From Vibrio agarivorans (GTDB lineage: Bacteria > Pseudomonadota > Gammaproteobacteria > Enterobacterales > Vibrionaceae), in the NCBI RefSeq assembly GCF_030409635.1, contig NZ_JAUFQF010000001.1, positions 558,001 to 622,000 of the forward strand: a stretch of DNA of 64,000 nucleotides, given 5' to 3'. The notes beneath the pieces were generated by a model, which worked only from the letters and a program-made list of their open reading frames with translations, was not told the DNA's origin and made no database searches. Made by a program: the position numbers and the translations under genes. This document shows, in pieces, positions 1 through 64,000 of this stretch (position 1 is its first letter; each line of letters starts with the position of its first letter).

Positions 1-14
1 ACAGGGGAGTTTGA

Positions 15-1760
15 TTAGCTTAAGCCAACAATATTGCCATCTTCATCGATGTCTAAATTCATAAACGCAGGCTTATCAGGTAAACCAGGCATTGTCATCA
101 CGCTGCCACTAAGTGCGTAGATAAAACCAGCGCCCGCGCACAGCTTCAGTTCTCGAATTGGCACATCAAAACCTTTAGGAGCGCCTTTCACTGAGCCATC
201 AGTTGTGATTGACATTGGTGTTTTAGCGAAACAGACAGCCATATTGTCAAAACCATGCTTCTTCAATGCAGTGAGTTGTTGTTGTGCTTTGTAGCTCATC
301 ACAATACTGCCGCCATAACCCACTTCTGCAATAGTCGATAGTTTAGACTCTAACGAATCTTCAACCGAGTACAGTGGGGTAAAGCTCGACTCTTTATCAC
401 ACTGAGCAACGACCTTGTTTGCTAGTTCAACGGCACCGTCACCACCTTTACCGAAGGCTTCACTGATAGCAACTTCAACATCCATTGACAATGCTTCAAT
501 CATTGTTTTTAGCGTATCTAGTTCTTGTTGTGAGTCTTGCGGGAAGCGGTTGATGGCAACAACAGCAGGGACGCCATACTTGCTCACGTTATTGATGTGC
601 CATTTCAGGTTCTCAAAGCCCGCTTCTAATGCTTTTTGGTCTGCATCGAACATAGATTCTGGGATCGGCTGACCTGGTTTTAGATCGTATAGTCCCGAGT
701 TCGCTTTCAAACCACGCAGAGTTGCAACGATAACGGCACAGTCAGGTGCTTGCTTAGAGGCTTGCGCTTTGATGTTACAAGCTTTTTCAAAGCCCATATC
801 TGAACCAAAACCACCTTCTGTCACCGTGTAATCTGCTAGGTGTGTTGCAACTCGATCGGCAATAATAGAAGAGTTACCGTGAGCGATGTTTGCAAATGGA
901 CCCGCATGAATTAAGGTAGGCACGCCTTCTAGTGTTTGCATTAACGTTGGTTCAATCGCATCTTTCATGCTAACCGTCATGGCGCCAGCCACATCAAGCT
1001 CTTCAGCCGTTACAGGTTCACCTTCAAGGTTGTACGCGACAACGATGCGGCCGATACGCTTGCGCAGATCTTGTAAGTCTTCGGCAAGTGCAAGAATCGC
1101 CATCAATTCAGAAGCAGCAGAAATATCAAACCCATCTTCGCGCTCGAAGCCGTTAATGGTTTTGTTGTGTTCGTTTTTACCGACAGTGATCATGCGTAGA
1201 GCTCGGTCATTGTGGTCAATCACACGCTTCCAAACGACGTTCTTAGGGTCGATTTTCAGTGCTTTCAAGCCAGTACGTTGCTCAAAGGCATCGTAACCTT
1301 GACGTTGCTCATGGTAGATACGTGCATCAATCGCTGCAGAAGCGAGGTTGTGTGCCGCTGTTACCGAGTGAATATCACCTGTCAGGTGCAGGTTTAACTC
1401 TTCCATTGGTGCTACCTGAGAGAAACCACCACCGGCAGCACCGCCTTTGACGCCAAATACTGGCCCCATTGAAGGCTGGCGGATACAAGCTGCTGCGTTC
1501 AGGCCTATCTTTTTTAGACCTTGAGACAAACCAATGGTTGTCACTGTTTTACCTTCACCCAGTGGAGTTGGTGTGATAGCGGTGACGAAGATCAGTTTCC
1601 CTGTTTTATTGCCTTGAGTCCGTTTAAGGCTTGCGAGTGACACTTTAGCTTTGTGTTTACCAAGTGATTGGAACTCATCTTCGAGCAATCCAAACTCTTT
1701 AGCAACTTGGTTAATTGACAACAGTTCTGTCTGACGACAAATCTCAATATCTGGCAGCAT
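15..1760 (-). CDS. fhs: Formate--tetrahydrofolate ligase
   Basis: This cytosolic enzyme joins formate to tetrahydrofolate using ATP, giving 10-formyl-THF for purine synthesis and one-carbon metabolism. The 581-residue product has the family's nucleotide-binding loop TPLGEGKT at residues 65-72 and is close to full family length. I chose the ATG at 1760 because AAGAGA lies just upstream and the mature family begins near MLPDIEI. The open frame runs 38 codons further upstream, but that stretch overlaps the terminator of the preceding gene. The stop lies 15 bases from the window edge, so what follows cannot be seen. The neighbouring alcohol dehydrogenase is on the same strand but separated by a terminator, so fhs probably has its own promoter. 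Confidence 0.95.
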
Positions 1761-1860
1761 AATATCTCTTTTACTAGCGATTTTGACCAAGGAAAACGTT
1801 TGCGTGAGCATAATACGAGGATTTTTCGTGATGTAAAGCAAATCATTGTTGGTTATTTGT

Positions 1861-1888
1861 AAACAAAAACGCACCCATAAGGGTGCGC
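1861..1888 (-). terminator. Rho-independent terminator after the alcohol dehydrogenase
   Basis: CGCACCC (1870-1876) pairs with GGGTGCG (1881-1887) around an ATAA loop. On the minus strand a T-rich run follows, so it ends the yqhD-like transcript. It also argues against the long upstream start of fhs. Confidence 0.75.
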
Positions 1889-1915
1889 TGTTGAATCATT
1901 AATCAATAAGAAAAA

Positions 1916-3064
1916 CTAAGCAATCGCTTGCTCGAGGATTTCTTTACTGGTTTCTAGTGAGATTGCTTGGTTTTCACCGAGAGCCACCATGCCGTGATGC
2001 TCAAGTTGAGACAAGACTTTATCGACGGCAGCGACTTTTGTTGCGCCATGCTCTTTAAAGACAGTCGCAACTTCTAGGTGGTGGTAGAACAGTTCAATCG
2101 AATCGATTGTGCGTTCCGCCAAGTCTGCAGAGTCAGTAAGGCCAAATACATTTTTACCCATTTGCTCTAGCTTGCTACGTTTTGTTTCTATCTGGTTTCG
2201 TAGCAGCGACGGTTGTACGATCGCTAACGAGCGAGCATGGTCTACACCCCATAATGCGGTAAACTCATGACCAATCATGTGAGTTGCCCAATCTTGTGGA
2301 ACACCACTACCAATTAGACCATTCAACGCTTGGTTTGCTGTCCACATTAGGTTGGCACGCCATTCATCGCTGTCACGATCGGCATAGCCTTCACCCAAAC
2401 GTTTTAGATTGCGAAGTAGGGCTTCGGCATAACCTTCTTGCACCCAAGCATCTGTAGACGTCGTTAAGTACTGCTCACAAACATGAACCCAAGCGTCAAC
2501 AACACCGTTGATCAATTGACGTTCAGGAAGCGTCTTCATTGTATCTGGGTCAAGCACGGCGAATTTTGGTTGAACAAAAGGACTCAAGAACGGGAGTTTG
2601 TCTTGTGTTTCTGCTTTAGTAATGACAGCTCCAGAGTTCGATTCAGACCCCGTAGCAGGCAGTGTTAGAATAGCGCCGAGCGGCAACGCCTTATCCACCA
2701 CATACTTGCCAATCAAAATATCCCAACCGTCTCCGTCATAAAGTGCAGCAGCCGCAACATACTTAGAACCATCGATAACCGAACCACCACCAACAGCAAG
2801 GATGTAGTCGATACCTTCTTGTTTTATTTTCGCTACGGCTTTGTCTAGCGTTTCTTTAGTCGGGTTTGGCTCGACACCTGAAAACTCTGTCCAACGGTGA
2901 TCAGCCAGTGCGGTTTCGATTTGATCGTAAACGCCATTGCGCTTGATTGAACCACCCCCGTAGATCACTAAAACATGACGGTCTTGTGGGATGGATTGTG
3001 CTATCGCGGAAATCTGACCTTGCCCGAAGTGAATTTGTGTAGGGTTTGCATAGCTAAATTTCAT
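1916..3064 (-). CDS. yqhD: Iron-containing alcohol dehydrogenase, YqhD-like
   Basis: A 382-residue cytosolic oxidoreductase of the iron-containing (type III) alcohol dehydrogenase family. YqhD-type members reduce short-chain aldehydes with NADPH and help to detoxify them. The nucleotide-binding motif VGGGSVIDG lies near residue 95. The metal-site region shows VVDAWVHVCEQ and, later, GHEFTALWGVDHARS, with the Asp and His ligands of the family. AAGGAA precedes the ATG at suitable spacing. The gene has its own terminator and a 370-base upstream gap. The real substrate in this organism cannot be read from the sequence; butanol-dehydrogenase annotations for relatives are equally possible. Confidence 0.88.
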   Translation of the reverse strand: MKFSYANPTQIHFGQGQISAIAQSIPQDRHVLVIYGGGSIKRNGVYDQIETALADHRWTEFSGVEPNPTKETLDKAVAKIKQEGIDYILAVGGGSVIDGSKYVAAAALYDGDGWDILIGKYVVDKALPLGAILTLPATGSESNSGAVITKAETQDKLPFLSPFVQPKFAVLDPDTMKTLPERQLINGVVDAWVHVCEQYLTTSTDAWVQEGYAEALLRNLKRLGEGYADRDSDEWRANLMWTANQALNGLIGSGVPQDWATHMIGHEFTALWGVDHARSLAIVQPSLLRNQIETKRSKLEQMGKNVFGLTDSADLAERTIDSIELFYHHLEVATVFKEHGATKVAAVDKVLSQLEHHGMVALGENQAISLETSKEILEQAIA

Positions 3065-3434
3065 TGTTATTTCCTTTTGAACACTTTGTGTTCTGCTTAC
3101 ATGCAGCGGAACAAAGACGCTGTTCGTGCACGTTTTTCCAGTGACCTATTCAATATGTGAACGCTATCGGTAAAGATCAATCCATATCAGGACAAAATAT
3201 CGATCTTTTTCACTGGCTGTGAAGCGTTTAACTAATTTCACTACAGAAAATAAATTATCGATGCAAAATAAGCGTGTGCTTGTTACATCTAAACGACAAA
3301 CTGCTGCGAGTCACTGTTCACTTTGAGCAATCAAAATGGTACTCACTGATAGTTTTTTCTACTGTTTATTTTCATCGAACAACAAGTCATCGAACTGACT
3401 GTTAGGTGTTATTTCATAAACAAAGGACGAACAA
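3065..3434. other. Intergenic gap between yqhD-like gene and chitinase
   Basis: This 370-base gap sits between divergently transcribed genes, so it must hold two promoters. I see no convincing open reading frame, hairpin or recognisable operator. The only clear sites are AAGGA-type ribosome binding sites at each end (near 3070 for the minus gene and 3423 for the chitinase). Confidence 0.5.
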
Positions 3435-6146
3435 ATGAAATCAGTAGAACGATTAGGGCATCGCGCATTTACCCTAACCACGTTGAGTGCATCCTGTTTA
3501 CTGGCCTTTAATAGCTATGCGGCAGTTGACTGTTCATCACTCACAGAGTGGGACAGCAGCACAGTCTATAACGGTGGCGATCAGGTTCAAAATGCCGGGA
3601 ATGCTTACAAAGCTCGTTATTGGACTCAAAATAATAACCCAGCGGAGTTTTCTGGCGATTGGGGACAATGGCAACACTTAGGCGCTTGTGAAACCATTGA
3701 ACCCGTTGAGCCGCCTTTTACTCCTGAGCCACCCGAAGTCGAGCCACCAGCGACAGAGCCTCCGATCGTTGAACCTCCGGTTACTGAGCCGCCTGTAACA
3801 CAACCCCCTACAACGGAGCCACCCACCACTACAGCTAACTGTCGCCCAGATGGTTTGTATCAAACGCCAGGAGTCAATGTACCTTATTGCACAATTTACG
3901 ACCAAGATGGGCGTGAAGATATGGGCGCCGATCACCCACGTCGTGTTATTGGCTACTTTACCAGTTGGCGCAGTGGCGATGATCCCCAAGCCGCGTACTT
4001 GGTGAACGATATTCCTTGGGAACAGTTAACCCATATTAACTACGCATTCGTCAGTATTGGTTCAGATGGTAAGGTCAATGTAGGTGATGTGACCGACCCA
4101 AATAACCCGGCGACGGGTAAAGAGTGGCCGGGAGTCGATGTCGACCCATCACTGGGCTTCAAAGGACATTTTGGCGCGTTAGCGACATACAAGAAGCAAC
4201 ATGATGTCAAAACGTTAATCTCTATCGGTGGCTGGGCTGAAACAGGTGGACACTTTGCTACGACGGGTGAGCGTGTTGCCGATGGTGGGTTCTACACAAT
4301 GACCACCAATTCTGATGGCAGCATTAACCATGCAGGAATTGAAACCTTTGCGACATCTGCTGTGGAAATGATGCGCCAATATCAGTTTGATGGTCTTGAT
4401 ATCGACTATGAGTATCCAACTTCGATGGCGGGCGCTGGGAATCCGTATGATAAAGACTTCATGGAGCCAAGAAGGGCCTATCTGTGGGCTTCATATCAAG
4501 AACTGATGAAGGTATTGCGCGAAAAATTAGACATAGCATCCGCACAAGATGGAATTCACTACATGCTAACCATCGCAGCACCGTCATCAGGATACTTACT
4601 TCGTGGTATGGAGACGTTTGATGTCACTAAGTATTTAGATTACGTCAATATCATGACGTACGATTTACATGGCGCTTGGAATGACCATGTTGGCCACAAC
4701 GCAGCACTGTTTGATACCGGGAAAGACTCTGAGTTGGCACAGTGGAATGTGTATGGCACTGCAGCGTATGGCGGTATTGGTTATCTCAACACTGACTGGG
4801 CATACCATTACTTTAGAGGTTCAATGCCAGCAGGGCGTATCAATATTGGTGTCCCTTATTATACGCGCGGATGGCAAGGTGTGACTGGAGGTGATAACGG
4901 ACTTTGGGGACGTGCCGCGCTGCCAGATCAAACCCAATGTGCTCCCGGCACGGGCGAAGGCGAGAAGAACAATTGTGGCTATGGTGCGATTGGCATCGAT
5001 AACATGTGGCATGATCTCGACGAACAAGGTAATGAAATGGGCGCCGGTTCTAACCCTATGTGGCATGCGAAAAATTTAGAGCAAGGTACTTGGGGTTCTT
5101 ATGCGGATACTTATGGTCTTGACCCGATAAATGATACCGACGATGTGTTACGCGGTCACTATGTTCGCCACTACGATGATGTCGCTGTTGCCCCCTGGTT
5201 ATGGAACGCAGAGAAGCGTGTCTTTATCTCGACTGAAGATAAAGCGTCCGTCAGCGTGAAAGCAGACTATGTGATAGACCAAGAGATTGGTGGCATCATG
5301 TTTTGGGAGCTAGCGGGGGATTACAACTGTTACCAACTTGATGCGCAAGGTCAGCGAACCAGCGTCGATTTGAGTGAACAAGCTTGTTTGACCGGAAATG
5401 GTGAGTACCACATGGGTAATACCATGACCAAGGCGATTTACGACAAGTTTAAGTCTGCAAGCCCGTATGGTCATCGTGTTGCAACCGGCGCTATTCCATC
5501 TGAAGCACTCGATATTGATGTCTCTATTGGTGGATTGAAGGTAGGCGATCAAAATTATCCAATCAATCCGAAAATTACATTCACTAACAACACTGGGCAA
5601 GATATTCCAGGTGGTACGGAGTTCCAATTCGATATTCCCGTCTCTGCGCCAGATAACGCTAAGGATCAGTCAGGTGGTGGTTTAGCGGTCATATCGTCAG
5701 GACATACTCGCGCTGATAATATTGGCGGACTTGACGGAACAATGCATCGCGTGGCGTTTACGTTGCCGAGTTGGCAAGCGCTAGCGACAGGTGAAGTTTA
5801 TGAACTCGATATGGTGTATTACTTACCTATTTCAGGTCCCGCCAATTACAGCGTGTCGATCGGTGGGGTTGATTATGCGTTTGCCTTTGAGCAACCCGAC
5901 CTTCCATTAGGCGATATCTCTACTGGTAATAACCCAGGTGGAGATAATGGTGGCCAACCAGGAACATGTGATACGACCGGCTTAGCTGTTTATCCTAATT
6001 TCCCACAAACCGATTGGAAAGGGGATCCAAGTCATGCCAATCAAGGAGATAAAGTGGTGCATAACGGGGCGGTATATCAAGCTAACTGGTGGACAGCAAG
6101 TACACCGGGAAGCGATGGCAGTTGGAGCCAAGTTTGTGCTATTTAG
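3435..6146 (+). CDS. Secreted modular chitinase, GH18 with two chitin-binding modules
   Basis: A 903-residue secreted endochitinase. Residues 1-29 form a signal peptide ending near SYA. A CBM5/12-type chitin-binding module (about 31-84) follows, then a Pro/Thr/Glu linker (about 88-136) built from repeats of the type EPPVTEPP. The GH18 barrel carries the catalytic DGLDIDYE motif at residues 319-326, with E326 the expected proton donor. A ChiC-like C-terminal domain spans about 690-825. A Gly/Asn linker and a second CBM5/12 (about 845-903) close the protein. The enzyme cleaves chitin outside the cell, a typical Vibrio trait. AAGGA precedes the ATG, and a strong terminator follows. No chitin regulator or porin lies beside it. 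Confidence 0.95.
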
Positions 6147-6206
6147 CCAATTAAAAAATTGGTTCTGCACAACAAAAGATTAGTGACACCTTTGCTTGCA
6201 TAATCA

Positions 6207-6232
6207 ATGGGCGCTCTTATTTGAGCGCCCAT
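6207..6232 (+). terminator. Terminator between chitinase and glgC
   Basis: A perfect inverted repeat, ATGGGCGCTC with GAGCGCCCAT around TTATTT, followed by TTCTTTG on the plus strand. It ends the chitinase transcript and may also serve the convergent glgC. Confidence 0.75.
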
Positions 6233-6252
6233 TTCTTTGTCTAAGTTGAGTG

Positions 6253-7476
6253 TTATTCAGGCTCGAACACATACTCTTCAGGGACAACCACAATCCCTTT
6301 TTCGGAAATCTTGAACCTTTTTCCATCCTCAACTGCGTTAATACCGATACGGGTATGGGGTGGTATTTTCACTTTCTTATCAATAATGCAGTTTTTTAAC
6401 TCACAACCTTCACCGACTTCAACATGGTCAAAAATAATGCTATCGGTTATAACTGCGCCATCGTGAATTTTTACATTTGAAGAGATGACAGAGTGATGAA
6501 CAGAGCCACCTGAATTGATCACACCTGAAGACACAATTGAGTTGATAAAGATCCCTTCGTTGCCGGTGGCAGAGGAGACAGTACGTGCTGGAGGGAGCTG
6601 TCGTTCATAGGTTCGCACCGCCCAGTTGGGTTGATACACATTCATTGGGGGAACTGGCTCTAAAAGGTCCATATTCGCCTGATACAAAGAGTCTATAGTA
6701 CCCACATCTCGCCAATAGCAATCTTTCGCCACTCGGCCCTTATCGTTACAAAAGTTATACGCAAACACAGACTCGCGGTCGATAAGCTTAGGAATGATAT
6801 CGTGGCCAAAGTCATGGGATGAACTTGGGTTATTTGCATCTTCAGAAAGGATATTGATGAGGGTATCAATATTGAAAATGTAGATACCCATTGAAGCTAG
6901 GCTATTTTCCGGATCATCAGGCATTGAGGATGGCGAGTCTGGCTTTTCATCAAATTGCGTAATCTTGTTGTCACCATCCACAGTCATAACACCAAACGCA
7001 CTGGCTTCCGGTGTTGGGACGGGAATACAAGCAATAGACAACTCAGCTTGCTTTTCGATGTGCTCTTCAAGCATAGCGGCATAGTCCATACGATAAATAT
7101 GGTCTCCCGAGAGCACAACGACATACTTGGATGTACTTCGCTCCAATAGCCACAAATTGTGGTAAATCGCATCAGCAGTGCCTTCGTACCAGTTTTCACC
7201 TTTACGCATCTGTGGGGGAACAACGGTAATAAACTCGCCAAGCTCTGGGTTAAAAATTGACCAGCCATCTCTCAGATGTTTGTGTAGAGAGTGAGATTTA
7301 TATTGGGTAAGAACTAAAATTTTGCGGATACCAGAATGCAGGCAGTTGGTGAGGGTGAAGTCGATAATTCGATATTTACCACCAAAGGGAACCGCTGGCT
7401 TCGAGCGATCGTCTGTGAGGGGACTTAATCTCGAACCCATACCACCGGCCAACACGATGGCAATTGTATCATCCAT
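6253..7476 (-). CDS. glgC: Glucose-1-phosphate adenylyltransferase
   Basis: This enzyme makes ADP-glucose from ATP and glucose-1-phosphate, the committed step of bacterial glycogen synthesis. The 407-residue product has the N-terminal nucleotidyltransferase signature LAGGMGSRLSPLT and the substrate loop KPAVPFGGKYRIIDF near residues 26-40. YEGTADAIYHN lies near residue 117, and a left-handed beta-helix forms the C-terminus. Length fits the family. AAGGA lies at good spacing before the ATG. No glgA, glgB or glgP is nearby, so this copy stands alone. Many vibrios carry a second glgC elsewhere (from memory), and this may be that extra copy. Confidence 0.93.
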   Translation of the reverse strand: MDDTIAIVLAGGMGSRLSPLTDDRSKPAVPFGGKYRIIDFTLTNCLHSGIRKILVLTQYKSHSLHKHLRDGWSIFNPELGEFITVVPPQMRKGENWYEGTADAIYHNLWLLERSTSKYVVVLSGDHIYRMDYAAMLEEHIEKQAELSIACIPVPTPEASAFGVMTVDGDNKITQFDEKPDSPSSMPDDPENSLASMGIYIFNIDTLINILSEDANNPSSSHDFGHDIIPKLIDRESVFAYNFCNDKGRVAKDCYWRDVGTIDSLYQANMDLLEPVPPMNVYQPNWAVRTYERQLPPARTVSSATGNEGIFINSIVSSGVINSGGSVHHSVISSNVKIHDGAVITDSIIFDHVEVGEGCELKNCIIDKKVKIPPHTRIGINAVEDGKRFKISEKGIVVVPEEYVFEPE

Positions 7477-7849
7477 AACTATTTATCCTTTTTGCTTAGG
7501 TAAGAAGAAACGCCATCACCGATGCGGGGGAGTTGCATTCTGTTCGCGCTTACTATCACATTTTCTATTTCTATACTTGCCAAGGTCTTTACTAATCTGA
7601 CGCTTATTGAAGTGGCAAAGTCTTGACTAACAAAGTCAACATAAACTGGTAATCAAGAACTACGCCACAATGCATGCCATTTATATAAGTTAGGATATAG
7701 AAGCCAAATGTTTTGAAATTGATTGAGTTAACGTGAACTTGTTATCGATTTGTACAATGCACGACTATTATCATTGCACCATGATGGTGCGCACTTGTAG
7801 CGCCTCACCATCATAGTGCGTATTGCCCGCCTTTGGAGTGCTACAGCAG
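7477..7849. other. Intergenic gap with a long imperfect hairpin
   Basis: This 373-base gap holds the glgC promoter region and the end of the patatin gene transcript. No gene is visible. The notable element is the inverted repeat at 7776-7819, described separately. Confidence 0.5.
7776..7819. repeat. Imperfect 14-bp inverted repeat
   Basis: ATGATGGTG (7781-7789) pairs perfectly with CACCATCAT (7806-7814), and GCAC/GTGC extend the stem beyond one mismatch. It starts 31 bases past the patatin-like stop codon. No T-run follows on either strand, so it may be a 3'-end processing or stability hairpin and not a classical terminator. Confidence 0.5.
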
Positions 7850-9166
7850 CTAATACGTAGGGGCAAATTCAAATGCAGTGTGAAGCCGAGGGCTAGTCAA
7901 TATTTGTTGATAGCCATGTTCAATCAAGGCATCAACTTGGTCAGACTCTAAATTAAAGTCGGTCGGAATCTGGTAAAGAAACGATGTGTTACTGGCGTTT
8001 GCCAAATTCACATCAATAAAATAGGTTTCTCGATGATCCGCTGCACTTTTCCACTTCTTGAGCCTCTCTTCAATCAACAGCTTGCTCATATCATTGTATC
8101 GATGAAGCTGAACATCCGTCACTGCACCGAGCATATTTCTTGCTGAAGGTGTTTTGGGAGACTGATCGATGCCCCAATTAGGTTTGGTTGACGCATCGAC
8201 TGAAATGATCACCACTTTATTAATGTGGTCGAGCTTTTGTTGTAGGGTGGCGTTATTACTTTCAAAAATGTCATAGAGCGCCATCAAGCCGAGGTTGTCA
8301 GTGATACCACCATCAATAAGATGAACGTATGGACGCCGCTCTTTGTCGGCATAACTCTCTAATCCACTGATGGTTGAGCGTGACAATGTATTGCTATCAG
8401 ACCACTGGCTACTATCAAAAAGAACATCGCAGTCGCTGTGGTTTTCAAGCAGAACAGGCGTAAAGATAAACGGAACAGCCGAAGACGCAGCCACCGCATC
8501 AGCAATAGAATAGTCGTTAACGTCTGAACACAACAAATCGAAATACTCTTGAACAAAACTAAAGCGCACTCCGCCACCGAGATCAGTGGCGTTAATGAGT
8601 ACTATCGGCCCATCTTCTTTAATCTCTGAGAATGTTGCACGGCTAAAGAGGTTTTCATTGTAAAAGTTCGCTGCCGCTGCAGACCGACTATTGCTCGATA
8701 ACACATATTCAGGGCTGGTGAGTATGCTTAATAGATCTCGAGAGATGTCTTTGTATAGAAACTCCTCTTCATAAGTATCAAACAGCTTGTCTTGATACAG
8801 ACCGTAATACGCAGACGTAAAGCTACCGCCTGAGACTGAACTGATCACATCAAGCTGCTCAATCAAAGAGTATTGCTGACCGGCTGAGTAATACTCTAAC
8901 TCTCGCATCCCTTTCATCACACCATAGGATAGGGCGGCTGCACGTGTACCGCCCCCCGAAAAGCTCACCAATATCAAAACATCACTGTCTTGAGCATCAT
9001 CCGTTTTGAGAGTAATCGAGTAGGGCGCTTCAAGCGACTTGTTGCTCACTGTATCGTTGGTAATTGTATCGGTTGAATTGGTGACGTGTGGAATAGAGCC
9101 ACATCCAATTAAGTTTGTGGCCAACGATATGGCCATAATTTGACGCAACACATTTGGCTTATGCAC
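7850..9166 (-). CDS. Patatin-like phospholipase lipoprotein
   Basis: A predicted lipid-anchored esterase of the patatin family, likely acting on phospholipids or acylglycerols in the periplasm or outer membrane. The 438-residue product has a lipobox LIGC with the lipidated Cys at 22. The oxyanion-hole loop SGGGTRAAALSYG (about 70-82) and the catalytic dyad follow: Ser112 in SVSGG and Asp285 in DGG. The first Gly of the usual GxSxG is Ser here. I chose the GTG at 9166, eight bases after AAGGAG; a GTG at 9175 abuts that site and is too close. No operon partner is evident. Substrate is unknown. Confidence 0.85.
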   Translation of the reverse strand: MHKPNVLRQIMAISLATNLIGCGSIPHVTNSTDTITNDTVSNKSLEAPYSITLKTDDAQDSDVLILVSFSGGGTRAAALSYGVMKGMRELEYYSAGQQYSLIEQLDVISSVSGGSFTSAYYGLYQDKLFDTYEEEFLYKDISRDLLSILTSPEYVLSSNSRSAAAANFYNENLFSRATFSEIKEDGPIVLINATDLGGGVRFSFVQEYFDLLCSDVNDYSIADAVAASSAVPFIFTPVLLENHSDCDVLFDSSQWSDSNTLSRSTISGLESYADKERRPYVHLIDGGITDNLGLMALYDIFESNNATLQQKLDHINKVVIISVDASTKPNWGIDQSPKTPSARNMLGAVTDVQLHRYNDMSKLLIEERLKKWKSAADHRETYFIDVNLANASNTSFLYQIPTDFNLESDQVDALIEHGYQQILTSPRLHTAFEFAPTY

Positions 9167-9210
9167 TATGGACACTCCTTATAAAATTCGCCGGTGTAGA
9201 CACGACAAAC

Positions 9211-9259
9211 AAAAAAGAGTGAAGCTCCTGAGATATGAGAGAGATGGAGCTCCACTCTT
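9211..9259 (-). terminator. Terminator of the RND efflux operon
   Basis: AAGAGTG and GCTCC pair with GGAGC and CACTCTT across a loop of about 17 bases. On the minus strand six T residues follow. It sits just after the outer-membrane factor gene. Confidence 0.7.
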
Positions 9260-9289
9260 GTTACGCTTTATTAGCTGATGTTGGTGAGG

Positions 9290-10771
9290 TTAATTGATGG
9301 CGGCTAGTTCAACGCTCTCTCCAGCGTTGACGTCAGATACTACCCAGTTACCCCCAATGGCTTTATGGACTGCCACGGTTGCTTGCACAGATTGAAGCCT
9401 TGCTGCAACTTGTCGGTCTTGCAGCATGCGTTTTTGTCGCTGAGCATCAAGCACCGACAAATAGTCAATCAAGCCGGCTTTATATAGTGACTCTGCTTTC
9501 GAAACCGCGTTTCTAGCCGCATCAACCGCGTTATCGAGCTGAACTTGATTTTCTTGGCTACGACCATAAGCAAAGAGGGTGGTATCGACCTCTTTAATCG
9601 CTGAATCAACAACATGCTGATAGTTCAATGCAGCAGCATCAAAACGCGCTTCGTTCATGTCGACTAACGCATCCGAGCGTCCACCATCAAACACATTCCA
9701 GTGCACACCAACCGCACCGGCCCATCCAAACGAGTCACTACTAAACAGATCGTCAAAGTCGCTTGCTGTCACGCCAGGTGCACCTGTTAAGAAAAACTTT
9801 GGATACTTATTGGCTATACTCATGGCGACTTCTTCGTTGATGGCTGCCATTTCACGCTCTGCCAGTCGGATATCTGCACGGCGCTTAAGAAGTTCTGAAG
9901 GCATTCCTACTGGAATAACACCAGAGATTTGTGGTAGCGCTTGCGAACCATCAAGTCGAGCATCCAGTGTTTCTAGGGGCTCTCCTAATAAGACAGCAAG
10001 ACGATGTTTATGCACTTGTTCTGCAATCTCTAACTGAGGAATTACTGATTGAGTGGCAGCAAGCGCTGCTTGTGCTTGTGCTAAGTCCAGCTCTGAGCCG
10101 TAACCACTGCGAACGACTTTCTCAACCAGATCCAGCGTTTTTCGTTGATCAGCAATATTGTCTTGTGCAAGCTCACGACGTTCTTGAGCCCCACGAAGTT
10201 GCAAATAATTGCTAATCACGTCGGCAGTGATCAGAGTGTAGAGACCATTTTGATAAATCTCGGCCTGTTCAACTCGAATCATAGCGGCATTGGATTGACG
10301 ATCGAGACGACCAAATATGTCGGCTTCCCAAGCAATCGAAGCGCCGAGAAACGCGCCATCGTGCTGGCTATCTAGTAACGACACTCCAAGCGCGTCTTGG
10401 GCTCCGAACACAGGACCAAGCAAAGAGTCGTTCTCACTCAATTGATAGTTAAAATAGCCACCACCTACACTAATGGTGGGTACTTTTAGCGAGTCCACCA
10501 TCTGTTTGTAGGAGTTCGCCATCTTAATTCGTTCAGCTGCGACTTTTATCGGTATGTTCTGCGCTTGAACATCTTCAACCAGTTTGGTTAGGGTAGGGTC
10601 ACCGAGTGATTCCCACCAAATTGGATTGTTGTCGATCGCCTGATTATTGGAGTGTAAGTACGCCTGACTTAACTCAACCGTTGGCTCTTGATAATCTGGT
10701 CCTACCGCACAACCAGTCAACACGAGCGCGAATGCAATCGGAGTTAACGTTGTTTTAATAAATGATTTCAT
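9290..10771 (-). CDS. RND efflux outer-membrane factor lipoprotein (NodT/OprM family)
   Basis: The outer-membrane channel of a tripartite efflux pump. The 493-residue product has a lipobox LTGC (Cys21) followed by AVGPDYQEP, the hallmark start of NodT/OprM-type channels. Two long helical repeats of the TolC fold follow, and LLKRRADIRLAEREM in the middle is typical of the family. It is the last gene of a three-gene minus-strand operon, 10 bases after the pump gene and ahead of a terminator. Drug or substrate range cannot be told from sequence. Confidence 0.92.
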   Translation of the reverse strand: MKSFIKTTLTPIAFALVLTGCAVGPDYQEPTVELSQAYLHSNNQAIDNNPIWWESLGDPTLTKLVEDVQAQNIPIKVAAERIKMANSYKQMVDSLKVPTISVGGGYFNYQLSENDSLLGPVFGAQDALGVSLLDSQHDGAFLGASIAWEADIFGRLDRQSNAAMIRVEQAEIYQNGLYTLITADVISNYLQLRGAQERRELAQDNIADQRKTLDLVEKVVRSGYGSELDLAQAQAALAATQSVIPQLEIAEQVHKHRLAVLLGEPLETLDARLDGSQALPQISGVIPVGMPSELLKRRADIRLAEREMAAINEEVAMSIANKYPKFFLTGAPGVTASDFDDLFSSDSFGWAGAVGVHWNVFDGGRSDALVDMNEARFDAAALNYQHVVDSAIKEVDTTLFAYGRSQENQVQLDNAVDAARNAVSKAESLYKAGLIDYLSVLDAQRQKRMLQDRQVAARLQSVQATVAVHKAIGGNWVVSDVNAGESVELAAIN

Positions 10772-10781
10772 ACGTGCCTAC

Positions 10782-13700
10782 CTATGCCTGTTGCTCTGTT
10801 AATGCTGCTTGTGTCTCAATTTCTGTTTGTGGTTTATCTTTCACAAACAGTTTGTACAGTGCAGGCATCACCACGAGTGAAAGTACTGTCGCTGCAGCCA
10901 GACCACCGATGATGGTTGCTGCCATTTGGTCAAACAGTAGGTCACTTAACAATGGGATCATACCGAGTGCGGTAGTGAGTGCCCCCATTGAAATCGCCAT
11001 GGTTCTGTTGATGGTCGCTTCTTTGATAGCATCCGAGAACTCACGTCCGTTTTTACGCTCAAGCTCGATTTGATCCATCAAGACGATACCGTTTTTGATG
11101 ATCATACCAATCAAGGTGACAGCGCCAATCAAGGCCATAAATCCAAAGGGCTTATCAAAAGCAATCAGAGCAAACGTTGCGCCAATCGAAGCTAGCGGCA
11201 GTGTGCTAAGAATAAGTACCGGCTGAATAAAGCCATTAAACATCGCCACCAGAATCACCACCATAATGATCATTGCTTTCGGTAGTTGCTTTAGAATATC
11301 GGTTACCGCCTTGTGTTCGTCGTAATATTCACCACCCCATTCCACTGAGTAACCAGTTGGTAGTGCGATAGCCTCAATATCTGCTTTAATCGCATTACGC
11401 ACGTTTGCTGGCGTTGTTGAGCGTTGAATGCCCGCTTGAGCGGTGATAGTGCGCACACGATCGCGGCGCCAAATCATGCTTTCTTCGGCTACGAGCTCAA
11501 AACCATCAACCACTTGACCTAACGGCACCGTGTGCATACCAAGTAGAGAGTTCACTGGCAACGTCTCTAACGAGTCCATTGCATTACCCGGGCTCGTCAG
11601 TTTGATCGGGATAAGCTCATCATTGAGGTTCATTTGTCCAAGTGGCATGCCATCAGATGAACGTTTCATCGCAAATGCAATATCCGCACGGTTAATGCCT
11701 GCTTGACGTGCTTTCTCTTGGTTAATGATTGGTACTAGTGTATTACTCTGTTGACGCCAGTCATCTCTTACATACTTAGCATCTGGGTGAGATGCCATGA
11801 TCGCTTTTGCTTGATCAGCTAGCTTATGTAGCACGACTGGATCTGGGCCAGAGAAACGCGCTTCAACAGAGAACTTGTCAGATGTCGCCAATTTTAGTGC
11901 TCTGAAGCGGGGCTCTGCATTTGGGAACTCGCTGGCGAGCCATTGATCTCCACGGTTGATGAGCGATGAGATAGCGTAAAAATCCGTTGTGTTTACCAAT
12001 ATCTGACCATACGCAGGGTCTAATGGCTCTGGCTCAACCGTCACAGAAAATCGTGGGACACTTGCGCCGACAGCGGTAGAGATGCTTTCTACTTCTGGCT
12101 GCGCCAGTAACCACTCTTCGATTCTGCGCATGTCAGCTGACGTTTGTTCAATCTTGGCACCATTTGGCAACCAATAATCTAAGAACACAATTGGGCGGTC
12201 AGATTGCGGAATAAAGTTCACCGCAACATAAGGGACAGCAAAGACAGTTGCCACGATCAGTGGTAACACACCGCTCAGAGCTTTTTTCGGATTGTCGACT
12301 GTCCAATGAATGAAGCGATGGAATAGATTCGGTTTCGCGTCAGCATCCACTTTTGTTGGTTTGATAAACAGCCAACACATTAGGGCAGTGAAAGTCATTG
12401 CCACAAACCATGACAATAGTAGCGAAGCCGCGACAATATAGAACACAGAGTTAGCAAATTCAGCTGCATCAGTTTGCGAGAATACGACTGGACTAGAACC
12501 CATAATCGCAATCACCGTTGCGCCAAGAAGGGGCACTGCGGTTTCCTTAACTGAATCTATCGCTGCTTGAGTGCGCTCAATACCTTTGTTCATCTTCGAG
12601 ATCATCATATCCGTAATCACGATAGCGTTATCTACCAGCATGCCCAGTGCCAGAATAAACGTACCTAGTGAAACACGGTGTAAGTCAATCTCATTGATAT
12701 TCATATAGATAAGAGTCAATAAGATGGTAAGCAATAAACTGCTGCCGACAATCGTAGCGCTCTTGAAACCCATGAAGATAAGTAGCACGACAAATACAAT
12801 CGCGACACTCTCTAGCAAGTTCATGACGAAATCATCAATTGATTTCACCACTTCTTCCGGTTGGTAAGCAACCGTAGAAACCTCGACACCCATCGGCAGC
12901 TCTTGCTCATACTGGTCGATGATATGACGAATTGTGTCACCTAAAGAAACAACGTTGATACCACTAACCGGACTGACAGCAAGCGTGACCGCAGGCTCAC
13001 CGTTAAAACGGTTCTCTGTAAGCGCTGGCTTTTGGTAATCCATCGTGACGTGCGCAATGTCTCCAAGGCGCACTAGGCCAGTACCAAGTTCGCTGATACC
13101 GCTTTTGATCACAAGGTTATTGATGTCTTCAAGGTTCTTGAACTCGCTACTTTGCGCTATGCGGATACGTTGTTCACCCACATCAAACTTGCCCGCCTCA
13201 AACGTCATGCTTTGGGTGCGTAATTGGTTCCATACTTGCGAAATAGACAAACCATATTGAGTCAGTCTTTCGTCAGGTACCTCAATATTCACCACGCGGG
13301 GTTGAACACCGTGTAGCTCGATTTTCTTAATCCCATCAACGGTTTTAATGCGTCGTTGTAACTCTTCCGCATAGCGGCGAAGCTCCTCCGGGGTTGCATC
13401 GGTACTATGAATAGAAAAAAGCATACCGTAGACTTCAGAGAACTCATCTTGGATGATATTCAACTGTGCTGTCGCTGGAAGTTGCAGGGCAACATCGTTA
13501 ACTTTTCTGCGCAGTAAGTCCCACTGCTGTGGTAGCTCTTTAGAACTTAAACTCTCTTTAAGATCAACAAACACCATCGATAGACCGGGCTTAGACAGGG
13601 AGCGCAGTCGATTTAGCTCGCCCATTTCTTGCAGCTTGGTTTCAATGGTATCTGTTACTTGAAATTCAACTTCTTCGGCAGACGCGCCAGGATAAAGCGT

Positions 13701-13844
13701 CACAACAACCGCGGTTTTAACCGTGAAGCTCGGGTCTTCCAATTTACCTAAATCAAAATAGGAGTAGATACCGGCTATAACACTTAGCACAGTAAAAAAC
13801 AGCAAAAATGTTCTCTGCCTGATGGCAAATTCAGCTAGATTCAT
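10782..13844 (-). CDS. RND efflux pump, inner-membrane permease
   Basis: A proton-driven inner-membrane pump of the RND superfamily. It has 1020 residues, the usual length, with a first membrane helix at about 10-30, a large periplasmic loop, helices 2-6 around 335-490 and a repeat of this pattern in the second half. The proton-relay region reads LGMLVDNAIVITD in helix 4, though the neighbouring acidic pair of AcrB is reduced to one Asp, as in HAE1-like pumps outside the AcrB group. GAGGAG precedes the ATG. It starts 5 bases after the adaptor gene, so translation is probably coupled. Confidence 0.93.
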   Translation of the reverse strand: MNLAEFAIRQRTFLLFFTVLSVIAGIYSYFDLGKLEDPSFTVKTAVVVTLYPGASAEEVEFQVTDTIETKLQEMGELNRLRSLSKPGLSMVFVDLKESLSSKELPQQWDLLRRKVNDVALQLPATAQLNIIQDEFSEVYGMLFSIHSTDATPEELRRYAEELQRRIKTVDGIKKIELHGVQPRVVNIEVPDERLTQYGLSISQVWNQLRTQSMTFEAGKFDVGEQRIRIAQSSEFKNLEDINNLVIKSGISELGTGLVRLGDIAHVTMDYQKPALTENRFNGEPAVTLAVSPVSGINVVSLGDTIRHIIDQYEQELPMGVEVSTVAYQPEEVVKSIDDFVMNLLESVAIVFVVLLIFMGFKSATIVGSSLLLTILLTLIYMNINEIDLHRVSLGTFILALGMLVDNAIVITDMMISKMNKGIERTQAAIDSVKETAVPLLGATVIAIMGSSPVVFSQTDAAEFANSVFYIVAASLLLSWFVAMTFTALMCWLFIKPTKVDADAKPNLFHRFIHWTVDNPKKALSGVLPLIVATVFAVPYVAVNFIPQSDRPIVFLDYWLPNGAKIEQTSADMRRIEEWLLAQPEVESISTAVGASVPRFSVTVEPEPLDPAYGQILVNTTDFYAISSLINRGDQWLASEFPNAEPRFRALKLATSDKFSVEARFSGPDPVVLHKLADQAKAIMASHPDAKYVRDDWRQQSNTLVPIINQEKARQAGINRADIAFAMKRSSDGMPLGQMNLNDELIPIKLTSPGNAMDSLETLPVNSLLGMHTVPLGQVVDGFELVAEESMIWRRDRVRTITAQAGIQRSTTPANVRNAIKADIEAIALPTGYSVEWGGEYYDEHKAVTDILKQLPKAMIIMVVILVAMFNGFIQPVLILSTLPLASIGATFALIAFDKPFGFMALIGAVTLIGMIIKNGIVLMDQIELERKNGREFSDAIKEATINRTMAISMGALTTALGMIPLLSDLLFDQMAATIIGGLAAATVLSLVVMPALYKLFVKDKPQTEIETQAALTEQQA

Positions 13845-13849
13845 TCCAA

Positions 13850-14941
13850 TTACTCCTCGATTGACTTAACAATCAAGTTGGCGACGTGATCACCTTGTTG
13901 CAAATAGTGACTACCGCTAACTACGACATAGTCATTTGACTCGAAATCGGAGTTTAAACACGCATAGCGTGAGTTTAAGTTAATCACCTCTACACGCTGA
14001 TTAATAACTTGATTATCGCGTACAAGGTTGACGTACATGTCGTCATTTTCTCCCACCAAAGAGGAGTAGGGTAGACAATAACCTGCATCATCATGAGAGA
14101 TGTCCGTACTTAAAGTGACGGCACGTCCCGGAAGTAACGCTAATTGAGGTGCATCGATGGCAAAAGTCAGCGAATAAGTCTGTCGGATAGGGTCGGGTTG
14201 TGTGCTGATCTCATTGAGTGTCGCTGCAAGTTTTTCATTCGACTGATACCAACTCACCTTCCCTTGTTGACCGAGCTCAAACTGACCGATTAACGTATCT
14301 GGCACGTCAATATCCACTTCGAGTAATTGATTATTTTGCAGAGTCACCACGGCAATGCCTGGAAGAACTTGTTCATAAGCATCAAAGTTAACTTGTGCGA
14401 CAACACTATCAAATGGTGCTTTGATTTCTGTGTAGCTTAGCGTGTCTTTTGCGCGCTGAATGTTTTTATCAACCACCTTAATGGCAGATAAGCTGCGCTC
14501 ATAACCACTGATCGCACGATCTCGATTGACACTGGCAATCGCGTTGTCTTCTAGCGCTTGTTCAACTCGGGCTAACTCGGCCTTGGCTAATTTGTGGGCA
14601 GATACCGCTTCGAGCTTGCGCGCTTCTAATTCTTCAAGCGCAACGGTGTAGTCGTGTTGGTCTAAACGCGCAATCACATCACCTTTCTTTACCATTTGGC
14701 CTTTTTTTACCAAGACTTCTTCAAGCGTACCGGGGATACGGAAAGCCAGTCCCGCTTTTTCTTGTGATTGAACGGTACCGTGAAAGGTTTTTTGGTTGCT
14801 TAATACTGCTTGTTCAACCGCAACAACATGAACCGGTTTTTTAAAATCAGTATTTGTTTCTGCCGATTCACTGGCTTGTTGGCATCCTGCCAATGCTATA
14901 CAGCAGCCCAGTAGTAGTGAATGTTGAATTGTGTCTCTCAT
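13850..14941 (-). CDS. RND efflux periplasmic adaptor lipoprotein
   Basis: The membrane-fusion subunit linking the pump to its outer-membrane channel. The 363-residue product has a lipobox LAGC (Cys20) and a lipoyl/barrel-sandwich half starting near GLAFRIPGTLEEVLVKKGQ. A helical hairpin follows at about 95-170, then the matching half-lipoyl (IKAPFDSVVAQ) and beta-barrel domains. It is the first gene of the operon, so the promoter lies in the 400-base gap shared with the divergent outer-membrane protein gene. The ATTCC/GGAAT operator-like cluster in that gap is a candidate control site. Confidence 0.92.
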   Translation of the reverse strand: MRDTIQHSLLLGCCIALAGCQQASESAETNTDFKKPVHVVAVEQAVLSNQKTFHGTVQSQEKAGLAFRIPGTLEEVLVKKGQMVKKGDVIARLDQHDYTVALEELEARKLEAVSAHKLAKAELARVEQALEDNAIASVNRDRAISGYERSLSAIKVVDKNIQRAKDTLSYTEIKAPFDSVVAQVNFDAYEQVLPGIAVVTLQNNQLLEVDIDVPDTLIGQFELGQQGKVSWYQSNEKLAATLNEISTQPDPIRQTYSLTFAIDAPQLALLPGRAVTLSTDISHDDAGYCLPYSSLVGENDDMYVNLVRDNQVINQRVEVINLNSRYACLNSDFESNDYVVVSGSHYLQQGDHVANLIVKSIEE

Positions 14942-15342
14942 ATCTCTAATCCATATATAAAAATCTCACGCTGAGTTTACAATTGAACGCTGTTCAAATA
15001 ATTATCGATTTCTGATAATCACTGTATCGATATTCGAGACAATAAATTTAATGGCAGTGAAAATTACAGTAAAACAATGGCTTAAAGTGCTTTAAGTCGA
15101 ATTTCATATGGAATAATCACTATTCCAAATGGAATTTTACTAAGGCTGGATCTGTCGATGATTAAATAATTAGCTAAATATCAATGACATACAACGAAAT
15201 CTAAGAAGCAAAATATCATGCCAAGTCAATTAATGACTTGATTTAAGCCGGCTTGTGCTATTTCATAAGTCGAATACTAATTCAATAATCTGCCGCAACG
15301 GAACAGCTTCCGACTTATAAAAACATTGAAAAAGGTAGATTC
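14942..15342. other. Divergent promoter region, efflux operon / outer-membrane protein
   Basis: This AT-rich gap of 401 bases separates divergent genes. It contains the arrayed ATTCC/GGAAT motif at 15101-15136 and an AAGG-type ribosome binding site before 15343. No small open reading frame with a ribosome binding site was found. Confidence 0.5.
15101..15136. promoter_or_regulatory. Operator-like array of ATTCC/GGAAT half-sites
   Basis: Reading left to right there are four alternating half-sites: ATTTC, GGAAT, ATTCC and GGAAT. They are paired as ATTYC-NNNN-GGAAT, with GGAATA-NNNNN-TATTCC between the two pairs. The same arrangement occurs at 57640-57665 upstream of the fadL-type gene. It lies about 160 bases before the efflux adaptor start and about 200 before the outer-membrane protein start. 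The bound regulator is unknown. Confidence 0.5.
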
Positions 15343-16203
15343 ATGAAAAACTTACAATCACTAACCGCAGCAGGTCTTGCACTCACCACACTACTCTCAA
15401 CAAACGTTTTGGCGGGTGAAGGGGAAGTGCATGATGCAGATCCACGTAACACAGCATGGCGCGGCGGTATTGCGACTGATGACAATGGCGAAATCAAGCT
15501 CGTTGCTGGTGGCGGTTTCAATAACCTATACGGCGGTGGTGAATACAAAACACAAACCATCATGATTGGTGAGTACTTTAGTCAATCGGAAGATTTTCGC
15601 TTTCGTCTAGCGAATTTTGATGAACGTTTTGGCGGCGTATATGCGGATTTTTACTTAACCGACACAACAAACATGTACACAGGTGGATATATGCTACCGC
15701 TGACTGCAACGAATGGAAAAACATTGCTATTCCCGTCTGTTAACTACTCTTATGTCGACTTTGATACAGACCAAATAGCACAAAATATTCGTGGAACTAT
15801 CGTTCCTAATGCTGCAAGCGACTATTCATCAGGAACAGGCATGGCTTCAAGCCTAAGTGCAGTGATAGGGATTAACTCTGGGGCAGTCAAACAAGTCCTA
15901 GGTGGTGATGACGCACATATGTTTTCTGTGAACCTGTATGGTCTGCAGCCTTGGAATGAAACCTTCTATACCGTTTTCCAAGCGTTCGGTGGCTCTACTT
16001 ATGGCGGAGTGGAAATGGAAATGGTTGATCTGGTATTACTGCAAGGGACACGTACTAAAATCGGTGACGCAGTGTTCAATATATATCTAGAAGGTAAGTA
16101 CACCAATATCAAAATCAGCGAGTTGAACAATCCTATCGGCTCAAAAGACTACTTGCGTGGAGAAGAAGCCAAGGTGTCGATTGGCTTTGATTGGCGCTTC
16201 TAG
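15343..16203 (+). CDS. Putative outer-membrane beta-barrel protein, function unknown
   Basis: I do not recognise this family with confidence. The 286-residue product has a signal peptide cleaved near NVLA/GEGE. It then has Gly- and aromatic-rich alternating strands (for example GGGFNNLYGGGEYKTQT and SVNYSYVDFD) and ends in FDWRF, a terminal aromatic of the kind that directs outer-membrane barrels for assembly. AAGG precedes the ATG. It lies divergent to the efflux operon and upstream of a LysR gene, with a hairpin between. It could be a small porin or a MipA/OmpV-like scaffold protein; the latter is only a guess. Confidence 0.7.
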   Translation: MKNLQSLTAAGLALTTLLSTNVLAGEGEVHDADPRNTAWRGGIATDDNGEIKLVAGGGFNNLYGGGEYKTQTIMIGEYFSQSEDFRFRLANFDERFGGVYADFYLTDTTNMYTGGYMLPLTATNGKTLLFPSVNYSYVDFDTDQIAQNIRGTIVPNAASDYSSGTGMASSLSAVIGINSGAVKQVLGGDDAHMFSVNLYGLQPWNETFYTVFQAFGGSTYGGVEMEMVDLVLLQGTRTKIGDAVFNIYLEGKYTNIKISELNNPIGSKDYLRGEEAKVSIGFDWRF

Positions 16204-16222
16204 AAATCCATTATACAAATTT

Positions 16223-16246
16223 GCGACACAGATGGATCTGTGTCGC
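16223..16246 (+). terminator. Hairpin between the outer-membrane protein and LysR genes
   Basis: GCGACACAGAT is followed almost at once by ATCTGTGTCGC, an 11-base inverted repeat that folds strongly. Only a weak T-stretch (CTTTT) follows, so it may attenuate and not fully stop transcription into the LysR gene. Confidence 0.55.
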
Positions 16247-16269
16247 TCAACTTTTAATGAGGACAGTTT

Positions 16270-17184
16270 ATGGACAACTTAGACTTAAAGGCGATACGTG
16301 TATTATTGAACCTCAGCCACACGTGTAATACTTATCAAACAGCAGAGCAGCTCGATCTTTCTCAATCAGCAGTAGCAAGGATGCTTGCTAAATGTCGCAC
16401 ATCCTTTAATGACCCTCTATTTATCCGTAATGGCAATCAATTAAGCCCTACGGCTTTTATGGAAGTGCTGCAAGAAAAGCTGCCGAACTTGATCGATAGC
16501 CTAGAAGGCATAGTTGCTATGAACAGAGAGTTCAACCCGCAAGATCTCACTGGCACATATCAAGTCTTCCTAAACAGTAAGATTCTGCATATGTTTGGTT
16601 CGGCGCTATACAATCAACTCGAGGCCGAAGCGCCCAACGCCACTTGGTATTTAAAAGGTTGGGAGTCCAACTCCTCACATGCACTGCTGAATGATAATGC
16701 AGTATGGGGCATCAACTATTACAGTGAAGATCTAGCAAACTCTATTGTGCAAGAGCCAGTGTGGGAAGATGAAATTGTTATTCTGGCAAATGCAGACCAC
16801 CCAATCCACGCTATCGATAATATCGAAATCGAACATCTCGCGACTTATCCCTTTGCAAGCTTATCTATCCCAAGCCTGGATGAAAAAAACCGCTATTTAG
16901 AAGATGCGATGCGAAAATTTGGCTTGAAGCCAAATGTTAAAATACAGACAGACAGTATTATCCTAGCGCTGGAAGTAACGCAGAAAAAGGGGCTGCTGCT
17001 ACCTTGCTCACGTGAGTACGCAAAAAACAACTTATCGAATTTGAAAGTGGTTAATTGCAAAACGAAAAATATAGAAATACCGGTAGCACAAGTGGTCTGC
17101 ACTTACGCCAGAAAAAATGCCAATAAACCGATGGTGAAGTGGCTAAAAAAATTAACCCATCAGTTAGCGAGCACAATCAACTAA
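16270..17184 (+). CDS. LysR-family transcriptional regulator
   Basis: A 304-residue DNA-binding regulator. The N-terminal winged helix-turn-helix is seen in TAEQLDLSQSAVARMLAKCR (about residues 22-41) and is followed by the conserved DPLFIRNGNQLSPT. The C-terminal part is a periplasmic-binding-type effector domain. GAGGA precedes the ATG. The gene lies 66 bases downstream of the outer-membrane protein gene on the same strand, so it may be partly co-transcribed and may regulate that gene or the divergent efflux operon. Its inducer is unknown. Confidence 0.88.
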   Translation: MDNLDLKAIRVLLNLSHTCNTYQTAEQLDLSQSAVARMLAKCRTSFNDPLFIRNGNQLSPTAFMEVLQEKLPNLIDSLEGIVAMNREFNPQDLTGTYQVFLNSKILHMFGSALYNQLEAEAPNATWYLKGWESNSSHALLNDNAVWGINYYSEDLANSIVQEPVWEDEIVILANADHPIHAIDNIEIEHLATYPFASLSIPSLDEKNRYLEDAMRKFGLKPNVKIQTDSIILALEVTQKKGLLLPCSREYAKNNLSNLKVVNCKTKNIEIPVAQVVCTYARKNANKPMVKWLKKLTHQLASTIN

Positions 17185-17200
17185 ATGGTCAATAGAGAAT

Positions 17201-17230
17201 AAAAGAGAGCGGTTTTTCCGCTCTCTTTTA
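17201..17230. terminator. Bidirectional terminator between convergent LysR genes
   Basis: AAAAGAGAGCGG pairs with CCGCTCTCTTTT around TTTTT, with A and T runs on the two sides. It overlaps the last bases of the minus-strand LysR gene. Confidence 0.8.
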
Positions 17231-18118
17231 TTCTTCTCCAGCGAGCCGAATAGAGTCATTGACGATCCAATCAATTAATGTCCGACTTGCCTGATTCAGT
17301 GTTTGTCTTGGTGGGTATAATAACCAACCATCTTCACGATACACATCCTCACTTGGCAGAAAGTCTACAAGAGACCCATTAGCGAGCTCTTCCAAAATCA
17401 TGACTCGAGGTAAATAGCTAATGCCGCGACCTTCCATTGTGGCACTCATAATGAAGCCAACACTGTCACAAACCAAACGAGGCGAAACAGGAACAACGAT
17501 ACCGTTCATTGGCCACTCTTCTTCTACATGCCCTGATGGATGTCTAAAACACACAGCATCATGCTCAACTAGTTCTGAGCTATCTTGTGGTGAACCATAG
17601 CGAGCAAGATATTCGGGAGAAGCGACTAAACAGCGCTCAATCGCCAACAGGTGTTTCGCAACCAGGTTAGTATCACCTAATGATCCACTGTGAAATGCGA
17701 TATCGAGCCCTTGATTTATCAAGTCCTCAAGACCATTGGTTATTGTACGAATATCAAGTTGTACTTCTGGATAAGCATCTTGAAATTTAAATAAGGTGGG
17801 TTGAACGTGTGTGTAGGTTGACGGTAAAAGACCAAGCTTAACACGCCCTGTTAACGCTGGGTTGTCTCGACTGACTTGTGCCCCTGCGCTATCAATAATA
17901 TCGATAGCCTGAATAATTTGCTTATAATACGTTTCACCATGGTTAGTCAGCGAAAGTGAACGTGTTGTGCGATGAAACAGCTTCGTATTAAGGTGCTGTT
18001 CAAGCTCATTCACTTTTCGACTTACTTTTCCACGAGGAATATCAAACGCTTTTGCCGCTGCAGTAAAGCTACCAAGCTCAACCACTTTGGAGAATATCTT
18101 AATATCCTCTAATTTCAT
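17228..18118 (-). CDS. LysR-family transcriptional regulator
   Basis: A 296-residue regulator of the CrgA/AaeR-like LysR group. The helix-turn-helix region includes GSFTAAAKAFDIPRGKVSRK, followed by LEQHLNTKLFHRTTRSLSLT. The C-terminal half is the effector-binding fold. I chose the ATG at 18118, where the family normally begins (MKLEDIKIF), with GGTGG upstream; the frame extends 27 codons further without support. It is convergent with the other LysR gene. The gene divergent or upstream on its strand is the small outer-membrane-like protein, but no target can be assigned. Confidence 0.88.
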   Translation of the reverse strand: MKLEDIKIFSKVVELGSFTAAAKAFDIPRGKVSRKVNELEQHLNTKLFHRTTRSLSLTNHGETYYKQIIQAIDIIDSAGAQVSRDNPALTGRVKLGLLPSTYTHVQPTLFKFQDAYPEVQLDIRTITNGLEDLINQGLDIAFHSGSLGDTNLVAKHLLAIERCLVASPEYLARYGSPQDSSELVEHDAVCFRHPSGHVEEEWPMNGIVVPVSPRLVCDSVGFIMSATMEGRGISYLPRVMILEELANGSLVDFLPSEDVYREDGWLLYPPRQTLNQASRTLIDWIVNDSIRLAGEE

Positions 18119-18344
18119 TAAGTTAACCACCATGTCAAATATTGTGTATATTCTAACATTGAAATGACCAAAATTAACAATGGCTAGCAGAAAGAACAAA
18201 TTAAATGTTATTTGAGAACAATCGCAAAGGTGTTGTTAAAGCAAGCTCGTATAACAAGCCGAAGTTTCAGTTTTATAAGAGAATGTAGCGTGAAATGGGA
18301 GAGGGGAAATAGGAGAGTTAATCGCTGAATGATAACCCAACGGA

Positions 18345-18372
18345 TTGGCTCTCATCAAAAACTGAGAGCCAA
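18345..18372 (-). terminator. Hairpin after the small outer-membrane-like gene
   Basis: TTGGCTCTCA pairs perfectly with TGAGAGCCAA around TCAAAAAC. It lies 24 bases past the stop codon. No clear T-run follows on the minus strand, so its strength as a terminator is uncertain. Confidence 0.5.
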
Positions 18373-18395
18373 CAAGTTCGTCGGTTAAGCGAGCA

Positions 18396-18920
18396 TTAGA
18401 ACTGGAAACGTACACCGAGTGTTGGCTGAACGCCATAAACGCCGTTATTACGAATATCCGCAGACAGCACCAAGGTTTCCGTTGAGTGGAACTTGATACC
18501 GGCATGAAAAACGGTTTTATCTTTTAATACACCAATGCGGCCGGTACCTTCCAATTGATTGGTTAGCCACACACGCAGGCCAACATTGAGCTCAGGTTTG
18601 AAATCTGTTCCGCTTTTATCTTTCTCGCTGATGTTGTGTACCAACATTTGGCCGAAAATGTCAGTGAACTGATTAATTGGACCATTAAAGCCGATACCGC
18701 CTGCGAGATCCCAATCACTTTCGAGTTTTGAATCAATACGCCCAACAAGGTGTAGATTATCCATGATCTGTGTTGAACCCTCTAAACCCATCGTCAAAGG
18801 GCTTAATCCGCTGCGCGCTTCGATATAGTTGTAGCTAAAATTGTTTTGCGCGACAGCAGCAGAAGATGCAGCAATGAGACTCGCAGCCACGATTACGGCT
18901 TTTGGCTTAAAGTTGAACAT
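18396..18920 (-). CDS. Small putative outer-membrane beta-barrel protein
   Basis: An unrecognised 174-residue exported protein. It has a signal peptide ending AAVAQ (about residue 25) and then repeated short amphipathic strands such as LHLVGRIDSKLESDWDLAGG and TLVLSADIRNN. It ends in GVRFQF, with the terminal Phe typical of barrels inserted by the BAM complex. The size suggests an 8-stranded barrel. It is a single gene with a hairpin downstream. It could be a transport-like or structural barrel; no catalytic residues are obvious. Confidence 0.7.
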   Translation of the reverse strand: MFNFKPKAVIVAASLIAASSAAVAQNNFSYNYIEARSGLSPLTMGLEGSTQIMDNLHLVGRIDSKLESDWDLAGGIGFNGPINQFTDIFGQMLVHNISEKDKSGTDFKPELNVGLRVWLTNQLEGTGRIGVLKDKTVFHAGIKFHSTETLVLSADIRNNGVYGVQPTLGVRFQF

Positions 18921-19097
18921 GGTTTAAAGTCACTCCTATGGACAATATTTTGACGAACTTGATAAATCAAAAGAATGCAAATTATACGCCAGTAAACCAT
19001 AATGAAAACCAATTAATTGTCATCGCTAGGTTATCAAGCCTAACAATGGTGATAGACTATTGATAAAACGTACATATTCACCTTTAACGGACTAAAC

Positions 19098-20624
19098 ATG
19101 ACCAACCAAACTGCTGATTCAAGCCACTATTCCTGTCTAATGGTACAGGGAACCACATCTGATGCTGGAAAAAGTGTTCTTGTGGCAGGACTTTGCCGAG
19201 TGCTTAAACGTCAAGAAATAAATGTTGCGCCGTTTAAGCCACAAAATATGGCACTCAACAGCGCAGTGACTCCCGAAGGCGGCGAAATAGGTCGTGCACA
19301 AGCGGTTCAAGCCAAAGCGGCACAATTAGAACCACATGTTGATATGAACCCGATACTGCTAAAACCTTGCACTGATACCGGAGCTCAGGTGATTGTCCAA
19401 GGCAAAGCGGTAGGCAGTATGCAAGCGATTGGTTTTAAAGATTACAAAGCATTCACCTTGCCTAAAGTGCTAGAGTCGTTTAACCGTTTAAAGCAAAGCT
19501 ATGATTGTGTGGTCGTGGAGGGCGCTGGTAGCCCTGCAGAAGTGAATCTGCGTGAAAATGACATTGCGAATATGGGTTTTGCAGAAGAAGCTGATGTGCC
19601 GGTCATTATCATCGCTGACATTGATAAGGGTGGGGTGTTTGCCCATTTATACGGTACGCTTGCGTTATTGTCTGAATCAGAACAAGCACGCGTTAAAGGT
19701 TTCGTGATCAATCGGTTTAGAGGTGATATCGGTTTGCTTGAACCAGGGTTAGACTGGTTAGAGGAAAAGACCGGCAAGCCAATATTGGGTGTGCTTCCTT
19801 ATATTCACGGTTTTAATTTAGAAGCGGAAGATGCGATCGTCACTCAGCCTGACACAAAACAGAAACAACGAATCAAAGTTGTCGTGCCGGTTTTTCCCCG
19901 TATAAGCAACCACACCGACTTCGACCCATTAAGACTGCACCCTGATATCGATTTTCAATATGTCGGTAAGGGTGAATCGCTCCAAGGGGCTGACTTGATC
20001 ATCTTGCCCGGTACAAAATCTGTTCGTTCTGACCTCAGCTATCTAAAACAACAAGGTTGGGAGTCCGACATCAAACGCCATCTACGTTATGGTGGTAAGG
20101 TCATTGGAATTTGCGGTGGCTATCAAATGCTAGGGCAATCGATTGACGATCCGTTTGGCATTGAAGGTGAAGCTGGCGAGAGTCAAGCGCTTGGTTTGCT
20201 TGAACAATCAACCGAACTCAAGCAAGAAAAGACACTTACCAATGTGAAAGGTCAATTAGAGCTTAACGGTGACAGTGTCACTGTGTCGGGGTATGAAATC
20301 CATGTCGGAGATACATCAGAATTAAACTCTGCACCAATTGTGCTCGACGACGGCAGACGAGATGGTGCGATTAGTCAAGATAACCAAGTTTTCGGAACCT
20401 ACTTACACGGTCTATTTGATCAGCCTAAAGTTACCGAAACCCTAATCAAGTGGGCAACGGGGGAGTCAATCACCTCAGTTGACCATCAATCAGTGCAAGA
20501 GCATGCCATTAATCAAATAGCCGACGCGATTGAAGCGCACCTCGACTTATCAATCATCTGGCCTCACCTGAGTGCGAAAACAAGCACCACAGACAAGGAG
20601 AACAGTGTTGCTGACAGAATATGA
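19098..20624 (+). CDS. cobQ: Cobyric acid synthase
   Basis: This glutamine-dependent enzyme amidates adenosylcobyrinic a,c-diamide at four side chains to form adenosylcobyric acid in vitamin B12 assembly or salvage. The 508-residue product has the N-terminal dethiobiotin-synthetase-like ATPase domain ([19 protein letters not shown] near residue 17). A C-terminal class I glutamine amidotransferase follows, with nucleophile Cys in [10 protein letters not shown] and the partner His in GTYLHGLF. No other cobalamin genes and no B12 riboswitch are visible. Its 3' end overlaps modB by 20 bases, so the two are very likely co-transcribed, an unexpected pairing with molybdate transport. Confidence 0.93.
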
Positions 20625-21294
20625 AGTTCAGGCGCTAATCCTTAGCCTCAAAGTCGCAAGTTACGCATTAGTTTGGTTAATTCCTATTGGGATTAGTCTT
20701 GCATGGATGTTGAGCCGCAAGCAGTTTTTCGGCAAAGCGATTGTTGATAGCATTATCCATTTACCGTTAGTTCTGCCACCCGTTGTGATTGGATATTTAC
20801 TGCTAATTACTATGGGACGGCAAGGCGCAGTCGGGGGATGGCTACTCAAGCATTTCAATATTGTGTTCAGTTTTGATTGGAAAGGTGCGGTATTGGCGTG
20901 TATCGTGGTTGCGTTGCCGTTGATGGTTCGCTCTATCCGCCTCAGCCTCGACAATATCGATAGAAAAATTGAGTTTGCAGCGGCAACACTCGGCGCATCG
21001 CCGTTTAAGGTCTTTTTTACTATCACAATGCCGTTAATGCTTCCGGGTATTATTACCGGTTCGATGTTGGCTTTTGCCCGCAGCCTCGGTGAGTTTGGTG
21101 CCACCATCAGTTTTGTCTCTAACATTCCTGGAGAAACACAAACACTGCCTTTAGCCATGTATAGCTTTATTGAAACCCCCGGTGCAGAAGTAGAAGCTGC
21201 ACGTCTGTGTGCCATTTCCATTGCTATCGCATTGCTCTCTTTGTTGATTTCTGAGTTCATGCAACGCTATTCGTCAAAAAGGCTCGGGGTTTAG
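20605..21294 (+). CDS. modB: Molybdate ABC transporter permease
   Basis: The membrane subunit of the ATP-driven molybdate importer. The 229-residue product has about five membrane helices and the EAA loop that contacts ModC ([20 protein letters not shown]). I chose the GTG at 20605, which follows AAGGAG by four bases and gives MLLTEYE, matching the start of known ModB proteins; a TTG at 20608 is the alternative. The start overlaps the end of cobQ. No periplasmic binding protein gene (modA) lies upstream, where it is normally found. Confidence 0.93.
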
Positions 21295-21297
21295 AGT

Positions 21298-22413
21298 ATG
21301 AGTAACTTCATCATTAGCGCTCAAAAGTCCCTAGGTGACACCTATTTCGATATCGATTTGGCGCTGCCTAATCGCGGTATCACTGCCATATTTGGACGCT
21401 CAGGTGCGGGTAAAACTACCTTGATCAATATGATTGCAGGCCTCGTCAAACCGGAACAAGGTCATATTGCGATTAATGACAAGGTGCTGTTTGATCATCA
21501 AACCCAAACTCACCTACCGATTCACAAACGAAGAGTAGGGTATGTATTTCAAGACTCTAGGTTATTCCCGCACTATACAGTGCAAGGTAATTTAAAATAT
21601 GGCGCTCAAGCTATTTCAGCGGCTGAACTCGAAGAGGTTTGTCAGCTACTTGATATCAAGCACTTACTGAAGCGTTATCCGAGAGAGTTATCTGGAGGCG
21701 AAAAACAACGCGTTGCGATCGGTAGAGCGTTGCTTTCACAGCCGGATTTACTACTCATGGATGAACCGCTCGCTTCTCTTGACCTACCAAGAAAACGTGA
21801 GGTCATGCCTTATCTTGAGCAACTAGCCGATAAAGTCGATATCCCAATACTATATGTGACTCATAGTCTGTCAGAAATCGTTCGTTTAGCGCAGCATATT
21901 GTGATGCTCGATAATGGCAGTGTTATCGAAAGTGGTGAGTTGACCCAAGTGTGGCAGTCTCATGCGATGCGTCCATGGCAGTCCTTTACTGAGCAAAGTT
22001 CTTTGTTTGAAGCGCAAGTCGTTGAACATAACCCGCGTTATGGCTTAACTCAAGTATTGCTCGGCGACAACTACACGCTGTGGACGCAACACTACGACGC
22101 TAAGCCAGGTTCTAAATTGAGAGTACAGATTCGTGCTAGCGACGTATCTCTAACGCTCTCGCAGCCGACCGACTCTTCAATACGTAATATTCTCAAAACG
22201 TTTGTTGTATCCATTGAACACTGTCAACAAGCGCCTGACCGTCAGAGTGTGATTGTAGAGTTGGGAATAGGGCCTAATCAGACATTAAGTGCCAGCATTA
22301 CGCGTTGGGCATTAGATGAGCTAGAGCTAAAGCAGGGGATGGAAGTGTTCGCGCAAATAAAAGGGGTAAGTATCAGTCAGCGAGATATCTCGCACTCACA
22401 CTTACCCCAATAG
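21298..22413 (+). CDS. modC: Molybdate ABC transporter ATP-binding protein
   Basis: The cytosolic ATPase that powers molybdate import. The 371-residue product has Walker A GRSGAGKT at 33-40, the ABC signature LSGGEKQR near 132, and Walker B LLLMDEPLASLD. A C-terminal TOBE/MOP-type oxyanion-binding region occupies about 290-360. It starts three bases after modB, so the two are translationally coupled. A terminator follows. No ModE regulator gene or obvious ModE site was found in the window. Confidence 0.94.
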   Translation: MSNFIISAQKSLGDTYFDIDLALPNRGITAIFGRSGAGKTTLINMIAGLVKPEQGHIAINDKVLFDHQTQTHLPIHKRRVGYVFQDSRLFPHYTVQGNLKYGAQAISAAELEEVCQLLDIKHLLKRYPRELSGGEKQRVAIGRALLSQPDLLLMDEPLASLDLPRKREVMPYLEQLADKVDIPILYVTHSLSEIVRLAQHIVMLDNGSVIESGELTQVWQSHAMRPWQSFTEQSSLFEAQVVEHNPRYGLTQVLLGDNYTLWTQHYDAKPGSKLRVQIRASDVSLTLSQPTDSSIRNILKTFVVSIEHCQQAPDRQSVIVELGIGPNQTLSASITRWALDELELKQGMEVFAQIKGVSISQRDISHSHLPQ

Positions 22414-22442
22414 AATACAATAACAACAGTTATTGGCACTGG

Positions 22443-22478
22443 TTAAACCAAAGAGGGTTATTCTCTTTTTGGTTTAAT
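22443..22478. terminator. Bidirectional terminator, modC / DUF3069-like gene
   Basis: TAAACCAAAGAG pairs with CTCTTTTTGGTTTA around GGTTATT. It lies between two convergent genes and reaches the last base of the minus-strand stop codon. Confidence 0.7.
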
Positions 22479-22921
22479 TAGCGTGCAAAAACTTCTTTAA
22501 AGTCTTTCTTTAGAAGTGGGTCACGGCGCGCTTTCTTCATCTGCTTGCACATATCTTTAACACACTTCATTAGTACATCGTTTAGCAGTTCAGCACGGTA
22601 AGCTTCTTGCTGCTCTTCAGTCATATCTTTAGGAAGGTCGAGTGTTGGGAACTCTTCCATCAGGTTAACACCCGCGAATGCTTGGCTTACCGATACCAAT
22701 GCGTGAAACTGCTCGAAATTATCGACAATATTTTGCGCACTTGCTGGTAACTCATTCCATGATTCACGTACTGCTTCTTCAGACACTTCGTGAATAGACA
22801 CCACCATGTTGTGCATGCCTTCTGGCACTTCATCGAATTCGATAACTTGACGAAGTTCCGCTGAAACAGTGGAAAGATCAACTTTAGGTACTTCTTGCTC
22901 GTTAGTTTGAGTATCAGACAT
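22478..22921 (-). CDS. DUF3069-like protein
   Basis: A 147-residue, acidic, soluble and mostly helical protein without signal peptide or membrane segment. It resembles the DUF3069 family that I associate with vibrios; function is unknown. The C-terminus is basic and Lys-rich (CKQMKKARRDPLLKKDFKEV). The ATG at 22921 has AGAAG seven bases upstream. An ATG at 22957 would add 12 residues, but its only purine-rich site abuts the start codon. It is convergent with modC and has no operon partner. Confidence 0.7.
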   Translation of the reverse strand: MSDTQTNEQEVPKVDLSTVSAELRQVIEFDEVPEGMHNMVVSIHEVSEEAVRESWNELPASAQNIVDNFEQFHALVSVSQAFAGVNLMEEFPTLDLPKDMTEEQQEAYRAELLNDVLMKCVKDMCKQMKKARRDPLLKKDFKEVFAR

Positions 22922-23110
22922 ATTCATACTTCTATATCGGTTTAAATCATCGCTCATCCTATGTGTTCAAGGGAAAAAGTCAACAAATAGCCGCATTAAG
23001 TTGGATATTGAAAATATCTTTCATATACTCGTTACAAAGTGGAGTAATTTATTGCTAAATCGTTCATTTGCTTAATGTATCCACCGACCAGTCAATAGTG
23101 AGTAGTTTGT

Positions 23111-24091
23111 ATGATGGAAAACAACGCTTCAATGCGGATCTTATTAGTTGATGACGTTCAGCTTGACCGAATGCAACTCGCCATTCGCCTTAAGCAACAA
23201 GGTCACAACGTTGAAGCGGTATCTAGTGGACGAGAAGCGCTGCAGGTCTTTTGTGATTTCGACCCTGAATTGATACTTCTAGATATCACCATGCCCGAGA
23301 TGGATGGGTTTGAAGTGGCTAGACGTATTCGAGAGCAGGACAATGATTGGCGACCTATCATTTTCTTGAGCAGCCACGAAGAGCCTCACTTTATTGCAAA
23401 AGCCATCGATGCAGGAGGGGATGACTACCTGATCAAACCTGTAGATCGGGTCGTTCTTAATGCCAAACTCACCGCGATGCAAAGAATAGCCATGATGCGT
23501 CGTGAGCTTCAATCAACTTCCTCTGAGCTTGAAAGAGTGAATTACCGGCTGTTAAAACAGGTCAATGAAGATGGATTAACCAAGCTATTTAACCGTCGAT
23601 TTATGGACGAACAGCTGCAAAAAGTGGTCAATTTTCATGGCCGTCATGATATTCCATTTGCGTTGATATTGTTTGATGTTGACCATTTTAAACCTTTCAA
23701 CGATAACTATGGCCACATTGAGGGCGATAAGTGTCTTATTCGTATCTCTGATGCGATTAACAACCTATTCACTCGTACCGAGGAATACGTGGGCCGATAT
23801 GGTGGCGAAGAATTTGTGGTGCTATTAGCGAATACTGATGTACCGAAGCTTGCCAGGGCGTGTGAGAGAATACACCAGGCCATTTCTGGTTTAGATATCG
23901 CAAATAATGGCAGTTTAGTCAGTGATAGAGTGACAGTGTCACAGGGTGCGTTCTCATTCGCTCCAAGTGGTGATGAGACGATTGACTCACTCTACGAACG
24001 TGCCGATAAGTTACTGTATCAAGCTAAAAAAACGGGCCGTGCTCGCTACGTTATTGAGACTTTAGAAAATCAACTCGTAGAAGTGAAATAG
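23111..24091 (+). CDS. Response-regulator diguanylate cyclase (REC-GGDEF)
   Basis: A cytosolic two-domain protein of 326 residues that should make c-di-GMP when phosphorylated. The receiver domain (about 8-125) has the acidic pair D14/D15, the phosphoacceptor D58 in LLDITMPEMDG and the conserved Lys in LIKPVD. A short helical linker leads to the GGDEF domain, with the active signature GGEEF at 231-235. The inhibitory RxxD site is degenerate (RTEE), so product inhibition may be weak. No cognate histidine kinase lies beside it. It resembles PleD-like or WspR-like single-receiver cyclases in layout. Confidence 0.92.
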   Translation: MMENNASMRILLVDDVQLDRMQLAIRLKQQGHNVEAVSSGREALQVFCDFDPELILLDITMPEMDGFEVARRIREQDNDWRPIIFLSSHEEPHFIAKAIDAGGDDYLIKPVDRVVLNAKLTAMQRIAMMRRELQSTSSELERVNYRLLKQVNEDGLTKLFNRRFMDEQLQKVVNFHGRHDIPFALILFDVDHFKPFNDNYGHIEGDKCLIRISDAINNLFTRTEEYVGRYGGEEFVVLLANTDVPKLARACERIHQAISGLDIANNGSLVSDRVTVSQGAFSFAPSGDETIDSLYERADKLLYQAKKTGRARYVIETLENQLVEVK

Positions 24092-24110
24092 GCACCTCGG
24101 TATAAGTAGG

Positions 24111-25397
24111 TCACGAAACAGGAGGCTTGGCGATTTCGACGCGGTTACGACCCTTTTTCTTAGCCTTATATAGCGCCTCATCTGCAGCTTTGATCACGTC
24201 AACGGGTTTTCTCGCACACGTAGAGTCTGCAACACCAATACTAATGGTAACTTTTACCATATCAGACTTGGCCTTTTTCGACTTTCTCTGTTTAGAGCCT
24301 ACCTTATCATCCGTCGGGCGACTGTCTGCATCGCGAAGTTTCATTTCATAGTTAGCAATGTCTTCGCGCAGATCATCTAGATACTCATAGGTTTGATTGG
24401 CATACTTGCGATTGTAGAGTACGGTAAACTCCTCACCGCCATAGCGATACACCTTGGCGTTACCTTTCACACGCGTCATACGACTCGCTACCAGTTTAAG
24501 TACATCATCACCTGTGTCGTGGCCATAAGTATCATTAAAGGATTTAAAATGATCGATATCGAGCATCGCAATGGAGTAGCGGCGACCGAGCTGCTTCATG
24601 TCCATCTCGAGCGCATGACGCCCCGGGATGCCAGTTAGACCATCATTAAAGGCCAGTTGATAACTCGAAGAAGCAATGTAAAACAGAAGGAAGATACCAG
24701 CAATTGAAAACAATGTGCTAGAGATATAAGGCACGTGGAAAAAAATAAACGCTGCACTTGTCATTAAAATAGAGCTGTAAACAATCGCATCAACATTACG
24801 GTTATTATGTATAACTAGCATGGCTGTCGAGCCGATCAACGCCAATTGGTACATTAACAACAAGAACGGTAATCGAGAAAGTTGGTCGACAGAAAAAAGA
24901 AACTCTTCGCTGATGTCTTCAAAGCCACCCTCATAGAAGTGGGTTAAGATTAAATAACACCAGAATACAAACATACTTACAAGGCCAGCGTAAACCATGA
25001 ATGAAACACTGGTTACGCGTGAATCTGAGAATACGTAAATCATTAAGCATGCAACAGGTAACAAGAAACTCAATAAAGAGAGTTCCAAAAGCGTAGTTCC
25101 TGACGTTAATGGTGATTGCAGCCGAACTTGTATCACGTAATAAGCCACTAGCATCGCGGTAGCGATCATCGCACTTCGACTCTGTTTGAAAGCGTGCGCA
25201 ATAGCAATAGCAGAAATGAACAAGACGTAGGGTAAGTTGATAGCGACGTCAAGGTTTGCGCTGGTTGCTTGAATGATGCTGCTCATAGAAAATGAAACAA
25301 GCGTCAAGAAAAAGATTGGCAACCCAATCTTAAACCAGCTCGACGAAATAAAAGAGGACGACATAAATGTACTACTTTGCCAACAACTTAACGACAT
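24111..25397 (-). CDS. Membrane-bound diguanylate cyclase
   Basis: An inner-membrane c-di-GMP synthase of 428 residues. The first 240 residues hold about seven or eight hydrophobic helices. The cytosolic GGDEF domain has GGEEF at 320-324 and the substrate/metal region MLDIDHFKSFNDTYGH. A Lys/Arg/Ser-rich insert (about 365-385, including SKQRKSKKAKSD) interrupts the domain between two core elements. No RxxD inhibitory site is present before GGEEF. The start is uncertain: an ATG at 25364 would shorten the N-terminus by 11 residues, and neither has a strong ribosome binding site. It is convergent with the REC-GGDEF gene. Confidence 0.88.
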   Translation of the reverse strand: MSLSCWQSSTFMSSSFISSSWFKIGLPIFFLTLVSFSMSSIIQATSANLDVAINLPYVLFISAIAIAHAFKQSRSAMIATAMLVAYYVIQVRLQSPLTSGTTLLELSLLSFLLPVACLMIYVFSDSRVTSVSFMVYAGLVSMFVFWCYLILTHFYEGGFEDISEEFLFSVDQLSRLPFLLLMYQLALIGSTAMLVIHNNRNVDAIVYSSILMTSAAFIFFHVPYISSTLFSIAGIFLLFYIASSSYQLAFNDGLTGIPGRHALEMDMKQLGRRYSIAMLDIDHFKSFNDTYGHDTGDDVLKLVASRMTRVKGNAKVYRYGGEEFTVLYNRKYANQTYEYLDDLREDIANYEMKLRDADSRPTDDKVGSKQRKSKKAKSDMVKVTISIGVADSTCARKPVDVIKAADEALYKAKKKGRNRVEIAKPPVS

Positions 25398-25601
25398 AAT
25401 TCGAACGGGATAGGATACGGATATTTACTAATATGCCAAGTGATTTCATTAATTTATGGTACTTAGGTAATCAATTATTGAAGCTCTCTATACTTAACGA
25501 CTGCAATTTAAGTTACATTAATCAAAATAATCATAATTTTAGCTTTTATATCACGGCTCAACCTCACTAAATTATATCGTACGGCGTAATAAGGATATCT
25601 C

Positions 25602-25979
25602 ATGAAAATCAGTGTTGATGTACATAACTATATGGAAACCTTGGTTGGGAAAGCGTTTGTTCAAATGGAGTTAGACCAACGATTTAATGACGACCAGCTG
25701 GCTGACATCGCTTGTATCGCATTAGGTCAGCTCAAGCCACTCTACATTCGCCATGATATCGATTTTTTGTCTGCACTAGCAGAAGAGCGCTTGCTTGCTT
25801 TAACTACGAGTACACAAGTGGCGATTAATAACGCAATCGAGTTCATTATCAATGATCGCCGTCTAGAAAGAGACGCTTCAGATCTACCTGTGCAATACGT
25901 TTCGCGTTATGCTGATGACGAACAAGAACTCGAATGGTTTGAAAAACCGATATGGTCTCAAGCCAAAGTAAAAGCGTAG
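25602..25979 (+). CDS. ComFB-like protein (late competence domain)
   Basis: A 125-residue cytosolic protein of the ComFB family. The N-terminal NYMETLVGKAFVQMEL and the downstream DIACIALGQLKPLYIRHDID fit that fold. ComFB sits in the competence operon of Bacillus, and in some other bacteria ComFB-type proteins bind cyclic dinucleotides; whether this one does is unknown. AAGGA precedes the ATG. It starts 205 bases upstream-divergent of a membrane diguanylate cyclase and is followed after 10 bases by a HlyU-domain gene, so the two are probably one operon. Confidence 0.78.
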   Translation: MKISVDVHNYMETLVGKAFVQMELDQRFNDDQLADIACIALGQLKPLYIRHDIDFLSALAEERLLALTTSTQVAINNAIEFIINDRRLERDASDLPVQYVSRYADDEQELEWFEKPIWSQAKVKA

Positions 25980-25989
25980 GAGCAGTATT

Positions 25990-26271
25990 GTGGGATTTTT
26001 TTCTCGTTTGTTTGGCGGCAAGTCTTCGTCTGAAGAGCCTGTTGCTGTAGAAGCCTTTGAATATAAGGGATTCAACATTTATCAAGAGCCAGTGAAAGAA
26101 AGTGGTCAATACCGTATCGCAGGTCGTATTACCAAAGATTTTGACGGCGAAATCAAAGAGCATCGTTTCATCCGTTCAGACGTTGTCGCAAGCAAAGATG
26201 ACGCTAATGAGTTGATGCTGAACAAAGCAAAAATGTTCATCGATCAAATGGGCGATAACATTTTTAGCTAG
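25990..26271 (+). CDS. HlyU-domain protein
   Basis: A 93-residue protein of the small HlyU-type domain family (Pfam name 'transcriptional activator HlyU'). It is not the ArsR-like HlyU regulator of Vibrio hemolysin, which carries a winged helix. The sequence FEYKGFNIYQEPVKESGQYRI and the closing DQMGDNIFS are characteristic. It starts with GTG at 25990, seven bases after AGGAG. It sits 10 bases behind the ComFB-like gene and before a strong terminator, closing that two-gene unit. Its molecular role is unknown. Confidence 0.75.
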   Translation: MGFFSRLFGGKSSSEEPVAVEAFEYKGFNIYQEPVKESGQYRIAGRITKDFDGEIKEHRFIRSDVVASKDDANELMLNKAKMFIDQMGDNIFS

Positions 26272-26592
26272 ACTCGATAACCTTTGATTATTATCAATTT
26301 AAAAAAGAGCTATCAGCCGTTATGCTGATAGCTCTTTTTCTTTCTGCATGAGTAAACCATTGTCAGCACAAGGTATTTTAATTCTGTGGTTAGACCTCTA
26401 ACTTTAACACTTTTGGTTATAAAGGTTTCATCACTATCGATTATGATGCTTATGATGTTAAAAATCGTGTAGTAGATAGATTGAATAGAGCTCCACCAAG
26501 GATTTGTAAGAGCAGATCATCTATCCGACTTTTCGCTGTTGAGTCGTTGGTAGAGTTCACAACAATAATGCAATAAGTTAAGGAATAGCTAA
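26272..26592. other. Intergenic gap before pntA
   Basis: This 321-base stretch holds a strong terminator at its left end and the pntAB promoter region. I see no open reading frame or further structure beyond the AAGGAA ribosome binding site before pntA. Confidence 0.5.
26301..26340. terminator. Bidirectional terminator after the HlyU-domain gene
   Basis: GAGCTATCAGC (26307-26317) pairs with GCTGATAGCTC (26324-26334) around CGTTAT, flanked by six A on the left and five T on the right. Confidence 0.85.
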
Positions 26593-28152
26593 ATGCAGAT
26601 AGGTGTACCTAGAGAAACACTCGCGGGCGAGTCGCGAGTCGCTGCTTCACCTAAGTCGGTGGAACAGTTGATCAAACTAGGCTTTGATGTCGTGGTAGAG
26701 TCTGGAGCAGGTGTGTTAGCCAGCTTTGAAGATTCGGCATTTGAAGCGTCAGGCGCTAGCATCTCTTCTAAAGAGAATGTCTGGAACTCGGAGATCATTC
26801 TCAAAGTCAACGCTCCAATCGTTGATGCTGAGCGAGATATTGATGAATTTTCTCAACTTAATGAGGGAGCGACCCTCATCAGTTTTATTTGGCCGGCACA
26901 AAACCCAGAGTTAATGGAACAACTTGCGAGCAAGAACATTAACGTATTGGCAATGGATTCAGTGCCTCGTATCTCCCGTGCTCAAGCGCTCGACGCGCTC
27001 TCTTCAATGGCTAACATAGCAGGTTATCGCGCTGTTGTTGAAGCCGCGCACGAGTTTGGTCGCTTCTTCACTGGTCAAATAACCGCTGCTGGTAAAGTAC
27101 CACCCGCAAAAGTGTTCGTTGCTGGTGCGGGTGTCGCAGGCCTCGCCGCCATTGGTGCCGCTGGTAGCCTCGGTGCTATCGTTCGAGCTTTTGATGTTCG
27201 CCCAGAAGTGGCCGAGCAAGTGGAGTCGATGGGCGCTGAGTTTCTTACGCTAGACTACCAAGAAAATTCAGGTTCTGGTGACGGCTACGCTAAAGAGATG
27301 TCTGACGAGTTCAATAAGAAAGCAGCTGAGCTTTACGCTGAACAAGCGAAAGATGTCGACATCATCATTACTACTGCACTGATACCGGGTAAACCAGCTC
27401 CAAAGCTTGTCACCAAAGAGATGGTCGATAGTATGAAAGCGGGTAGTGTTATTGTCGATCTCGCTGCTGCAAACGGCGGTAACTGTGAGTACACCGTTGC
27501 TGACCAGGTGATAACCACTGAAAACGGCGTCAAAATCATCGGTTACACCGATATGGTTGGACGACTACCAACTCAATCTTCACAGCTCTATGCAACGAAC
27601 TTGGTTAACCTACTTAAACTATTGTGCAAAGAGAAAGATGGCAACATCAATATCGACTTTGAAGACGTTGTACAACGTGGCGTGACAGTGGTTAAAGAAG
27701 GTGAAATCACCTGGCCAGCGCCACCAATTCAAGTATCAGCGCAACCAGAAGTAAAAGCAGAACCTGTACAGCCAAAAGCCGAAGCGAAAACTGAAGAACC
27801 AACATCCCCAGTCAAAAAACTGGTCGCTATTGGTGCAGGTTTAGCGGCATTCGGTTGGATTGCTTCCGTAGCACCAGCTGCTTTCCTTACCCATTTCACG
27901 GTCTTTGTTCTTGCGTGCATCATCGGTTACTACGTGGTTTGGAATGTGACTCACGCACTACATACTCCACTGATGTCAGTAACCAACGCCATATCAGGCA
28001 TCATCATTGTTGGTGCGCTGCTACAAATCGGGCAGGGGAATGGTGTCGTGTCTTTCTTAGCCTTTATCGCGGTTCTTATCGCCAGTATCAACATCTTCGG
28101 TGGCTTCACCGTGACCAAGCGTATGCTTGAGATGTTCCGTAAAGATCAATAA
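26593..28152 (+). CDS. pntA: NAD(P) transhydrogenase subunit alpha
   Basis: The alpha subunit of the proton-translocating transhydrogenase, which makes NADPH from NADH using the membrane proton gradient. The 519-residue product holds the NAD(H)-binding domain I ([20 protein letters not shown] at the start; dinucleotide fold [22 protein letters not shown] near residue 175). A Pro/Glu/Lys/Ala linker (about 378-405) follows, then four membrane helices at about 410-510. Length and order match the enterobacterial protein. It is followed by pntB after 14 bases. AAGGAA precedes the ATG. Confidence 0.96.
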
Positions 28153-28166
28153 GTGGGGAGCAAAAA

Positions 28167-29561
28167 ATGTCTGCAGGACTAGTACAAGCGGCATATTTAG
28201 TTGCCGCGATATGTTTCATTTGGAGTTTGAAGGGACTTTCAAACCAGGAATCAGCACGCCAAGGTAACTACTTCGGCATTGCAGGTATGGCGATCGCATT
28301 GATCGCAACGATCTTTAGCCCTGATGCACAAGGCTTTGGGTGGATCATCGTCGCAATGGTGATCGGTGGTGCGATCGGTATCTTCTATGCGCGTAAAGTT
28401 GAAATGACTGAAATGCCAGAGTTGGTCGCGATTCTTCACAGCTTTGTTGGTATGGCCGCGGTTTTGGTGGGTTACAACAGCTACATCGAGCCACCAGCGC
28501 CAATTTCACTTGATTTAGCGGAACAACACGCTGAGCACGTGATCCACTTAGTTGAGGTTTTCCTTGGCGTATTCATTGGTGCAGTCACATTCACAGGTTC
28601 AGTCGTTGCGTTTGGTAAGTTACGTGGTGTGATCTCTTCATCACCATTAAACCTGCCACATAAACACAAAATGAACCTTGCTGCGATCGTTGTTTCAACG
28701 CTTCTAATGATCTACTTCGTTAAAGCAGATGGTAGCATGTTTGCGCTATTGGTAATGACCGCGATTGCACTGGTATTCGGCTACCACTTGGTTGCGTCTA
28801 TTGGCGGTGCTGATATGCCAGTCGTAGTGTCTATGCTGAACTCGTATTCAGGTTGGGCGGCTGCCGCAGCAGGCTTTATGCTTGCTAACGACCTACTGAT
28901 CGTAACCGGTGCGCTGGTTGGTTCATCAGGTGCGATTCTGTCTTACATCATGTGTAAAGCCATGAACCGTTCTTTTGTCAGTGTTATCGCGGGTGGCTTT
29001 GGTCAAGAAGTCCAAGTGTCTTCAGACGTTGAGTATGGTGAGCACACTGAGATTACAGCAGAAGAAGTTGCTGAAATGTTGAAAGACTCGAAGTCGGTTA
29101 TCATCACTCCAGGGTATGGTATGGCGGTTGCACAAGCGCAATACCCAGTACATGAAATCACTGAAAAGCTGCGTGCAAAAGGGGTTGATGTTCGCTTCGG
29201 TATTCACCCAGTAGCGGGGCGTCTGCCAGGTCATATGAACGTGCTGCTTGCTGAGGCAAAAGTGCCATACGATATCGTGTTGGAAATGGATGAGCTAAAC
29301 GATGACTTCCCTGAAACGGATACTGTTTTGGTTATCGGTGCAAATGACACCGTAAACCCAGCAGCGTTGGAAGATCCAAACAGCCCAATCGCTGGCATGC
29401 CGGTACTTGAAGTTTGGAATGCGAAAAACGTTATCGTATTCAAGCGTTCTATGAACACGGGCTACGCAGGGGTGCAAAACCCACTGTTCTTTAAAGAGAA
29501 CACATCAATGCTATTTGGTGATGCGAAAGACAGTGTAGACGCTATTTCTAAAGCGATTTAA
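28167..29561 (+). CDS. pntB: NAD(P) transhydrogenase subunit beta
   Basis: The beta subunit of the same enzyme. The 464-residue product has about nine membrane helices (to about residue 260) and the NADP(H)-binding domain III. Domain III shows the fingerprint [17 protein letters not shown], and [20 protein letters not shown] further on. GGGGAG lies before the ATG at suitable spacing. A terminator follows. In V. cholerae, pntAB lies next to vxrA (recalled gene order), and here two ParM-type genes sit between them. Confidence 0.96.
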
Positions 29562-29584
29562 TCCAAATTAGATGCGCGTTAAAC

Positions 29585-29615
29585 AAACAGCCCGCTATAT
29601 TCAGCGGGCTGTTAT
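29585..29615. terminator. Terminator between pntB and the ParM-partner gene
   Basis: AACAGCCCGCT pairs with AGCGGGCTGTT around ATATTC. It separates two convergent genes and probably works for both. Confidence 0.75.
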
Positions 29616-29632
29616 ATTATTTACAGATTGAG

Positions 29633-30307
29633 TTAGAAAATACCTTTCTTCTTCACTTTTTTTACATTACTCATTCTCTCACTCACGCCAGGTGACGGTT
29701 TAATTTCTGTCACTGACGCCGTTTGCTCGTTGGTAACAGTAATTTTTGATTCAGCAATCAACGTTTCAATAAGCTGAGTCTGTTGTTCCACTAAGCTTCG
29801 TAGAGCACTGAGCTCTGCTTCCATCGCGACTTGTTGGGGTGCGATAGAGTCTGCAACAGTCTGAATAAATCCTTGGCCATCAAACTGTGGTTGACTACTA
29901 ACGTTTGAGTTAGCTGTACAAAAGCTATCTAACTTCTCTATCGCCATAGCCAAACGGTCACTATCCCCAGTATCAACAGAGGCGCTTGACGGACAAGGGC
30001 GCTTAATGACCTGATGCGCTTCAAGTATAGAGTTAAGCGTTTTGTTGTTGATAGTATCTTTGCTCAAACCAGACGCGAGCGCCTTTGCGAGTTCAGGTTT
30101 CAATTGGTGCAGATAAAGGCCACTAAGATAAATATCTTTATGGATATGGATCTGATTATGCAGTTGAACAGCAGCGCTTGGGTCTTGAGCAAATTGCTTT
30201 TGCTGCTTAGCCCATTTCTGCATGATTTTATAAGCAAAATAATCAGACTCGTTCTGCGTTGGGTCTAGAAAGACAGAATAACTGACTTTCTTTAACGTAC
30301 TATCCAT
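29633..30307 (-). CDS. Putative ParR/StbB-like partner of the actin-like protein
   Basis: An unrecognised 224-residue cytosolic protein. The N-terminal half (about 1-100) is helical and starts KVSYSVFLDPTQNESDYFAY; the middle is Ser/Asp-rich. A coiled-coil-like stretch at about 155-190 (VAMEAELSALRSLVEQQTQL) leads to a basic tail SNVKKVKKKGIF. Its start overlaps the stop of the parM-like gene by eight bases (ATGGATAG), so the pair is translationally coupled. By position it should be the adaptor that joins filament to DNA, as ParR or StbB does in plasmids. That is inference from gene order. Confidence 0.7.
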   Translation of the reverse strand: MDSTLKKVSYSVFLDPTQNESDYFAYKIMQKWAKQQKQFAQDPSAAVQLHNQIHIHKDIYLSGLYLHQLKPELAKALASGLSKDTINNKTLNSILEAHQVIKRPCPSSASVDTGDSDRLAMAIEKLDSFCTANSNVSSQPQFDGQGFIQTVADSIAPQQVAMEAELSALRSLVEQQTQLIETLIAESKITVTNEQTASVTEIKPSPGVSERMSNVKKVKKKGIF

Positions 30308-31334
30308 TGACTACATCTGCCGCGTCCAATGGCTGGTCTTCATCAGCAAAGTATAGGCAAAGCTCTTCAGCCAAAGCAGCTTGCGCTTGCTCTACTAATA
30401 CAACGCGTTCACCTAGTGTTTCGTAAGCACTTTTCAGTGCAGGGTAGATCAACGGCGCACCGCCACCGACAACGTAAACACGGTTAGGGTTTTTGGCAAA
30501 CTTCTTAGCTTCGTTGGCAACTTGTGCACCGAGCTCTTCAATTTTAGCCTCGATTTTCTCTTTTACGGTGCCAATTTTGCTTTCGTCATTGACGACATCA
30601 CAGATAAACTGATCATCGTTACGACGTTTAATCAGCTCATTTGCTACAAGATAACTTGAGTCACTGTCTGCAAAGGATAAAGCTTTACGCGCTGAGTCAG
30701 TGACCATGGATACGCCAATTTCATTGTTTCCATAAATAGCAGAAACATCATCAAACTCGCCGACAACAACTCCCATATCAAGGGTTGTGCCACCAATATC
30801 GATGACCAAAGAACGAGTAAACTCATTGCAGTTTGAGTTTACAAGTGTGGACAACACTGCCGGCAAGCTCTCTGGCATGACTTCTACATCAACAATCTCG
30901 AACGTCTCACCCTTGTTCAGGGTAATATCACGCATTAAGTGCTGACGCTTACGTTCGATGTTGATTTCGTTCTTTTGACAGTCCTCCGGGTTGTAGTATT
31001 CGGTAATCGGCAACGTGACGACTAATGTGACTGCCTGCGGTTTAATGTCTGTTTGTAGAAGCGCATGATGCACGGCTAATAAGTTGAGATCGTCATACTG
31101 GTAATCAACATGCGTGGTTTCAAGCGCCTTATCTGATGTCGCATCGTAAGTGTATTTTGTTTCACCAATACTGTAGTTAAAGATCTTTTTGTCTTTACGC
31201 AGTGCAGCGCTTTTCCAGTTTTTACGAAATGAGTTTGGTGACACAATGGTTTTTATTTCACCATCCTGAAGCCATGCCACTTTGACATTGGTCGAACCAT
31301 CATCAACGGCAATCTTCAATTTACGCATAGTCAT
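30300..31334 (-). CDS. ParM/StbA-family actin-like protein
   Basis: An actin-fold ATPase of 344 residues. In plasmid type II partition systems ParM polymerises to push sister plasmids apart. The phosphate-1 loop DDGSTNVKVAW is at about 11-21, and the phosphate-2 loop LVIDIGGTTLDMGVV near 190 matches the ParM form closely. The adenosine motif VYVVGGGAPLIYP is near 293. AAAGG precedes the ATG at 31334; an in-frame ATG six bases on is possible. It forms an operon with the partner-like gene. The locus lies on what looks like a chromosome, between pntAB and the vxr cluster, with no replication gene nearby. Confidence 0.85.
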   Translation of the reverse strand: MTMRKLKIAVDDGSTNVKVAWLQDGEIKTIVSPNSFRKNWKSAALRKDKKIFNYSIGETKYTYDATSDKALETTHVDYQYDDLNLLAVHHALLQTDIKPQAVTLVVTLPITEYYNPEDCQKNEINIERKRQHLMRDITLNKGETFEIVDVEVMPESLPAVLSTLVNSNCNEFTRSLVIDIGGTTLDMGVVVGEFDDVSAIYGNNEIGVSMVTDSARKALSFADSDSSYLVANELIKRRNDDQFICDVVNDESKIGTVKEKIEAKIEELGAQVANEAKKFAKNPNRVYVVGGGAPLIYPALKSAYETLGERVVLVEQAQAALAEELCLYFADEDQPLDAADVVNG

Positions 31335-31663
31335 TTTGAACCTTTGTACATTCGGTTAATCACAATCTTTCTGTGATTCAAAACCAACTATTTGCACAAA
31401 GCAAAAGACCTGTAAGAAAATGGGCTCAAGATTAAAAACACAAAATAAAGGTATATAAACATTTAAGTTTTGCAAAATGCCATTTGCTATCAGGGAGTTA
31501 ATTGAACGCAACACGGTGAGTGCAATACACAAAAATGCTTTACACTCTTAACCTAGGAGAAGAGTGGATTCTCTTTTAAATTGACATACATTTCACACGC
31601 AAAAGTGTATTAATCTGCTGAAAGCCGATATAGTTACGTCACTTAAACTCAATTTATTATGCC
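31335..31663. other. Divergent region between parM-like and vxrA genes
   Basis: This 329-base AT-rich gap must carry both promoters and, if the ParM system uses a nearby centromere, that site too. I see an imperfect palindrome (31358-31378) and a TTGACA box at 31581-31586 that could serve vxrA. I do not see the tandem iterons expected of a classical parC. Confidence 0.45.
31358..31378. promoter_or_regulatory. Palindrome upstream of the parM-like gene
   Basis: AATCACA and TGTGATT are perfect 7-base arms separated by seven bases. It starts 24 bases before the parM-like start codon, a good place for a repressor, for example autoregulation by the partner protein. The arms are in the opposite order to a CRP site. 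Confidence 0.4.
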
Positions 31664-33112
31664 GTGCTGTTACGAACTATTACCTTAATTATCGCTAGCG
31701 TTGTTAGCTTCAACGCGTTCTCTAACTCGCTACCAGAGCGATTAGAAGAGTTTACTGCGATGTTCGACCTCAGCCAAACTGCTGCTTCTTATGACATTCG
31801 AATCATTCAAAGTGAATTTCCTAATCGTTTGATTGATCCGGATTATATGTTGCCCCAAACATCCTCATATCCGTTAAAAGACATTCAAAAGCTTTACCGA
31901 CTCTCTGAGTCTTGCCGCGGGCCTTTACCATTAAGCCCGCTCGTTACAGAACCGTTAGTCTTTGTTCGTGCATTGTGTAAAGGCAATCAGCTGAGTGAAC
32001 GCTGGTTTGCACGCTCTAGCTTGATTCACCCTGGTGGTGGCAGCTACGCATTTCGTTACTCTAAAGAGTACCCAGAGTATTACTTACAGCTAGAACGTTA
32101 TATGCATATCAAAGAGCGTCCACTCGCGCATCCAGATACGCTCCTTGGTCGCATCCAAGCCATGAATCATACAGTGGTTCACGCGTTAATTCGTGGTGCC
32201 TCTATGATGGTGGAAGAAGATGAACTTTGGCTAAAAAAAGGGGACATTTATTATGTCTTTGAGCCAGCACTCTGGAAGGCAAATGCTGAAAAGGTGGGAC
32301 TAACCCATAAAGTGACTGATGGTCGCGGCGAGTGCTTAGTTCAGCGCGGTAACATCTGTTGGGAGCAAAAAGACCATAGCGATATCTTACGTGGAGTCAT
32401 GATTGGCCTTGGTATCGCTAACATCCTCCTGGTACTAGGGTGGTTATATTACCGTTGGGACAGTAAGCGGAAAGAGATGCGCAGTCGCATGCTTATTTTG
32501 CAAATCCTAACACATGAACTAAGAACACCAATCGCAAGCCTTTCACTGACAGTAGAGGGCTTTAGACGTGAATTTGAGAACTTACCTGAGTCGGTCTATG
32601 ATGAGTTTCGCCGCTTATGCCAAGACTCTCGACGCTTACGCCAACTTGCCGAGGCGAGTAAAGATTATCTGCAATCAGACTATCAACCGCTGGCGACAGA
32701 GTGGGTGCCTTCTGTCGAAGAGTGGTTGACGTACAAGCTCGAAGAGGAGTTCTCACAACCTATTGAACTTACGCTCAACCAAGACGTAGCTGCTAAACTG
32801 AACGTATATTGGCTTGGAAGCTGTATTGATAATTTGATACGCAACGCACTGAAGTATGGTGTGGCGCCTGTTAGGCTAGATGTAGAGTCGACCGATTTGG
32901 GGCTCACCATCCGAGTGATTGACCAAGGTCAACTCTCTAGCAAAGACTGGAGCCATGTCAGAAAACCGTTTGTTAGCCAGGCAGGTCTTGGCTTGGGGCT
33001 GACAATTGTTGAGTCCATGGTGGCTAGAATGGGCGGTTCTATGAAGCTAATCGGTCCACCGACGACATTTATACTGGAGATACCTTGTGAAACAGACACT
33101 GCTTCTCGTTGA
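31664..33112 (+). CDS. vxrA: Sensor histidine kinase, VxrA-type
   Basis: A membrane sensor kinase of 482 residues. It has a signal/anchor segment (1-21), a periplasmic sensor region to about 245, and a second membrane helix (about 247-265, GVMIGLGIANILLVLGWLYY). The dimerisation/phosphotransfer domain has H284 in ILTHELRTPIASL, and the ATPase domain has NLIRNALKYG and GLGLGLTIVESM. It begins with GTG at 31664 without a strong ribosome binding site. The gene order kinase, regulator, DUF2861-like, TraF-like beside pntAB matches the vxr (wig) locus of V. cholerae, which responds to cell-wall damage and controls type VI secretion and biofilm there. Confidence 0.85.
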   Translation: MLLRTITLIIASVVSFNAFSNSLPERLEEFTAMFDLSQTAASYDIRIIQSEFPNRLIDPDYMLPQTSSYPLKDIQKLYRLSESCRGPLPLSPLVTEPLVFVRALCKGNQLSERWFARSSLIHPGGGSYAFRYSKEYPEYYLQLERYMHIKERPLAHPDTLLGRIQAMNHTVVHALIRGASMMVEEDELWLKKGDIYYVFEPALWKANAEKVGLTHKVTDGRGECLVQRGNICWEQKDHSDILRGVMIGLGIANILLVLGWLYYRWDSKRKEMRSRMLILQILTHELRTPIASLSLTVEGFRREFENLPESVYDEFRRLCQDSRRLRQLAEASKDYLQSDYQPLATEWVPSVEEWLTYKLEEEFSQPIELTLNQDVAAKLNVYWLGSCIDNLIRNALKYGVAPVRLDVESTDLGLTIRVIDQGQLSSKDWSHVRKPFVSQAGLGLGLTIVESMVARMGGSMKLIGPPTTFILEIPCETDTASR

Positions 33113-33746
33113 AGATGATAAAAACCTAGCTGACGGTCTTTTAGTTAGCCTAGAGCAGGCGGGGTATGATTGCCTTCACTCTGAAACGATCGCAGACGTT
33201 GCCCCTTTGTGGGAGCAAGCCGATCTGGTTATCCTTGACCGTCAATTACCTGATGGTGATTCTATCTCGATGCTTCCGGAGTGGAAGCAGATAAAGAATG
33301 TTCCTGTCATTGCCCTTACGGCACTAGTGACAGTGAAAGATAAAGTAACGGGCCTTGATGCTGGTGCTGATGACTATCTGACGAAACCTTTTGCCGAAGC
33401 CGAGTTATTTGCTCGTATTCGCGCTCAGCTGCGTGCTCCAGACTCTTCGGGTCAAGACGACAGCATCGTCACCACTGAATGCTTGAGCATCGATAAAAAC
33501 ACCCGTGAAGTGACGTACAAAAACGAACTGATTACCTTAACTCGTACCGAATTTGATCTTCTGTTGTTCTTGGCAAGCAATATCGGCCGAGTGTTCACTC
33601 GTGATGAACTTCTTGACCATGTTTGGGGTTATAACCATTTCCCAACAACACGAACCGTTGATACCCACGTCCTGCAGCTTCGACAAAAGCTACCTGGCTT
33701 GGAAATAGAGACGCTTCGCGGCGTAGGGTACAAGCTAAAAGCATGA
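33087..33746 (+). CDS. vxrB: Response regulator, VxrB-type (OmpR family)
   Basis: A 219-residue DNA-binding response regulator. The receiver domain has D10/D11, the phosphoacceptor D51 in VILDRQLPDG and the conserved Lys in YLTKPF. The C-terminal winged helix of the OmpR/PhoB type ends with GVGYKLKA. It starts with GTG at 33087 after TGGAGA and overlaps the kinase gene by 26 bases, so the two are coupled. It is expected to be phosphorylated by the upstream kinase and to control the downstream genes and cell-wall functions, by analogy with V. cholerae. Confidence 0.88.
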   Translation: MKQTLLLVEDDKNLADGLLVSLEQAGYDCLHSETIADVAPLWEQADLVILDRQLPDGDSISMLPEWKQIKNVPVIALTALVTVKDKVTGLDAGADDYLTKPFAEAELFARIRAQLRAPDSSGQDDSIVTTECLSIDKNTREVTYKNELITLTRTEFDLLLFLASNIGRVFTRDELLDHVWGYNHFPTTRTVDTHVLQLRQKLPGLEIETLRGVGYKLKA

Positions 33747-34639
33747 TCCGACCGCTGATTTTGATAGGGGCGCTAGCAACCGCGCCCATTTCACAAGCAA
33801 ATAACTGGTTTGAAGAAACGACTCCGCTAAGTCAGGCACACCAACACCTACTCAAAGGCTCGCTTCCAGAGATGTACGCCGTCATGGTTGAGGTGTTACA
33901 GCGTAACCAGAGCCCGGCCACTAAAGAGCATATTAATGACCTCTTAGTTCAATCGTTTGATACAGACTGTGGCCAATCACTGCAAAACGACCCATTACCT
34001 AACTGGTTACGTAACGTTTCTATAAAACGTACCAGTATTCAAAGCCCGGGCCGAGAGTCTTATCGCTTGTTTGTGGATGTAGCATCCACTCAACCGTTGA
34101 AAGATATTTCACTCGAACGATGGATTAACTCAAACATTGCGGCCGATACCGTGTTCAATGAGATTAATGACAAAAAACAGCGCAGCTCACAAACCGTTGA
34201 TTATCGAAAAACATACAACCTAAACAGCCGCTTACCAATGGGGCTCTACCACCTAAATGTGCTGACCAAAGACAATCAAAGCTATTCAACATGGGTCATC
34301 ATCGAAGAATACAAAGCGAAACAGATCGTACGTTGGTCAGCCAAAGATCAATGGAGTATTGAAAAGAACGAACTACTTAATAAATTTTGCCCATTGCCAA
34401 AGCTTTCAGTGCGTGTCTACAACTATCAAGAAGAACAATATAAAGAGATTTGGGGGCGAACTTACCAAGCAAATTATCCAACCAAACTGGATAAAATGAG
34501 TATCCCACCTGATCGCTACGTACTCTCAGTAGCGTTAGATAGCCAGCGCTGGCAAGGTCCGATAATGATTGAACAATCTCAGATTATCACCAAAACCTAT
34601 GACGTTTCTGGCGATGAGGAGCAAATTGAAGAAGAGTAG
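33743..34639 (+). CDS. vxrC: VxrC-like protein (DUF2861 family)
   Basis: A 298-residue exported protein with a cleavable signal peptide (residues 1-19, ending PISQA). I place it in the DUF2861 family on position and general appearance. The mature part is soluble with alternating strands in its second half (RYVLSVALDSQRWQGPIMIEQ) and an acidic tail (SGDEEQIEEE). It overlaps vxrB by four bases (ATGA), so it is in the same operon. Function is unknown; a periplasmic accessory role to the kinase is plausible. Confidence 0.75.
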   Translation: MIRPLILIGALATAPISQANNWFEETTPLSQAHQHLLKGSLPEMYAVMVEVLQRNQSPATKEHINDLLVQSFDTDCGQSLQNDPLPNWLRNVSIKRTSIQSPGRESYRLFVDVASTQPLKDISLERWINSNIAADTVFNEINDKKQRSSQTVDYRKTYNLNSRLPMGLYHLNVLTKDNQSYSTWVIIEEYKAKQIVRWSAKDQWSIEKNELLNKFCPLPKLSVRVYNYQEEQYKEIWGRTYQANYPTKLDKMSIPPDRYVLSVALDSQRWQGPIMIEQSQIITKTYDVSGDEEQIEEE

Positions 34640-34722
34640 GTGACTAAAGCGATATTTTTCTAAAGGTCTGTTTCTTCAAGCCGATACATTCCGTGTATTA
34701 ATATATTCAACGGAAATGACCT

Positions 34723-35832
34723 ATGAAAACGTCAACACTGCGCCTACTTCCCATCTCATTATTGATTGCGTCTGCAACAACCTCTGCGGGGAACTTCGCT
34801 ATTGATGCGAGAGGCGACGCCATGGGCGGCGTGGGTGTTGTTTCGGGTGATTTTCTAACGGCACCATTTTATAACCCTGCTTTAACCGCCATCTATCGAC
34901 GAAATGATAACGTGGGCATGTTGCTTCCTAGTGTTGGCATTACCTACAACGACCAACACAACATGCTTGACGATATAGATCGAGCCGCTTCCGCACTTAA
35001 AAACAACGACCTGACGGAAGCAGGAATCGTAGCGCAAGATCTAAAAGACGATAACGCGAGTGTCACGATTGGCGCGGCTGCCGCGTTTGCGATCCCAAAT
35101 CGTTACGTTTCAATGAATGCCTACGCAAAACTATACACAGAAAGCTTTGCTGAAGCCTTTGTTCCTGATCGCGCAAATAGTTTGGTGCAACTAAGGGACA
35201 CCGAAATCAAAGGTGCGGCTCTTGGCGTTGCTGAAGGTGGTTTGTCAATTGCAAAATACATGACCATTCTTGGACATCACTGGTCATTTGGCGCAACACC
35301 AAAGCTGCAGCGAATCTATACGTACAGCTATAGCGCTTCAGTGGAAGACTTTAGTTTCTCCGATATAAGAGACGATGGCTCTGCAGAAAACCAGTTCAAC
35401 TTTGACTTAGGCGCACTTTGGTTTTATGGACCACTGCGTGTAGGTGTGACTGGAAAGAATATGATTTCAAACGACTACACCACTAGCGATGGTGCATTTA
35501 CTTATAAAATGCGCCCACAATACACGCTTGGAACAGGATTGATCGCTGATTTTTGGCAAGTAAGCGTAGACTATGATCTCAATGAAGCGGAAAAATTTGA
35601 TGCGGTAAACGACAACACGCAAATGGTTCGTTTGGGTGCGGAAGTCGATCTTATGCGTCAATTTAAGTTTCGTGGTGGTTATTACAAAAACTTAGCTTCC
35701 AGTGAAGATGAGGGCACTTTGACTGCGGGTCTTGGTATTTCGCCTTTAAACATCACACAAATGGACATCGGTGTGAGTTATACAAACGAAAATGCAATGG
35801 GTGTTTACCTAAACTTTTTGAGCTCGTACTAG
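34723..35832 (+). CDS. vxrD: VxrD-like TraF-type outer-membrane protein
   Basis: A 369-residue exported protein of the family often named 'conjugal transfer protein TraF'. It has a signal peptide ending TTSAG and an N-terminal GDAMGGVGVVSGDFLTAPFYNPAL that recalls FadL/TraF-like barrels. Repeated barrel strands follow, ending in YLNFLSSY. It is the fourth gene of the vxr-type cluster, 83 bases after vxrC. There are no conjugation genes here, so the family name is misleading in this setting. A role in the envelope is likely but unproven. Confidence 0.72.
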   Translation: MKTSTLRLLPISLLIASATTSAGNFAIDARGDAMGGVGVVSGDFLTAPFYNPALTAIYRRNDNVGMLLPSVGITYNDQHNMLDDIDRAASALKNNDLTEAGIVAQDLKDDNASVTIGAAAAFAIPNRYVSMNAYAKLYTESFAEAFVPDRANSLVQLRDTEIKGAALGVAEGGLSIAKYMTILGHHWSFGATPKLQRIYTYSYSASVEDFSFSDIRDDGSAENQFNFDLGALWFYGPLRVGVTGKNMISNDYTTSDGAFTYKMRPQYTLGTGLIADFWQVSVDYDLNEAEKFDAVNDNTQMVRLGAEVDLMRQFKFRGGYYKNLASSEDEGTLTAGLGISPLNITQMDIGVSYTNENAMGVYLNFLSSY

Positions 35833-35917
35833 CGTGACAATGTCACACTAATATCAGCCATTTATTTTACTGTAATTATCGCTATAATGCCTCGTATTCA
35901 GATACGGGGCATTTTTT

Positions 35918-36073
35918 ATGTTTGATCAATTACCTCCATTAAGTCACGAAGACCAACAGAAAGCAGTCGAGAAAATCCAAAAGCTCATGGAGCAGGGGAT
36001 TAGTACTGCACAGGCGATTAAAATCGTTGCTGATGAAATTCGTCAAGAGTTTGAAAATAGCAAAGGCGAGTAA
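35918..36073 (+). CDS. UPF0181 (YoaH-family) small protein
   Basis: A 51-residue cytosolic protein too short for most gene callers. It begins [20 protein letters not shown] and continues [20 protein letters not shown], which matches the YoaH/UPF0181 family over its whole length. GGGG lies about eight bases before the ATG, and a TATAAT box at 35884-35889 suggests a promoter of its own. It occupies the position of a fifth gene of the vxr cluster; whether it is the counterpart of vxrE I cannot confirm. A clear terminator follows. Function is unknown. Confidence 0.85.
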
Positions 36074-36555
36074 ACACAAGGTAGCGTGCATCTAGTAAGC
36101 ACTCACTAGAAACCAGCTATTAAGCTGGTTTTTTTTGTGTCCCAAACCAACTTAATTGCTTGCGAAAAATATCTTACATCATGTTTTTTGTTATAGTAAT
36201 TTCAAGAAACAACCAATAAAAACAACAACTTAGTTAAGATTTATATTCTATCAACATTAGGTGTTGTGAACGCTTGTAATTTAATTACATCACGTAAATC
36301 ACCTTGTCACGTTCGGTTGGCATGATCTAGCACAATGCTCTGTTATGCAACGTTGTCACCAACATAGCCTTCACAGACATGTGCAGAAATAACTTAACTT
36401 GTTATCGGTAGTTACCACGTCACGTACAAGTCAGTAGATATGACGAGATATGTTTGAGATCACACTTATTTGATATGAGTTTGAGTGGCTAAAGGTGGTA
36501 TTGTATTATTATTAAACTTGATTTTAATAATTTAACTAATTTGATAAGGCTCTTT
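36074..36555. other. Long AT-rich gap before the 59-residue membrane protein gene
   Basis: This 482-base stretch starts with a terminator and otherwise shows no coding potential. It is rich in A/T and in TGTTGTGA-like words but has no clean operator. It probably holds the promoter of the small membrane protein gene. Confidence 0.45.
36111..36136 (+). terminator. Terminator after the UPF0181 gene
   Basis: AACCAGC pairs with GCTGGTT around TATTAA and is followed by a run of T residues on the plus strand. Confidence 0.85.
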
Positions 36556-36735
36556 ATGGACATCTGGATGCGTTATGCGCGAGCAATTTTTGCTATCTAT
36601 GTGATCCTAATGGGGTCAGCCCTCACCATCATGTTAAGTGATGATGAAAGCAATGAAGCTCGTATCGAGTTGCCATCTCAAACTGAAAACTATGTCGTTC
36701 GTGACACCAATGGCTATATTGTTCACGCAAACTAG
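36556..36735 (+). CDS. 59-residue single-pass membrane protein
   Basis: A small unrecognised protein. The chosen ATG at 36556 has AAGG six bases upstream. Residues about 6-27 (RYARAIFAIYVILMGSALTI) form one membrane helix preceded by positive charge. The tail DDESNEARIELPSQTENY is acidic and polar and ends VRDTNGYIVHAN, which suggests an N-in, C-out topology with a periplasmic tail. It lies in a gene-poor stretch and converges with the qrr small RNA gene. It could be a stress or regulatory small membrane protein; no family is known to me. Confidence 0.6.
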   Translation: MDIWMRYARAIFAIYVILMGSALTIMLSDDESNEARIELPSQTENYVVRDTNGYIVHAN

Positions 36736-36789
36736 TGGCTGAAGTCCCAAGAAAGCACAGGGCCGTGCTGATTCACATCGTACAGAAAA

Positions 36790-36895
36790 GAAAAAACCAG
36801 CCACGAAAGGTTTGTGGCTGGGACTTATAAGTGTGAACAATGATATTCACAAACAACGTCAGTTGGCTAGGTGACCCTCGGCTTATTAAGGGTCA
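36790..36895 (-). ncRNA. qrr: Qrr quorum-regulatory small RNA
   Basis: An Hfq-dependent small RNA of about 106 nucleotides that tunes quorum-sensing regulators by base pairing. Read on the minus strand it begins TGACCCTTAATAAGCCGAGG and continues with the family-wide core TCACCTAGCCAACTGACG followed by TTGTTTGTGAA; other vibrios that I recall have GTTGTTAGTGAA here. It ends with a perfect CCAGCCAC/GTGGCTGG hairpin and a run of T residues. The start at 36895 is set by the sigma-54 promoter, 12 bases away from its -12 element. Several qrr copies are usual in vibrios; which one this is cannot be told. LuxO with sigma-54 should activate it at low cell density. Confidence 0.93.
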
Positions 36896-36905
36896 GTTAT
36901 GTGAC

Positions 36906-36921
36906 TGCACGTAGTGTGCCA
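36906..36921 (-). promoter_or_regulatory. Sigma-54 promoter of qrr
   Basis: On the minus strand the sequence is TGGCACACTACGTGCA, which fits the -24/-12 consensus TGGCAC-N5-TTGCA with one mismatch. Spacing to the Qrr 5' end is exactly as expected. Confidence 0.85.
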
Positions 36922-37048
36922 GAACTGTCTATTCCTTTTTTATCAAACACTTAATTCCTCATTGTGCTTAGAAATGCCGCTACAACCTCAGTTGCACATA
37001 AACAAGGCGCATTTTCTTCTGAAAATTATACTCACATTGCGAATTCTC

Positions 37049-37061
37049 TCGCAAAATGCAA
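37049..37061. promoter_or_regulatory. LuxO-like binding site upstream of qrr
   Basis: On the minus strand this is TTGCATTTTGCGA, one mismatch from the recalled LuxO motif TTGCA-N3-TGCAA. It lies about 155 bases upstream of the qrr start, a suitable distance for a sigma-54 enhancer. Confidence 0.5.
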
Positions 37062-37344
37062 CAAAATAAACATATGGGTAAGGATTACAAAGCGCAAAGC
37101 CGACTAAACACAGCTGCTAAATCCCCAAACAGTATGCAACCTTAGTGCGTATTATATGTGTTATGTTAAATGACTTATTTCTGATACATAGGTTGATACT
37201 GATGTACTACTCGTCTCCACTATCACACTATTAAATCTACTCGAAACACACACCATTAAACATAATGGCTATTTACCATAAAATAGCTAATATTTACTTA
37301 ATTATCAGTAGATTAATTAAGCCAACATTAGCTCTGCTACAAAC

Positions 37345-37383
37345 AAAAATGCAGCGTCTGAACTTCAGTACGCTGCATTTTTT
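37345..37383 (-). terminator. Terminator of yciH
   Basis: AAATGCAGCGT pairs with ACGCTGCATTT, with an inner CTGAA/TTCAG stem. It lies 14 bases past the yciH stop codon and is followed by a T-rich run on the minus strand. Confidence 0.85.
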
Positions 37384-37396
37384 AAGCTGTTACTGA

Positions 37397-37708
37397 TTAA
37401 CCGCCGGCTAATTTAACTTTCATGCCTTTCTTTTCAAGGTGAGCTTTAATCTTGTCGCGGTTGTCGCCCTGGATTTCAATGTTGCCATCTTTAATTGCGC
37501 CACCACAGCCACACACTTTTTTAAGCTCTGCAGCTAGAAGCTTGAGTGGCGCATCATCAAGGTCTAAGCCTGTTACGATGCACACGCCTTTGCCTTTACG
37601 GCCTTTTGTTTCTCGTTGAATTCTTACAACGCCATCACCTTTAGGACGCTCTACTTTTTTTTCTTCTGGTTTAATACGGCCAGTTTCCGTTGAATACACT
37701 AGAGTCAT
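37397..37708 (-). CDS. yciH: SUI1/eIF1-family translation factor YciH
   Basis: A 103-residue homologue of eukaryotic eIF1 that in E. coli acts on initiation fidelity and inhibits translation of some messages under stress. The SUI1 core is visible in VCIVTGLDLDDAPLKLLAAE, then LKKVCGCGGAIKDGNIEIQG and DNRDKIKAHLEKKGMKVKLAGG. It starts two bases after the DUF3319-like gene stop, so the two form an operon. It lies just upstream, on the same strand, of qrr but a strong terminator separates them. Confidence 0.93.
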   Translation of the reverse strand: MTLVYSTETGRIKPEEKKVERPKGDGVVRIQRETKGRKGKGVCIVTGLDLDDAPLKLLAAELKKVCGCGGAIKDGNIEIQGDNRDKIKAHLEKKGMKVKLAGG

Positions 37709-37710
37709 AT

Positions 37711-38091
37711 CTATTTCTTTGTTTGCAGTGCAGCTTGCTGTTTCTTCAGCGCCAGCATTGTCGTTTCAATATGTTTTTGGATTGCAGATTTGCCACCTTT
37801 TAATAAGCGGCCGTTAAACATGCAATACCACGCGTTAGGTTCACCCGTGTCGTTTTGAATTTTGAACCCGTGAAAGTTTTCAATCATGCCTTTGCCTGCT
37901 TGACGCTTGGATTCAAACGAAGCAAACTCTGAAGGTTCAATGATTGAAGCCGTTTCGCAAAACCAATCAACACTCTTTCTTATACCCGTTAAGCTACCAT
38001 TTAAAACTCGATTCTTAATTTGAACCTGCCACTGGTCTTTTTCACGACTTACAAGCTTAAGGTTAAAGCCTCTATAATTGTTCAACGCCAT
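37711..38091 (-). CDS. DUF3319-like protein
   Basis: A 126-residue basic cytosolic protein. It is built of two similar halves: NYRGFNLKLVSREKDQWQVQ near the start and NFHGFKIQNDTGEPNAWYCM in the second half, each followed by a loop rich in Gly and Lys (LNGSLTGIRKSVDWF, LLKGGKSAIQKHIE). I associate this with DUF3319. Function is unknown. It is the first gene of a two-gene unit with yciH. Confidence 0.7.
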   Translation of the reverse strand: MALNNYRGFNLKLVSREKDQWQVQIKNRVLNGSLTGIRKSVDWFCETASIIEPSEFASFESKRQAGKGMIENFHGFKIQNDTGEPNAWYCMFNGRLLKGGKSAIQKHIETTMLALKKQQAALQTKK

Positions 38092-38291
38092 ACTGTACCG
38101 CTTTATTATTATGGGTCACTCGAAATGCACGACAATTATTGCCAGTTTCGAGTTTTAATTAACTTCTCAGAAGCCTTATACCAATCTCAATGGCTAATGT
38201 GAAGCCCCAAGCAACATAAATATGAGGTAGATGTTACGCTGATGAGACTAAAACAATAATTAATAATGACAGGTTATTAAGAATCAATCGT

Positions 38292-39299
38292 TTATATATT
38301 CGGTGCTAAGTCAGACTCAATACAGCTTGTTAAAAAGTCTGAGAATGCGACACCTGAATGTTCCACCATTTTAGGGAACATCGATATAGGCGTCATTCCC
38401 GGGAATGTGTTCACTTCGTTAAGGTAGATCTCGTTGTCTTCTGTTAGGAAGAAATCGATTCGAGATAAATGGCGAAGGCCCATATGAGTAAACACTGTCG
38501 CAGAATAAGCTTTGATAGCGTCAATTTGCTCTTGCGTTAGATCTTTTGCTTCTACTTCTGTGGTTGAGTGGCTATCAGAGCCATATTTCTCTTCGTAAGT
38601 ATAGAAGACGTCACTTGGCGCGATAACTTCACCCGGTGTTGTGATCACAAGCTCACCTTTATATTGGTAAGCAGCAACTTCAAGCTCACGAGGTGTTACC
38701 GCCTTTTCAACTAATACCTGGTTAGAATAGCCGAAGGCATCCGTTACTGCTTTTGTTACGTCACCTTTGGTCGTGACTTTATAACAGCCGATTGATGACC
38801 CTTGGCATGCTGCTTTAACAAATACCTTGCCCCATTTATCGAAAGCTTCTTCAGCACGTTGAACAGACAGAGCATTGTTTTCAGTAAGAAATACGTAAGG
38901 CGTGTTAGGTACACCCAGCGCGTCATACCATAACTTAGACGTGATTTTATTAAAGCTGTTTGTACTCGCCTCAGCGCCACATCCTAAGAAAGGAATGTTG
39001 GCCATAGAAAGTAGTGATTGAATGTCTCCGGTTTCTCCAGGGTATCCATGGATACATGGAACGACATAATCAACATCCCAGCATTGATTCTCGCCAACAA
39101 GCGTCTTGTTCGCGGTATCAAGATAGACTACATCGCCTGCTTCGTTTAGCCAAACGCCATCCTTGATTTCAACCGTGCAGATCTTGTAACGACCCGCTTG
39201 AGCAAGTTGAGATTTCAAGTAACCTGCTGATACTAGCGATACCTCGTGCTCTGATGAATCTCCACCACACAGGAGTAAAATTGTTTTCTGTTCAGTCAT
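38292..39299 (-). CDS. ddlA: D-alanine--D-alanine ligase
   Basis: A 335-residue ATP-grasp enzyme that makes the D-Ala-D-Ala dipeptide of peptidoglycan. The N-terminal GGDSSEHEVSLVSAG is the ligase signature. KAACQGSSIGCYKV is the ATP-grasp loop, and the C-terminal EIYLNEVNTFPGMTPISMFP carries the Mg2+ ligands. Length is typical. It is a single gene outside the mra/mur cell-wall cluster, so it may be a second ligase; the symbol is by similarity. No VanR-like regulator is near. Confidence 0.92.
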   Translation of the reverse strand: MTEQKTILLLCGGDSSEHEVSLVSAGYLKSQLAQAGRYKICTVEIKDGVWLNEAGDVVYLDTANKTLVGENQCWDVDYVVPCIHGYPGETGDIQSLLSMANIPFLGCGAEASTNSFNKITSKLWYDALGVPNTPYVFLTENNALSVQRAEEAFDKWGKVFVKAACQGSSIGCYKVTTKGDVTKAVTDAFGYSNQVLVEKAVTPRELEVAAYQYKGELVITTPGEVIAPSDVFYTYEEKYGSDSHSTTEVEAKDLTQEQIDAIKAYSATVFTHMGLRHLSRIDFFLTEDNEIYLNEVNTFPGMTPISMFPKMVEHSGVAFSDFLTSCIESDLAPNI

Positions 39300-39448
39300 A
39301 GTTTTATAGGTTCGATGCTATTGTGAATTCATAATAATAGGATTTGTATCCAAACGGTATGTCAGACTAAGTTAAATCTACAATGAACTGCGTTAAGCGG
39401 TCAGATGTTCACCACCCTCACCTACTTTTCTAGTCCACCGTTGAAACA

Positions 39449-39472
39449 ACAAAGGGCCCTTAGGCCCTTTGT
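39449..39472 (-). terminator. Terminator of the SPOR lipoprotein gene
   Basis: ACAAAGGGCC pairs with GGCCCTTTGT around CTTA. It starts 17 bases past the stop codon, with a modest T-rich tail on both sides. Confidence 0.7.
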
Positions 39473-39488
39473 AAAAAGTCTTCGACGA

Positions 39489-40049
39489 CTAGTTTAATTT
39501 GTTCAGTGTCGGATAAGCAGAGTTCTTTATCTCATCGATGCTCTTAACAAATGGTTTTAGAGAACGAATATTGCTTGGTAACTGGCTCACTGCTTGAGCG
39601 GCCTCTTTTCGCGATGCGTAATCACCATACAACACTGTGTACCATTTTGTACCATTGACAACTTTATAGTTCTCCCAAACTGGCTGACCAGAGGTTGGTA
39701 GTTGACGTGCGAACTCATCTACCTTGGCTTGTGTGCCGACAGCTGCAACTTGAATAGTAAAGCCATATCGTGGGTTCATCGCTTTTTGTTTTTCACTAGG
39801 TGGTGCGATGACAACCGGTTTCTTTTGTTGTTCCGGCTGCATTTTAACGACTTTTTTCTGCTCTTGTTGTGCAGGAGACATTTTCACGACGCGTTCTTCT
39901 TGTACTGTCGCTTCAACCTCAGCAATCGTGGCTTCTTTTGATACTGTGTAATCCTCTTTGAATGACTCAGACTTCACATCGGTCACGTAACTGTCTGATG
40001 CACACGCCGCCAATAAAGAGGTCAAACAAATAAGAAGAATTTTTTTCAT
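39489..40049 (-). CDS. SPOR-domain lipoprotein
   Basis: A 186-residue lipoprotein with lipobox LAAC (Cys16). A charged and Gln/Lys/Pro-rich middle (about 50-90) contains two copies of the type KVVKMxPxQQ. The C-terminal SPOR domain (about 96-175) starts GFTIQVAAVGTQAKVDEFAR and has the YTVLYGDYASRKEAAQAV core. SPOR domains bind denuded glycan strands of peptidoglycan, often at the division site. It stands alone; its position beside D-Ala-D-Ala ligase fits cell-wall biology but the genes are separate units. Confidence 0.85.
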   Translation of the reverse strand: MKKILLICLTSLLAACASDSYVTDVKSESFKEDYTVSKEATIAEVEATVQEERVVKMSPAQQEQKKVVKMQPEQQKKPVVIAPPSEKQKAMNPRYGFTIQVAAVGTQAKVDEFARQLPTSGQPVWENYKVVNGTKWYTVLYGDYASRKEAAQAVSQLPSNIRSLKPFVKSIDEIKNSAYPTLNKLN

Positions 40050-40237
40050 GGGAGAACTCGAGTTTATATCCTTTAAAGTGTCCTAATCATGCCCCTGTAA
40101 AGAGAGAGAATCAAGGAAACTATCTTATTAAATAACAATAGATTGTGAACTAAGACACATTGCCAGCTGCAAGCATAGCAGCCTTACTCGTTAACGCTTA
40201 TTCTTCATACAAGCTACAGGTTCTGACTGAGGTTATT

Positions 40238-42904
40238 ATGCGTTCGATCGACTGTTTATTGCGACCACAAACGATTGCGGTAATTGGAGCTTCAAATACT
40301 CCGGGACGCGCGGGTTATATCGTGATGAGTAACCTGTTGTCCTCTGGATTTAAAGGGGTGATATTGCCTGTTTCCAATAAGCACAAATCTGTTCAAGGTG
40401 TGCTTGCTTACCGCTCTGTGGATGACCTTCCGTTTGAGCCTGACCTTGCCATTATGTGCACCAATAACAAAACTAATCTCCAACTTGTGCCAAGCCTCGC
40501 AACCAAAGGTACTAAGTGCATGGTGATCTTAGCAACTAGTTTTGATGATAACGATTCTGAACTCACTGCCTCACTTAAAGCACAGACGCAGCAACATGGT
40601 ATTCGCGTACTTGGCCCAAATAGCCTCGGTATCATCATGCCTTGGCTGGGAGTGAATGCCTCGTTTTCGCCTATTCCAGCTCAGCGCGGGTCTATCGCGT
40701 TTATTTCACAGTCAGCTGGTATTTGTACCACGATTTTGGACTGGGCAAATGCACAGTCTATTGGGTTTTCTGCCTTTATTTCATTAGGTAATGGGTCTGA
40801 TATTGGCTTTGATGAACTCCTCGATGCGTTATCCATTGATAGTAAAACACAAGCCATTATTCTCTATATCGACTCTATCTCTGATGCCCGTCGGTTTATC
40901 TCTGCGGCACGAGCTGCATCAAGAAACCGTAGAATTCTAGTGTTAAAAGGTGGCAAAACACCGCAAGGTCTTGAAATAGCGAAAGCCCACAATCAGGGGC
41001 ATATATCTTTAGATATCATCTACGATTCGGCAATAAAGCGTTCTGGCATGTTAAGAGTGAATAGTACTCACGAACTCTTTGCTGCGGTAGAAACTCTCAC
41101 TCATCCTACACCACTGCGCGGCGAACGCTTGATGATCGTCACTAATGGTGGCGGCCCATCAATTATGGCCACTGACAAGTTAATACAGCTAGGTGGAAAA
41201 CTTGCAGCGATCACTGACAATGAGATCGTTAATCGTATAAAAGCAATTGTTCCCGGCTGGGAAGGTTCAAATCCTATTGATATCCATGGTGATGCAACAA
41301 TCAACCGCTATAAAGGCGTTATCGAAGTTCTGATTGATAGCAAAGAAATTGATGCACTACTGATCATGCACAGCCCTTCTGCTGTATCAGACAGTCAAGA
41401 AACCGCAAAAGCCATCATTGACTTACTACAAAGCAATAAACAGAAAATCCAACGGCTCAACATTTTCACTAACTGGACAGGCGAGTTAACTGCAAAGCCG
41501 GCGAGAGCTCTATTCAGTCAAGCAAAAATACCGACCTACCGAACGCCTGAGAGCGCAGTGACTGCTTTCATGCACTTGGTGGAGTATCGGCGTAATCAAA
41601 AGCAGTTGATGGAAACGCCCACATCAATTGAGATGCGCAGCAATGTCTCTTTGCAACAAGCGCGTGAGTGGTTCACTCAAAAGATTGGCGACAAACAGCA
41701 AATCGCACTTGATAGTTACCATTTAGGTTCGCTATTTGGCTATTACAACCTCTCGATGCTGGATACCTGGATAGCCTCGGATCCGAGTGAAGCCACACAT
41801 ATTGCCGAGAAAATTGGCTACCCGGTAGCAGTCAAACTTCATTCGCCCGATATTCCACATAAATCTGATGTACAAGGTGTGATGCTGTCTTTGAGAACTG
41901 CCGAAGAGGTATATAGCGCCACAAATGCAATACTCGATCGGGTTCAACTCTCCTTCCCTTCAGCGCGAGTTGATGGCGTACTCGTCCAAGCAATGGCCAA
42001 CTCGGCTGGCGTTGAAGAGATAAGAGTAAAAGTACATACTGATAAAGTATTTGGCCCCGTATTACTCATGGGCCAAGGCGGTTCAGAATGGGATCCGACC
42101 ACAGACTCAGTATGTGCGTTACCTCCTCTAAATAGTGCTCTCGCACGCTACTTCATCATTCGAGCTATCAAGGCAGGGGTTGTTCGGCTACAAAAACGAC
42201 CTGAACCGTTTGATATTATGGCGTTCGCAAACTTTCTAGCGACACTCTCACAAATGGTGGTAGACAACCCAGAGCTACATGCACTGGATATTCATCCAGT
42301 AATGGTAAAAGGAAGCACTATCACAATAGTTGATGCCGATATAGTACTGAAACAAAATAGCGAGTTAGCTTCACAAAGACTCGCTATCACACCTTACCCG
42401 ACACAGCTCGAAAAAATGATCACCTTAAAAGATGGGCGAAAAGTCCTAATGCGTCCTATCAAACCAGAAGATGAACCTAAACACGCAGCGTTTATCCATA
42501 AAGTTTCAAAAGAAGATCTTTATAAGCGCTTTTTCACCGATGTCGGTGAGTTTAACCATGAATCTCTGGCTGCATTTACTCAAATAGATTACGACCGAGA
42601 GATGGCGTTTGTCGTTGAAGAGCCAAACGGCGATATTCTGGGGGTTGCAAGAGCAATGATCACGCCGGATAACAGTGACGCAGAGTTTGCGGTGCTTATC
42701 CGATCAGACCAAAAAGGTTTGGGCCTGGGTAAAGTGCTCATGACCAACATCATTAACTATTGTCGCCAAAGAAACACAAAACAAATCAGTGGTATGACGA
42801 TGCCAACCAATCAAGGTATGCTCAATTTAGCAAAGCGACTTGGTTTTGCCATCTCCATTGATTTTGAAGATGGCACGGCTGATATGGTATTAATACTGGA
42901 ATAA
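40238..42904 (+). CDS. Pat/YfiQ-type protein acetyltransferase (acyl-CoA synthetase fused to GNAT)
   Basis: An 888-residue cytosolic enzyme of the YfiQ/Pka/Pat group, which acetylates lysines of metabolic enzymes such as acetyl-CoA synthetase. The ATG at 40238 follows TGAGG by five bases and gives the family length; the frame runs 26 codons further upstream. Domains in order are a CoA-binding Rossmann part (about 8-105, GASNTPGRAGYIVMSNLL), succinyl-CoA-ligase-like part (150-450), ATP-grasp (about 480-700) and a C-terminal GNAT domain (about 725-888) with SDQKGLGLGKVLM as the acetyl-CoA loop. H251 sits where ADP-forming synthetases have their phosphohistidine. Confidence 0.9.
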   Translation: MRSIDCLLRPQTIAVIGASNTPGRAGYIVMSNLLSSGFKGVILPVSNKHKSVQGVLAYRSVDDLPFEPDLAIMCTNNKTNLQLVPSLATKGTKCMVILATSFDDNDSELTASLKAQTQQHGIRVLGPNSLGIIMPWLGVNASFSPIPAQRGSIAFISQSAGICTTILDWANAQSIGFSAFISLGNGSDIGFDELLDALSIDSKTQAIILYIDSISDARRFISAARAASRNRRILVLKGGKTPQGLEIAKAHNQGHISLDIIYDSAIKRSGMLRVNSTHELFAAVETLTHPTPLRGERLMIVTNGGGPSIMATDKLIQLGGKLAAITDNEIVNRIKAIVPGWEGSNPIDIHGDATINRYKGVIEVLIDSKEIDALLIMHSPSAVSDSQETAKAIIDLLQSNKQKIQRLNIFTNWTGELTAKPARALFSQAKIPTYRTPESAVTAFMHLVEYRRNQKQLMETPTSIEMRSNVSLQQAREWFTQKIGDKQQIALDSYHLGSLFGYYNLSMLDTWIASDPSEATHIAEKIGYPVAVKLHSPDIPHKSDVQGVMLSLRTAEEVYSATNAILDRVQLSFPSARVDGVLVQAMANSAGVEEIRVKVHTDKVFGPVLLMGQGGSEWDPTTDSVCALPPLNSALARYFIIRAIKAGVVRLQKRPEPFDIMAFANFLATLSQMVVDNPELHALDIHPVMVKGSTITIVDADIVLKQNSELASQRLAITPYPTQLEKMITLKDGRKVLMRPIKPEDEPKHAAFIHKVSKEDLYKRFFTDVGEFNHESLAAFTQIDYDREMAFVVEEPNGDILGVARAMITPDNSDAEFAVLIRSDQKGLGLGKVLMTNIINYCRQRNTKQISGMTMPTNQGMLNLAKRLGFAISIDFEDGTADMVLILE

Positions 42905-42922
42905 GCTACTTCATATTCCAGT
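42895..42922. terminator. Hairpin spanning both convergent stop codons
   Basis: ACTGGAATA pairs perfectly with TATTCCAGT around AGCTACTTCA. The stop codons of the acetyltransferase and the LysR gene, one base apart, are inside it, so the coding ends of both genes form the stem. It probably acts as a bidirectional terminator, although T-runs are missing. Confidence 0.5.
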
Positions 42923-43793
42923 TCTTGCTCATATATTTGATTACCCAAGATTTCGCTTTACCAAGCTGATTTCTACGCCAAGCCATCACGATATCGAGCG
43001 GTTGCGAGGCTGCTCCATCAATCATTTTTAACTTCCCTTGCGCCACTAAATCTCGAGCAATGTGCTCAGGTAGCGTACCTATCCCTAAACCCGCGTTCAG
43101 TGCTTCCACCTTACCGGCGAAGTTGGTCACTGTTAAGCGTGATTGCTTGTCCAGCACGTTGATACTCATTGTTGGCTGATCCCGCGCCGTGTCAGAGATC
43201 GCGATCACTCTATGTTTTAGGCGTGTTTCTTCGTTAAATTCGGTCGTGCGTTTATGGATTGAATGATTTGGAGCGGCAACCCAAATCATAGACATTTGAC
43301 CAATTTTCTCGACTTTTAAATCATGAGAAGTTGTGTCTACTTGAGGGCATATTAGGATGTCACAACGATCCGCATTTAAAGATTCCCAACACCCAGCCAA
43401 GATCTCTTCCTGCAGCTTAATTCTCGTTTGACTCTCTTTCTCAAGGGCTTCAACCAATGGAAAGAAGGTAGATACGGGAATGATGCCATCAAATGCGATG
43501 GTTAAATCTAATTCCCAGCCATTGGCGATAATATTCGCTTCTTCAACCATGCTGCCAGCGAGCTCCAACATAAGGCGACCACGGTTTAGGATCAGTTTAC
43601 CCGCCTGAGTAAACGCCGCTTTATGGCCCGAACGATCGAATATCGTGATATCAAGATCTTGTTCCAGCTTTTGGATCTGATAACTCAATGATGATGGCGC
43701 ACGATCAAGCTCATTGGCTGCCGCGGCAAAGCTGCCACGACGATCAATCGCATCTAAAATACTCAGTGCTTCTAATGTAATTGGGCTACTCAA
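42906..43793 (-). CDS. LysR-family transcriptional regulator
   Basis: A 295-residue regulator. The winged helix-turn-helix shows RRGSFAAAANELDRAPSSLS followed by IQKLEQDLDITIFDRSGHK, and the rest is the effector-binding fold. It follows the SgrR-type gene by 34 bases on the same strand and ends one base from the acetyltransferase stop. Co-transcription with the SgrR-type gene is likely. Its target is unknown. Confidence 0.88.
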   Translation of the reverse strand: MSSPITLEALSILDAIDRRGSFAAAANELDRAPSSLSYQIQKLEQDLDITIFDRSGHKAAFTQAGKLILNRGRLMLELAGSMVEEANIIANGWELDLTIAFDGIIPVSTFFPLVEALEKESQTRIKLQEEILAGCWESLNADRCDILICPQVDTTSHDLKVEKIGQMSMIWVAAPNHSIHKRTTEFNEETRLKHRVIAISDTARDQPTMSINVLDKQSRLTVTNFAGKVEALNAGLGIGTLPEHIARDLVAQGKLKMIDGAASQPLDIVMAWRRNQLGKAKSWVIKYMSKNWNMK

Positions 43794-43827
43794 TCTGAAT
43801 TCCTTTTTTGCTTAAGCGAGAAACACA

Positions 43828-45525
43828 CTACTTGCTATCTAACTCTGGGCGTACCCAAACATTTGAAAAATCGAACCAACCTAACGCATTACACTGCGCA
43901 TTTTGCAATGAGCCACACTGCTCTTGATTCACACCGAGCCAACAGTGAAAGAGAGGGACGATTTGATTTTGTTCAATCAACGCTTTGCCAAGTTGATGCG
44001 CAGGGAAAGCAGATTTACTATCAAGACGCCAGGTTGATACAAGTGCTTTCCATTCAGAAAAACGTTCATCGCTACTCAATCGCTGTATATCACCAGAATC
44101 TAACAACCAACCTGCCAGCGCATCATCTCGATGGTTTGCTATGCCCATGGGTTTAATCCAGATATCGATACTTTCTATATTGTCAGGCTCAATATCATAA
44201 GCAATAAACTCGACCCTTAACCCATCCTGTTTTAGTCGACTCTCAAGCGCTTTGACTAAGTCAGGATACGTTGGGTGCCTATTGTGATAAGCAATTGTGA
44301 CGGTTTGATAGTTGGGTTGCGTTATTGAGTCATCGCAATTGGTATGGTGAAGCCAACCTGGCTTTAAGCCATGAGCTGGAAGAATACCTAGCTTTGTGAC
44401 AATGTCACTTGGAAGTTCTCGAAACAAACTCAACGCATTAAATTTATTGGAAAAATAATTTGCCCACTGCGGGTCTTTTGCTAAACCCGAGCGTTGGTTC
44501 AACAACAGATATATACAGCCAGGGTCAAGTTCAACGCCCTGCTCCATTTGACCTGTCTGGGGTTGCATTGGGTTAGAAACACTTGGGTAAATCAAGCTTG
44601 AGTGCGCTTCATCAATCACCCAAACTTCAACCACATCTACAAGCGCTCGGTACCCAAAATAACCATCAAAGGCATGTAGAACTAGCTTTTGGTCATCATT
44701 TCTAACCACTTTGTATGGTCCTGTTCCAACCGGGACAAGATCGAATTGTTCTTCGCGTTCAGATTTGGTCGGAAGGATCTTCGCGCAAGTCTCTGCTAGT
44801 AGTAAAGGCAGGCGTCGGTCAGCAAAGTTGAGAATAATATCGACGACCAGTGGTGATGGCGATTCAATTCGCTCAATAGTGTCGAATAGCGGACGTTGCT
44901 TTAAGTTTTCGAGGCTATCTATGACATGCTGCGCGGATAAGACGGTGCCATTGTGAAAACGGACATTTGGCCGAAGGTAAAAACGCCACACTCGCTCATC
45001 AATCATCTCCCATGTGTGAGATAAGTCTGGGCTGAGCTGATCTTTATCATCTAACTTAGTAAGGCCACTAAAAATCTGATGAGCGATGTGCTGCTCAGAG
45101 CGACGCATTGGCATTCGTGGGTTAAGCATAGACAAGGGACGATAGTACGGTAAACGAATGACCTGTTCACCCTCTCGATGCTGAACACCAAGATAACCCT
45201 CAATTACCTGCGCAAGTTTTGCTGAATCATTGTTCATCGCCCCAAGGGCATGTTCAAACTTACCTTCTTCAAGATACCTCAAGGCCATGTTTTGACTGAC
45301 GTCGCTGCGACTACGCTTAAAGTTAAGTTGAGATAGCTTTCCTCGCCCCGGCGCCGGCTGCCACTCAATCCAGCCTTCTTCGTCCATACGATTTAGCACG
45401 ATGCGCGCGTTGCGCCGAGTACAAAATAAGATCTCAGTGATATCTTCGATACGTACCTGAGTGTCTTGACCATCAAAATGCTCAAATAGGGTTTCAAATT
45501 GCACTCTTAAACGGGGGCTACTCAT
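43828..45525 (-). CDS. SgrR-family transcriptional regulator
   Basis: A 565-residue regulator with an N-terminal winged-helix domain (about 1-110; DITEILFCTRRNARIVLNRM) fused to a peptide/solute-binding protein domain (SBP type 5; about 160-540). The length and layout match SgrR, which in E. coli senses sugar-phosphate stress and activates the small RNA SgrS. No sgrS-like RNA or sugar transporter gene is visible here, so another ligand is likely. It lies between the thioesterase and LysR genes in a same-strand run. Confidence 0.88.
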   Translation of the reverse strand: MSSPRLRVQFETLFEHFDGQDTQVRIEDITEILFCTRRNARIVLNRMDEEGWIEWQPAPGRGKLSQLNFKRSRSDVSQNMALRYLEEGKFEHALGAMNNDSAKLAQVIEGYLGVQHREGEQVIRLPYYRPLSMLNPRMPMRRSEQHIAHQIFSGLTKLDDKDQLSPDLSHTWEMIDERVWRFYLRPNVRFHNGTVLSAQHVIDSLENLKQRPLFDTIERIESPSPLVVDIILNFADRRLPLLLAETCAKILPTKSEREEQFDLVPVGTGPYKVVRNDDQKLVLHAFDGYFGYRALVDVVEVWVIDEAHSSLIYPSVSNPMQPQTGQMEQGVELDPGCIYLLLNQRSGLAKDPQWANYFSNKFNALSLFRELPSDIVTKLGILPAHGLKPGWLHHTNCDDSITQPNYQTVTIAYHNRHPTYPDLVKALESRLKQDGLRVEFIAYDIEPDNIESIDIWIKPMGIANHRDDALAGWLLDSGDIQRLSSDERFSEWKALVSTWRLDSKSAFPAHQLGKALIEQNQIVPLFHCWLGVNQEQCGSLQNAQCNALGWFDFSNVWVRPELDSK

Positions 45526-45553
45526 CTTATTTGTCTGTTCTTCTTCTGATGGT

Positions 45554-46012
45554 CTAATTTCGGTGTTTAACCGCGATGGTTAATCGACTCGTGCAGATCA
45601 AGCGCTGCTGTTCGTCAACTATTTTGATGTCCCAAACCTGTGTAGTACGCCCCAAGTGAATTGGACTTGCCGTGCCAGTGACGACACCTTGACGTTTCGC
45701 GCGAACATGATTGGCATTGATATCTAAGCCTACACAATAACTTGGCTCTTCAACACAAAAATTAGCAGCTAATGAACCTAAGGTTTCGGCAAGCACGACT
45801 GATGCGCCGCCATGTAACATACCTAATGGCTGGTGGGTAAAGGCGCACACGGGCATTGTCGCGCTGATCGAGTTCTCCGTTACCTCGGTGTAAACAATTT
45901 GAAGATGCTCAATCAAAGTGTTTTTAGAGGATTGATTAAGTGTATCTAGGCTAATCGGCCTTTTCCAAATTGTTGCTGGCGAGTCATCACTCGCTAGGTG
46001 TTTGATTGGCAT
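45554..46012 (-). CDS. Hotdog-fold thioesterase (YdiI/PaaI family)
   Basis: A 152-residue acyl-CoA thioesterase. The core motif HQPLGMLHGGASVVLAETLG and the downstream VGLDINANHVRAKRQGVV match the E. coli YdiI/MenI type, which hydrolyses DHNA-CoA or related aryl-CoA. The start is uncertain: the ATG at 46012 has GGACA upstream, while 46036 would add eight residues. It is the first gene of a run followed, 28 bases on, by the SgrR-type gene. Menaquinone genes are not nearby, so the substrate is open. Confidence 0.85.
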   Translation of the reverse strand: MPIKHLASDDSPATIWKRPISLDTLNQSSKNTLIEHLQIVYTEVTENSISATMPVCAFTHQPLGMLHGGASVVLAETLGSLAANFCVEEPSYCVGLDINANHVRAKRQGVVTGTASPIHLGRTTQVWDIKIVDEQQRLICTSRLTIAVKHRN

Positions 46013-46088
46013 AGAACTTGTCCATTTATCTACCATTAGCCATAATGTTAAGAGAAGTTATTACCATATATCAATACGGAGATTGATA

Positions 46089-46886
46089 ATGTCGAACTGG
46101 GGTCGCCTTTCTGTTGTTGCGTCTGGCTTAATTCTCGCCGCTTGTAGCTCGTCACCTACAGGCCGTAACCAACTCATTCTTTTTTCTGATTCTGACATGA
46201 GCTCGCTTGGTGCTCAGTCTTTCGAGCAAATGAAACAAGAGCAAAAAGTGAGTACGGACAAAGCCGTCAATGCTTATGTCCAATGTGTATCTGACGCTGT
46301 TACTGCTCAAGTTCCACCTCAGCCTGATTTCGATGAATGGGAAGTGGTGGTATTTGATAGTGATCAGGTGAACGCCTTTGCGCTACCTGGTGGTAAAATT
46401 GGTGTTTATACTGGTTTGCTTAATGTCGCCATCGACCAAGACCAACTGGCAACCGTCATCGGGCATGAAATAGCCCACGTTTTGGCCGATCACAGTAATG
46501 AACGTTTGTCTCAGGCACAGCTTGCTAATGTGGGGATGCAAGTGACAGACATTGCGTTAGCTTCGTCGGGTGCCGCTCAATATCGCTCGGCTGCGATGGC
46601 AGCACTAGGTCTCGGTGTACAATATGGGGTGATCTTGCCTTATGGTCGAACCCAAGAATCTGAAGCTGACATTCTCGGTTTAGATCTAATGGCCCAAGCG
46701 GGGTTCAATCCCAATGCCAGTGTCGCACTCTGGATGAATATGGCCGCGGCTTCGAATGGTGCTCAGCCTCCTGAGTTACTCTCGACTCACCCTTCTCACG
46801 ATACACGCATTAACGATCTTGAGGAGCAGATCCCACGAGTTCCGAAAGCGAAGGCAGCGAGACCAAATTGTAAAGCACCTAGTTAA
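46089..46886 (+). CDS. M48-family metalloprotease lipoprotein
   Basis: A 265-residue zinc protease anchored by a lipid at Cys19 (lipobox LAAC). The catalytic motif HEIAH is at residues 126-130, and a further Glu ligand lies in ESEADILGLDLM. The fold resembles Oma1, BepA and YcaL-type proteases that act on envelope proteins in the periplasm. I chose the ATG at 46089, six bases after GGAG; the upstream extension would lack a signal sequence and overlap the divergent thioesterase promoter. Confidence 0.9.
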   Translation: MSNWGRLSVVASGLILAACSSSPTGRNQLILFSDSDMSSLGAQSFEQMKQEQKVSTDKAVNAYVQCVSDAVTAQVPPQPDFDEWEVVVFDSDQVNAFALPGGKIGVYTGLLNVAIDQDQLATVIGHEIAHVLADHSNERLSQAQLANVGMQVTDIALASSGAAQYRSAAMAALGLGVQYGVILPYGRTQESEADILGLDLMAQAGFNPNASVALWMNMAAASNGAQPPELLSTHPSHDTRINDLEEQIPRVPKAKAARPNCKAPS

Positions 46887-47055
46887 GACACTTTTCGTTA
46901 CATCTAAGTTAAGGCGCTGTAATGGAACAGGTTAAATCACAGTGACAGCGTCACTAACAGCCCATTTTCCAGCAAGGAAACGACAACTTTCCTCGGCAAA
47001 ACCCCTTAATGTCAGCTATAATCCCTGCCTAAATTGAATGTTAGGTAAATTGAAT

Positions 47056-47613
47056 ATGTCTATTGAAGCAACTCTACTAGAACGCTGCGATTCTAAATGT
47101 GAACTTTGCGCAGCAGAAACCTCTCTAACGGCATACGCTGTGCCACCTGAGTCATTGGTGACAGTAGACTATGCAGCAATGCTATGTGATAAGTGCTTGG
47201 CTGAGATTGAAGATCCAAAAGATATCAATCACTGGCGTTGTCTAACAGACAGCATGTGGAGCCAAGTGCCTCAAGTACAAGTGCTTGCATGGCGTCAACT
47301 GACTCGCCTGAACGCTGAATCTTGGGCTCAAGATGCTCTAGACATGATGTACATGGAAGAAGACACCCAGACTTGGGCAATGAAAGGCATGTCTGCAGAT
47401 GACAAACCGTTCGACTGTAACGGCGTTGAACTTAAGAAAGGTGACGACGTAACAGTAATCAAAGATCTTCCAGTAAAAGGTACAAACCAAGTTATCAAAC
47501 AAGGTACAGTTATCCGTGGCATTAGCATCGGCAGCGACCCTAAACTGGTTTCAGGCAAAGCTAACGGCGGTCAATCTATGTATGTTATCGCTGAGTACTG
47601 TCGTAAGAAGTAA
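47056..47613 (+). CDS. phnA: PhnA-family zinc-ribbon protein
   Basis: A 185-residue cytosolic protein of the PhnA family (often named alkylphosphonate utilisation protein, though E. coli phnA is not required for that pathway). The N-terminal region has Cys pairs in CDSKCELC and CDKC, forming a zinc ribbon. The C-terminal SH3-like barrel (about 118-185) shows CNGVELKKGDDVTVIKDL and VKGTNQVIKQGTVIRGISIG. The ATG at 47056 is favoured over 47038. It is followed by a strong terminator. It has no phosphonate genes nearby. Confidence 0.88.
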   Translation: MSIEATLLERCDSKCELCAAETSLTAYAVPPESLVTVDYAAMLCDKCLAEIEDPKDINHWRCLTDSMWSQVPQVQVLAWRQLTRLNAESWAQDALDMMYMEEDTQTWAMKGMSADDKPFDCNGVELKKGDDVTVIKDLPVKGTNQVIKQGTVIRGISIGSDPKLVSGKANGGQSMYVIAEYCRKK

Positions 47614-47684
47614 ACACACCTGTTAACGCTGAATAACACAACCGCAAGTTTGTAACGCCCTCTACAGGGGTAAGCGCTCTTGTA

Positions 47685-47722
47685 AAAAGCCCCGATATGT
47701 CTATTGATATATCGGGGCTTTT
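47685..47722 (+). terminator. Terminator after phnA
   Basis: AAGCCCCGATAT pairs with ATATCGGGGCTT, followed by TTGTTTTG on the plus strand. Confidence 0.85.
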
Positions 47723-47768
47723 GTTTTGAACCCGCAGACAGATAATAATCCAAGACCGCTAAAAACTA

Positions 47769-47803
47769 AAAAGCCAGCCTTAGAATAACTAAGGCTGGCT
47801 TTC
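47769..47803. terminator. Terminator after the 62-residue gene
   Basis: AAAGCCAGCCTTAG pairs perfectly with CTAAGGCTGGCTTT around AATAA. A T-rich run follows on the minus strand. Confidence 0.85.
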
Positions 47804-47822
47804 AGCAATTCGTATGATGCGA

Positions 47823-48011
47823 TTAACGGTATAAACCGATATCTTTTTGCATGTGGCTAGACATGTCGCTCGAGTAGTAAGTACGAGGCGTATTGTCTAC
47901 AAACAAAATATCAAGTAAGTGTGCAATCAATCCTTTGAAGCTAACCGAGTAGGTTTTTTTGTCCATAGAGGTTGGTACTACGATAGTGTCGATGTGCATT
48001 GCCTGTGCCAT
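47823..48011 (-). CDS. 62-residue protein, function unknown
   Basis: I do not recognise this small protein. The start at 48011 follows a GAGAGA site at good distance; the frame extends 14 codons further without one. The sequence starts MAQAMHIDTIVVPTSMDKKT and ends SHMQKDIGLYR. The closing DIGLYR recalls the C-terminus of DUF1127 proteins (usually DIGLTR-like), but the rest lacks the DUF1127 pattern of basic residues. A clean terminator follows and a 349-base gap precedes it, which supports a real gene. Confidence 0.6.
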   Translation of the reverse strand: MAQAMHIDTIVVPTSMDKKTYSVSFKGLIAHLLDILFVDNTPRTYYSSDMSSHMQKDIGLYR

Positions 48012-48360
48012 AACTAATCTCTCTATATTTAAATTCGGTAACTTTGTTAACACGAATAATAGGTGATTAATTGCACTGATTAAAATGACAAAAATTCGAC
48101 TTTCAGATTAGTTTAACTAATGTTTTTATATTGTTAACTAGCATTGTGCACACTAAGCATTGAAGGGTGTTATTTATGCAAATAGACCTAATTATTACGA
48201 ATAAAGAATCTAGTTTACGGGTTTAGCACAGCCACTTTAACAAGTTAGCAACCGTGATTTTTATGGCACTTTTGTGCTATTGCGTTAGTTTAGTTAACCT
48301 ATAAACAAAAAAACCTGTGCATTTTAAGCACTGGTTTTCCCTAATCACGTGTGTGATGTA
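48012..48360. other. AT-rich gap between the 62-residue gene and fabH
   Basis: This 349-base gap holds the promoter region of the small minus-strand gene and, at its right end, the fabH terminator. Nothing else is recognisable. Confidence 0.5.
48308..48340 (-). terminator. Terminator of fabH
   Basis: AACC and GTGC pair with GCAC and GGTT in an interrupted stem (one unpaired base on each side). Seven T residues follow on the minus strand. Confidence 0.75.
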
Positions 48361-49449
48361 TCAAGATTCTTGTTCAGCATACACCTTACACTGCTTGATC
48401 GCTTTGTCTAACAACTCAAGAGCGGTTTGATCGCACTTAGGCAACTGCGCATCAGTGGTAGCAAGTGGTATAACGCGCTCCCCCCACTTCACGACTCCTG
48501 CTCCCCAGGTTAAACCGGCTCCAAACGCCGCTAAAAGTAGCGTATTGTTCGGTTGCACTTTACCCTGCTCTACTGCTTCACACAGTGCGATAGGAATCGT
48601 AGCTGCAGAAGTGTTGCCATAACGGTGAATGTTTACGAATGCTTTTTCCTGCGGAATTCCTGACAAATCACATAAGGTTTGAATAATACGAACGTTGGCT
48701 TGGTGCGGTATGACAACGTCGATATCATCTTTGGTCATCCCAGAAGTGCCAAGAACTTCTGTAGCTGCAGCGCCCATTCCTTTTACCGCTCGTTTGAAAA
48801 TTTCTTTACCGACAAACTCAAAACTCCAATGGCCGTTATCCGCGGAAAAGCGATCCATTGACGTACCAAATTTAGGTACCGCCAAAATGTCACGCCCTTT
48901 GGCATCACAACCAATCTTGGCCTTCTGTAAACCGACGCAATTATCCGTTTTGGAAACCACGACTGCACCGGCGCCATCACCAAATAAAACAGCGGTATCG
49001 CGCTTGGTCCAATCGATAAAGAAGGATAGACGTTCAGCACCAATGATAACGGCATGGTTATAGTTACCTGCTTGAATCATTCGAGTAGCGGTTTCTAAGC
49101 CATACAGAAAGCCTGTGCAGGCAGCATTAAGGTCAAACGCTGCAGCAGTCGGAATTGATAGGTTTTGTGCCACTCTCGACGCGGTATTTGGAATCAGTGA
49201 GTCAGGAGAGCAAGTGGCCACAATGATTAAGTCGACATCTTGTGCGCTAATACCTGCGCACGCAAGGGCTTGCTGCGCTGCGACTGTCGCAAGGTCTGAT
49301 GTGTTTACGTGACTGATTCGACGAGACTCAATGCCAGTTCGGCTGCGGATCCACTCATCGGAAGTTTCCATAAAGGTGCTTAAATCGTCATTTGATAAAG
49401 CGGCGGGTGGCAGACATTTACCCCACCCAGTGATCTCTGCATACTGCAT
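48361..49449 (-). CDS. fabH: 3-oxoacyl-ACP synthase III, long form
   Basis: This condensing enzyme starts fatty-acid synthesis by joining acetyl-CoA and malonyl-ACP. The 362-residue product has the catalytic triad Cys111 ([10 protein letters not shown]), His249 (IPHQANVRI) and Asn279 (RYGNTSAAT). It carries about 40 residues past the usual GAGVVKWG end, with several Cys and Lys; standard FabH has about 317. Vibrios have a second, longer FabH on chromosome II beside trxC (recalled, V. cholerae VCA0751-VCA0752), and this copy fits. Its role may be in a different acyl chain or in recycling, not core synthesis. Confidence 0.9.
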
Positions 49450-49666
49450 AATCCAATAGTTCCTGCTTATTGTTCTAATCGATTATTTCAATCGTTAGCT
49501 CATTGATTATTTGCTTAAAATCTCTAGGCTATAAGCTAACTGGTATGAACGTACTCAAGTCGTTCTCCGTTAAAGATAAGTATATACACAACAAAGAATA
49601 AATTGCATGACGTATCCTCTGTTTTAAACGAGCAGAGACGTTTACTGCACAATAAGAGAGAAAGCT

Positions 49667-50092
49667 ATGTCAACGTTCAACACTCGATGCCCTCACTGTA
49701 ATGGCGTTAACCGCGTACCTGAAGAAAAACTCAACGCGCAAGCAAAGTGCGGCCGCTGCCAACAACCTCTGCTTGACGGTCGCCCTATCGAAGGGACAAG
49801 CGATAACTTTGATGCACTGTTAAAAAGTGAACAAACCGTCGTAGTCGACTTCTGGGCACCTTGGTGCGGTCCATGTGTTAACTTCGCTCCAGTCTTCGAA
49901 AAAGTTGCTAATGAACAGGGCTCTCAAGCTCGCTTCATTAAAGTCGATACCGAAGCCCAAAAAGCTCTCGCAGCGCAGTACGGAATACGCAGCATCCCAA
50001 CCATTATGGTATTTAGAAATGGGGAAAGAGTGAATATGATCAATGGTGCATTGCCAAAGGTTCAGTTTGAACAATGGCTTGCTCAGTCATAA
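49667..50092 (+). CDS. trxC: Thioredoxin 2
   Basis: A 141-residue cytosolic disulfide reductase. The N-terminal zinc-binding region has CPHC (8-11) and CGRC (28-31), and the thioredoxin domain has the active site WCGPC at 66-70. The order and length match TrxC, which in E. coli is induced by oxidative stress through OxyR. It is divergent from fabH with a 217-base gap; no clear OxyR site was identified. A terminator follows. Confidence 0.95.
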   Translation: MSTFNTRCPHCNGVNRVPEEKLNAQAKCGRCQQPLLDGRPIEGTSDNFDALLKSEQTVVVDFWAPWCGPCVNFAPVFEKVANEQGSQARFIKVDTEAQKALAAQYGIRSIPTIMVFRNGERVNMINGALPKVQFEQWLAQS

Positions 50093-50137
50093 TCGGCATA
50101 GAGCGAGTGATGTCACGCAGGCAAAAATCGTGATGAT

Positions 50138-50162
50138 AAGCAGTCGAAAGGCTGCTTTTTAC
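50138..50162 (+). terminator. Terminator after trxC
   Basis: AGCAG pairs with CTGCT (with extra pairs inside around GAAA) and is followed by five T residues. Confidence 0.65.
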
Positions 50163-50200
50163 GTTCTAGGTTTCCTAAAGACACCGGCTTTCAAACACGA

Positions 50201-50229
50201 AAAAGCCCCAGCAAGAATGCTGAGGCTTC
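50201..50229 (-). terminator. Terminator of the tRNA array
   Basis: AAGCCCCAGC pairs with GCTGAGGCTT with one mismatch. On the minus strand it lies just after the last tRNA and is followed by TTTTT. Confidence 0.8.
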
Positions 50230-50237
50230 AAATAGAA

Positions 50238-50311
50238 TGGAGGCGCGTCCCGGAGTCGAACCGAGGTCCACGGATTTGCAATCCGCTGCATAGCCACTCT
50301 GCCAACACGCC
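50238..50311 (-). tRNA. tRNA-Cys (GCA)
   Basis: A 74-base gene with a seven-pair acceptor stem GGCGTGT/ACGCGCC and encoded CCA. The anticodon loop TTGCAAA gives GCA. It is the last gene of the minus-strand array. Sequence is identical to the other two Cys copies in this window. Confidence 0.97.
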
Positions 50312-50345
50312 TTTGTGATTAACATGAGTTAATACGAATTGTTGA

Positions 50346-50432
50346 TGGTGCCCCGGGCCGGACTTGAACCGGCACAACGCGAACGTCGAGGGATTTTAAA
50401 TCCCTTGTGTCTACCAATTCCACCACCAGGGC
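50346..50432 (-). tRNA. tRNA-Leu (UAA)
   Basis: An 87-base class II tRNA with a long variable arm and encoded CCA. The loop TTTAAAA gives anticodon UAA. It is 34 bases upstream of the Cys gene in transcription order. Confidence 0.97.
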
Positions 50433-50598
50433 AACGCAAAACTTGTTTGCGATGGTTAACACCATCTTTGATACCGACCTTTAATGAGTCACTATCATAA
50501 AACTTGTGGCGACACTTTTGATTCTCTTGATATACAAAAGAAGGTGTCTCCTGAACCTGAATAAGGTTTCACTATATCAACTGAATCTCAGTTGAAAA

Positions 50599-50672
50599 TG
50601 GAGGCGCGTCCCGGAGTCGAACCGAGGTCCACGGATTTGCAATCCGCTGCATAGCCACTCTGCCAACACGCC
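50599..50672 (-). tRNA. tRNA-Cys (GCA)
   Basis: Second of three identical Cys genes. With the Leu gene it repeats the Cys-Leu unit, and part of the spacer is also repeated, pointing to a tandem duplication of about 360 bases. Confidence 0.97.
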
Positions 50673-50705
50673 TTCGTGATTAACTTGAGCTAATCAAATT
50701 GTTGA

Positions 50706-50792
50706 TGGTGCCCCGGGCCGGACTTGAACCGGCACAACGCGAACGTCGAGGGATTTTAAATCCCTTGTGTCTACCAATTCCACCACCAGGGC
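50706..50792 (-). tRNA. tRNA-Leu (UAA)
   Basis: Identical to the Leu copy at 50346-50432, with encoded CCA. It is the first gene of the four-tRNA operon. Confidence 0.97.
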
Positions 50793-50854
50793 AACGCAAT
50801 AATGCGATGGTAACACCACCTGTCTCGACGACCTTTGCCGTGAGAACGAGGCGT

Positions 50855-50882
50855 ACTTTAACGGATTGAGTTTACACGTCAA
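50855..50882 (-). promoter_or_regulatory. Promoter of the four-tRNA operon
   Basis: On the minus strand TTGACG and TAAAGT are separated by 16 bases, 62 bases upstream of the Leu gene. The downstream part is rich in G and C, as in stringently controlled tRNA promoters. Confidence 0.65.
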
Positions 50883-51051
50883 CAATAAATTTTAAATAAT
50901 AGAATCAAGTGATTGAAAGCACATCAATCTGATCGTTATCCCCGCACTTTGGTGCTTTTTAACGCTTATTCATGTAGTAAGTCTTAATGAAATTTATCTG
51001 TCATCTAGAATTCATAGACTGGATCTAACAATTAATCATCTCAATAAGTCA

Positions 51052-51840
51052 ATGAAACCACTCAAGCGCTATCAGTATGAACGCTACGCCGTGCTCTGCA
51101 ATCTTGCTTATCCACGAGTTTTTAAGCAAACACGTTATGGCTTTGACCCAAATGGCCAACGGATCATTAAAAACCAATTTGGTAAGACTATGGTTCGTGT
51201 GTTGTGGAGTAAACAGAGTAATGAGGTGGTTGTCGTAATTAAAGGTTCGCATAGCATTACTGATTGGCTATTGAATTTCGCGCTCTGGACAAGAAGTTGT
51301 CACAACATAGGTTTGAACTATCGTATTCATGCCGGATTCTATCATCTACTCTTTCAAGAAAGCGCGCCCTCAAGAAATGAAGATAAATTGGGTGCTACCG
51401 TATTTGAGCGATTAGAAACCTGCCTTGTGCCACTCATAGAACAAGGTAAACGGATAGCAATCACTGGACACTCTTCAGGCGGCGCTATTGGCTGTGTGTT
51501 TGCTGACTATTTCGAACAAAGATACCCAAAATCGATAAAACGCATCGTGACTTTTGGCCAACCTGCGATTGGTAACTGGCAATTCAAACATCGCTATAGG
51601 CTCGGGCACAAGACTTATCGTATTTGTTGCGACTTAGACATTGTCACCTTCATGCCCCCACTGCCCTTGGTATATTGGCATACAGGTAAAATGCTTTGGC
51701 TTTACAACGGCAAAATATATGAAAACACACCGGGTGTCATACGATTTTGGCGTTCATTAATGAGTTGGATCATTCGTCCTTTTTCGTATCACTTAATGAG
51801 TAAATACATAAGAAACAAAGATTTTTTTGATGAAAGGTAG
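51052..51840 (+). CDS. Lipase (class 3 alpha/beta hydrolase)
   Basis: A 262-residue alpha/beta hydrolase of the lipase class 3 type. The nucleophile elbow is GHSSG at 139-143 (Ser141), preceded by GKRIAI and followed by GAIGCVFADYF. Asp in CCDLDIVTFMPP and a His near the C-terminus (SYHLMSKYI) complete the expected triad. There is no signal peptide, so it may be cytosolic. It lies inside the tRNA array on the opposite strand, between the four-tRNA operon and a separate Cys tRNA gene. Substrate is unknown. Confidence 0.85.
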   Translation: MKPLKRYQYERYAVLCNLAYPRVFKQTRYGFDPNGQRIIKNQFGKTMVRVLWSKQSNEVVVVIKGSHSITDWLLNFALWTRSCHNIGLNYRIHAGFYHLLFQESAPSRNEDKLGATVFERLETCLVPLIEQGKRIAITGHSSGGAIGCVFADYFEQRYPKSIKRIVTFGQPAIGNWQFKHRYRLGHKTYRICCDLDIVTFMPPLPLVYWHTGKMLWLYNGKIYENTPGVIRFWRSLMSWIIRPFSYHLMSKYIRNKDFFDER

Positions 51841-51906
51841 AGCTTACGTTTTAAAAACACGTTTACAATGAATGTAGATAAGAGCTGGAAAGAAATTCCA
51901 AAAGAA

Positions 51907-51980
51907 TGGAGGCGCGTCCCGGAGTCGAACCGAGGTCCACGGATTTGCAATCCGCTGCATAGCCACTCTGCCAACACGCC
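51907..51980 (-). tRNA. tRNA-Cys (GCA), separate copy
   Basis: Third identical Cys gene, with CCA encoded. It is cut off from the array by the lipase gene and has its own promoter. Confidence 0.97.
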
Positions 51981-52044
51981 TCATTTGATTTGCCATCGCT
52001 CTCCGCATTGAACTAAATGTTCATTGCCTCTTGCGATGGCGCAC

Positions 52045-52072
52045 ACTTTACCTTGCTGAAGTTTTCAGTCAA
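52045..52072 (-). promoter_or_regulatory. Promoter of the separate tRNA-Cys gene
   Basis: TTGACT and TAAAGT on the minus strand are 16 bases apart. The layout equals that of the four-tRNA promoter, including the -10 box, which suggests common origin. Confidence 0.65.
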
Positions 52073-52174
52073 TGGTTTTTTTGTCGATTTTGTTTAGATG
52101 CCTAAATACGAAACAATGTGCGACAAAATCCACCAATATTGATTCGTATCACACCAAATTTTCTCTTCGTTACG

Positions 52175-53620
52175 TTAATGACGCTTGGTGAAGCGCTCTA
52201 ACATGGATGGTGAATAGTGCCAACAGTGGTCAAACATTTCGGTCAGCTCTGGGTTTCCATACTTCGACACACAAACGGCATGGAATCGATATTGACGACC
52301 CTTCAATTCATCCACTTGCTTTTGCAACTCTTTCGATTGCGTTGGCGAAATAAAGTCAGAGAGTACGAGAACATCGGCATTGCGGTAACGCTCTGTCTGA
52401 AGCATTTCCATAGAACTGATTAACGCCTGCTCTAAGTCTGTGCCTCCGAAAAAGGTATAACTGAGAAAGTCAGCGACTTCTTGCAAACCATCTTGCTTGG
52501 TAAGTTCGTAAGTAATCTGTTCAGTCGAGTAAAGCATGACAAAACAATCGCGACCTTCAGCAAGCGCAATCTGCATCAGTGCATAAGCCATCGCTTTTAC
52601 GCTCTTCTCGGGAAAGCCTTTCATAGAACCCGATGCATCGACACATAAAATGAATGGCCCTTTCTCAATCTCACCAGACTTGTGCTCTGGCTTCTGTGCA
52701 ACCACTTTACGGATCGTGCGTGATTTACCTTTAACTCGATAATTCATTAAACGCTTGTCGACTAAGTGCTTGTAGAACACGACTTCCAACTCAGGATGTG
52801 CTAAAAACATCGTTTCGTTTGGCAACATGCGGTTAAGATCATTACTCTGGTGGATACCTACAATGTCATCTGCAACTTCGTCACTGTTCTCTTCCACCAC
52901 CTGAAGCTGTTCATCTGGCACCTTAGTTAAGCTTGGATCATCCACTTCACCCGCCATTCGGCCGAGCTGTGTGGCAATCTCTTGGATCTTTGGATGCTTC
53001 TTAAGAAACTCCGCATAACTCTTTAGGTGAGTAACATCACTACGCTTCAAGCGAGCCGAGGCCATATCCCATAAACGGCCCATACTTTCCTCATCGCCCT
53101 CTTGAGTAATGCCGTCCATTTCTTGAATCGTCTCGATACGATGATAGAGGTCATTCAGTACTTTTTCTTTGTTCGTTTCAAGCTCGGTAACTTGAGCCTG
53201 CTTTATCGAAGTTTTTAAATGTTGATACCATTGATCACAGAAGAAATGGGGAAACATCGGGTTATGCTGGCTTTTGTTGTCATTCAGCATTTTGCGTGCT
53301 TTAACGTAAAATGCCGAGTGCCACTCAAGTTTCTTAACAATATCTTCAATGTGTTCAAAGAAGTAGGCTTCGTCCCAATGAATGACTTCTTGATACAAAG
53401 CCAACTCTTGCTTGAATCGGTCGGTCTCGCACACACGGGTGATGCGTTTTTTAACCGTACCGCGCCACTTCAAAAGATGATTTTTGACTGAGGTGGAAAC
53501 CCCACGGTTTTCCGCCATCATCATGACTTGGGAGCGTGCCATTAAATCGTTGATCGCGGTGTCGATTATTCCCGATTCCGCGACAGCTATTGCGAGGTTT
53601 ACACTGTCTGCTCCTAGCAT
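52175..53620 (-). CDS. viaA: VWA-domain protein ViaA, partner of RavA
   Basis: A 481-residue cytosolic protein. The first 300 residues are helical, and the C-terminal von Willebrand A domain has the metal-binding DASGS at 328-332 in FILCVDASGSMKG. The end matches E. coli ViaA in RFHAVCVSKYGNPELTEMFD. ViaA stimulates the RavA ATPase; the pair affects respiratory complexes, aminoglycoside uptake and phospholipid handling in enterobacteria. It follows ravA by nine bases on the same strand, so they form an operon. In E. coli they lie next to kup, which is not here. Confidence 0.92.
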   Translation of the reverse strand: MLGADSVNLAIAVAESGIIDTAINDLMARSQVMMMAENRGVSTSVKNHLLKWRGTVKKRITRVCETDRFKQELALYQEVIHWDEAYFFEHIEDIVKKLEWHSAFYVKARKMLNDNKSQHNPMFPHFFCDQWYQHLKTSIKQAQVTELETNKEKVLNDLYHRIETIQEMDGITQEGDEESMGRLWDMASARLKRSDVTHLKSYAEFLKKHPKIQEIATQLGRMAGEVDDPSLTKVPDEQLQVVEENSDEVADDIVGIHQSNDLNRMLPNETMFLAHPELEVVFYKHLVDKRLMNYRVKGKSRTIRKVVAQKPEHKSGEIEKGPFILCVDASGSMKGFPEKSVKAMAYALMQIALAEGRDCFVMLYSTEQITYELTKQDGLQEVADFLSYTFFGGTDLEQALISSMEMLQTERYRNADVLVLSDFISPTQSKELQKQVDELKGRQYRFHAVCVSKYGNPELTEMFDHCWHYSPSMLERFTKRH

Positions 53621-53629
53621 ACTGCCACC

Positions 53630-55285
53630 TTAACTGAAGTATTCTTTAAGTGCATTGACTCGAGCCACTGTGTTCTCACACTCATGACTAAAGGCTTCTG
53701 CTTGCTCGGTTATCGTCTGAAGACCGGACTCCATACCCAGTAAGATATCTTGGTCTAAGAAGTTATGAGGTAACGCGCCATGGAAATCAGAGCTTACTCG
53801 ACGTAAGTGATGTTCCATGTCTTTGACCTGCTGACTGATTTCAGCACTACGTTCCACCCAGTTTTCATAACTCTCTTGTTTCAATGCAGAATCGGTCGCT
53901 AGACCAACAAGTACTGAGCGGTTCGCCAAATCTTTGATCACCAAACGTTCGTCTGCATCAAGATCAAATCGCAATTTCGTCACCTGCGACTTCTGATTTA
54001 CATAACCAAATATGTCCCCAGAGCCCTCTTTAACCAGTTTCTCTAGATCATTTTTCGGCACATATACCCACTTGGTATCGCCCTTGTCTACATCTGACAC
54101 TGACATATTGCTTTGTAGCAGAACCAGTTTCACTAAGTTGCCAATGACACCAACTTTATACAGTTTTGCGTCACGCAGGTTGTACGACATACCCGCTTTT
54201 TTAAGCAAACCCGAAGCCGCTTCGTGATTTAACGTCATGCTAAGTTGTTCATTCACTGCCGTTTGAATTTCATCAAGATCTTCACGACAACTTGTAATCT
54301 GTAGCTCAACTTCGCGCTGATCAAACGTGTTGTTTAACGCAAAATCTCGAATGATCTGACGAACAACATCACGAGAGCCGGGACTGTTCCACAAACAGTC
54401 TTCGAGTAACAGCAGATCAAGCGGGTTAATAGAGTCACGCCCGTTAAAGAAAGCACTGGCTTTAAGCAGTTTTACCGCTTTTTTCCAACGACGATCAGAG
54501 ACATACATCTCTTCATCACCCAGTTTTTGTGCCTCAGGTGACTCTTCAATCATTGTTTTAAGCGCGTATAGCTTGTCAAAGGTACGTTCATCAAGTGGAA
54601 TGTCTTCAAGTGCCGATAACCATGAGTGGTACTCTTCATCGGTAATCGCCAGGCCCTCTGGTAACTTAACTTCTTGAGGCGTTCCTACCGTTAGCATTGA
54701 ACGAAAATTGTGTTTGTTCTGAATTCGGTCTACAAAGATGCGCACTAACATACGGTCGTAGAGAGCATCGAGTCCGCTGTCTTCGTCTGGGAGTTCGTTT
54801 GAAGCAGAAATTAGCAGGCGCATTGGTACGCGTTCAACTTCACTGCCATTCTTGAAAGTCTTTTCATTCACTACCGTCAATAGTGTATTAAGAATGGCAG
54901 GGCCCGCTTTCCAAATTTCATCAAGGAATACTACTTGGGACGTCGGAAGGTAGCCTTGAGTCAACCGGACGTATTTACCGTTGTCTTTTAACTCTTGGAT
55001 GCTTAGAGGACCAAACACCTCTTCGGGTGTAGAGAAACGCGTCATGAGATATTCAAAGTAGCTTGAATCTTCGAATGCTTGAATTAGTCGTTTAGCAATA
55101 AGACTTTTTGCGATGCCTGGGGGGCCTAAAAGGAACACGCTCTCGCCTGATAATGCAGCGAGCAAACACATTTTGATCGTGCGCTCGCGCTCATAAACAC
55201 CGTCCGAAAGTGCTTTAGCAAGCTTATTGATTCGCTCTGACAGCAATGCCTTGTTTGCATGAGATGTAGATACTGACTTCAACAT
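53630..55285 (-). CDS. ravA: MoxR AAA+ ATPase RavA
   Basis: A hexameric AAA+ ATPase of the MoxR group. The 551-residue product has Walker A GPPGIAKS at 54-61, Walker B VVFLDE at 118-123 and the sensor region LLISASNELPDEDSGLDALYDRM, all close to E. coli RavA (498 residues). The extra length is in the C-terminal half. In E. coli RavA binds the inducible lysine decarboxylase CadA; no cad gene is here. It is the first gene of the operon with viaA. Confidence 0.93.
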   Translation of the reverse strand: MLKSVSTSHANKALLSERINKLAKALSDGVYERERTIKMCLLAALSGESVFLLGPPGIAKSLIAKRLIQAFEDSSYFEYLMTRFSTPEEVFGPLSIQELKDNGKYVRLTQGYLPTSQVVFLDEIWKAGPAILNTLLTVVNEKTFKNGSEVERVPMRLLISASNELPDEDSGLDALYDRMLVRIFVDRIQNKHNFRSMLTVGTPQEVKLPEGLAITDEEYHSWLSALEDIPLDERTFDKLYALKTMIEESPEAQKLGDEEMYVSDRRWKKAVKLLKASAFFNGRDSINPLDLLLLEDCLWNSPGSRDVVRQIIRDFALNNTFDQREVELQITSCREDLDEIQTAVNEQLSMTLNHEAASGLLKKAGMSYNLRDAKLYKVGVIGNLVKLVLLQSNMSVSDVDKGDTKWVYVPKNDLEKLVKEGSGDIFGYVNQKSQVTKLRFDLDADERLVIKDLANRSVLVGLATDSALKQESYENWVERSAEISQQVKDMEHHLRRVSSDFHGALPHNFLDQDILLGMESGLQTITEQAEAFSHECENTVARVNALKEYFS

Positions 55286-55696
55286 CTAGGTTCCTTTTTA
55301 AGGTTCTGTTTTCACTTTAATTATAGTTAACATTATATATACATTTGCAACCAAGTAATTACAACTTTAGTGTTAGCTTCAGACAAGTGTGAAGAGGAGT
55401 AAGAATAGATCCGTGAGGCACGAACAAAACTGACGTCTCAAAGCACGGTAATACTTGGCGTACAAAGGCAATACCTGTCTGTGTTATAGCATTGTGCTGC
55501 CGTTTGTGTGCTAGTAAAACTTTGATTGAGAAAATGAAAGGTTGATATTGCTGATATTGAACGTAATTGTTGAATTAATCGTCATTTGATATTCAAATGA
55601 TTGATGAAAGGTAGGTTTCTCACTTTTGCGCTTTTCTCCATTGTCATTAGAGGATAGATTGAACACGTCATCATAGCAGTAAGAGTTCATACGGAC
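55286..55696. other. Divergent gap, ravA / Nudix gene
   Basis: This 411-base region carries both promoters and the palindrome at 55582-55600. No open reading frame with a ribosome binding site was found in it. Confidence 0.5.
55582..55600. promoter_or_regulatory. 19-bp palindrome upstream of the Nudix gene
   Basis: TCATTTGA and TCAAATGA are perfect 8-base arms around TAT. The position, about 100 bases before the Nudix start, fits a dimeric regulator's operator. No matching regulator is known to me. Confidence 0.4.
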
Positions 55697-56215
55697 ATGA
55701 GTCAACTCATTCATCAGTGGAAATCGATTCGATTAGAAGAAGAGAAAGTTACTCTTCCCAACGGTAAGACGATCACTCACACGACTATTCAGCATCCTGG
55801 TGCGGCAGTCATTTTGCCTATCACCCCTTCTGGTGAGATCGTTTTGGTCGATCAATACCGACCTTCATTAAAAAAATGGTTACTGGAATTGCCTGCAGGC
55901 ACACTCGAGATTGGAGAGTGTCCACTTGAATGTGCCGAACGCGAGCTGAAAGAAGAGACGGGGTATGTCGCTAAGAAGTTAGTCGAACTCGGGCAAGTCA
56001 CGCCATTGGCTGGCTTTTGTGATGAGATTCAACATCTGTTTGTCGCGATCGATGTTGAGAAGAAAAGTGATGCCGATTTAGATGATGATGAGGTTATAAG
56101 TGTTACAGTCAAATCGCTCCAAGAGATTCAAACTGCGATAGTCGCTAACGAACTGTCGGATGCCAAAACCATAGCGTGTATTAGTAAAGCGCAGTTGTGT
56201 GGGTATCTTTCTTAG
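55697..56215 (+). CDS. Nudix hydrolase, ADP-ribose pyrophosphatase type
   Basis: A 172-residue cytosolic hydrolase. The Nudix box is complete at 68-90: GTLEIGECPLECAERELKEE then TGY. The preceding ILPITPSGEIVLVDQYRPSL is typical of the ADP-ribose/GDP-mannose (NudF/NudK-like) group. It likely cleaves ADP-ribose or a sugar nucleotide. The start lies after a weak ACGGAC site. It stands alone and is convergent with the fadL-type gene. Confidence 0.9.
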   Translation: MSQLIHQWKSIRLEEEKVTLPNGKTITHTTIQHPGAAVILPITPSGEIVLVDQYRPSLKKWLLELPAGTLEIGECPLECAERELKEETGYVAKKLVELGQVTPLAGFCDEIQHLFVAIDVEKKSDADLDDDEVISVTVKSLQEIQTAIVANELSDAKTIACISKAQLCGYLS

Positions 56216-56236
56216 TCATCTCTTTGAATTTACATG

Positions 56237-56262
56237 AAAACGCCCGCTAAATGCGGGCGTTT
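56237..56262. terminator. Bidirectional terminator, Nudix / fadL-type genes
   Basis: AAACGCCCGC pairs perfectly with GCGGGCGTTT around TAAAT, between two convergent genes. Confidence 0.85.
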
Positions 56263-56282
56263 GCTCAATCGATGGTGACGAA

Positions 56283-57533
56283 TTAGAACGTCACGTTTAG
56301 ACCGATGAAGTGGATGCGGCCGTCGAATTGGCCTTTAACAGACACAATACCCGCCACTTGCCGATCTATATCAGTCGTACCTAAGTCTGCATATTCATAG
56401 AACATATCAAAATCGTAGCCGTTCCAATGTGTCGCTGCACCCACAGAATATCGCCACTGCTCTCCTACTGGTACATCAACCCATTGCAGAGATGCATCGT
56501 TTTGTGGTGAGCTCTCATAGGAAACCCCCGCTTTTAGGCGCCAGTCAGAGTTAAGCCGATAATCAGCACCAAAGGCCAGTTTCCACACATCACTCCAATC
56601 ACGCTGAATACTTTGGTTTAGTTCGGCATTACAATCCACTCTAGGGCAGTTATCAACCTTGATATCAAGTGGTAATTTGTCCCACTCACTCCAACGGTGC
56701 CATTGGAAGCTCGCTAACAAATCAAGATCATTTTGAACTCCCCAACGCGCGCTCAAATCAATAATTGCTGGCATTGCAACTTCTGTATTGACACCCGTTA
56801 TGCGTGAAACATCACTAATCTTTGAACTAGCATCGGCATTCAAATCGTGCTCTACTTTCGAACGGAAACTAAAACCAAAGTCCAGGTCTTCACTATGGCG
56901 GTACATCACACCCATATTAAAACCAAGTGCCCAGTCAGACTCTTGATCGATAGACAACGCTGAAGTTTCTTGCTCAAACGTTACGTAGTTAATCTGAGCA
57001 CCCATACCCCAAGACCACTGGTCGTTAACCTTGAAAGAAAGCGCAGGGTTAATCTGAAGCATCATCAGCGTTGTGCTCTCTAGTAAACCTGATGCCGCCC
57101 AGCTCGGTCCATAATCGAGACTAGAGCCGCCAGCCGCGCCAAAGCCAACACCAAAAAACACATCTTCATTTAACTGACGAGTATGAAAAGCTGCTAGTGA
57201 TGGTTGATATGATTGTGTTGAGCCATTATCTGAACCTTCAAGATCTTCATAGGCCAATTTCAAGTCAAAACCTAGCGCATTGATCGTGGTTTTGCTTTCT
57301 CCCATGAACGACATAGTCGCTGGGTTAGTCCACATCGCAGCAGCAGAACGAGTATGTACGCCATCACCTGCACCGGTTGTACCCGCATTCGCGACAACCG
57401 CTTCTTGTAGAAGAATACCACTAGCCTGCACAGGCGCAGCCATAGCAATCGCTAAAGCCAGAGTTGAGAGAGTGCAAAGTTTAGAAGGAGAGAAAGATGG
57501 ATGAGCTGCACTTTTAGAATTTTGATTTCGCAT
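56283..57533 (-). CDS. FadL/OmpP1-family long-chain fatty-acid transporter
   Basis: A 416-residue outer-membrane protein. The signal peptide ends near APVQASG, and the mature protein begins GILLQEAVVANAGTTGAGDG with the family's N-terminal hatch and the AAAMWTNPATMSF motif. Repeated barrel strands follow, ending in FIGLNVTF with a terminal Phe. FadL proteins take up long-chain fatty acids and other hydrophobic compounds. Its upstream gap has the same ATTCC/GGAAT array as the efflux/outer-membrane-protein region, so the three transcripts may share a regulator. FadR or PsrA sites were not recognised. Confidence 0.92.
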   Translation of the reverse strand: MRNQNSKSAAHPSFSPSKLCTLSTLALAIAMAAPVQASGILLQEAVVANAGTTGAGDGVHTRSAAAMWTNPATMSFMGESKTTINALGFDLKLAYEDLEGSDNGSTQSYQPSLAAFHTRQLNEDVFFGVGFGAAGGSSLDYGPSWAASGLLESTTLMMLQINPALSFKVNDQWSWGMGAQINYVTFEQETSALSIDQESDWALGFNMGVMYRHSEDLDFGFSFRSKVEHDLNADASSKISDVSRITGVNTEVAMPAIIDLSARWGVQNDLDLLASFQWHRWSEWDKLPLDIKVDNCPRVDCNAELNQSIQRDWSDVWKLAFGADYRLNSDWRLKAGVSYESSPQNDASLQWVDVPVGEQWRYSVGAATHWNGYDFDMFYEYADLGTTDIDRQVAGIVSVKGQFDGRIHFIGLNVTF

Positions 57534-57955
57534 ATATCGACCTGTTTGACGAACGTTACCTTGATACCTTTCCCTGTGTGTCTAAAGCAACCGAATCGTT
57601 ATTCACATTAATTTGAGTCGGATTATGCATTATCTAATTATTCCATATGGAATAGTTACTATTCCTTTTGTACGAATTACTTGTAAGCGTTGTCCCAAAA
57701 ACCCATAACTCCTTTAGCTACAGATAACATAAACGGCTCATGTACGGGTCATTATTTTGGCATATGTTTGTTATTTGACTTTCGGCGCTTAAACTCTCGT
57801 TTTTAACGGTCTGTTACCTTCTTTATTATCTATTTGTCGACAATAGCGTACTTTTTAGTAGTATCTGACAAAAGGGAATTTAACATTATTCAATCCCAAA
57901 TACCTAAGTTTGGGACATTCCTCCATAAGTTTATTGACGTCAGAGCTCATTTATT
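57534..57955. other. Divergent gap, fadL-type / PhnD-type genes
   Basis: This 422-base AT-rich region separates divergent genes and holds the operator-like array at 57640-57665. I see no open reading frame. The PhnD-type gene begins at a TTG with a weak ribosome binding site. Confidence 0.5.
57640..57665. promoter_or_regulatory. Operator-like ATTCC/GGAAT array, second copy
   Basis: The pattern is ATTCC-ATAT-GGAAT followed by GGAATAGT-T-ACTATTCC, the latter a perfect palindrome around one base. The layout matches 15101-15136. It lies about 107-132 bases upstream of the fadL-type start. Confidence 0.55.
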
Positions 57956-58930
57956 TTGAAAAATCAAATACTCACAATATTGACTATCGGTTTTATCAGC
58001 TGCTTTTATAGCGTGCAACCTGCGCAAGCCTCTGCCGAGGAAGTCGCTTCAGCAAATACTGAGCTAAATGGCAATACCCTCACACTAGGCGCTATCACAA
58101 ATAACCCCAAGAAATATTTTGATAGGCTTCATCCACTGAGCCAATACTTAGAAAGTAAACTCGATGGCAGTGGCATCGAACAGGTCTCTATTTTACTCGC
58201 TCCTGATTTACCCACGATGCAAACCTATCTAAACAATGGACAAGTTGATGTCATAAGTGAATCGATTTTAAGCGCAATTAAGCTAGATAATGTCGATATG
58301 TCACTCCTGCGTTGGAAAAGTGGCATGCGAGAGTATCGTCCGCTACTGATTAGTCACAAAGACTCTGGGATTGAAAGCATTCACGATCTTGTCGGTGAAA
58401 GTATTGCGTTTGAAGATCCTAAATCCACCAGTGCTTATCTGATTCCCATGCTGTACTTTACAGAGCATGGCTTTGATATGGTGGAGAAGGAAAATATTCA
58501 TCAAGGTAATTTGCCAGGCCACATAAACTACCTATTTGCCACTGAGGCTTACTCGACTTCAGAGCAAAATTTGGCAATCTGGTCTTCTAGACAACTTGTT
58601 GGAGTCGCAGCCATTGCCAATAAAGATTGGGTCAACAACAAAAAGTTTCCTAAGCATATTCGAGATGATCTGCACATTATCTATGAGTTTGAGCCGATTC
58701 CACGCGCCCTCACCCTACTTCGTTCAGATCTCGATTCGGATGTTAAACAGCGATTAACCCAAATATTGATGGAAGCTAAAGATGATCCAGCAAGTTTTGA
58801 GGCATTGAGAGCCTTCAAAAAGACGTCTCAGTTTTCTCTGCTATCTACTCAAGAACGTCAAATGATTGAACACATCCAGCATCAATATGAAGCACTGCCA
58901 GAGACGCAGGAGGATGAGCATGAGAATTAA
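57956..58930 (+). CDS. PhnD-family periplasmic binding protein
   Basis: A 324-residue exported binding protein of the phosphate/phosphite/phosphonate (PhnD) class. The signal peptide ends near PAQASA. LTLGAITNNPKKYFDRLHPL opens the mature fold, and GQVDVISESI and VGESIAFEDPKSTSAYLIPM mark the ligand cleft. It starts with TTG at 57956; no ATG or GTG gives a signal peptide. No ABC permease or ATPase follows. Instead its last 11 bases overlap a GGDEF-EAL membrane protein gene, so the likely role is a sensor that reports ligand binding to that enzyme. Confidence 0.85.
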   Translation: MKNQILTILTIGFISCFYSVQPAQASAEEVASANTELNGNTLTLGAITNNPKKYFDRLHPLSQYLESKLDGSGIEQVSILLAPDLPTMQTYLNNGQVDVISESILSAIKLDNVDMSLLRWKSGMREYRPLLISHKDSGIESIHDLVGESIAFEDPKSTSAYLIPMLYFTEHGFDMVEKENIHQGNLPGHINYLFATEAYSTSEQNLAIWSSRQLVGVAAIANKDWVNNKKFPKHIRDDLHIIYEFEPIPRALTLLRSDLDSDVKQRLTQILMEAKDDPASFEALRAFKKTSQFSLLSTQERQMIEHIQHQYEALPETQEDEHEN

Positions 58931-61085
58931 TATCTTCACAAAACTCCTGTCGATATTATTCCTGTCGATATCAATGGTTGTTGGCATGTTTATTTTTGTC
59001 GCACATTCGTTAAACAATGACTTTATCAATCGAGTGTATGATGAAGTGGAATTTGTACTAACGGAAAACTCGACAGACTTTCTTCTCACTCATGCAGAAA
59101 AAAACATGGAATACCTGCAAGGTGAGATCATCAATTATATGTATTTCTCTGACGCTGACAGAATATTAGGTGAAGTAACAAAGTTTATCAGCGACTCCTC
59201 GACTGACGCGATTTATGTCAGAGACGCCAATGGTGACCTGCTCGCAAAGATGAGTAAGTACGAAGATAAAAATGAATTGCGCATTTTTGAAGAAGCCGAT
59301 GAGCTACTCGCGATTCATAACGACGCATATATCCAAATTGATAAGAAAATCGCTTTAGCTCAACGCTTTTTCATTTATGACGAACCTGTAGGGTCAGTCA
59401 TCATCGTTTCAAATCAAGAATACTATGCGAGTGAAATTGGCACTTCACTTGAGATTATTCAGTCGCTATCATCAATGCAACGCGATAAACACCTTTATCA
59501 GTTTGCCGTTGTAATCCTACTATCTACCGTATTATTTCTCTTTTGCGCTGGCGCATTGCTGACTCGACTTCTTGACCCTATTCGCCGCCTGCGTCAAGAC
59601 ATTAATAATTTTGGAGAAAAGACCGACAACTCGGCTCCTTTTGAAGATTACCCCAATGATGAGATTGGCGACCTAGCACACAGCTTTAAGATGATGCGTG
59701 ATAAAGTAAGCAAACGCGAAAATGAAATTGTTCGTCTTGCTCAGTTTGATCCTCTTACCAACTTATACAATCGTAACTTTCTAATCAGTCACTTTGAGAG
59801 TCTAATTACTGATACCGACTGTCAGGTGATCTGTCTTTACATGGATCTGGATAATTTTAAAGAGATCAACGACACCTTTGGGCATGACGAAGGGGATTTG
59901 CTAATACAAGAAGTCGCTGGCCACCTTGCTATGCTTCGGATCAAGGAATATGATGACCCGACGCTGGCGAAGTGCTTTAAAGAGTGTATGACACTCTCCC
60001 GTCTCGGCGGCGACGAGTTTGTTCTACTTATTCAGATTGATGACATGGGCATTGGTGCCTACTCCCTCGGTTTTCAAATTGCACAACAGGTGACCAGTTT
60101 ATTTAGAAATAAGCTATTGAGTTACAATGTAACATCATCTATGGGTCTATCACTCTTCCCAATGGACGGTAACTCCGTTGATGAACTATTAAAGAAAGCC
60201 GATATCGCTATGTATAGCGCGAAGGCAAAAGGAAAAGGTCGTTTTGAGTTCTTTAATGAAGAGATGAGCAGCGCACTTGCTCGTGAAAAAACCGTAGAGC
60301 AACTCTTAATTAAAGCGCTAGAGGAAGAAGGCACACCTCAATTTCACATGGTCTATCAGCCTCAATATCATTTACGTTCTGATAAACTGGTGGGCGTGGA
60401 ATCTTTGGTTCGTTGGGTACACCCACAACAAGGCTTCATTTCTCCTGCTGAGTTCATACCTATTGCAGAGCGTAAAGGCCTAATTGAGAAACTCGGTAAG
60501 GTCACCGTTAGATTAATCATGCAAGACATGAAGCAGTGGCGTCAATTTGGCTGGGCTCTGCCGGTTTCATGGAACCTCTCAACTGTCGAGTTACTTAAAA
60601 CCGATATCGTTGATTTCCTTATTGAGCAACTTAATTCAGCCGATATTCCTAGAGACCTGTTTAATATTGAGATCACTGAAACTGCATTGGTTACAGATTT
60701 AGAGCGAGCAAAAACTCAGATTGATATGCTGAGAAACAATCAGTTTAAAGTCTGGTTAGACGATTTTGGTACTGGCTACTCTTCCCTATCGATTCTTGGT
60801 GAGGTTGAGATTGATGGTTTGAAGATTGACCGCTCATTTGTCAGTGCTATAGGAGAAGGTGAAACCAGTAAGACGCTGGTGGTGGATGCGTTGGTGCAAC
60901 TGACTAATACCTTTGATATCTATATTGTTGCGGAAGGTATCGAGACGCAATATCAGCTCGACTATTTGAAAGCGACACGCTGTCATTTTGGCCAGGGCTA
61001 CCTCTATTCAAAACCCGTCACTGCTGACATTATTCTTAATCAATACACTGACCAAGCCGCTAAACTTAAATCGCACGCTTGTTAA
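58920..61085 (+). CDS. Membrane GGDEF-EAL c-di-GMP enzyme
   Basis: A 721-residue inner-membrane signalling protein. A first membrane helix (about 8-28), a periplasmic domain (about 29-195), a second helix (about 198-218) and a HAMP segment precede the GGDEF domain (GGDEF intact at 363-367). The EAL domain follows: the signature reads ESL at 494-496, and DDFG at 614-617 and VAEGIE are present. It may both make and degrade c-di-GMP. The ATG at 58920 is six bases after AGGAGG; the ATG at 58914 abuts it. The binding-protein partner gene overlaps it upstream. Confidence 0.92.
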   Translation: MRINIFTKLLSILFLSISMVVGMFIFVAHSLNNDFINRVYDEVEFVLTENSTDFLLTHAEKNMEYLQGEIINYMYFSDADRILGEVTKFISDSSTDAIYVRDANGDLLAKMSKYEDKNELRIFEEADELLAIHNDAYIQIDKKIALAQRFFIYDEPVGSVIIVSNQEYYASEIGTSLEIIQSLSSMQRDKHLYQFAVVILLSTVLFLFCAGALLTRLLDPIRRLRQDINNFGEKTDNSAPFEDYPNDEIGDLAHSFKMMRDKVSKRENEIVRLAQFDPLTNLYNRNFLISHFESLITDTDCQVICLYMDLDNFKEINDTFGHDEGDLLIQEVAGHLAMLRIKEYDDPTLAKCFKECMTLSRLGGDEFVLLIQIDDMGIGAYSLGFQIAQQVTSLFRNKLLSYNVTSSMGLSLFPMDGNSVDELLKKADIAMYSAKAKGKGRFEFFNEEMSSALAREKTVEQLLIKALEEEGTPQFHMVYQPQYHLRSDKLVGVESLVRWVHPQQGFISPAEFIPIAERKGLIEKLGKVTVRLIMQDMKQWRQFGWALPVSWNLSTVELLKTDIVDFLIEQLNSADIPRDLFNIEITETALVTDLERAKTQIDMLRNNQFKVWLDDFGTGYSSLSILGEVEIDGLKIDRSFVSAIGEGETSKTLVVDALVQLTNTFDIYIVAEGIETQYQLDYLKATRCHFGQGYLYSKPVTADIILNQYTDQAAKLKSHAC

Positions 61086-61100
61086 TATTTAGACAAACAC

Positions 61101-61130
61101 AAAAATGGCCTCAAACGAGGCCATTTTTTA
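61101..61130. terminator. Terminator after the GGDEF-EAL gene
   Basis: AAATGGCCTC pairs perfectly with GAGGCCATTT around AAAC, flanked by A and T runs. It may also serve the convergent OmpA-like gene. Confidence 0.85.
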
Positions 61131-61189
61131 GCGATTCAACTTGTTTTCCATTCAATCAATGAACCAATAACTAAGCTCATGAGAAAACA

Positions 61190-61813
61190 CTAACCATTCG
61201 GATAAATAAACTTAATCTCAACACGACGGTTGCACTGCTTACCCGCAGATGACGCGTTACTACAACGAGGCATGCTCTCACCGAATGCTCGGGTATATAT
61301 CGCCTGTTGTTCAACTTTCTGCCCCAACAGCGCCTTCTCTACTGATTCTGCTCGGCGCTGTGCAAGTTGATCGTTATAACCACTGACACCTTGGTTATCT
61401 GTGTGGCCATCAATCACCACTTCAATCTCTGGGCTGCCTGCAAGGTAACGGCCTAGGCTATCAAGCCAGCGACGCGACTCCGCATCAATGCGCGAAGAAT
61501 CTGTATCAAACTGGATCACTGGCTCAAGTTGAATCAAAGAGTAATCACCCGGAATAACACGGTATTGGATGCCCATTTGGCGGAGAAATGTCTCTAACTC
61601 TAAAGCATGTGGCATCGACGCTTGTGGTTGAGCAGGCACATTAGAATAAGTCGCAACGAGTCTTCTCGGTGGATCACCCCACTCCGGATGCTTAACCTCG
61701 AGATCATTTTGTGGTGCTGTATCCAGCATGTTGCCCCCTATATACATAGGGTCAGAAGTGAAGCTACCACATCCAGTTAATGCGAATGCGCACAATATCG
61801 CGATCTTTTTCAT
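61190..61813 (-). CDS. OmpA-like lipoprotein
   Basis: A 207-residue lipoprotein with lipobox LTGC (Cys15). The C-terminal OmpA domain (about 100-205) contains IEVVIDGHTDNQGVSGYNDQ and LAQRRAESVEKALL, the residues that bind peptidoglycan diaminopimelate. The N-terminal 60 residues have no known domain. It should link the outer membrane to the cell wall, as Pal does, but it is outside a tol-pal cluster. It is convergent with the GGDEF-EAL gene; a functional link is not shown. Confidence 0.88.
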   Translation of the reverse strand: MKKIAILCAFALTGCGSFTSDPMYIGGNMLDTAPQNDLEVKHPEWGDPPRRLVATYSNVPAQPQASMPHALELETFLRQMGIQYRVIPGDYSLIQLEPVIQFDTDSSRIDAESRRWLDSLGRYLAGSPEIEVVIDGHTDNQGVSGYNDQLAQRRAESVEKALLGQKVEQQAIYTRAFGESMPRCSNASSAGKQCNRRVEIKFIYPNG

Positions 61814-61989
61814 TCAGCCACCAGCTCAACGTTATCCAATGTCTAACCATACCATTTACCGTTATCCTAAATAGTATCGACCAAAACCGTTTATACTTAA
61901 GTAGAAATTGCTATTTAATTCCCGTGCACCTTTGCTGTGGTACGGTGTATGATATGAACGCTTCAAAATCAAACTATTAGAGCAAAACT

Positions 61990-62619
61990 ATGACCCTAAA
62001 AACGATTAAGTTAAGTCTGATCACCCTACTTTCATCTGTGCTTGTCCTTACAGGTTGCAGCGAAGAAGTTTCCACCCCAACCGCTGGAAAAGAATACCAA
62101 GAACTCGCAGAGCCATTAGAAGGTCTAGCGCCTGTCACCGAGATCTTTTCACTTACTTGCGGCCACTGTCGTTCAATTGAACAGTTTATTCCAGAGCTTG
62201 AGCAAGCGACAGAACAAAGCATTGGTAAAGTTCACGTAACTTTTAACGAAAGTGCCCAAATTGCAGCAATGATTTACTACACCGCTGTTATGCAAAGTGA
62301 TGAACCACTCTCACATGAGACAATGGATTCACTGTTCGCTGCAGTGCAAATGATGGGACAAGTCTCTCAAGAAGAGCAAAAAGCGGCCATAGAAGCTGTT
62401 TTTACAGACAACAGCTGGTCTAGCCCGTACCAAATCGACGATCAGCAGCAAAGCGAAATGCTAGAACTTTTCCAAGAAGCAGACGACATTAGCATTAAAG
62501 GCCGTATCAACAGCGTTCCTACTTTTATCGTTAACGGTCAGTACCAAGTGAACGTTTCTGCGCATGAAGACATTCAAAGCATCGCAAACACTATTAACTA
62601 TCTATTAAATAAGGAGTAA
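61990..62619 (+). CDS. DsbA-like thiol:disulfide lipoprotein
   Basis: A 209-residue periplasmic lipoprotein with a thioredoxin-like DsbA fold. The lipobox is LTGC (Cys23), and the active site is Cys57-Gly-His-Cys60. The cis-Pro loop appears as SVPTFIVNGQY near residue 178. Classic DsbA has CPHC; CGHC is the protein-disulfide-isomerase type. It is followed seven bases later by an FKBP isomerase gene, so the two form a periplasmic protein-folding unit. Confidence 0.87.
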   Translation: MTLKTIKLSLITLLSSVLVLTGCSEEVSTPTAGKEYQELAEPLEGLAPVTEIFSLTCGHCRSIEQFIPELEQATEQSIGKVHVTFNESAQIAAMIYYTAVMQSDEPLSHETMDSLFAAVQMMGQVSQEEQKAAIEAVFTDNSWSSPYQIDDQQQSEMLELFQEADDISIKGRINSVPTFIVNGQYQVNVSAHEDIQSIANTINYLLNKE

Positions 62620-62626
62620 TCTCACA

Positions 62627-63100
62627 ATGTCGAAAACGATTATTGCGGTCATTATCCTCGGTATTAGCCTTTTTCTTTTATACCGCAACATGCAGAACTC
62701 AAAAGCGGCTGATTTGAATCAAGCCAAAGGACAAGCGTTCCTTGAGACAAACAAACAGAAAGACGGAGTCTTAACTACAGAGTCCGGCTTACAATACGAA
62801 ATTGTTCATAAGAGTGAATCTGGTGAAAAGCCAACACCCGACAAGCGTGTGAAAGTGCATTACCACGGTACATTGATTGATGGTACTGTATTTGATAGTT
62901 CAATAGATCGAGGCACACCGATCGATTTCGGTGTAACACAAGTCATCAAGGGCTGGCAAGAAGGTCTGCAGCTAATGGATAAAGGCGATAAATACCGCTT
63001 TTATATTCCTGCTCAACTGGGTTACGGAAACAGAGGGACAGGTCCTATCCCTGCTGCGTCAGTACTAATTTTCGATGTTGAGCTTATTGATATTCTTTAA
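62627..63100 (+). CDS. FKBP-type peptidyl-prolyl isomerase, membrane-anchored
   Basis: A 157-residue isomerase. An N-terminal membrane helix (about 4-20) anchors it, and a short linker precedes the FKBP domain (about 50-157). That domain has KVHYHGTLIDGTVFDSS, the Trp floor residue in VIKGWQEGL, and YIPAQLGYGNRGTG. It likely works in the periplasm on protein folding with the DsbA-like lipoprotein encoded just upstream. AAGGAG is 10 bases before the ATG. Confidence 0.92.
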   Translation: MSKTIIAVIILGISLFLLYRNMQNSKAADLNQAKGQAFLETNKQKDGVLTTESGLQYEIVHKSESGEKPTPDKRVKVHYHGTLIDGTVFDSSIDRGTPIDFGVTQVIKGWQEGLQLMDKGDKYRFYIPAQLGYGNRGTGPIPAASVLIFDVELIDIL

Positions 63101-63120
63101 TCACTAAACTCGAAATCAAA

Positions 63121-63729
63121 TCATGGGGCGGGATGAAAACTCACTCGCTCCCCTTCCACCATATAGCAATCCATACCTGCGGCATGCGCAGCCTGTTTAC
63201 CCAACTCAGTATCTTCAAACACCACACAACGCGTTGGCTCACAATTTAGATTTTGTGCTGCAAGAATAAAGGTATCGGGGTTCGGCTTGTGACGCTCTAC
63301 ATCATTTGCAGTGACGACAGTTTCAAACAAATGTTCTAGGCCTGCTGCGCTAACTAAAGCATCCGCATTAATGCGTTGACTACCAGTGCCTATCGCCAAT
63401 GGACGTTTGCCATGTAGAGCATTAACGATATCCAAGGTCACTTTAATTGGCGTGCCCTTATCTTCTATCGCACGGAAACTGTCCATCTTGAAGCCAGATA
63501 CTTCTGTAGGGTCAAGTTTCAAGTTTTGTGTTTTGTTGATTTCTACTACGATCTTAGGGCTAGGCATACCGCCTAACGAGTGGAACCAAGCTTGATCGAA
63601 TTCAAAGTTGAATGTTTTTGCAGTCAACCCCCATGCTTCTAGATGGGCAGGCATGGTATCTAATAAAGTACCGTCCATATCAAAAATCAGACCTTGGTAC
63701 TTTTCGAGTTCTTTATAAATACTAATCAT
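63121..63729 (-). CDS. HAD-family phosphatase, YqaB/beta-phosphoglucomutase-like
   Basis: A 202-residue cytosolic HAD hydrolase. Motif I is FDMDGTLLDT (nucleophile Asp17), motif II GTGS, motif III Lys in ERHKPNPDTF, and motif IV FEDTELGKQAA. The cap domain with HLEAWGLTAKTFNF and the length fit the YqaB fructose-1-phosphate phosphatase group. It is convergent with the FKBP gene and has a 271-base gap upstream that ends at the window edge. Exact substrate is open. Confidence 0.9.
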   Translation of the reverse strand: MISIYKELEKYQGLIFDMDGTLLDTMPAHLEAWGLTAKTFNFEFDQAWFHSLGGMPSPKIVVEINKTQNLKLDPTEVSGFKMDSFRAIEDKGTPIKVTLDIVNALHGKRPLAIGTGSQRINADALVSAAGLEHLFETVVTANDVERHKPNPDTFILAAQNLNCEPTRCVVFEDTELGKQAAHAAGMDCYMVEGERVSFHPAP

Positions 63730-64000
63730 TGTGTGTCTTTATCACTTACTTTCATGAAATCAAGTCAACCTATCATGACGATATTACGCTTTAACTATAT
63801 GAGCAATTTTTCGTAGCTTTATAGGCTATTTAATCTGCTTTTTGTTTCGACACTGCTCGAGTGTAAATATATAATTACAGCATATTGTAAACTGTGCTTG
63901 ACCTTTACCTGGTTTGTGCCAAAATTGCGCCCTAATTTTAATACACGCTGTATCGTATTTTTTACAATGACTCATTCTCGACTTTTAGGCAGTAGCCTAA

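Follow-up and report, generated by a model that had tools for sequence, protein, structure and literature searches.

Qrr RNAs are the well-known small RNAs that vibrios use for counting neighbours. The locus described here raises the question whether a Qrr gene that lies amid metabolic and envelope genes is a genuine and working member of this family, and what a single changed base beside its conserved core means. A preliminary description of the 64,000 nucleotides analysed (the window) had proposed such a gene on the minus strand, together with a perfect terminator hairpin and a -24/-12 promoter in exact register.

Identity and parts of the Qrr gene

Rfam cmscan of the whole 64-kb window, the covariance-model check that had been suggested, returned a single Qrr match over the proposed interval, at 36787-36895 on the minus strand (RF00378, 97.1 bits, E = 2.6e-17). 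The match covers model positions 1-108 of 108 and its score stands against a gathering score of 50 bits for RF00378, so that the proposed gene is borne out. We refer to it as QrrW. It is made up of the following parts:

36787-36895, minus strand: Qrr small RNA (QrrW), ~105 nt, full-length match to RF00378 at 97.1 bits
36895, minus strand: predicted transcription start, from the Rfam model and the promoter
36872-36895, minus strand: first stem-loop, from the predicted fold
36880-36884, minus strand: putative aphA pairing region I, AAGCC, inside the first stem-loop, from the pairing script
36852-36873, minus strand: conserved core CACCTAGCCAACTGACGTTGTT (region II, luxR and luxO pairing), identical to the family core
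36787-36821, minus strand: intrinsic terminator with an 8-bp perfect stem and a T-rich tail, from sequence and fold

Direct reading of the strand places a second stem-loop after the core. In the terminator, 36797-36804 pairs with 36814-36821 over 8 bp with no mismatch, followed by TTTTTTCTTT, and the hairpin is as perfect as had been claimed. All the sequence features examined as marks of a member of RF00378 were found in QrrW, namely the score, the exact core, region I, the promoter, the terminator and a LuxO-type site with one mismatch. The mark of qrr1, a position adjacent to and divergent from luxO, is absent from QrrW; luxO adjoins another copy of this genome, at C4:74103. Judged by its sequence, QrrW is an ordinary Qrr family member at an additional locus. 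Given the score and E-value of the match and the promoter and upstream site, which are independent of it, it is hardly conceivable that the resemblance arose by chance or that the interval encodes some other, related RNA.

Promoter and LuxO-type upstream site

Two elements upstream of QrrW bear on its control:

36906-36921, minus strand: -24/-12 sigma-54-type promoter TGGCACACTACGTGCA (TGGCAC-N6-TGCA)
37049-37061, minus strand: LuxO-type upstream activating site TTGCATTTTGCGA, at -166 to -154, with one mismatch to TTGCAW3TGCAA

Relative to a start at 36895 the promoter has GG at -25/-24 and GC at -13/-12, which confirms the register given in the preliminary description. The window contains three matches to the pattern TGGCACN6TGCW where 0.47 would be expected, and three or more matches were reached in 0 of 100 shuffles. 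The two further sigma-54-like matches to this pattern lie at 47995-48010 and 12637-12652, both on the minus strand.

The upstream site TTGCATTTTGCGA had been absent from the earlier account. Its consensus, TTGCAW3TGCAA, is that given for LuxO in PMC11443567 and PMC10162802. Within the 230-base stretch upstream of QrrW, an equally good site arose in 0 of 2000 mononucleotide shuffles. Across the whole 64 kb there are two sites this good, against 0.92 expected, and 21 of 100 shuffles reach two. Since this number is not unusual, the weight of the site rests on its position.

A sigma-54-independent Qrr2 has reportedly been found in V. parahaemolyticus, and QrrW might likewise be partly independent of sigma-54, or be driven by another enhancer-binding protein, e.g., SypG. 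In V. fischeri, SypG activates qrr1 via sites that overlap the LuxO sites (PMC10162802). The upstream site of QrrW is one base from the LuxO consensus, which argues against this arrangement, and we regard it as improbable.

Other Qrr copies and partner genes in the genome

The genome (4.9 Mb, 4 contigs) contains four matches to RF00378: C2:142964 (111.9 bits), QrrW (97.1), C4:74103 (89.4) and C4:2700683 (53.8). The C4:74103 copy is adjoined by luxO and luxU, named by eye, which identifies it as the canonical qrr1. Pfam searches followed by naming by eye revealed a HapR/LuxR-type TetR frame and an AphA-type PadR frame, and Pfam also detected Hfq and a sigma-54 DNA-binding domain.

The copy at C4:2700683-2700778 on the plus strand (L101 6001-6096) has GTTGTTTAAGAACC after the core in place of GTTGTTAGTGAAC. 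This seed-altered Qrr scores 53.8 bits here, and its counterpart in a same-genus relative, G007 (L104), scores 44.5 bits, below cut-off. From CACCTAG on, the two species agree over at least 50 bases; they differ in the terminator loop and in the 5' portion of the first stem. Its LuxO-type sites have one mismatch each in this genome and 0 and 1 in G007, and the -12 element reads TGT, not TGC, in both species.

Predicted pairing with luxR, aphA and luxO

Whole-leader duplex energies of QrrW were compared with 200 shuffles. Those for luxR (z = -0.8) and luxO (z = -0.7) were not clearly better than shuffles; the one for aphA (z = -3.6) was. Because such full-length duplexes are long and loose, and uninformative for luxR and luxO, pairing was assessed with a local complementarity script, run without a shuffle control on the natural paralogue sequences of this genome.

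In this script, CCTAGCC-AACTGACGTTG of all four paralogues pairs with luxR at -27 to -9, and the pairing extends loosely past the variant base to -41 in QrrW and in the C2 copy. For aphA, QrrW scored highest, with 37.7 over regions I and II, followed by the C2 copy (31.0), qrr1 (25.2) and the C4:2700683 copy (22.6). The pairing of regions I and II with the aphA leader falls inside -180 to -114. The script gave no region I pairing with aphA for qrr1 or the C4:2700683 copy, which for qrr1 agrees with PMC3262071. The stretch ACCTAGCC pairs with luxO at -9 to -2 in all four copies; in the C4:2700683 copy, the top-scoring luxO alignment lies in another register.

From its sequence features, QrrW is very probably a functional extra Qrr gene, driven by LuxO and sigma-54 and acting in trans on luxR and aphA. 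By homology, LuxO-P and sigma-54 would switch it on at low cell density. Together with Hfq, the RNA would then repress luxR, on which CCTAGCC-AACTGACGTTG is predicted to cover the region just before the start codon, activate aphA through pairing of regions I and II with its leader, and repress luxO through ACCTAGCC as a feedback. QrrW would in this way add to the dose of the other Qrr copies.

The base after the core

The preliminary description had noted a one-base difference from the family core and placed it inside the target-pairing region:

36851, minus strand: variant base T (A in the family), from the comparison of 121 Qrr copies

The difference itself is real; its placement stands only in part. 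The base directly follows the contiguous luxR block and lies outside aphA regions I and II, and is included only in the looser extensions of the top QrrW alignments with luxR, aphA and luxO. Among the 121 copies compared, from this genome and 34 same-genus relatives (one of them, the G007 copy of 44.5 bits, below cut-off), the base after GTTGTT is A in 118. The three copies with T are QrrW and the seed-altered Qrrs of the same genome and of G007. A copy with C, G or T at this position was present in 7 of 227 same-genus genomes.

A search for the T form in one-per-species genomes recovered the exact 24-base core with T in 60 contigs elsewhere, from Photobacterium (36), Enterovibrio (9), Salinivibrio (6), Grimontia (4), Veronia (2), Vibrio (2) and Thaumasiovibrio (1). 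In 57 of these contigs a luxO match lies no more than 800 bases from the Qrr, which is divergent from it; in the other three (L052, L077 and L086) no luxO match was found and the Qrr lies near the edge of the fetched piece. Retargeting by the T was considered as the main reading and was rejected because the base falls outside the contiguous luxR, aphA and luxO blocks, although the extended top alignments with luxR, aphA and luxO all include it, which speaks against this rejection. Lying outside the contiguous blocks, the variant base is probably tolerated rather than a retargeting change.

Distribution and neighbourhood of the locus

Qrr was found in 35 of the 61 genomes searched, this one included; all 35 belong to the same genus, of which 37 genomes were searched. 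When copies with at least two neighbouring genes in common were grouped, 103 of the 121 copies fell into four widespread loci (28, 27, 27 and 21 copies). The remainder consists of a 3-copy group (QrrW and two in G007), a 2-copy group (C4:2700683 and its G007 counterpart) and 13 others. Hence two of the four copies of this genome are at widespread qrr loci and the other two at loci common, in this sample, only to this genome and G007, the single other genome of the 35 Qrr-bearing ones to have the QrrW locus. A perfect LuxO-type site accompanies 21/28 copies at locus A, 26/27 at qrr1, 22/27 at B and 12/21 at C; QrrW has a single, imperfect one. The GG-N10-GC count for qrr1 (16/27) comes from a search window set for a longer first stem, and its misses carry no weight. 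QrrW has a mean identity of 0.69 to locus A, 0.67 to B and 0.68 to C, values so close that the parent locus cannot be told.

The genes on either side of QrrW are:

36556-36735, plus strand: 59-aa open frame converging on QrrW, listed as context only
37397-37708, minus strand: yciH (SUI1 family), the next gene upstream of QrrW, NCBIfam PRK09019.1 at 180.7 bits, used as syntenic anchor

Of 227 same-genus genomes, this one and G007 are the two that have the 59-aa frame. A search of 31 genomes for YciH succeeded in 28; 20 loci were extracted and 18 same-genus loci, of 3.3 kb each, compared. DUF3319 adjoins yciH in 15 of these 18, and the exact Qrr core occurs within the 3.3-kb piece only in this genome. 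The interval in G007 is longer, and its Qrr lies outside the piece. In L263, a 12-mer of the core with one mismatch is situated on the DUF3319 side of yciH, which is the opposite side, and is absent from the Rfam matches. In G001 (L260, ~1812-3170), yciH and a TraF_2-like gene are separated by 1358 bases with no Qrr core. As this interval holds a 163-aa frame in place of Qrr and the 59-aa frame, the cargo of the interval varies.

The equivalent locus in G007 contains two Qrr copies (L102 5001-5108 and 5276-5378, both on the minus strand), as well as transposase-like and porin-like frames named by eye. In the orthologue of QrrW the core has a C-to-T change, the -24 element reads TTGGTAT, not TTGGCAC, and a search of 260 nt found no upstream site with up to three mismatches. 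The second copy has no recognisable -24/-12. Because the orthologue looks impaired and its twin promoterless, the locus may be under relaxed selection, and QrrW could be a decaying duplicate that is weakly or not expressed, a reading to which its uncommon core base and imperfect upstream site would also conform. We consider this unlikely, as the promoter, spacing, stems, regions I and II and terminator of QrrW are all intact and the changed base occurs in the luxO-linked qrr1 of other genera. As a functional gene, QrrW would be a lineage-specific copy dating from the ancestor that this species shares with the one sampled relative.

Qrr RNAs act in trans, and the position of QrrW among metabolic and envelope genes therefore means little. 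Such action is described in PMC3262071. Nothing suggests that QrrW controls neighbouring genes, and family searches of these neighbours revealed no quorum-sensing link. Repeated tRNA genes are found elsewhere in the window, at 50241-50792 and 51910-51980 on the minus strand, with two identical-scoring matches of 84 bases and three of 71 bases.

Qrr genes on plasmids and in phages

Qrr matches of 93.9-94.6 bits were observed on three plasmids, V. vulnificus pFORC54, V. navarrensis pVN20-VB00237, which is typed conjugative, and a V. cidicii plasmid (L242, L244 and L245; NZ_CP019123, NZ_CP065219 and CP035920). In both annotated records the Qrr precedes umuD by ~100 bases; the record of the V. cidicii plasmid has no annotation. 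The plasmid Qrrs have LuxO-type sites with one mismatch, and their -13/-12 reads GA, not GC. Our literature search yielded no report of a plasmid-encoded qrr beside umuD.

The phage collection, searched with the window query, gave no match. Four IMG/VR contigs (L094-L097) carry a Qrr at 62.2-74.5 bits. Upstream of these, no LuxO-type site with up to two mismatches was found and no -24/-12 was seen by eye. L097 looks temperate, with a CI-like repressor, an integrase, terminases, a portal protein and an endolysin/spanin cassette. Its Qrr is flanked on one side by a phrog_536 regulator and then an unassigned 112-aa frame, and on the other by the endolysin.

A conserved promoter-like block ending TAACGTGGTTTTANTGCG precedes the phage Qrr segment. 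It was obtained from 12 sources, comprising nine IMG/VR contigs, Aliivibrio phage vB_Alvi_H905 (PP986400) and two Vibrio genomes, G086 and G020 (L094-L097, L272, L273 and L275-L280; L274 and L095 are one contig, and L275 does not differ from L279 over the stretch shown). A search of 227 genomes gave five genomes with a match at up to one mismatch, two of them exact (G086 and G020), and a reversed control pattern matched in four genomes. The one-mismatch matches L281-L283 were dropped, being without the rest of the block.

The seed CCTAGCCA is present in the segment after the block in 11 of the 12 sources, L276 having none, and takes the form CCTAGCCAACT in nine, CCTAGCCAGCT in L273 and CCTAGCCAATA in L278. 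In the seed-bearing phage segments it is followed by an apparent intrinsic terminator, with lysis genes next. Five of the sources have an Rfam Qrr above cut-off (L094-L097 and L278), and the vB_Alvi_H905 segment reaches 43 bits, below cut-off; L273, L275, L277, L279 and L280 gave no Rfam Qrr match at E 0.05. On a separate viral contig (L250 6133-6149, minus strand; IMG/VR 3300014042_000002), TAGCCAACTGACGTTGTTTAAG is directly followed by a terminator hairpin. No first stem-loop was seen there and no Rfam Qrr match was obtained at E 0.1, and the element is a candidate minimal Qrr-like RNA.

The phage segment occupies a position that we take to resemble that of the lambda pR'-tR' leader. It is presumably transcribed, and it is possibly a LuxO-independent phage Qrr. 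If the RNA is made, temperate vibrio phages with a Qrr or its seed could override the cell-density switch of the host without LuxO. No report of a phage-encoded Qrr emerged from our literature search, which included PMC11315295 and had most subscription papers outside its scope. A phage family with a Qrr or seed ahead of its lysis genes is more novel than the Qrr of the window, and this by-catch matters more.

It is conceivable that extra Qrr genes such as QrrW are spread by mobile elements and not by old duplication alone, on plasmids by umuD and in temperate phages before the lysis genes, and that QrrW, which lies in an interval of variable cargo, descends from such a delivery. We regard this as doubtful.

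Comparison with known Qrr systems

Set beside other vibrios, QrrW, the probable product of a lineage-specific copying event, represents an additional Qrr locus and shows that Qrr sets turn over. Region I is absent from qrr1-type RNAs and present in some other copies, a contrast that is relevant to the question why vibrios keep several near-identical Qrrs.

The T core of QrrW is shared by Qrrs of Photobacterium, Enterovibrio, Grimontia, Salinivibrio, Veronia and Thaumasiovibrio (58 of the 60 contigs). In those sister genera the T-core Qrrs are the luxO-linked qrr1, whereas QrrW is not near luxO. In length, stem-loop layout, core and terminator, QrrW is like Qrr2-Qrr5 of Vibrio harveyi and Qrr2-4 of V. 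cholerae (RF00378). As in the Qrr2-5 type, aphA region I lies in the first stem, and a -24/-12 promoter and a LuxO-type site are present (PMC3262071 and PMC11443567). QrrW differs in being at none of the four widespread loci of the sample, which are defined here by neighbouring genes and independently of the names qrr2-5, and in having T, not A, after GTTGTT. Qrr5 of V. harveyi, V. parahaemolyticus and V. vulnificus is an extra Qrr in only some vibrios (PMC3262071), and in V. parahaemolyticus lies on chromosome 1 at 1,728,021-1,728,129 (PMC9610228). QrrW resembles Qrr5 as an extra Qrr of restricted distribution.
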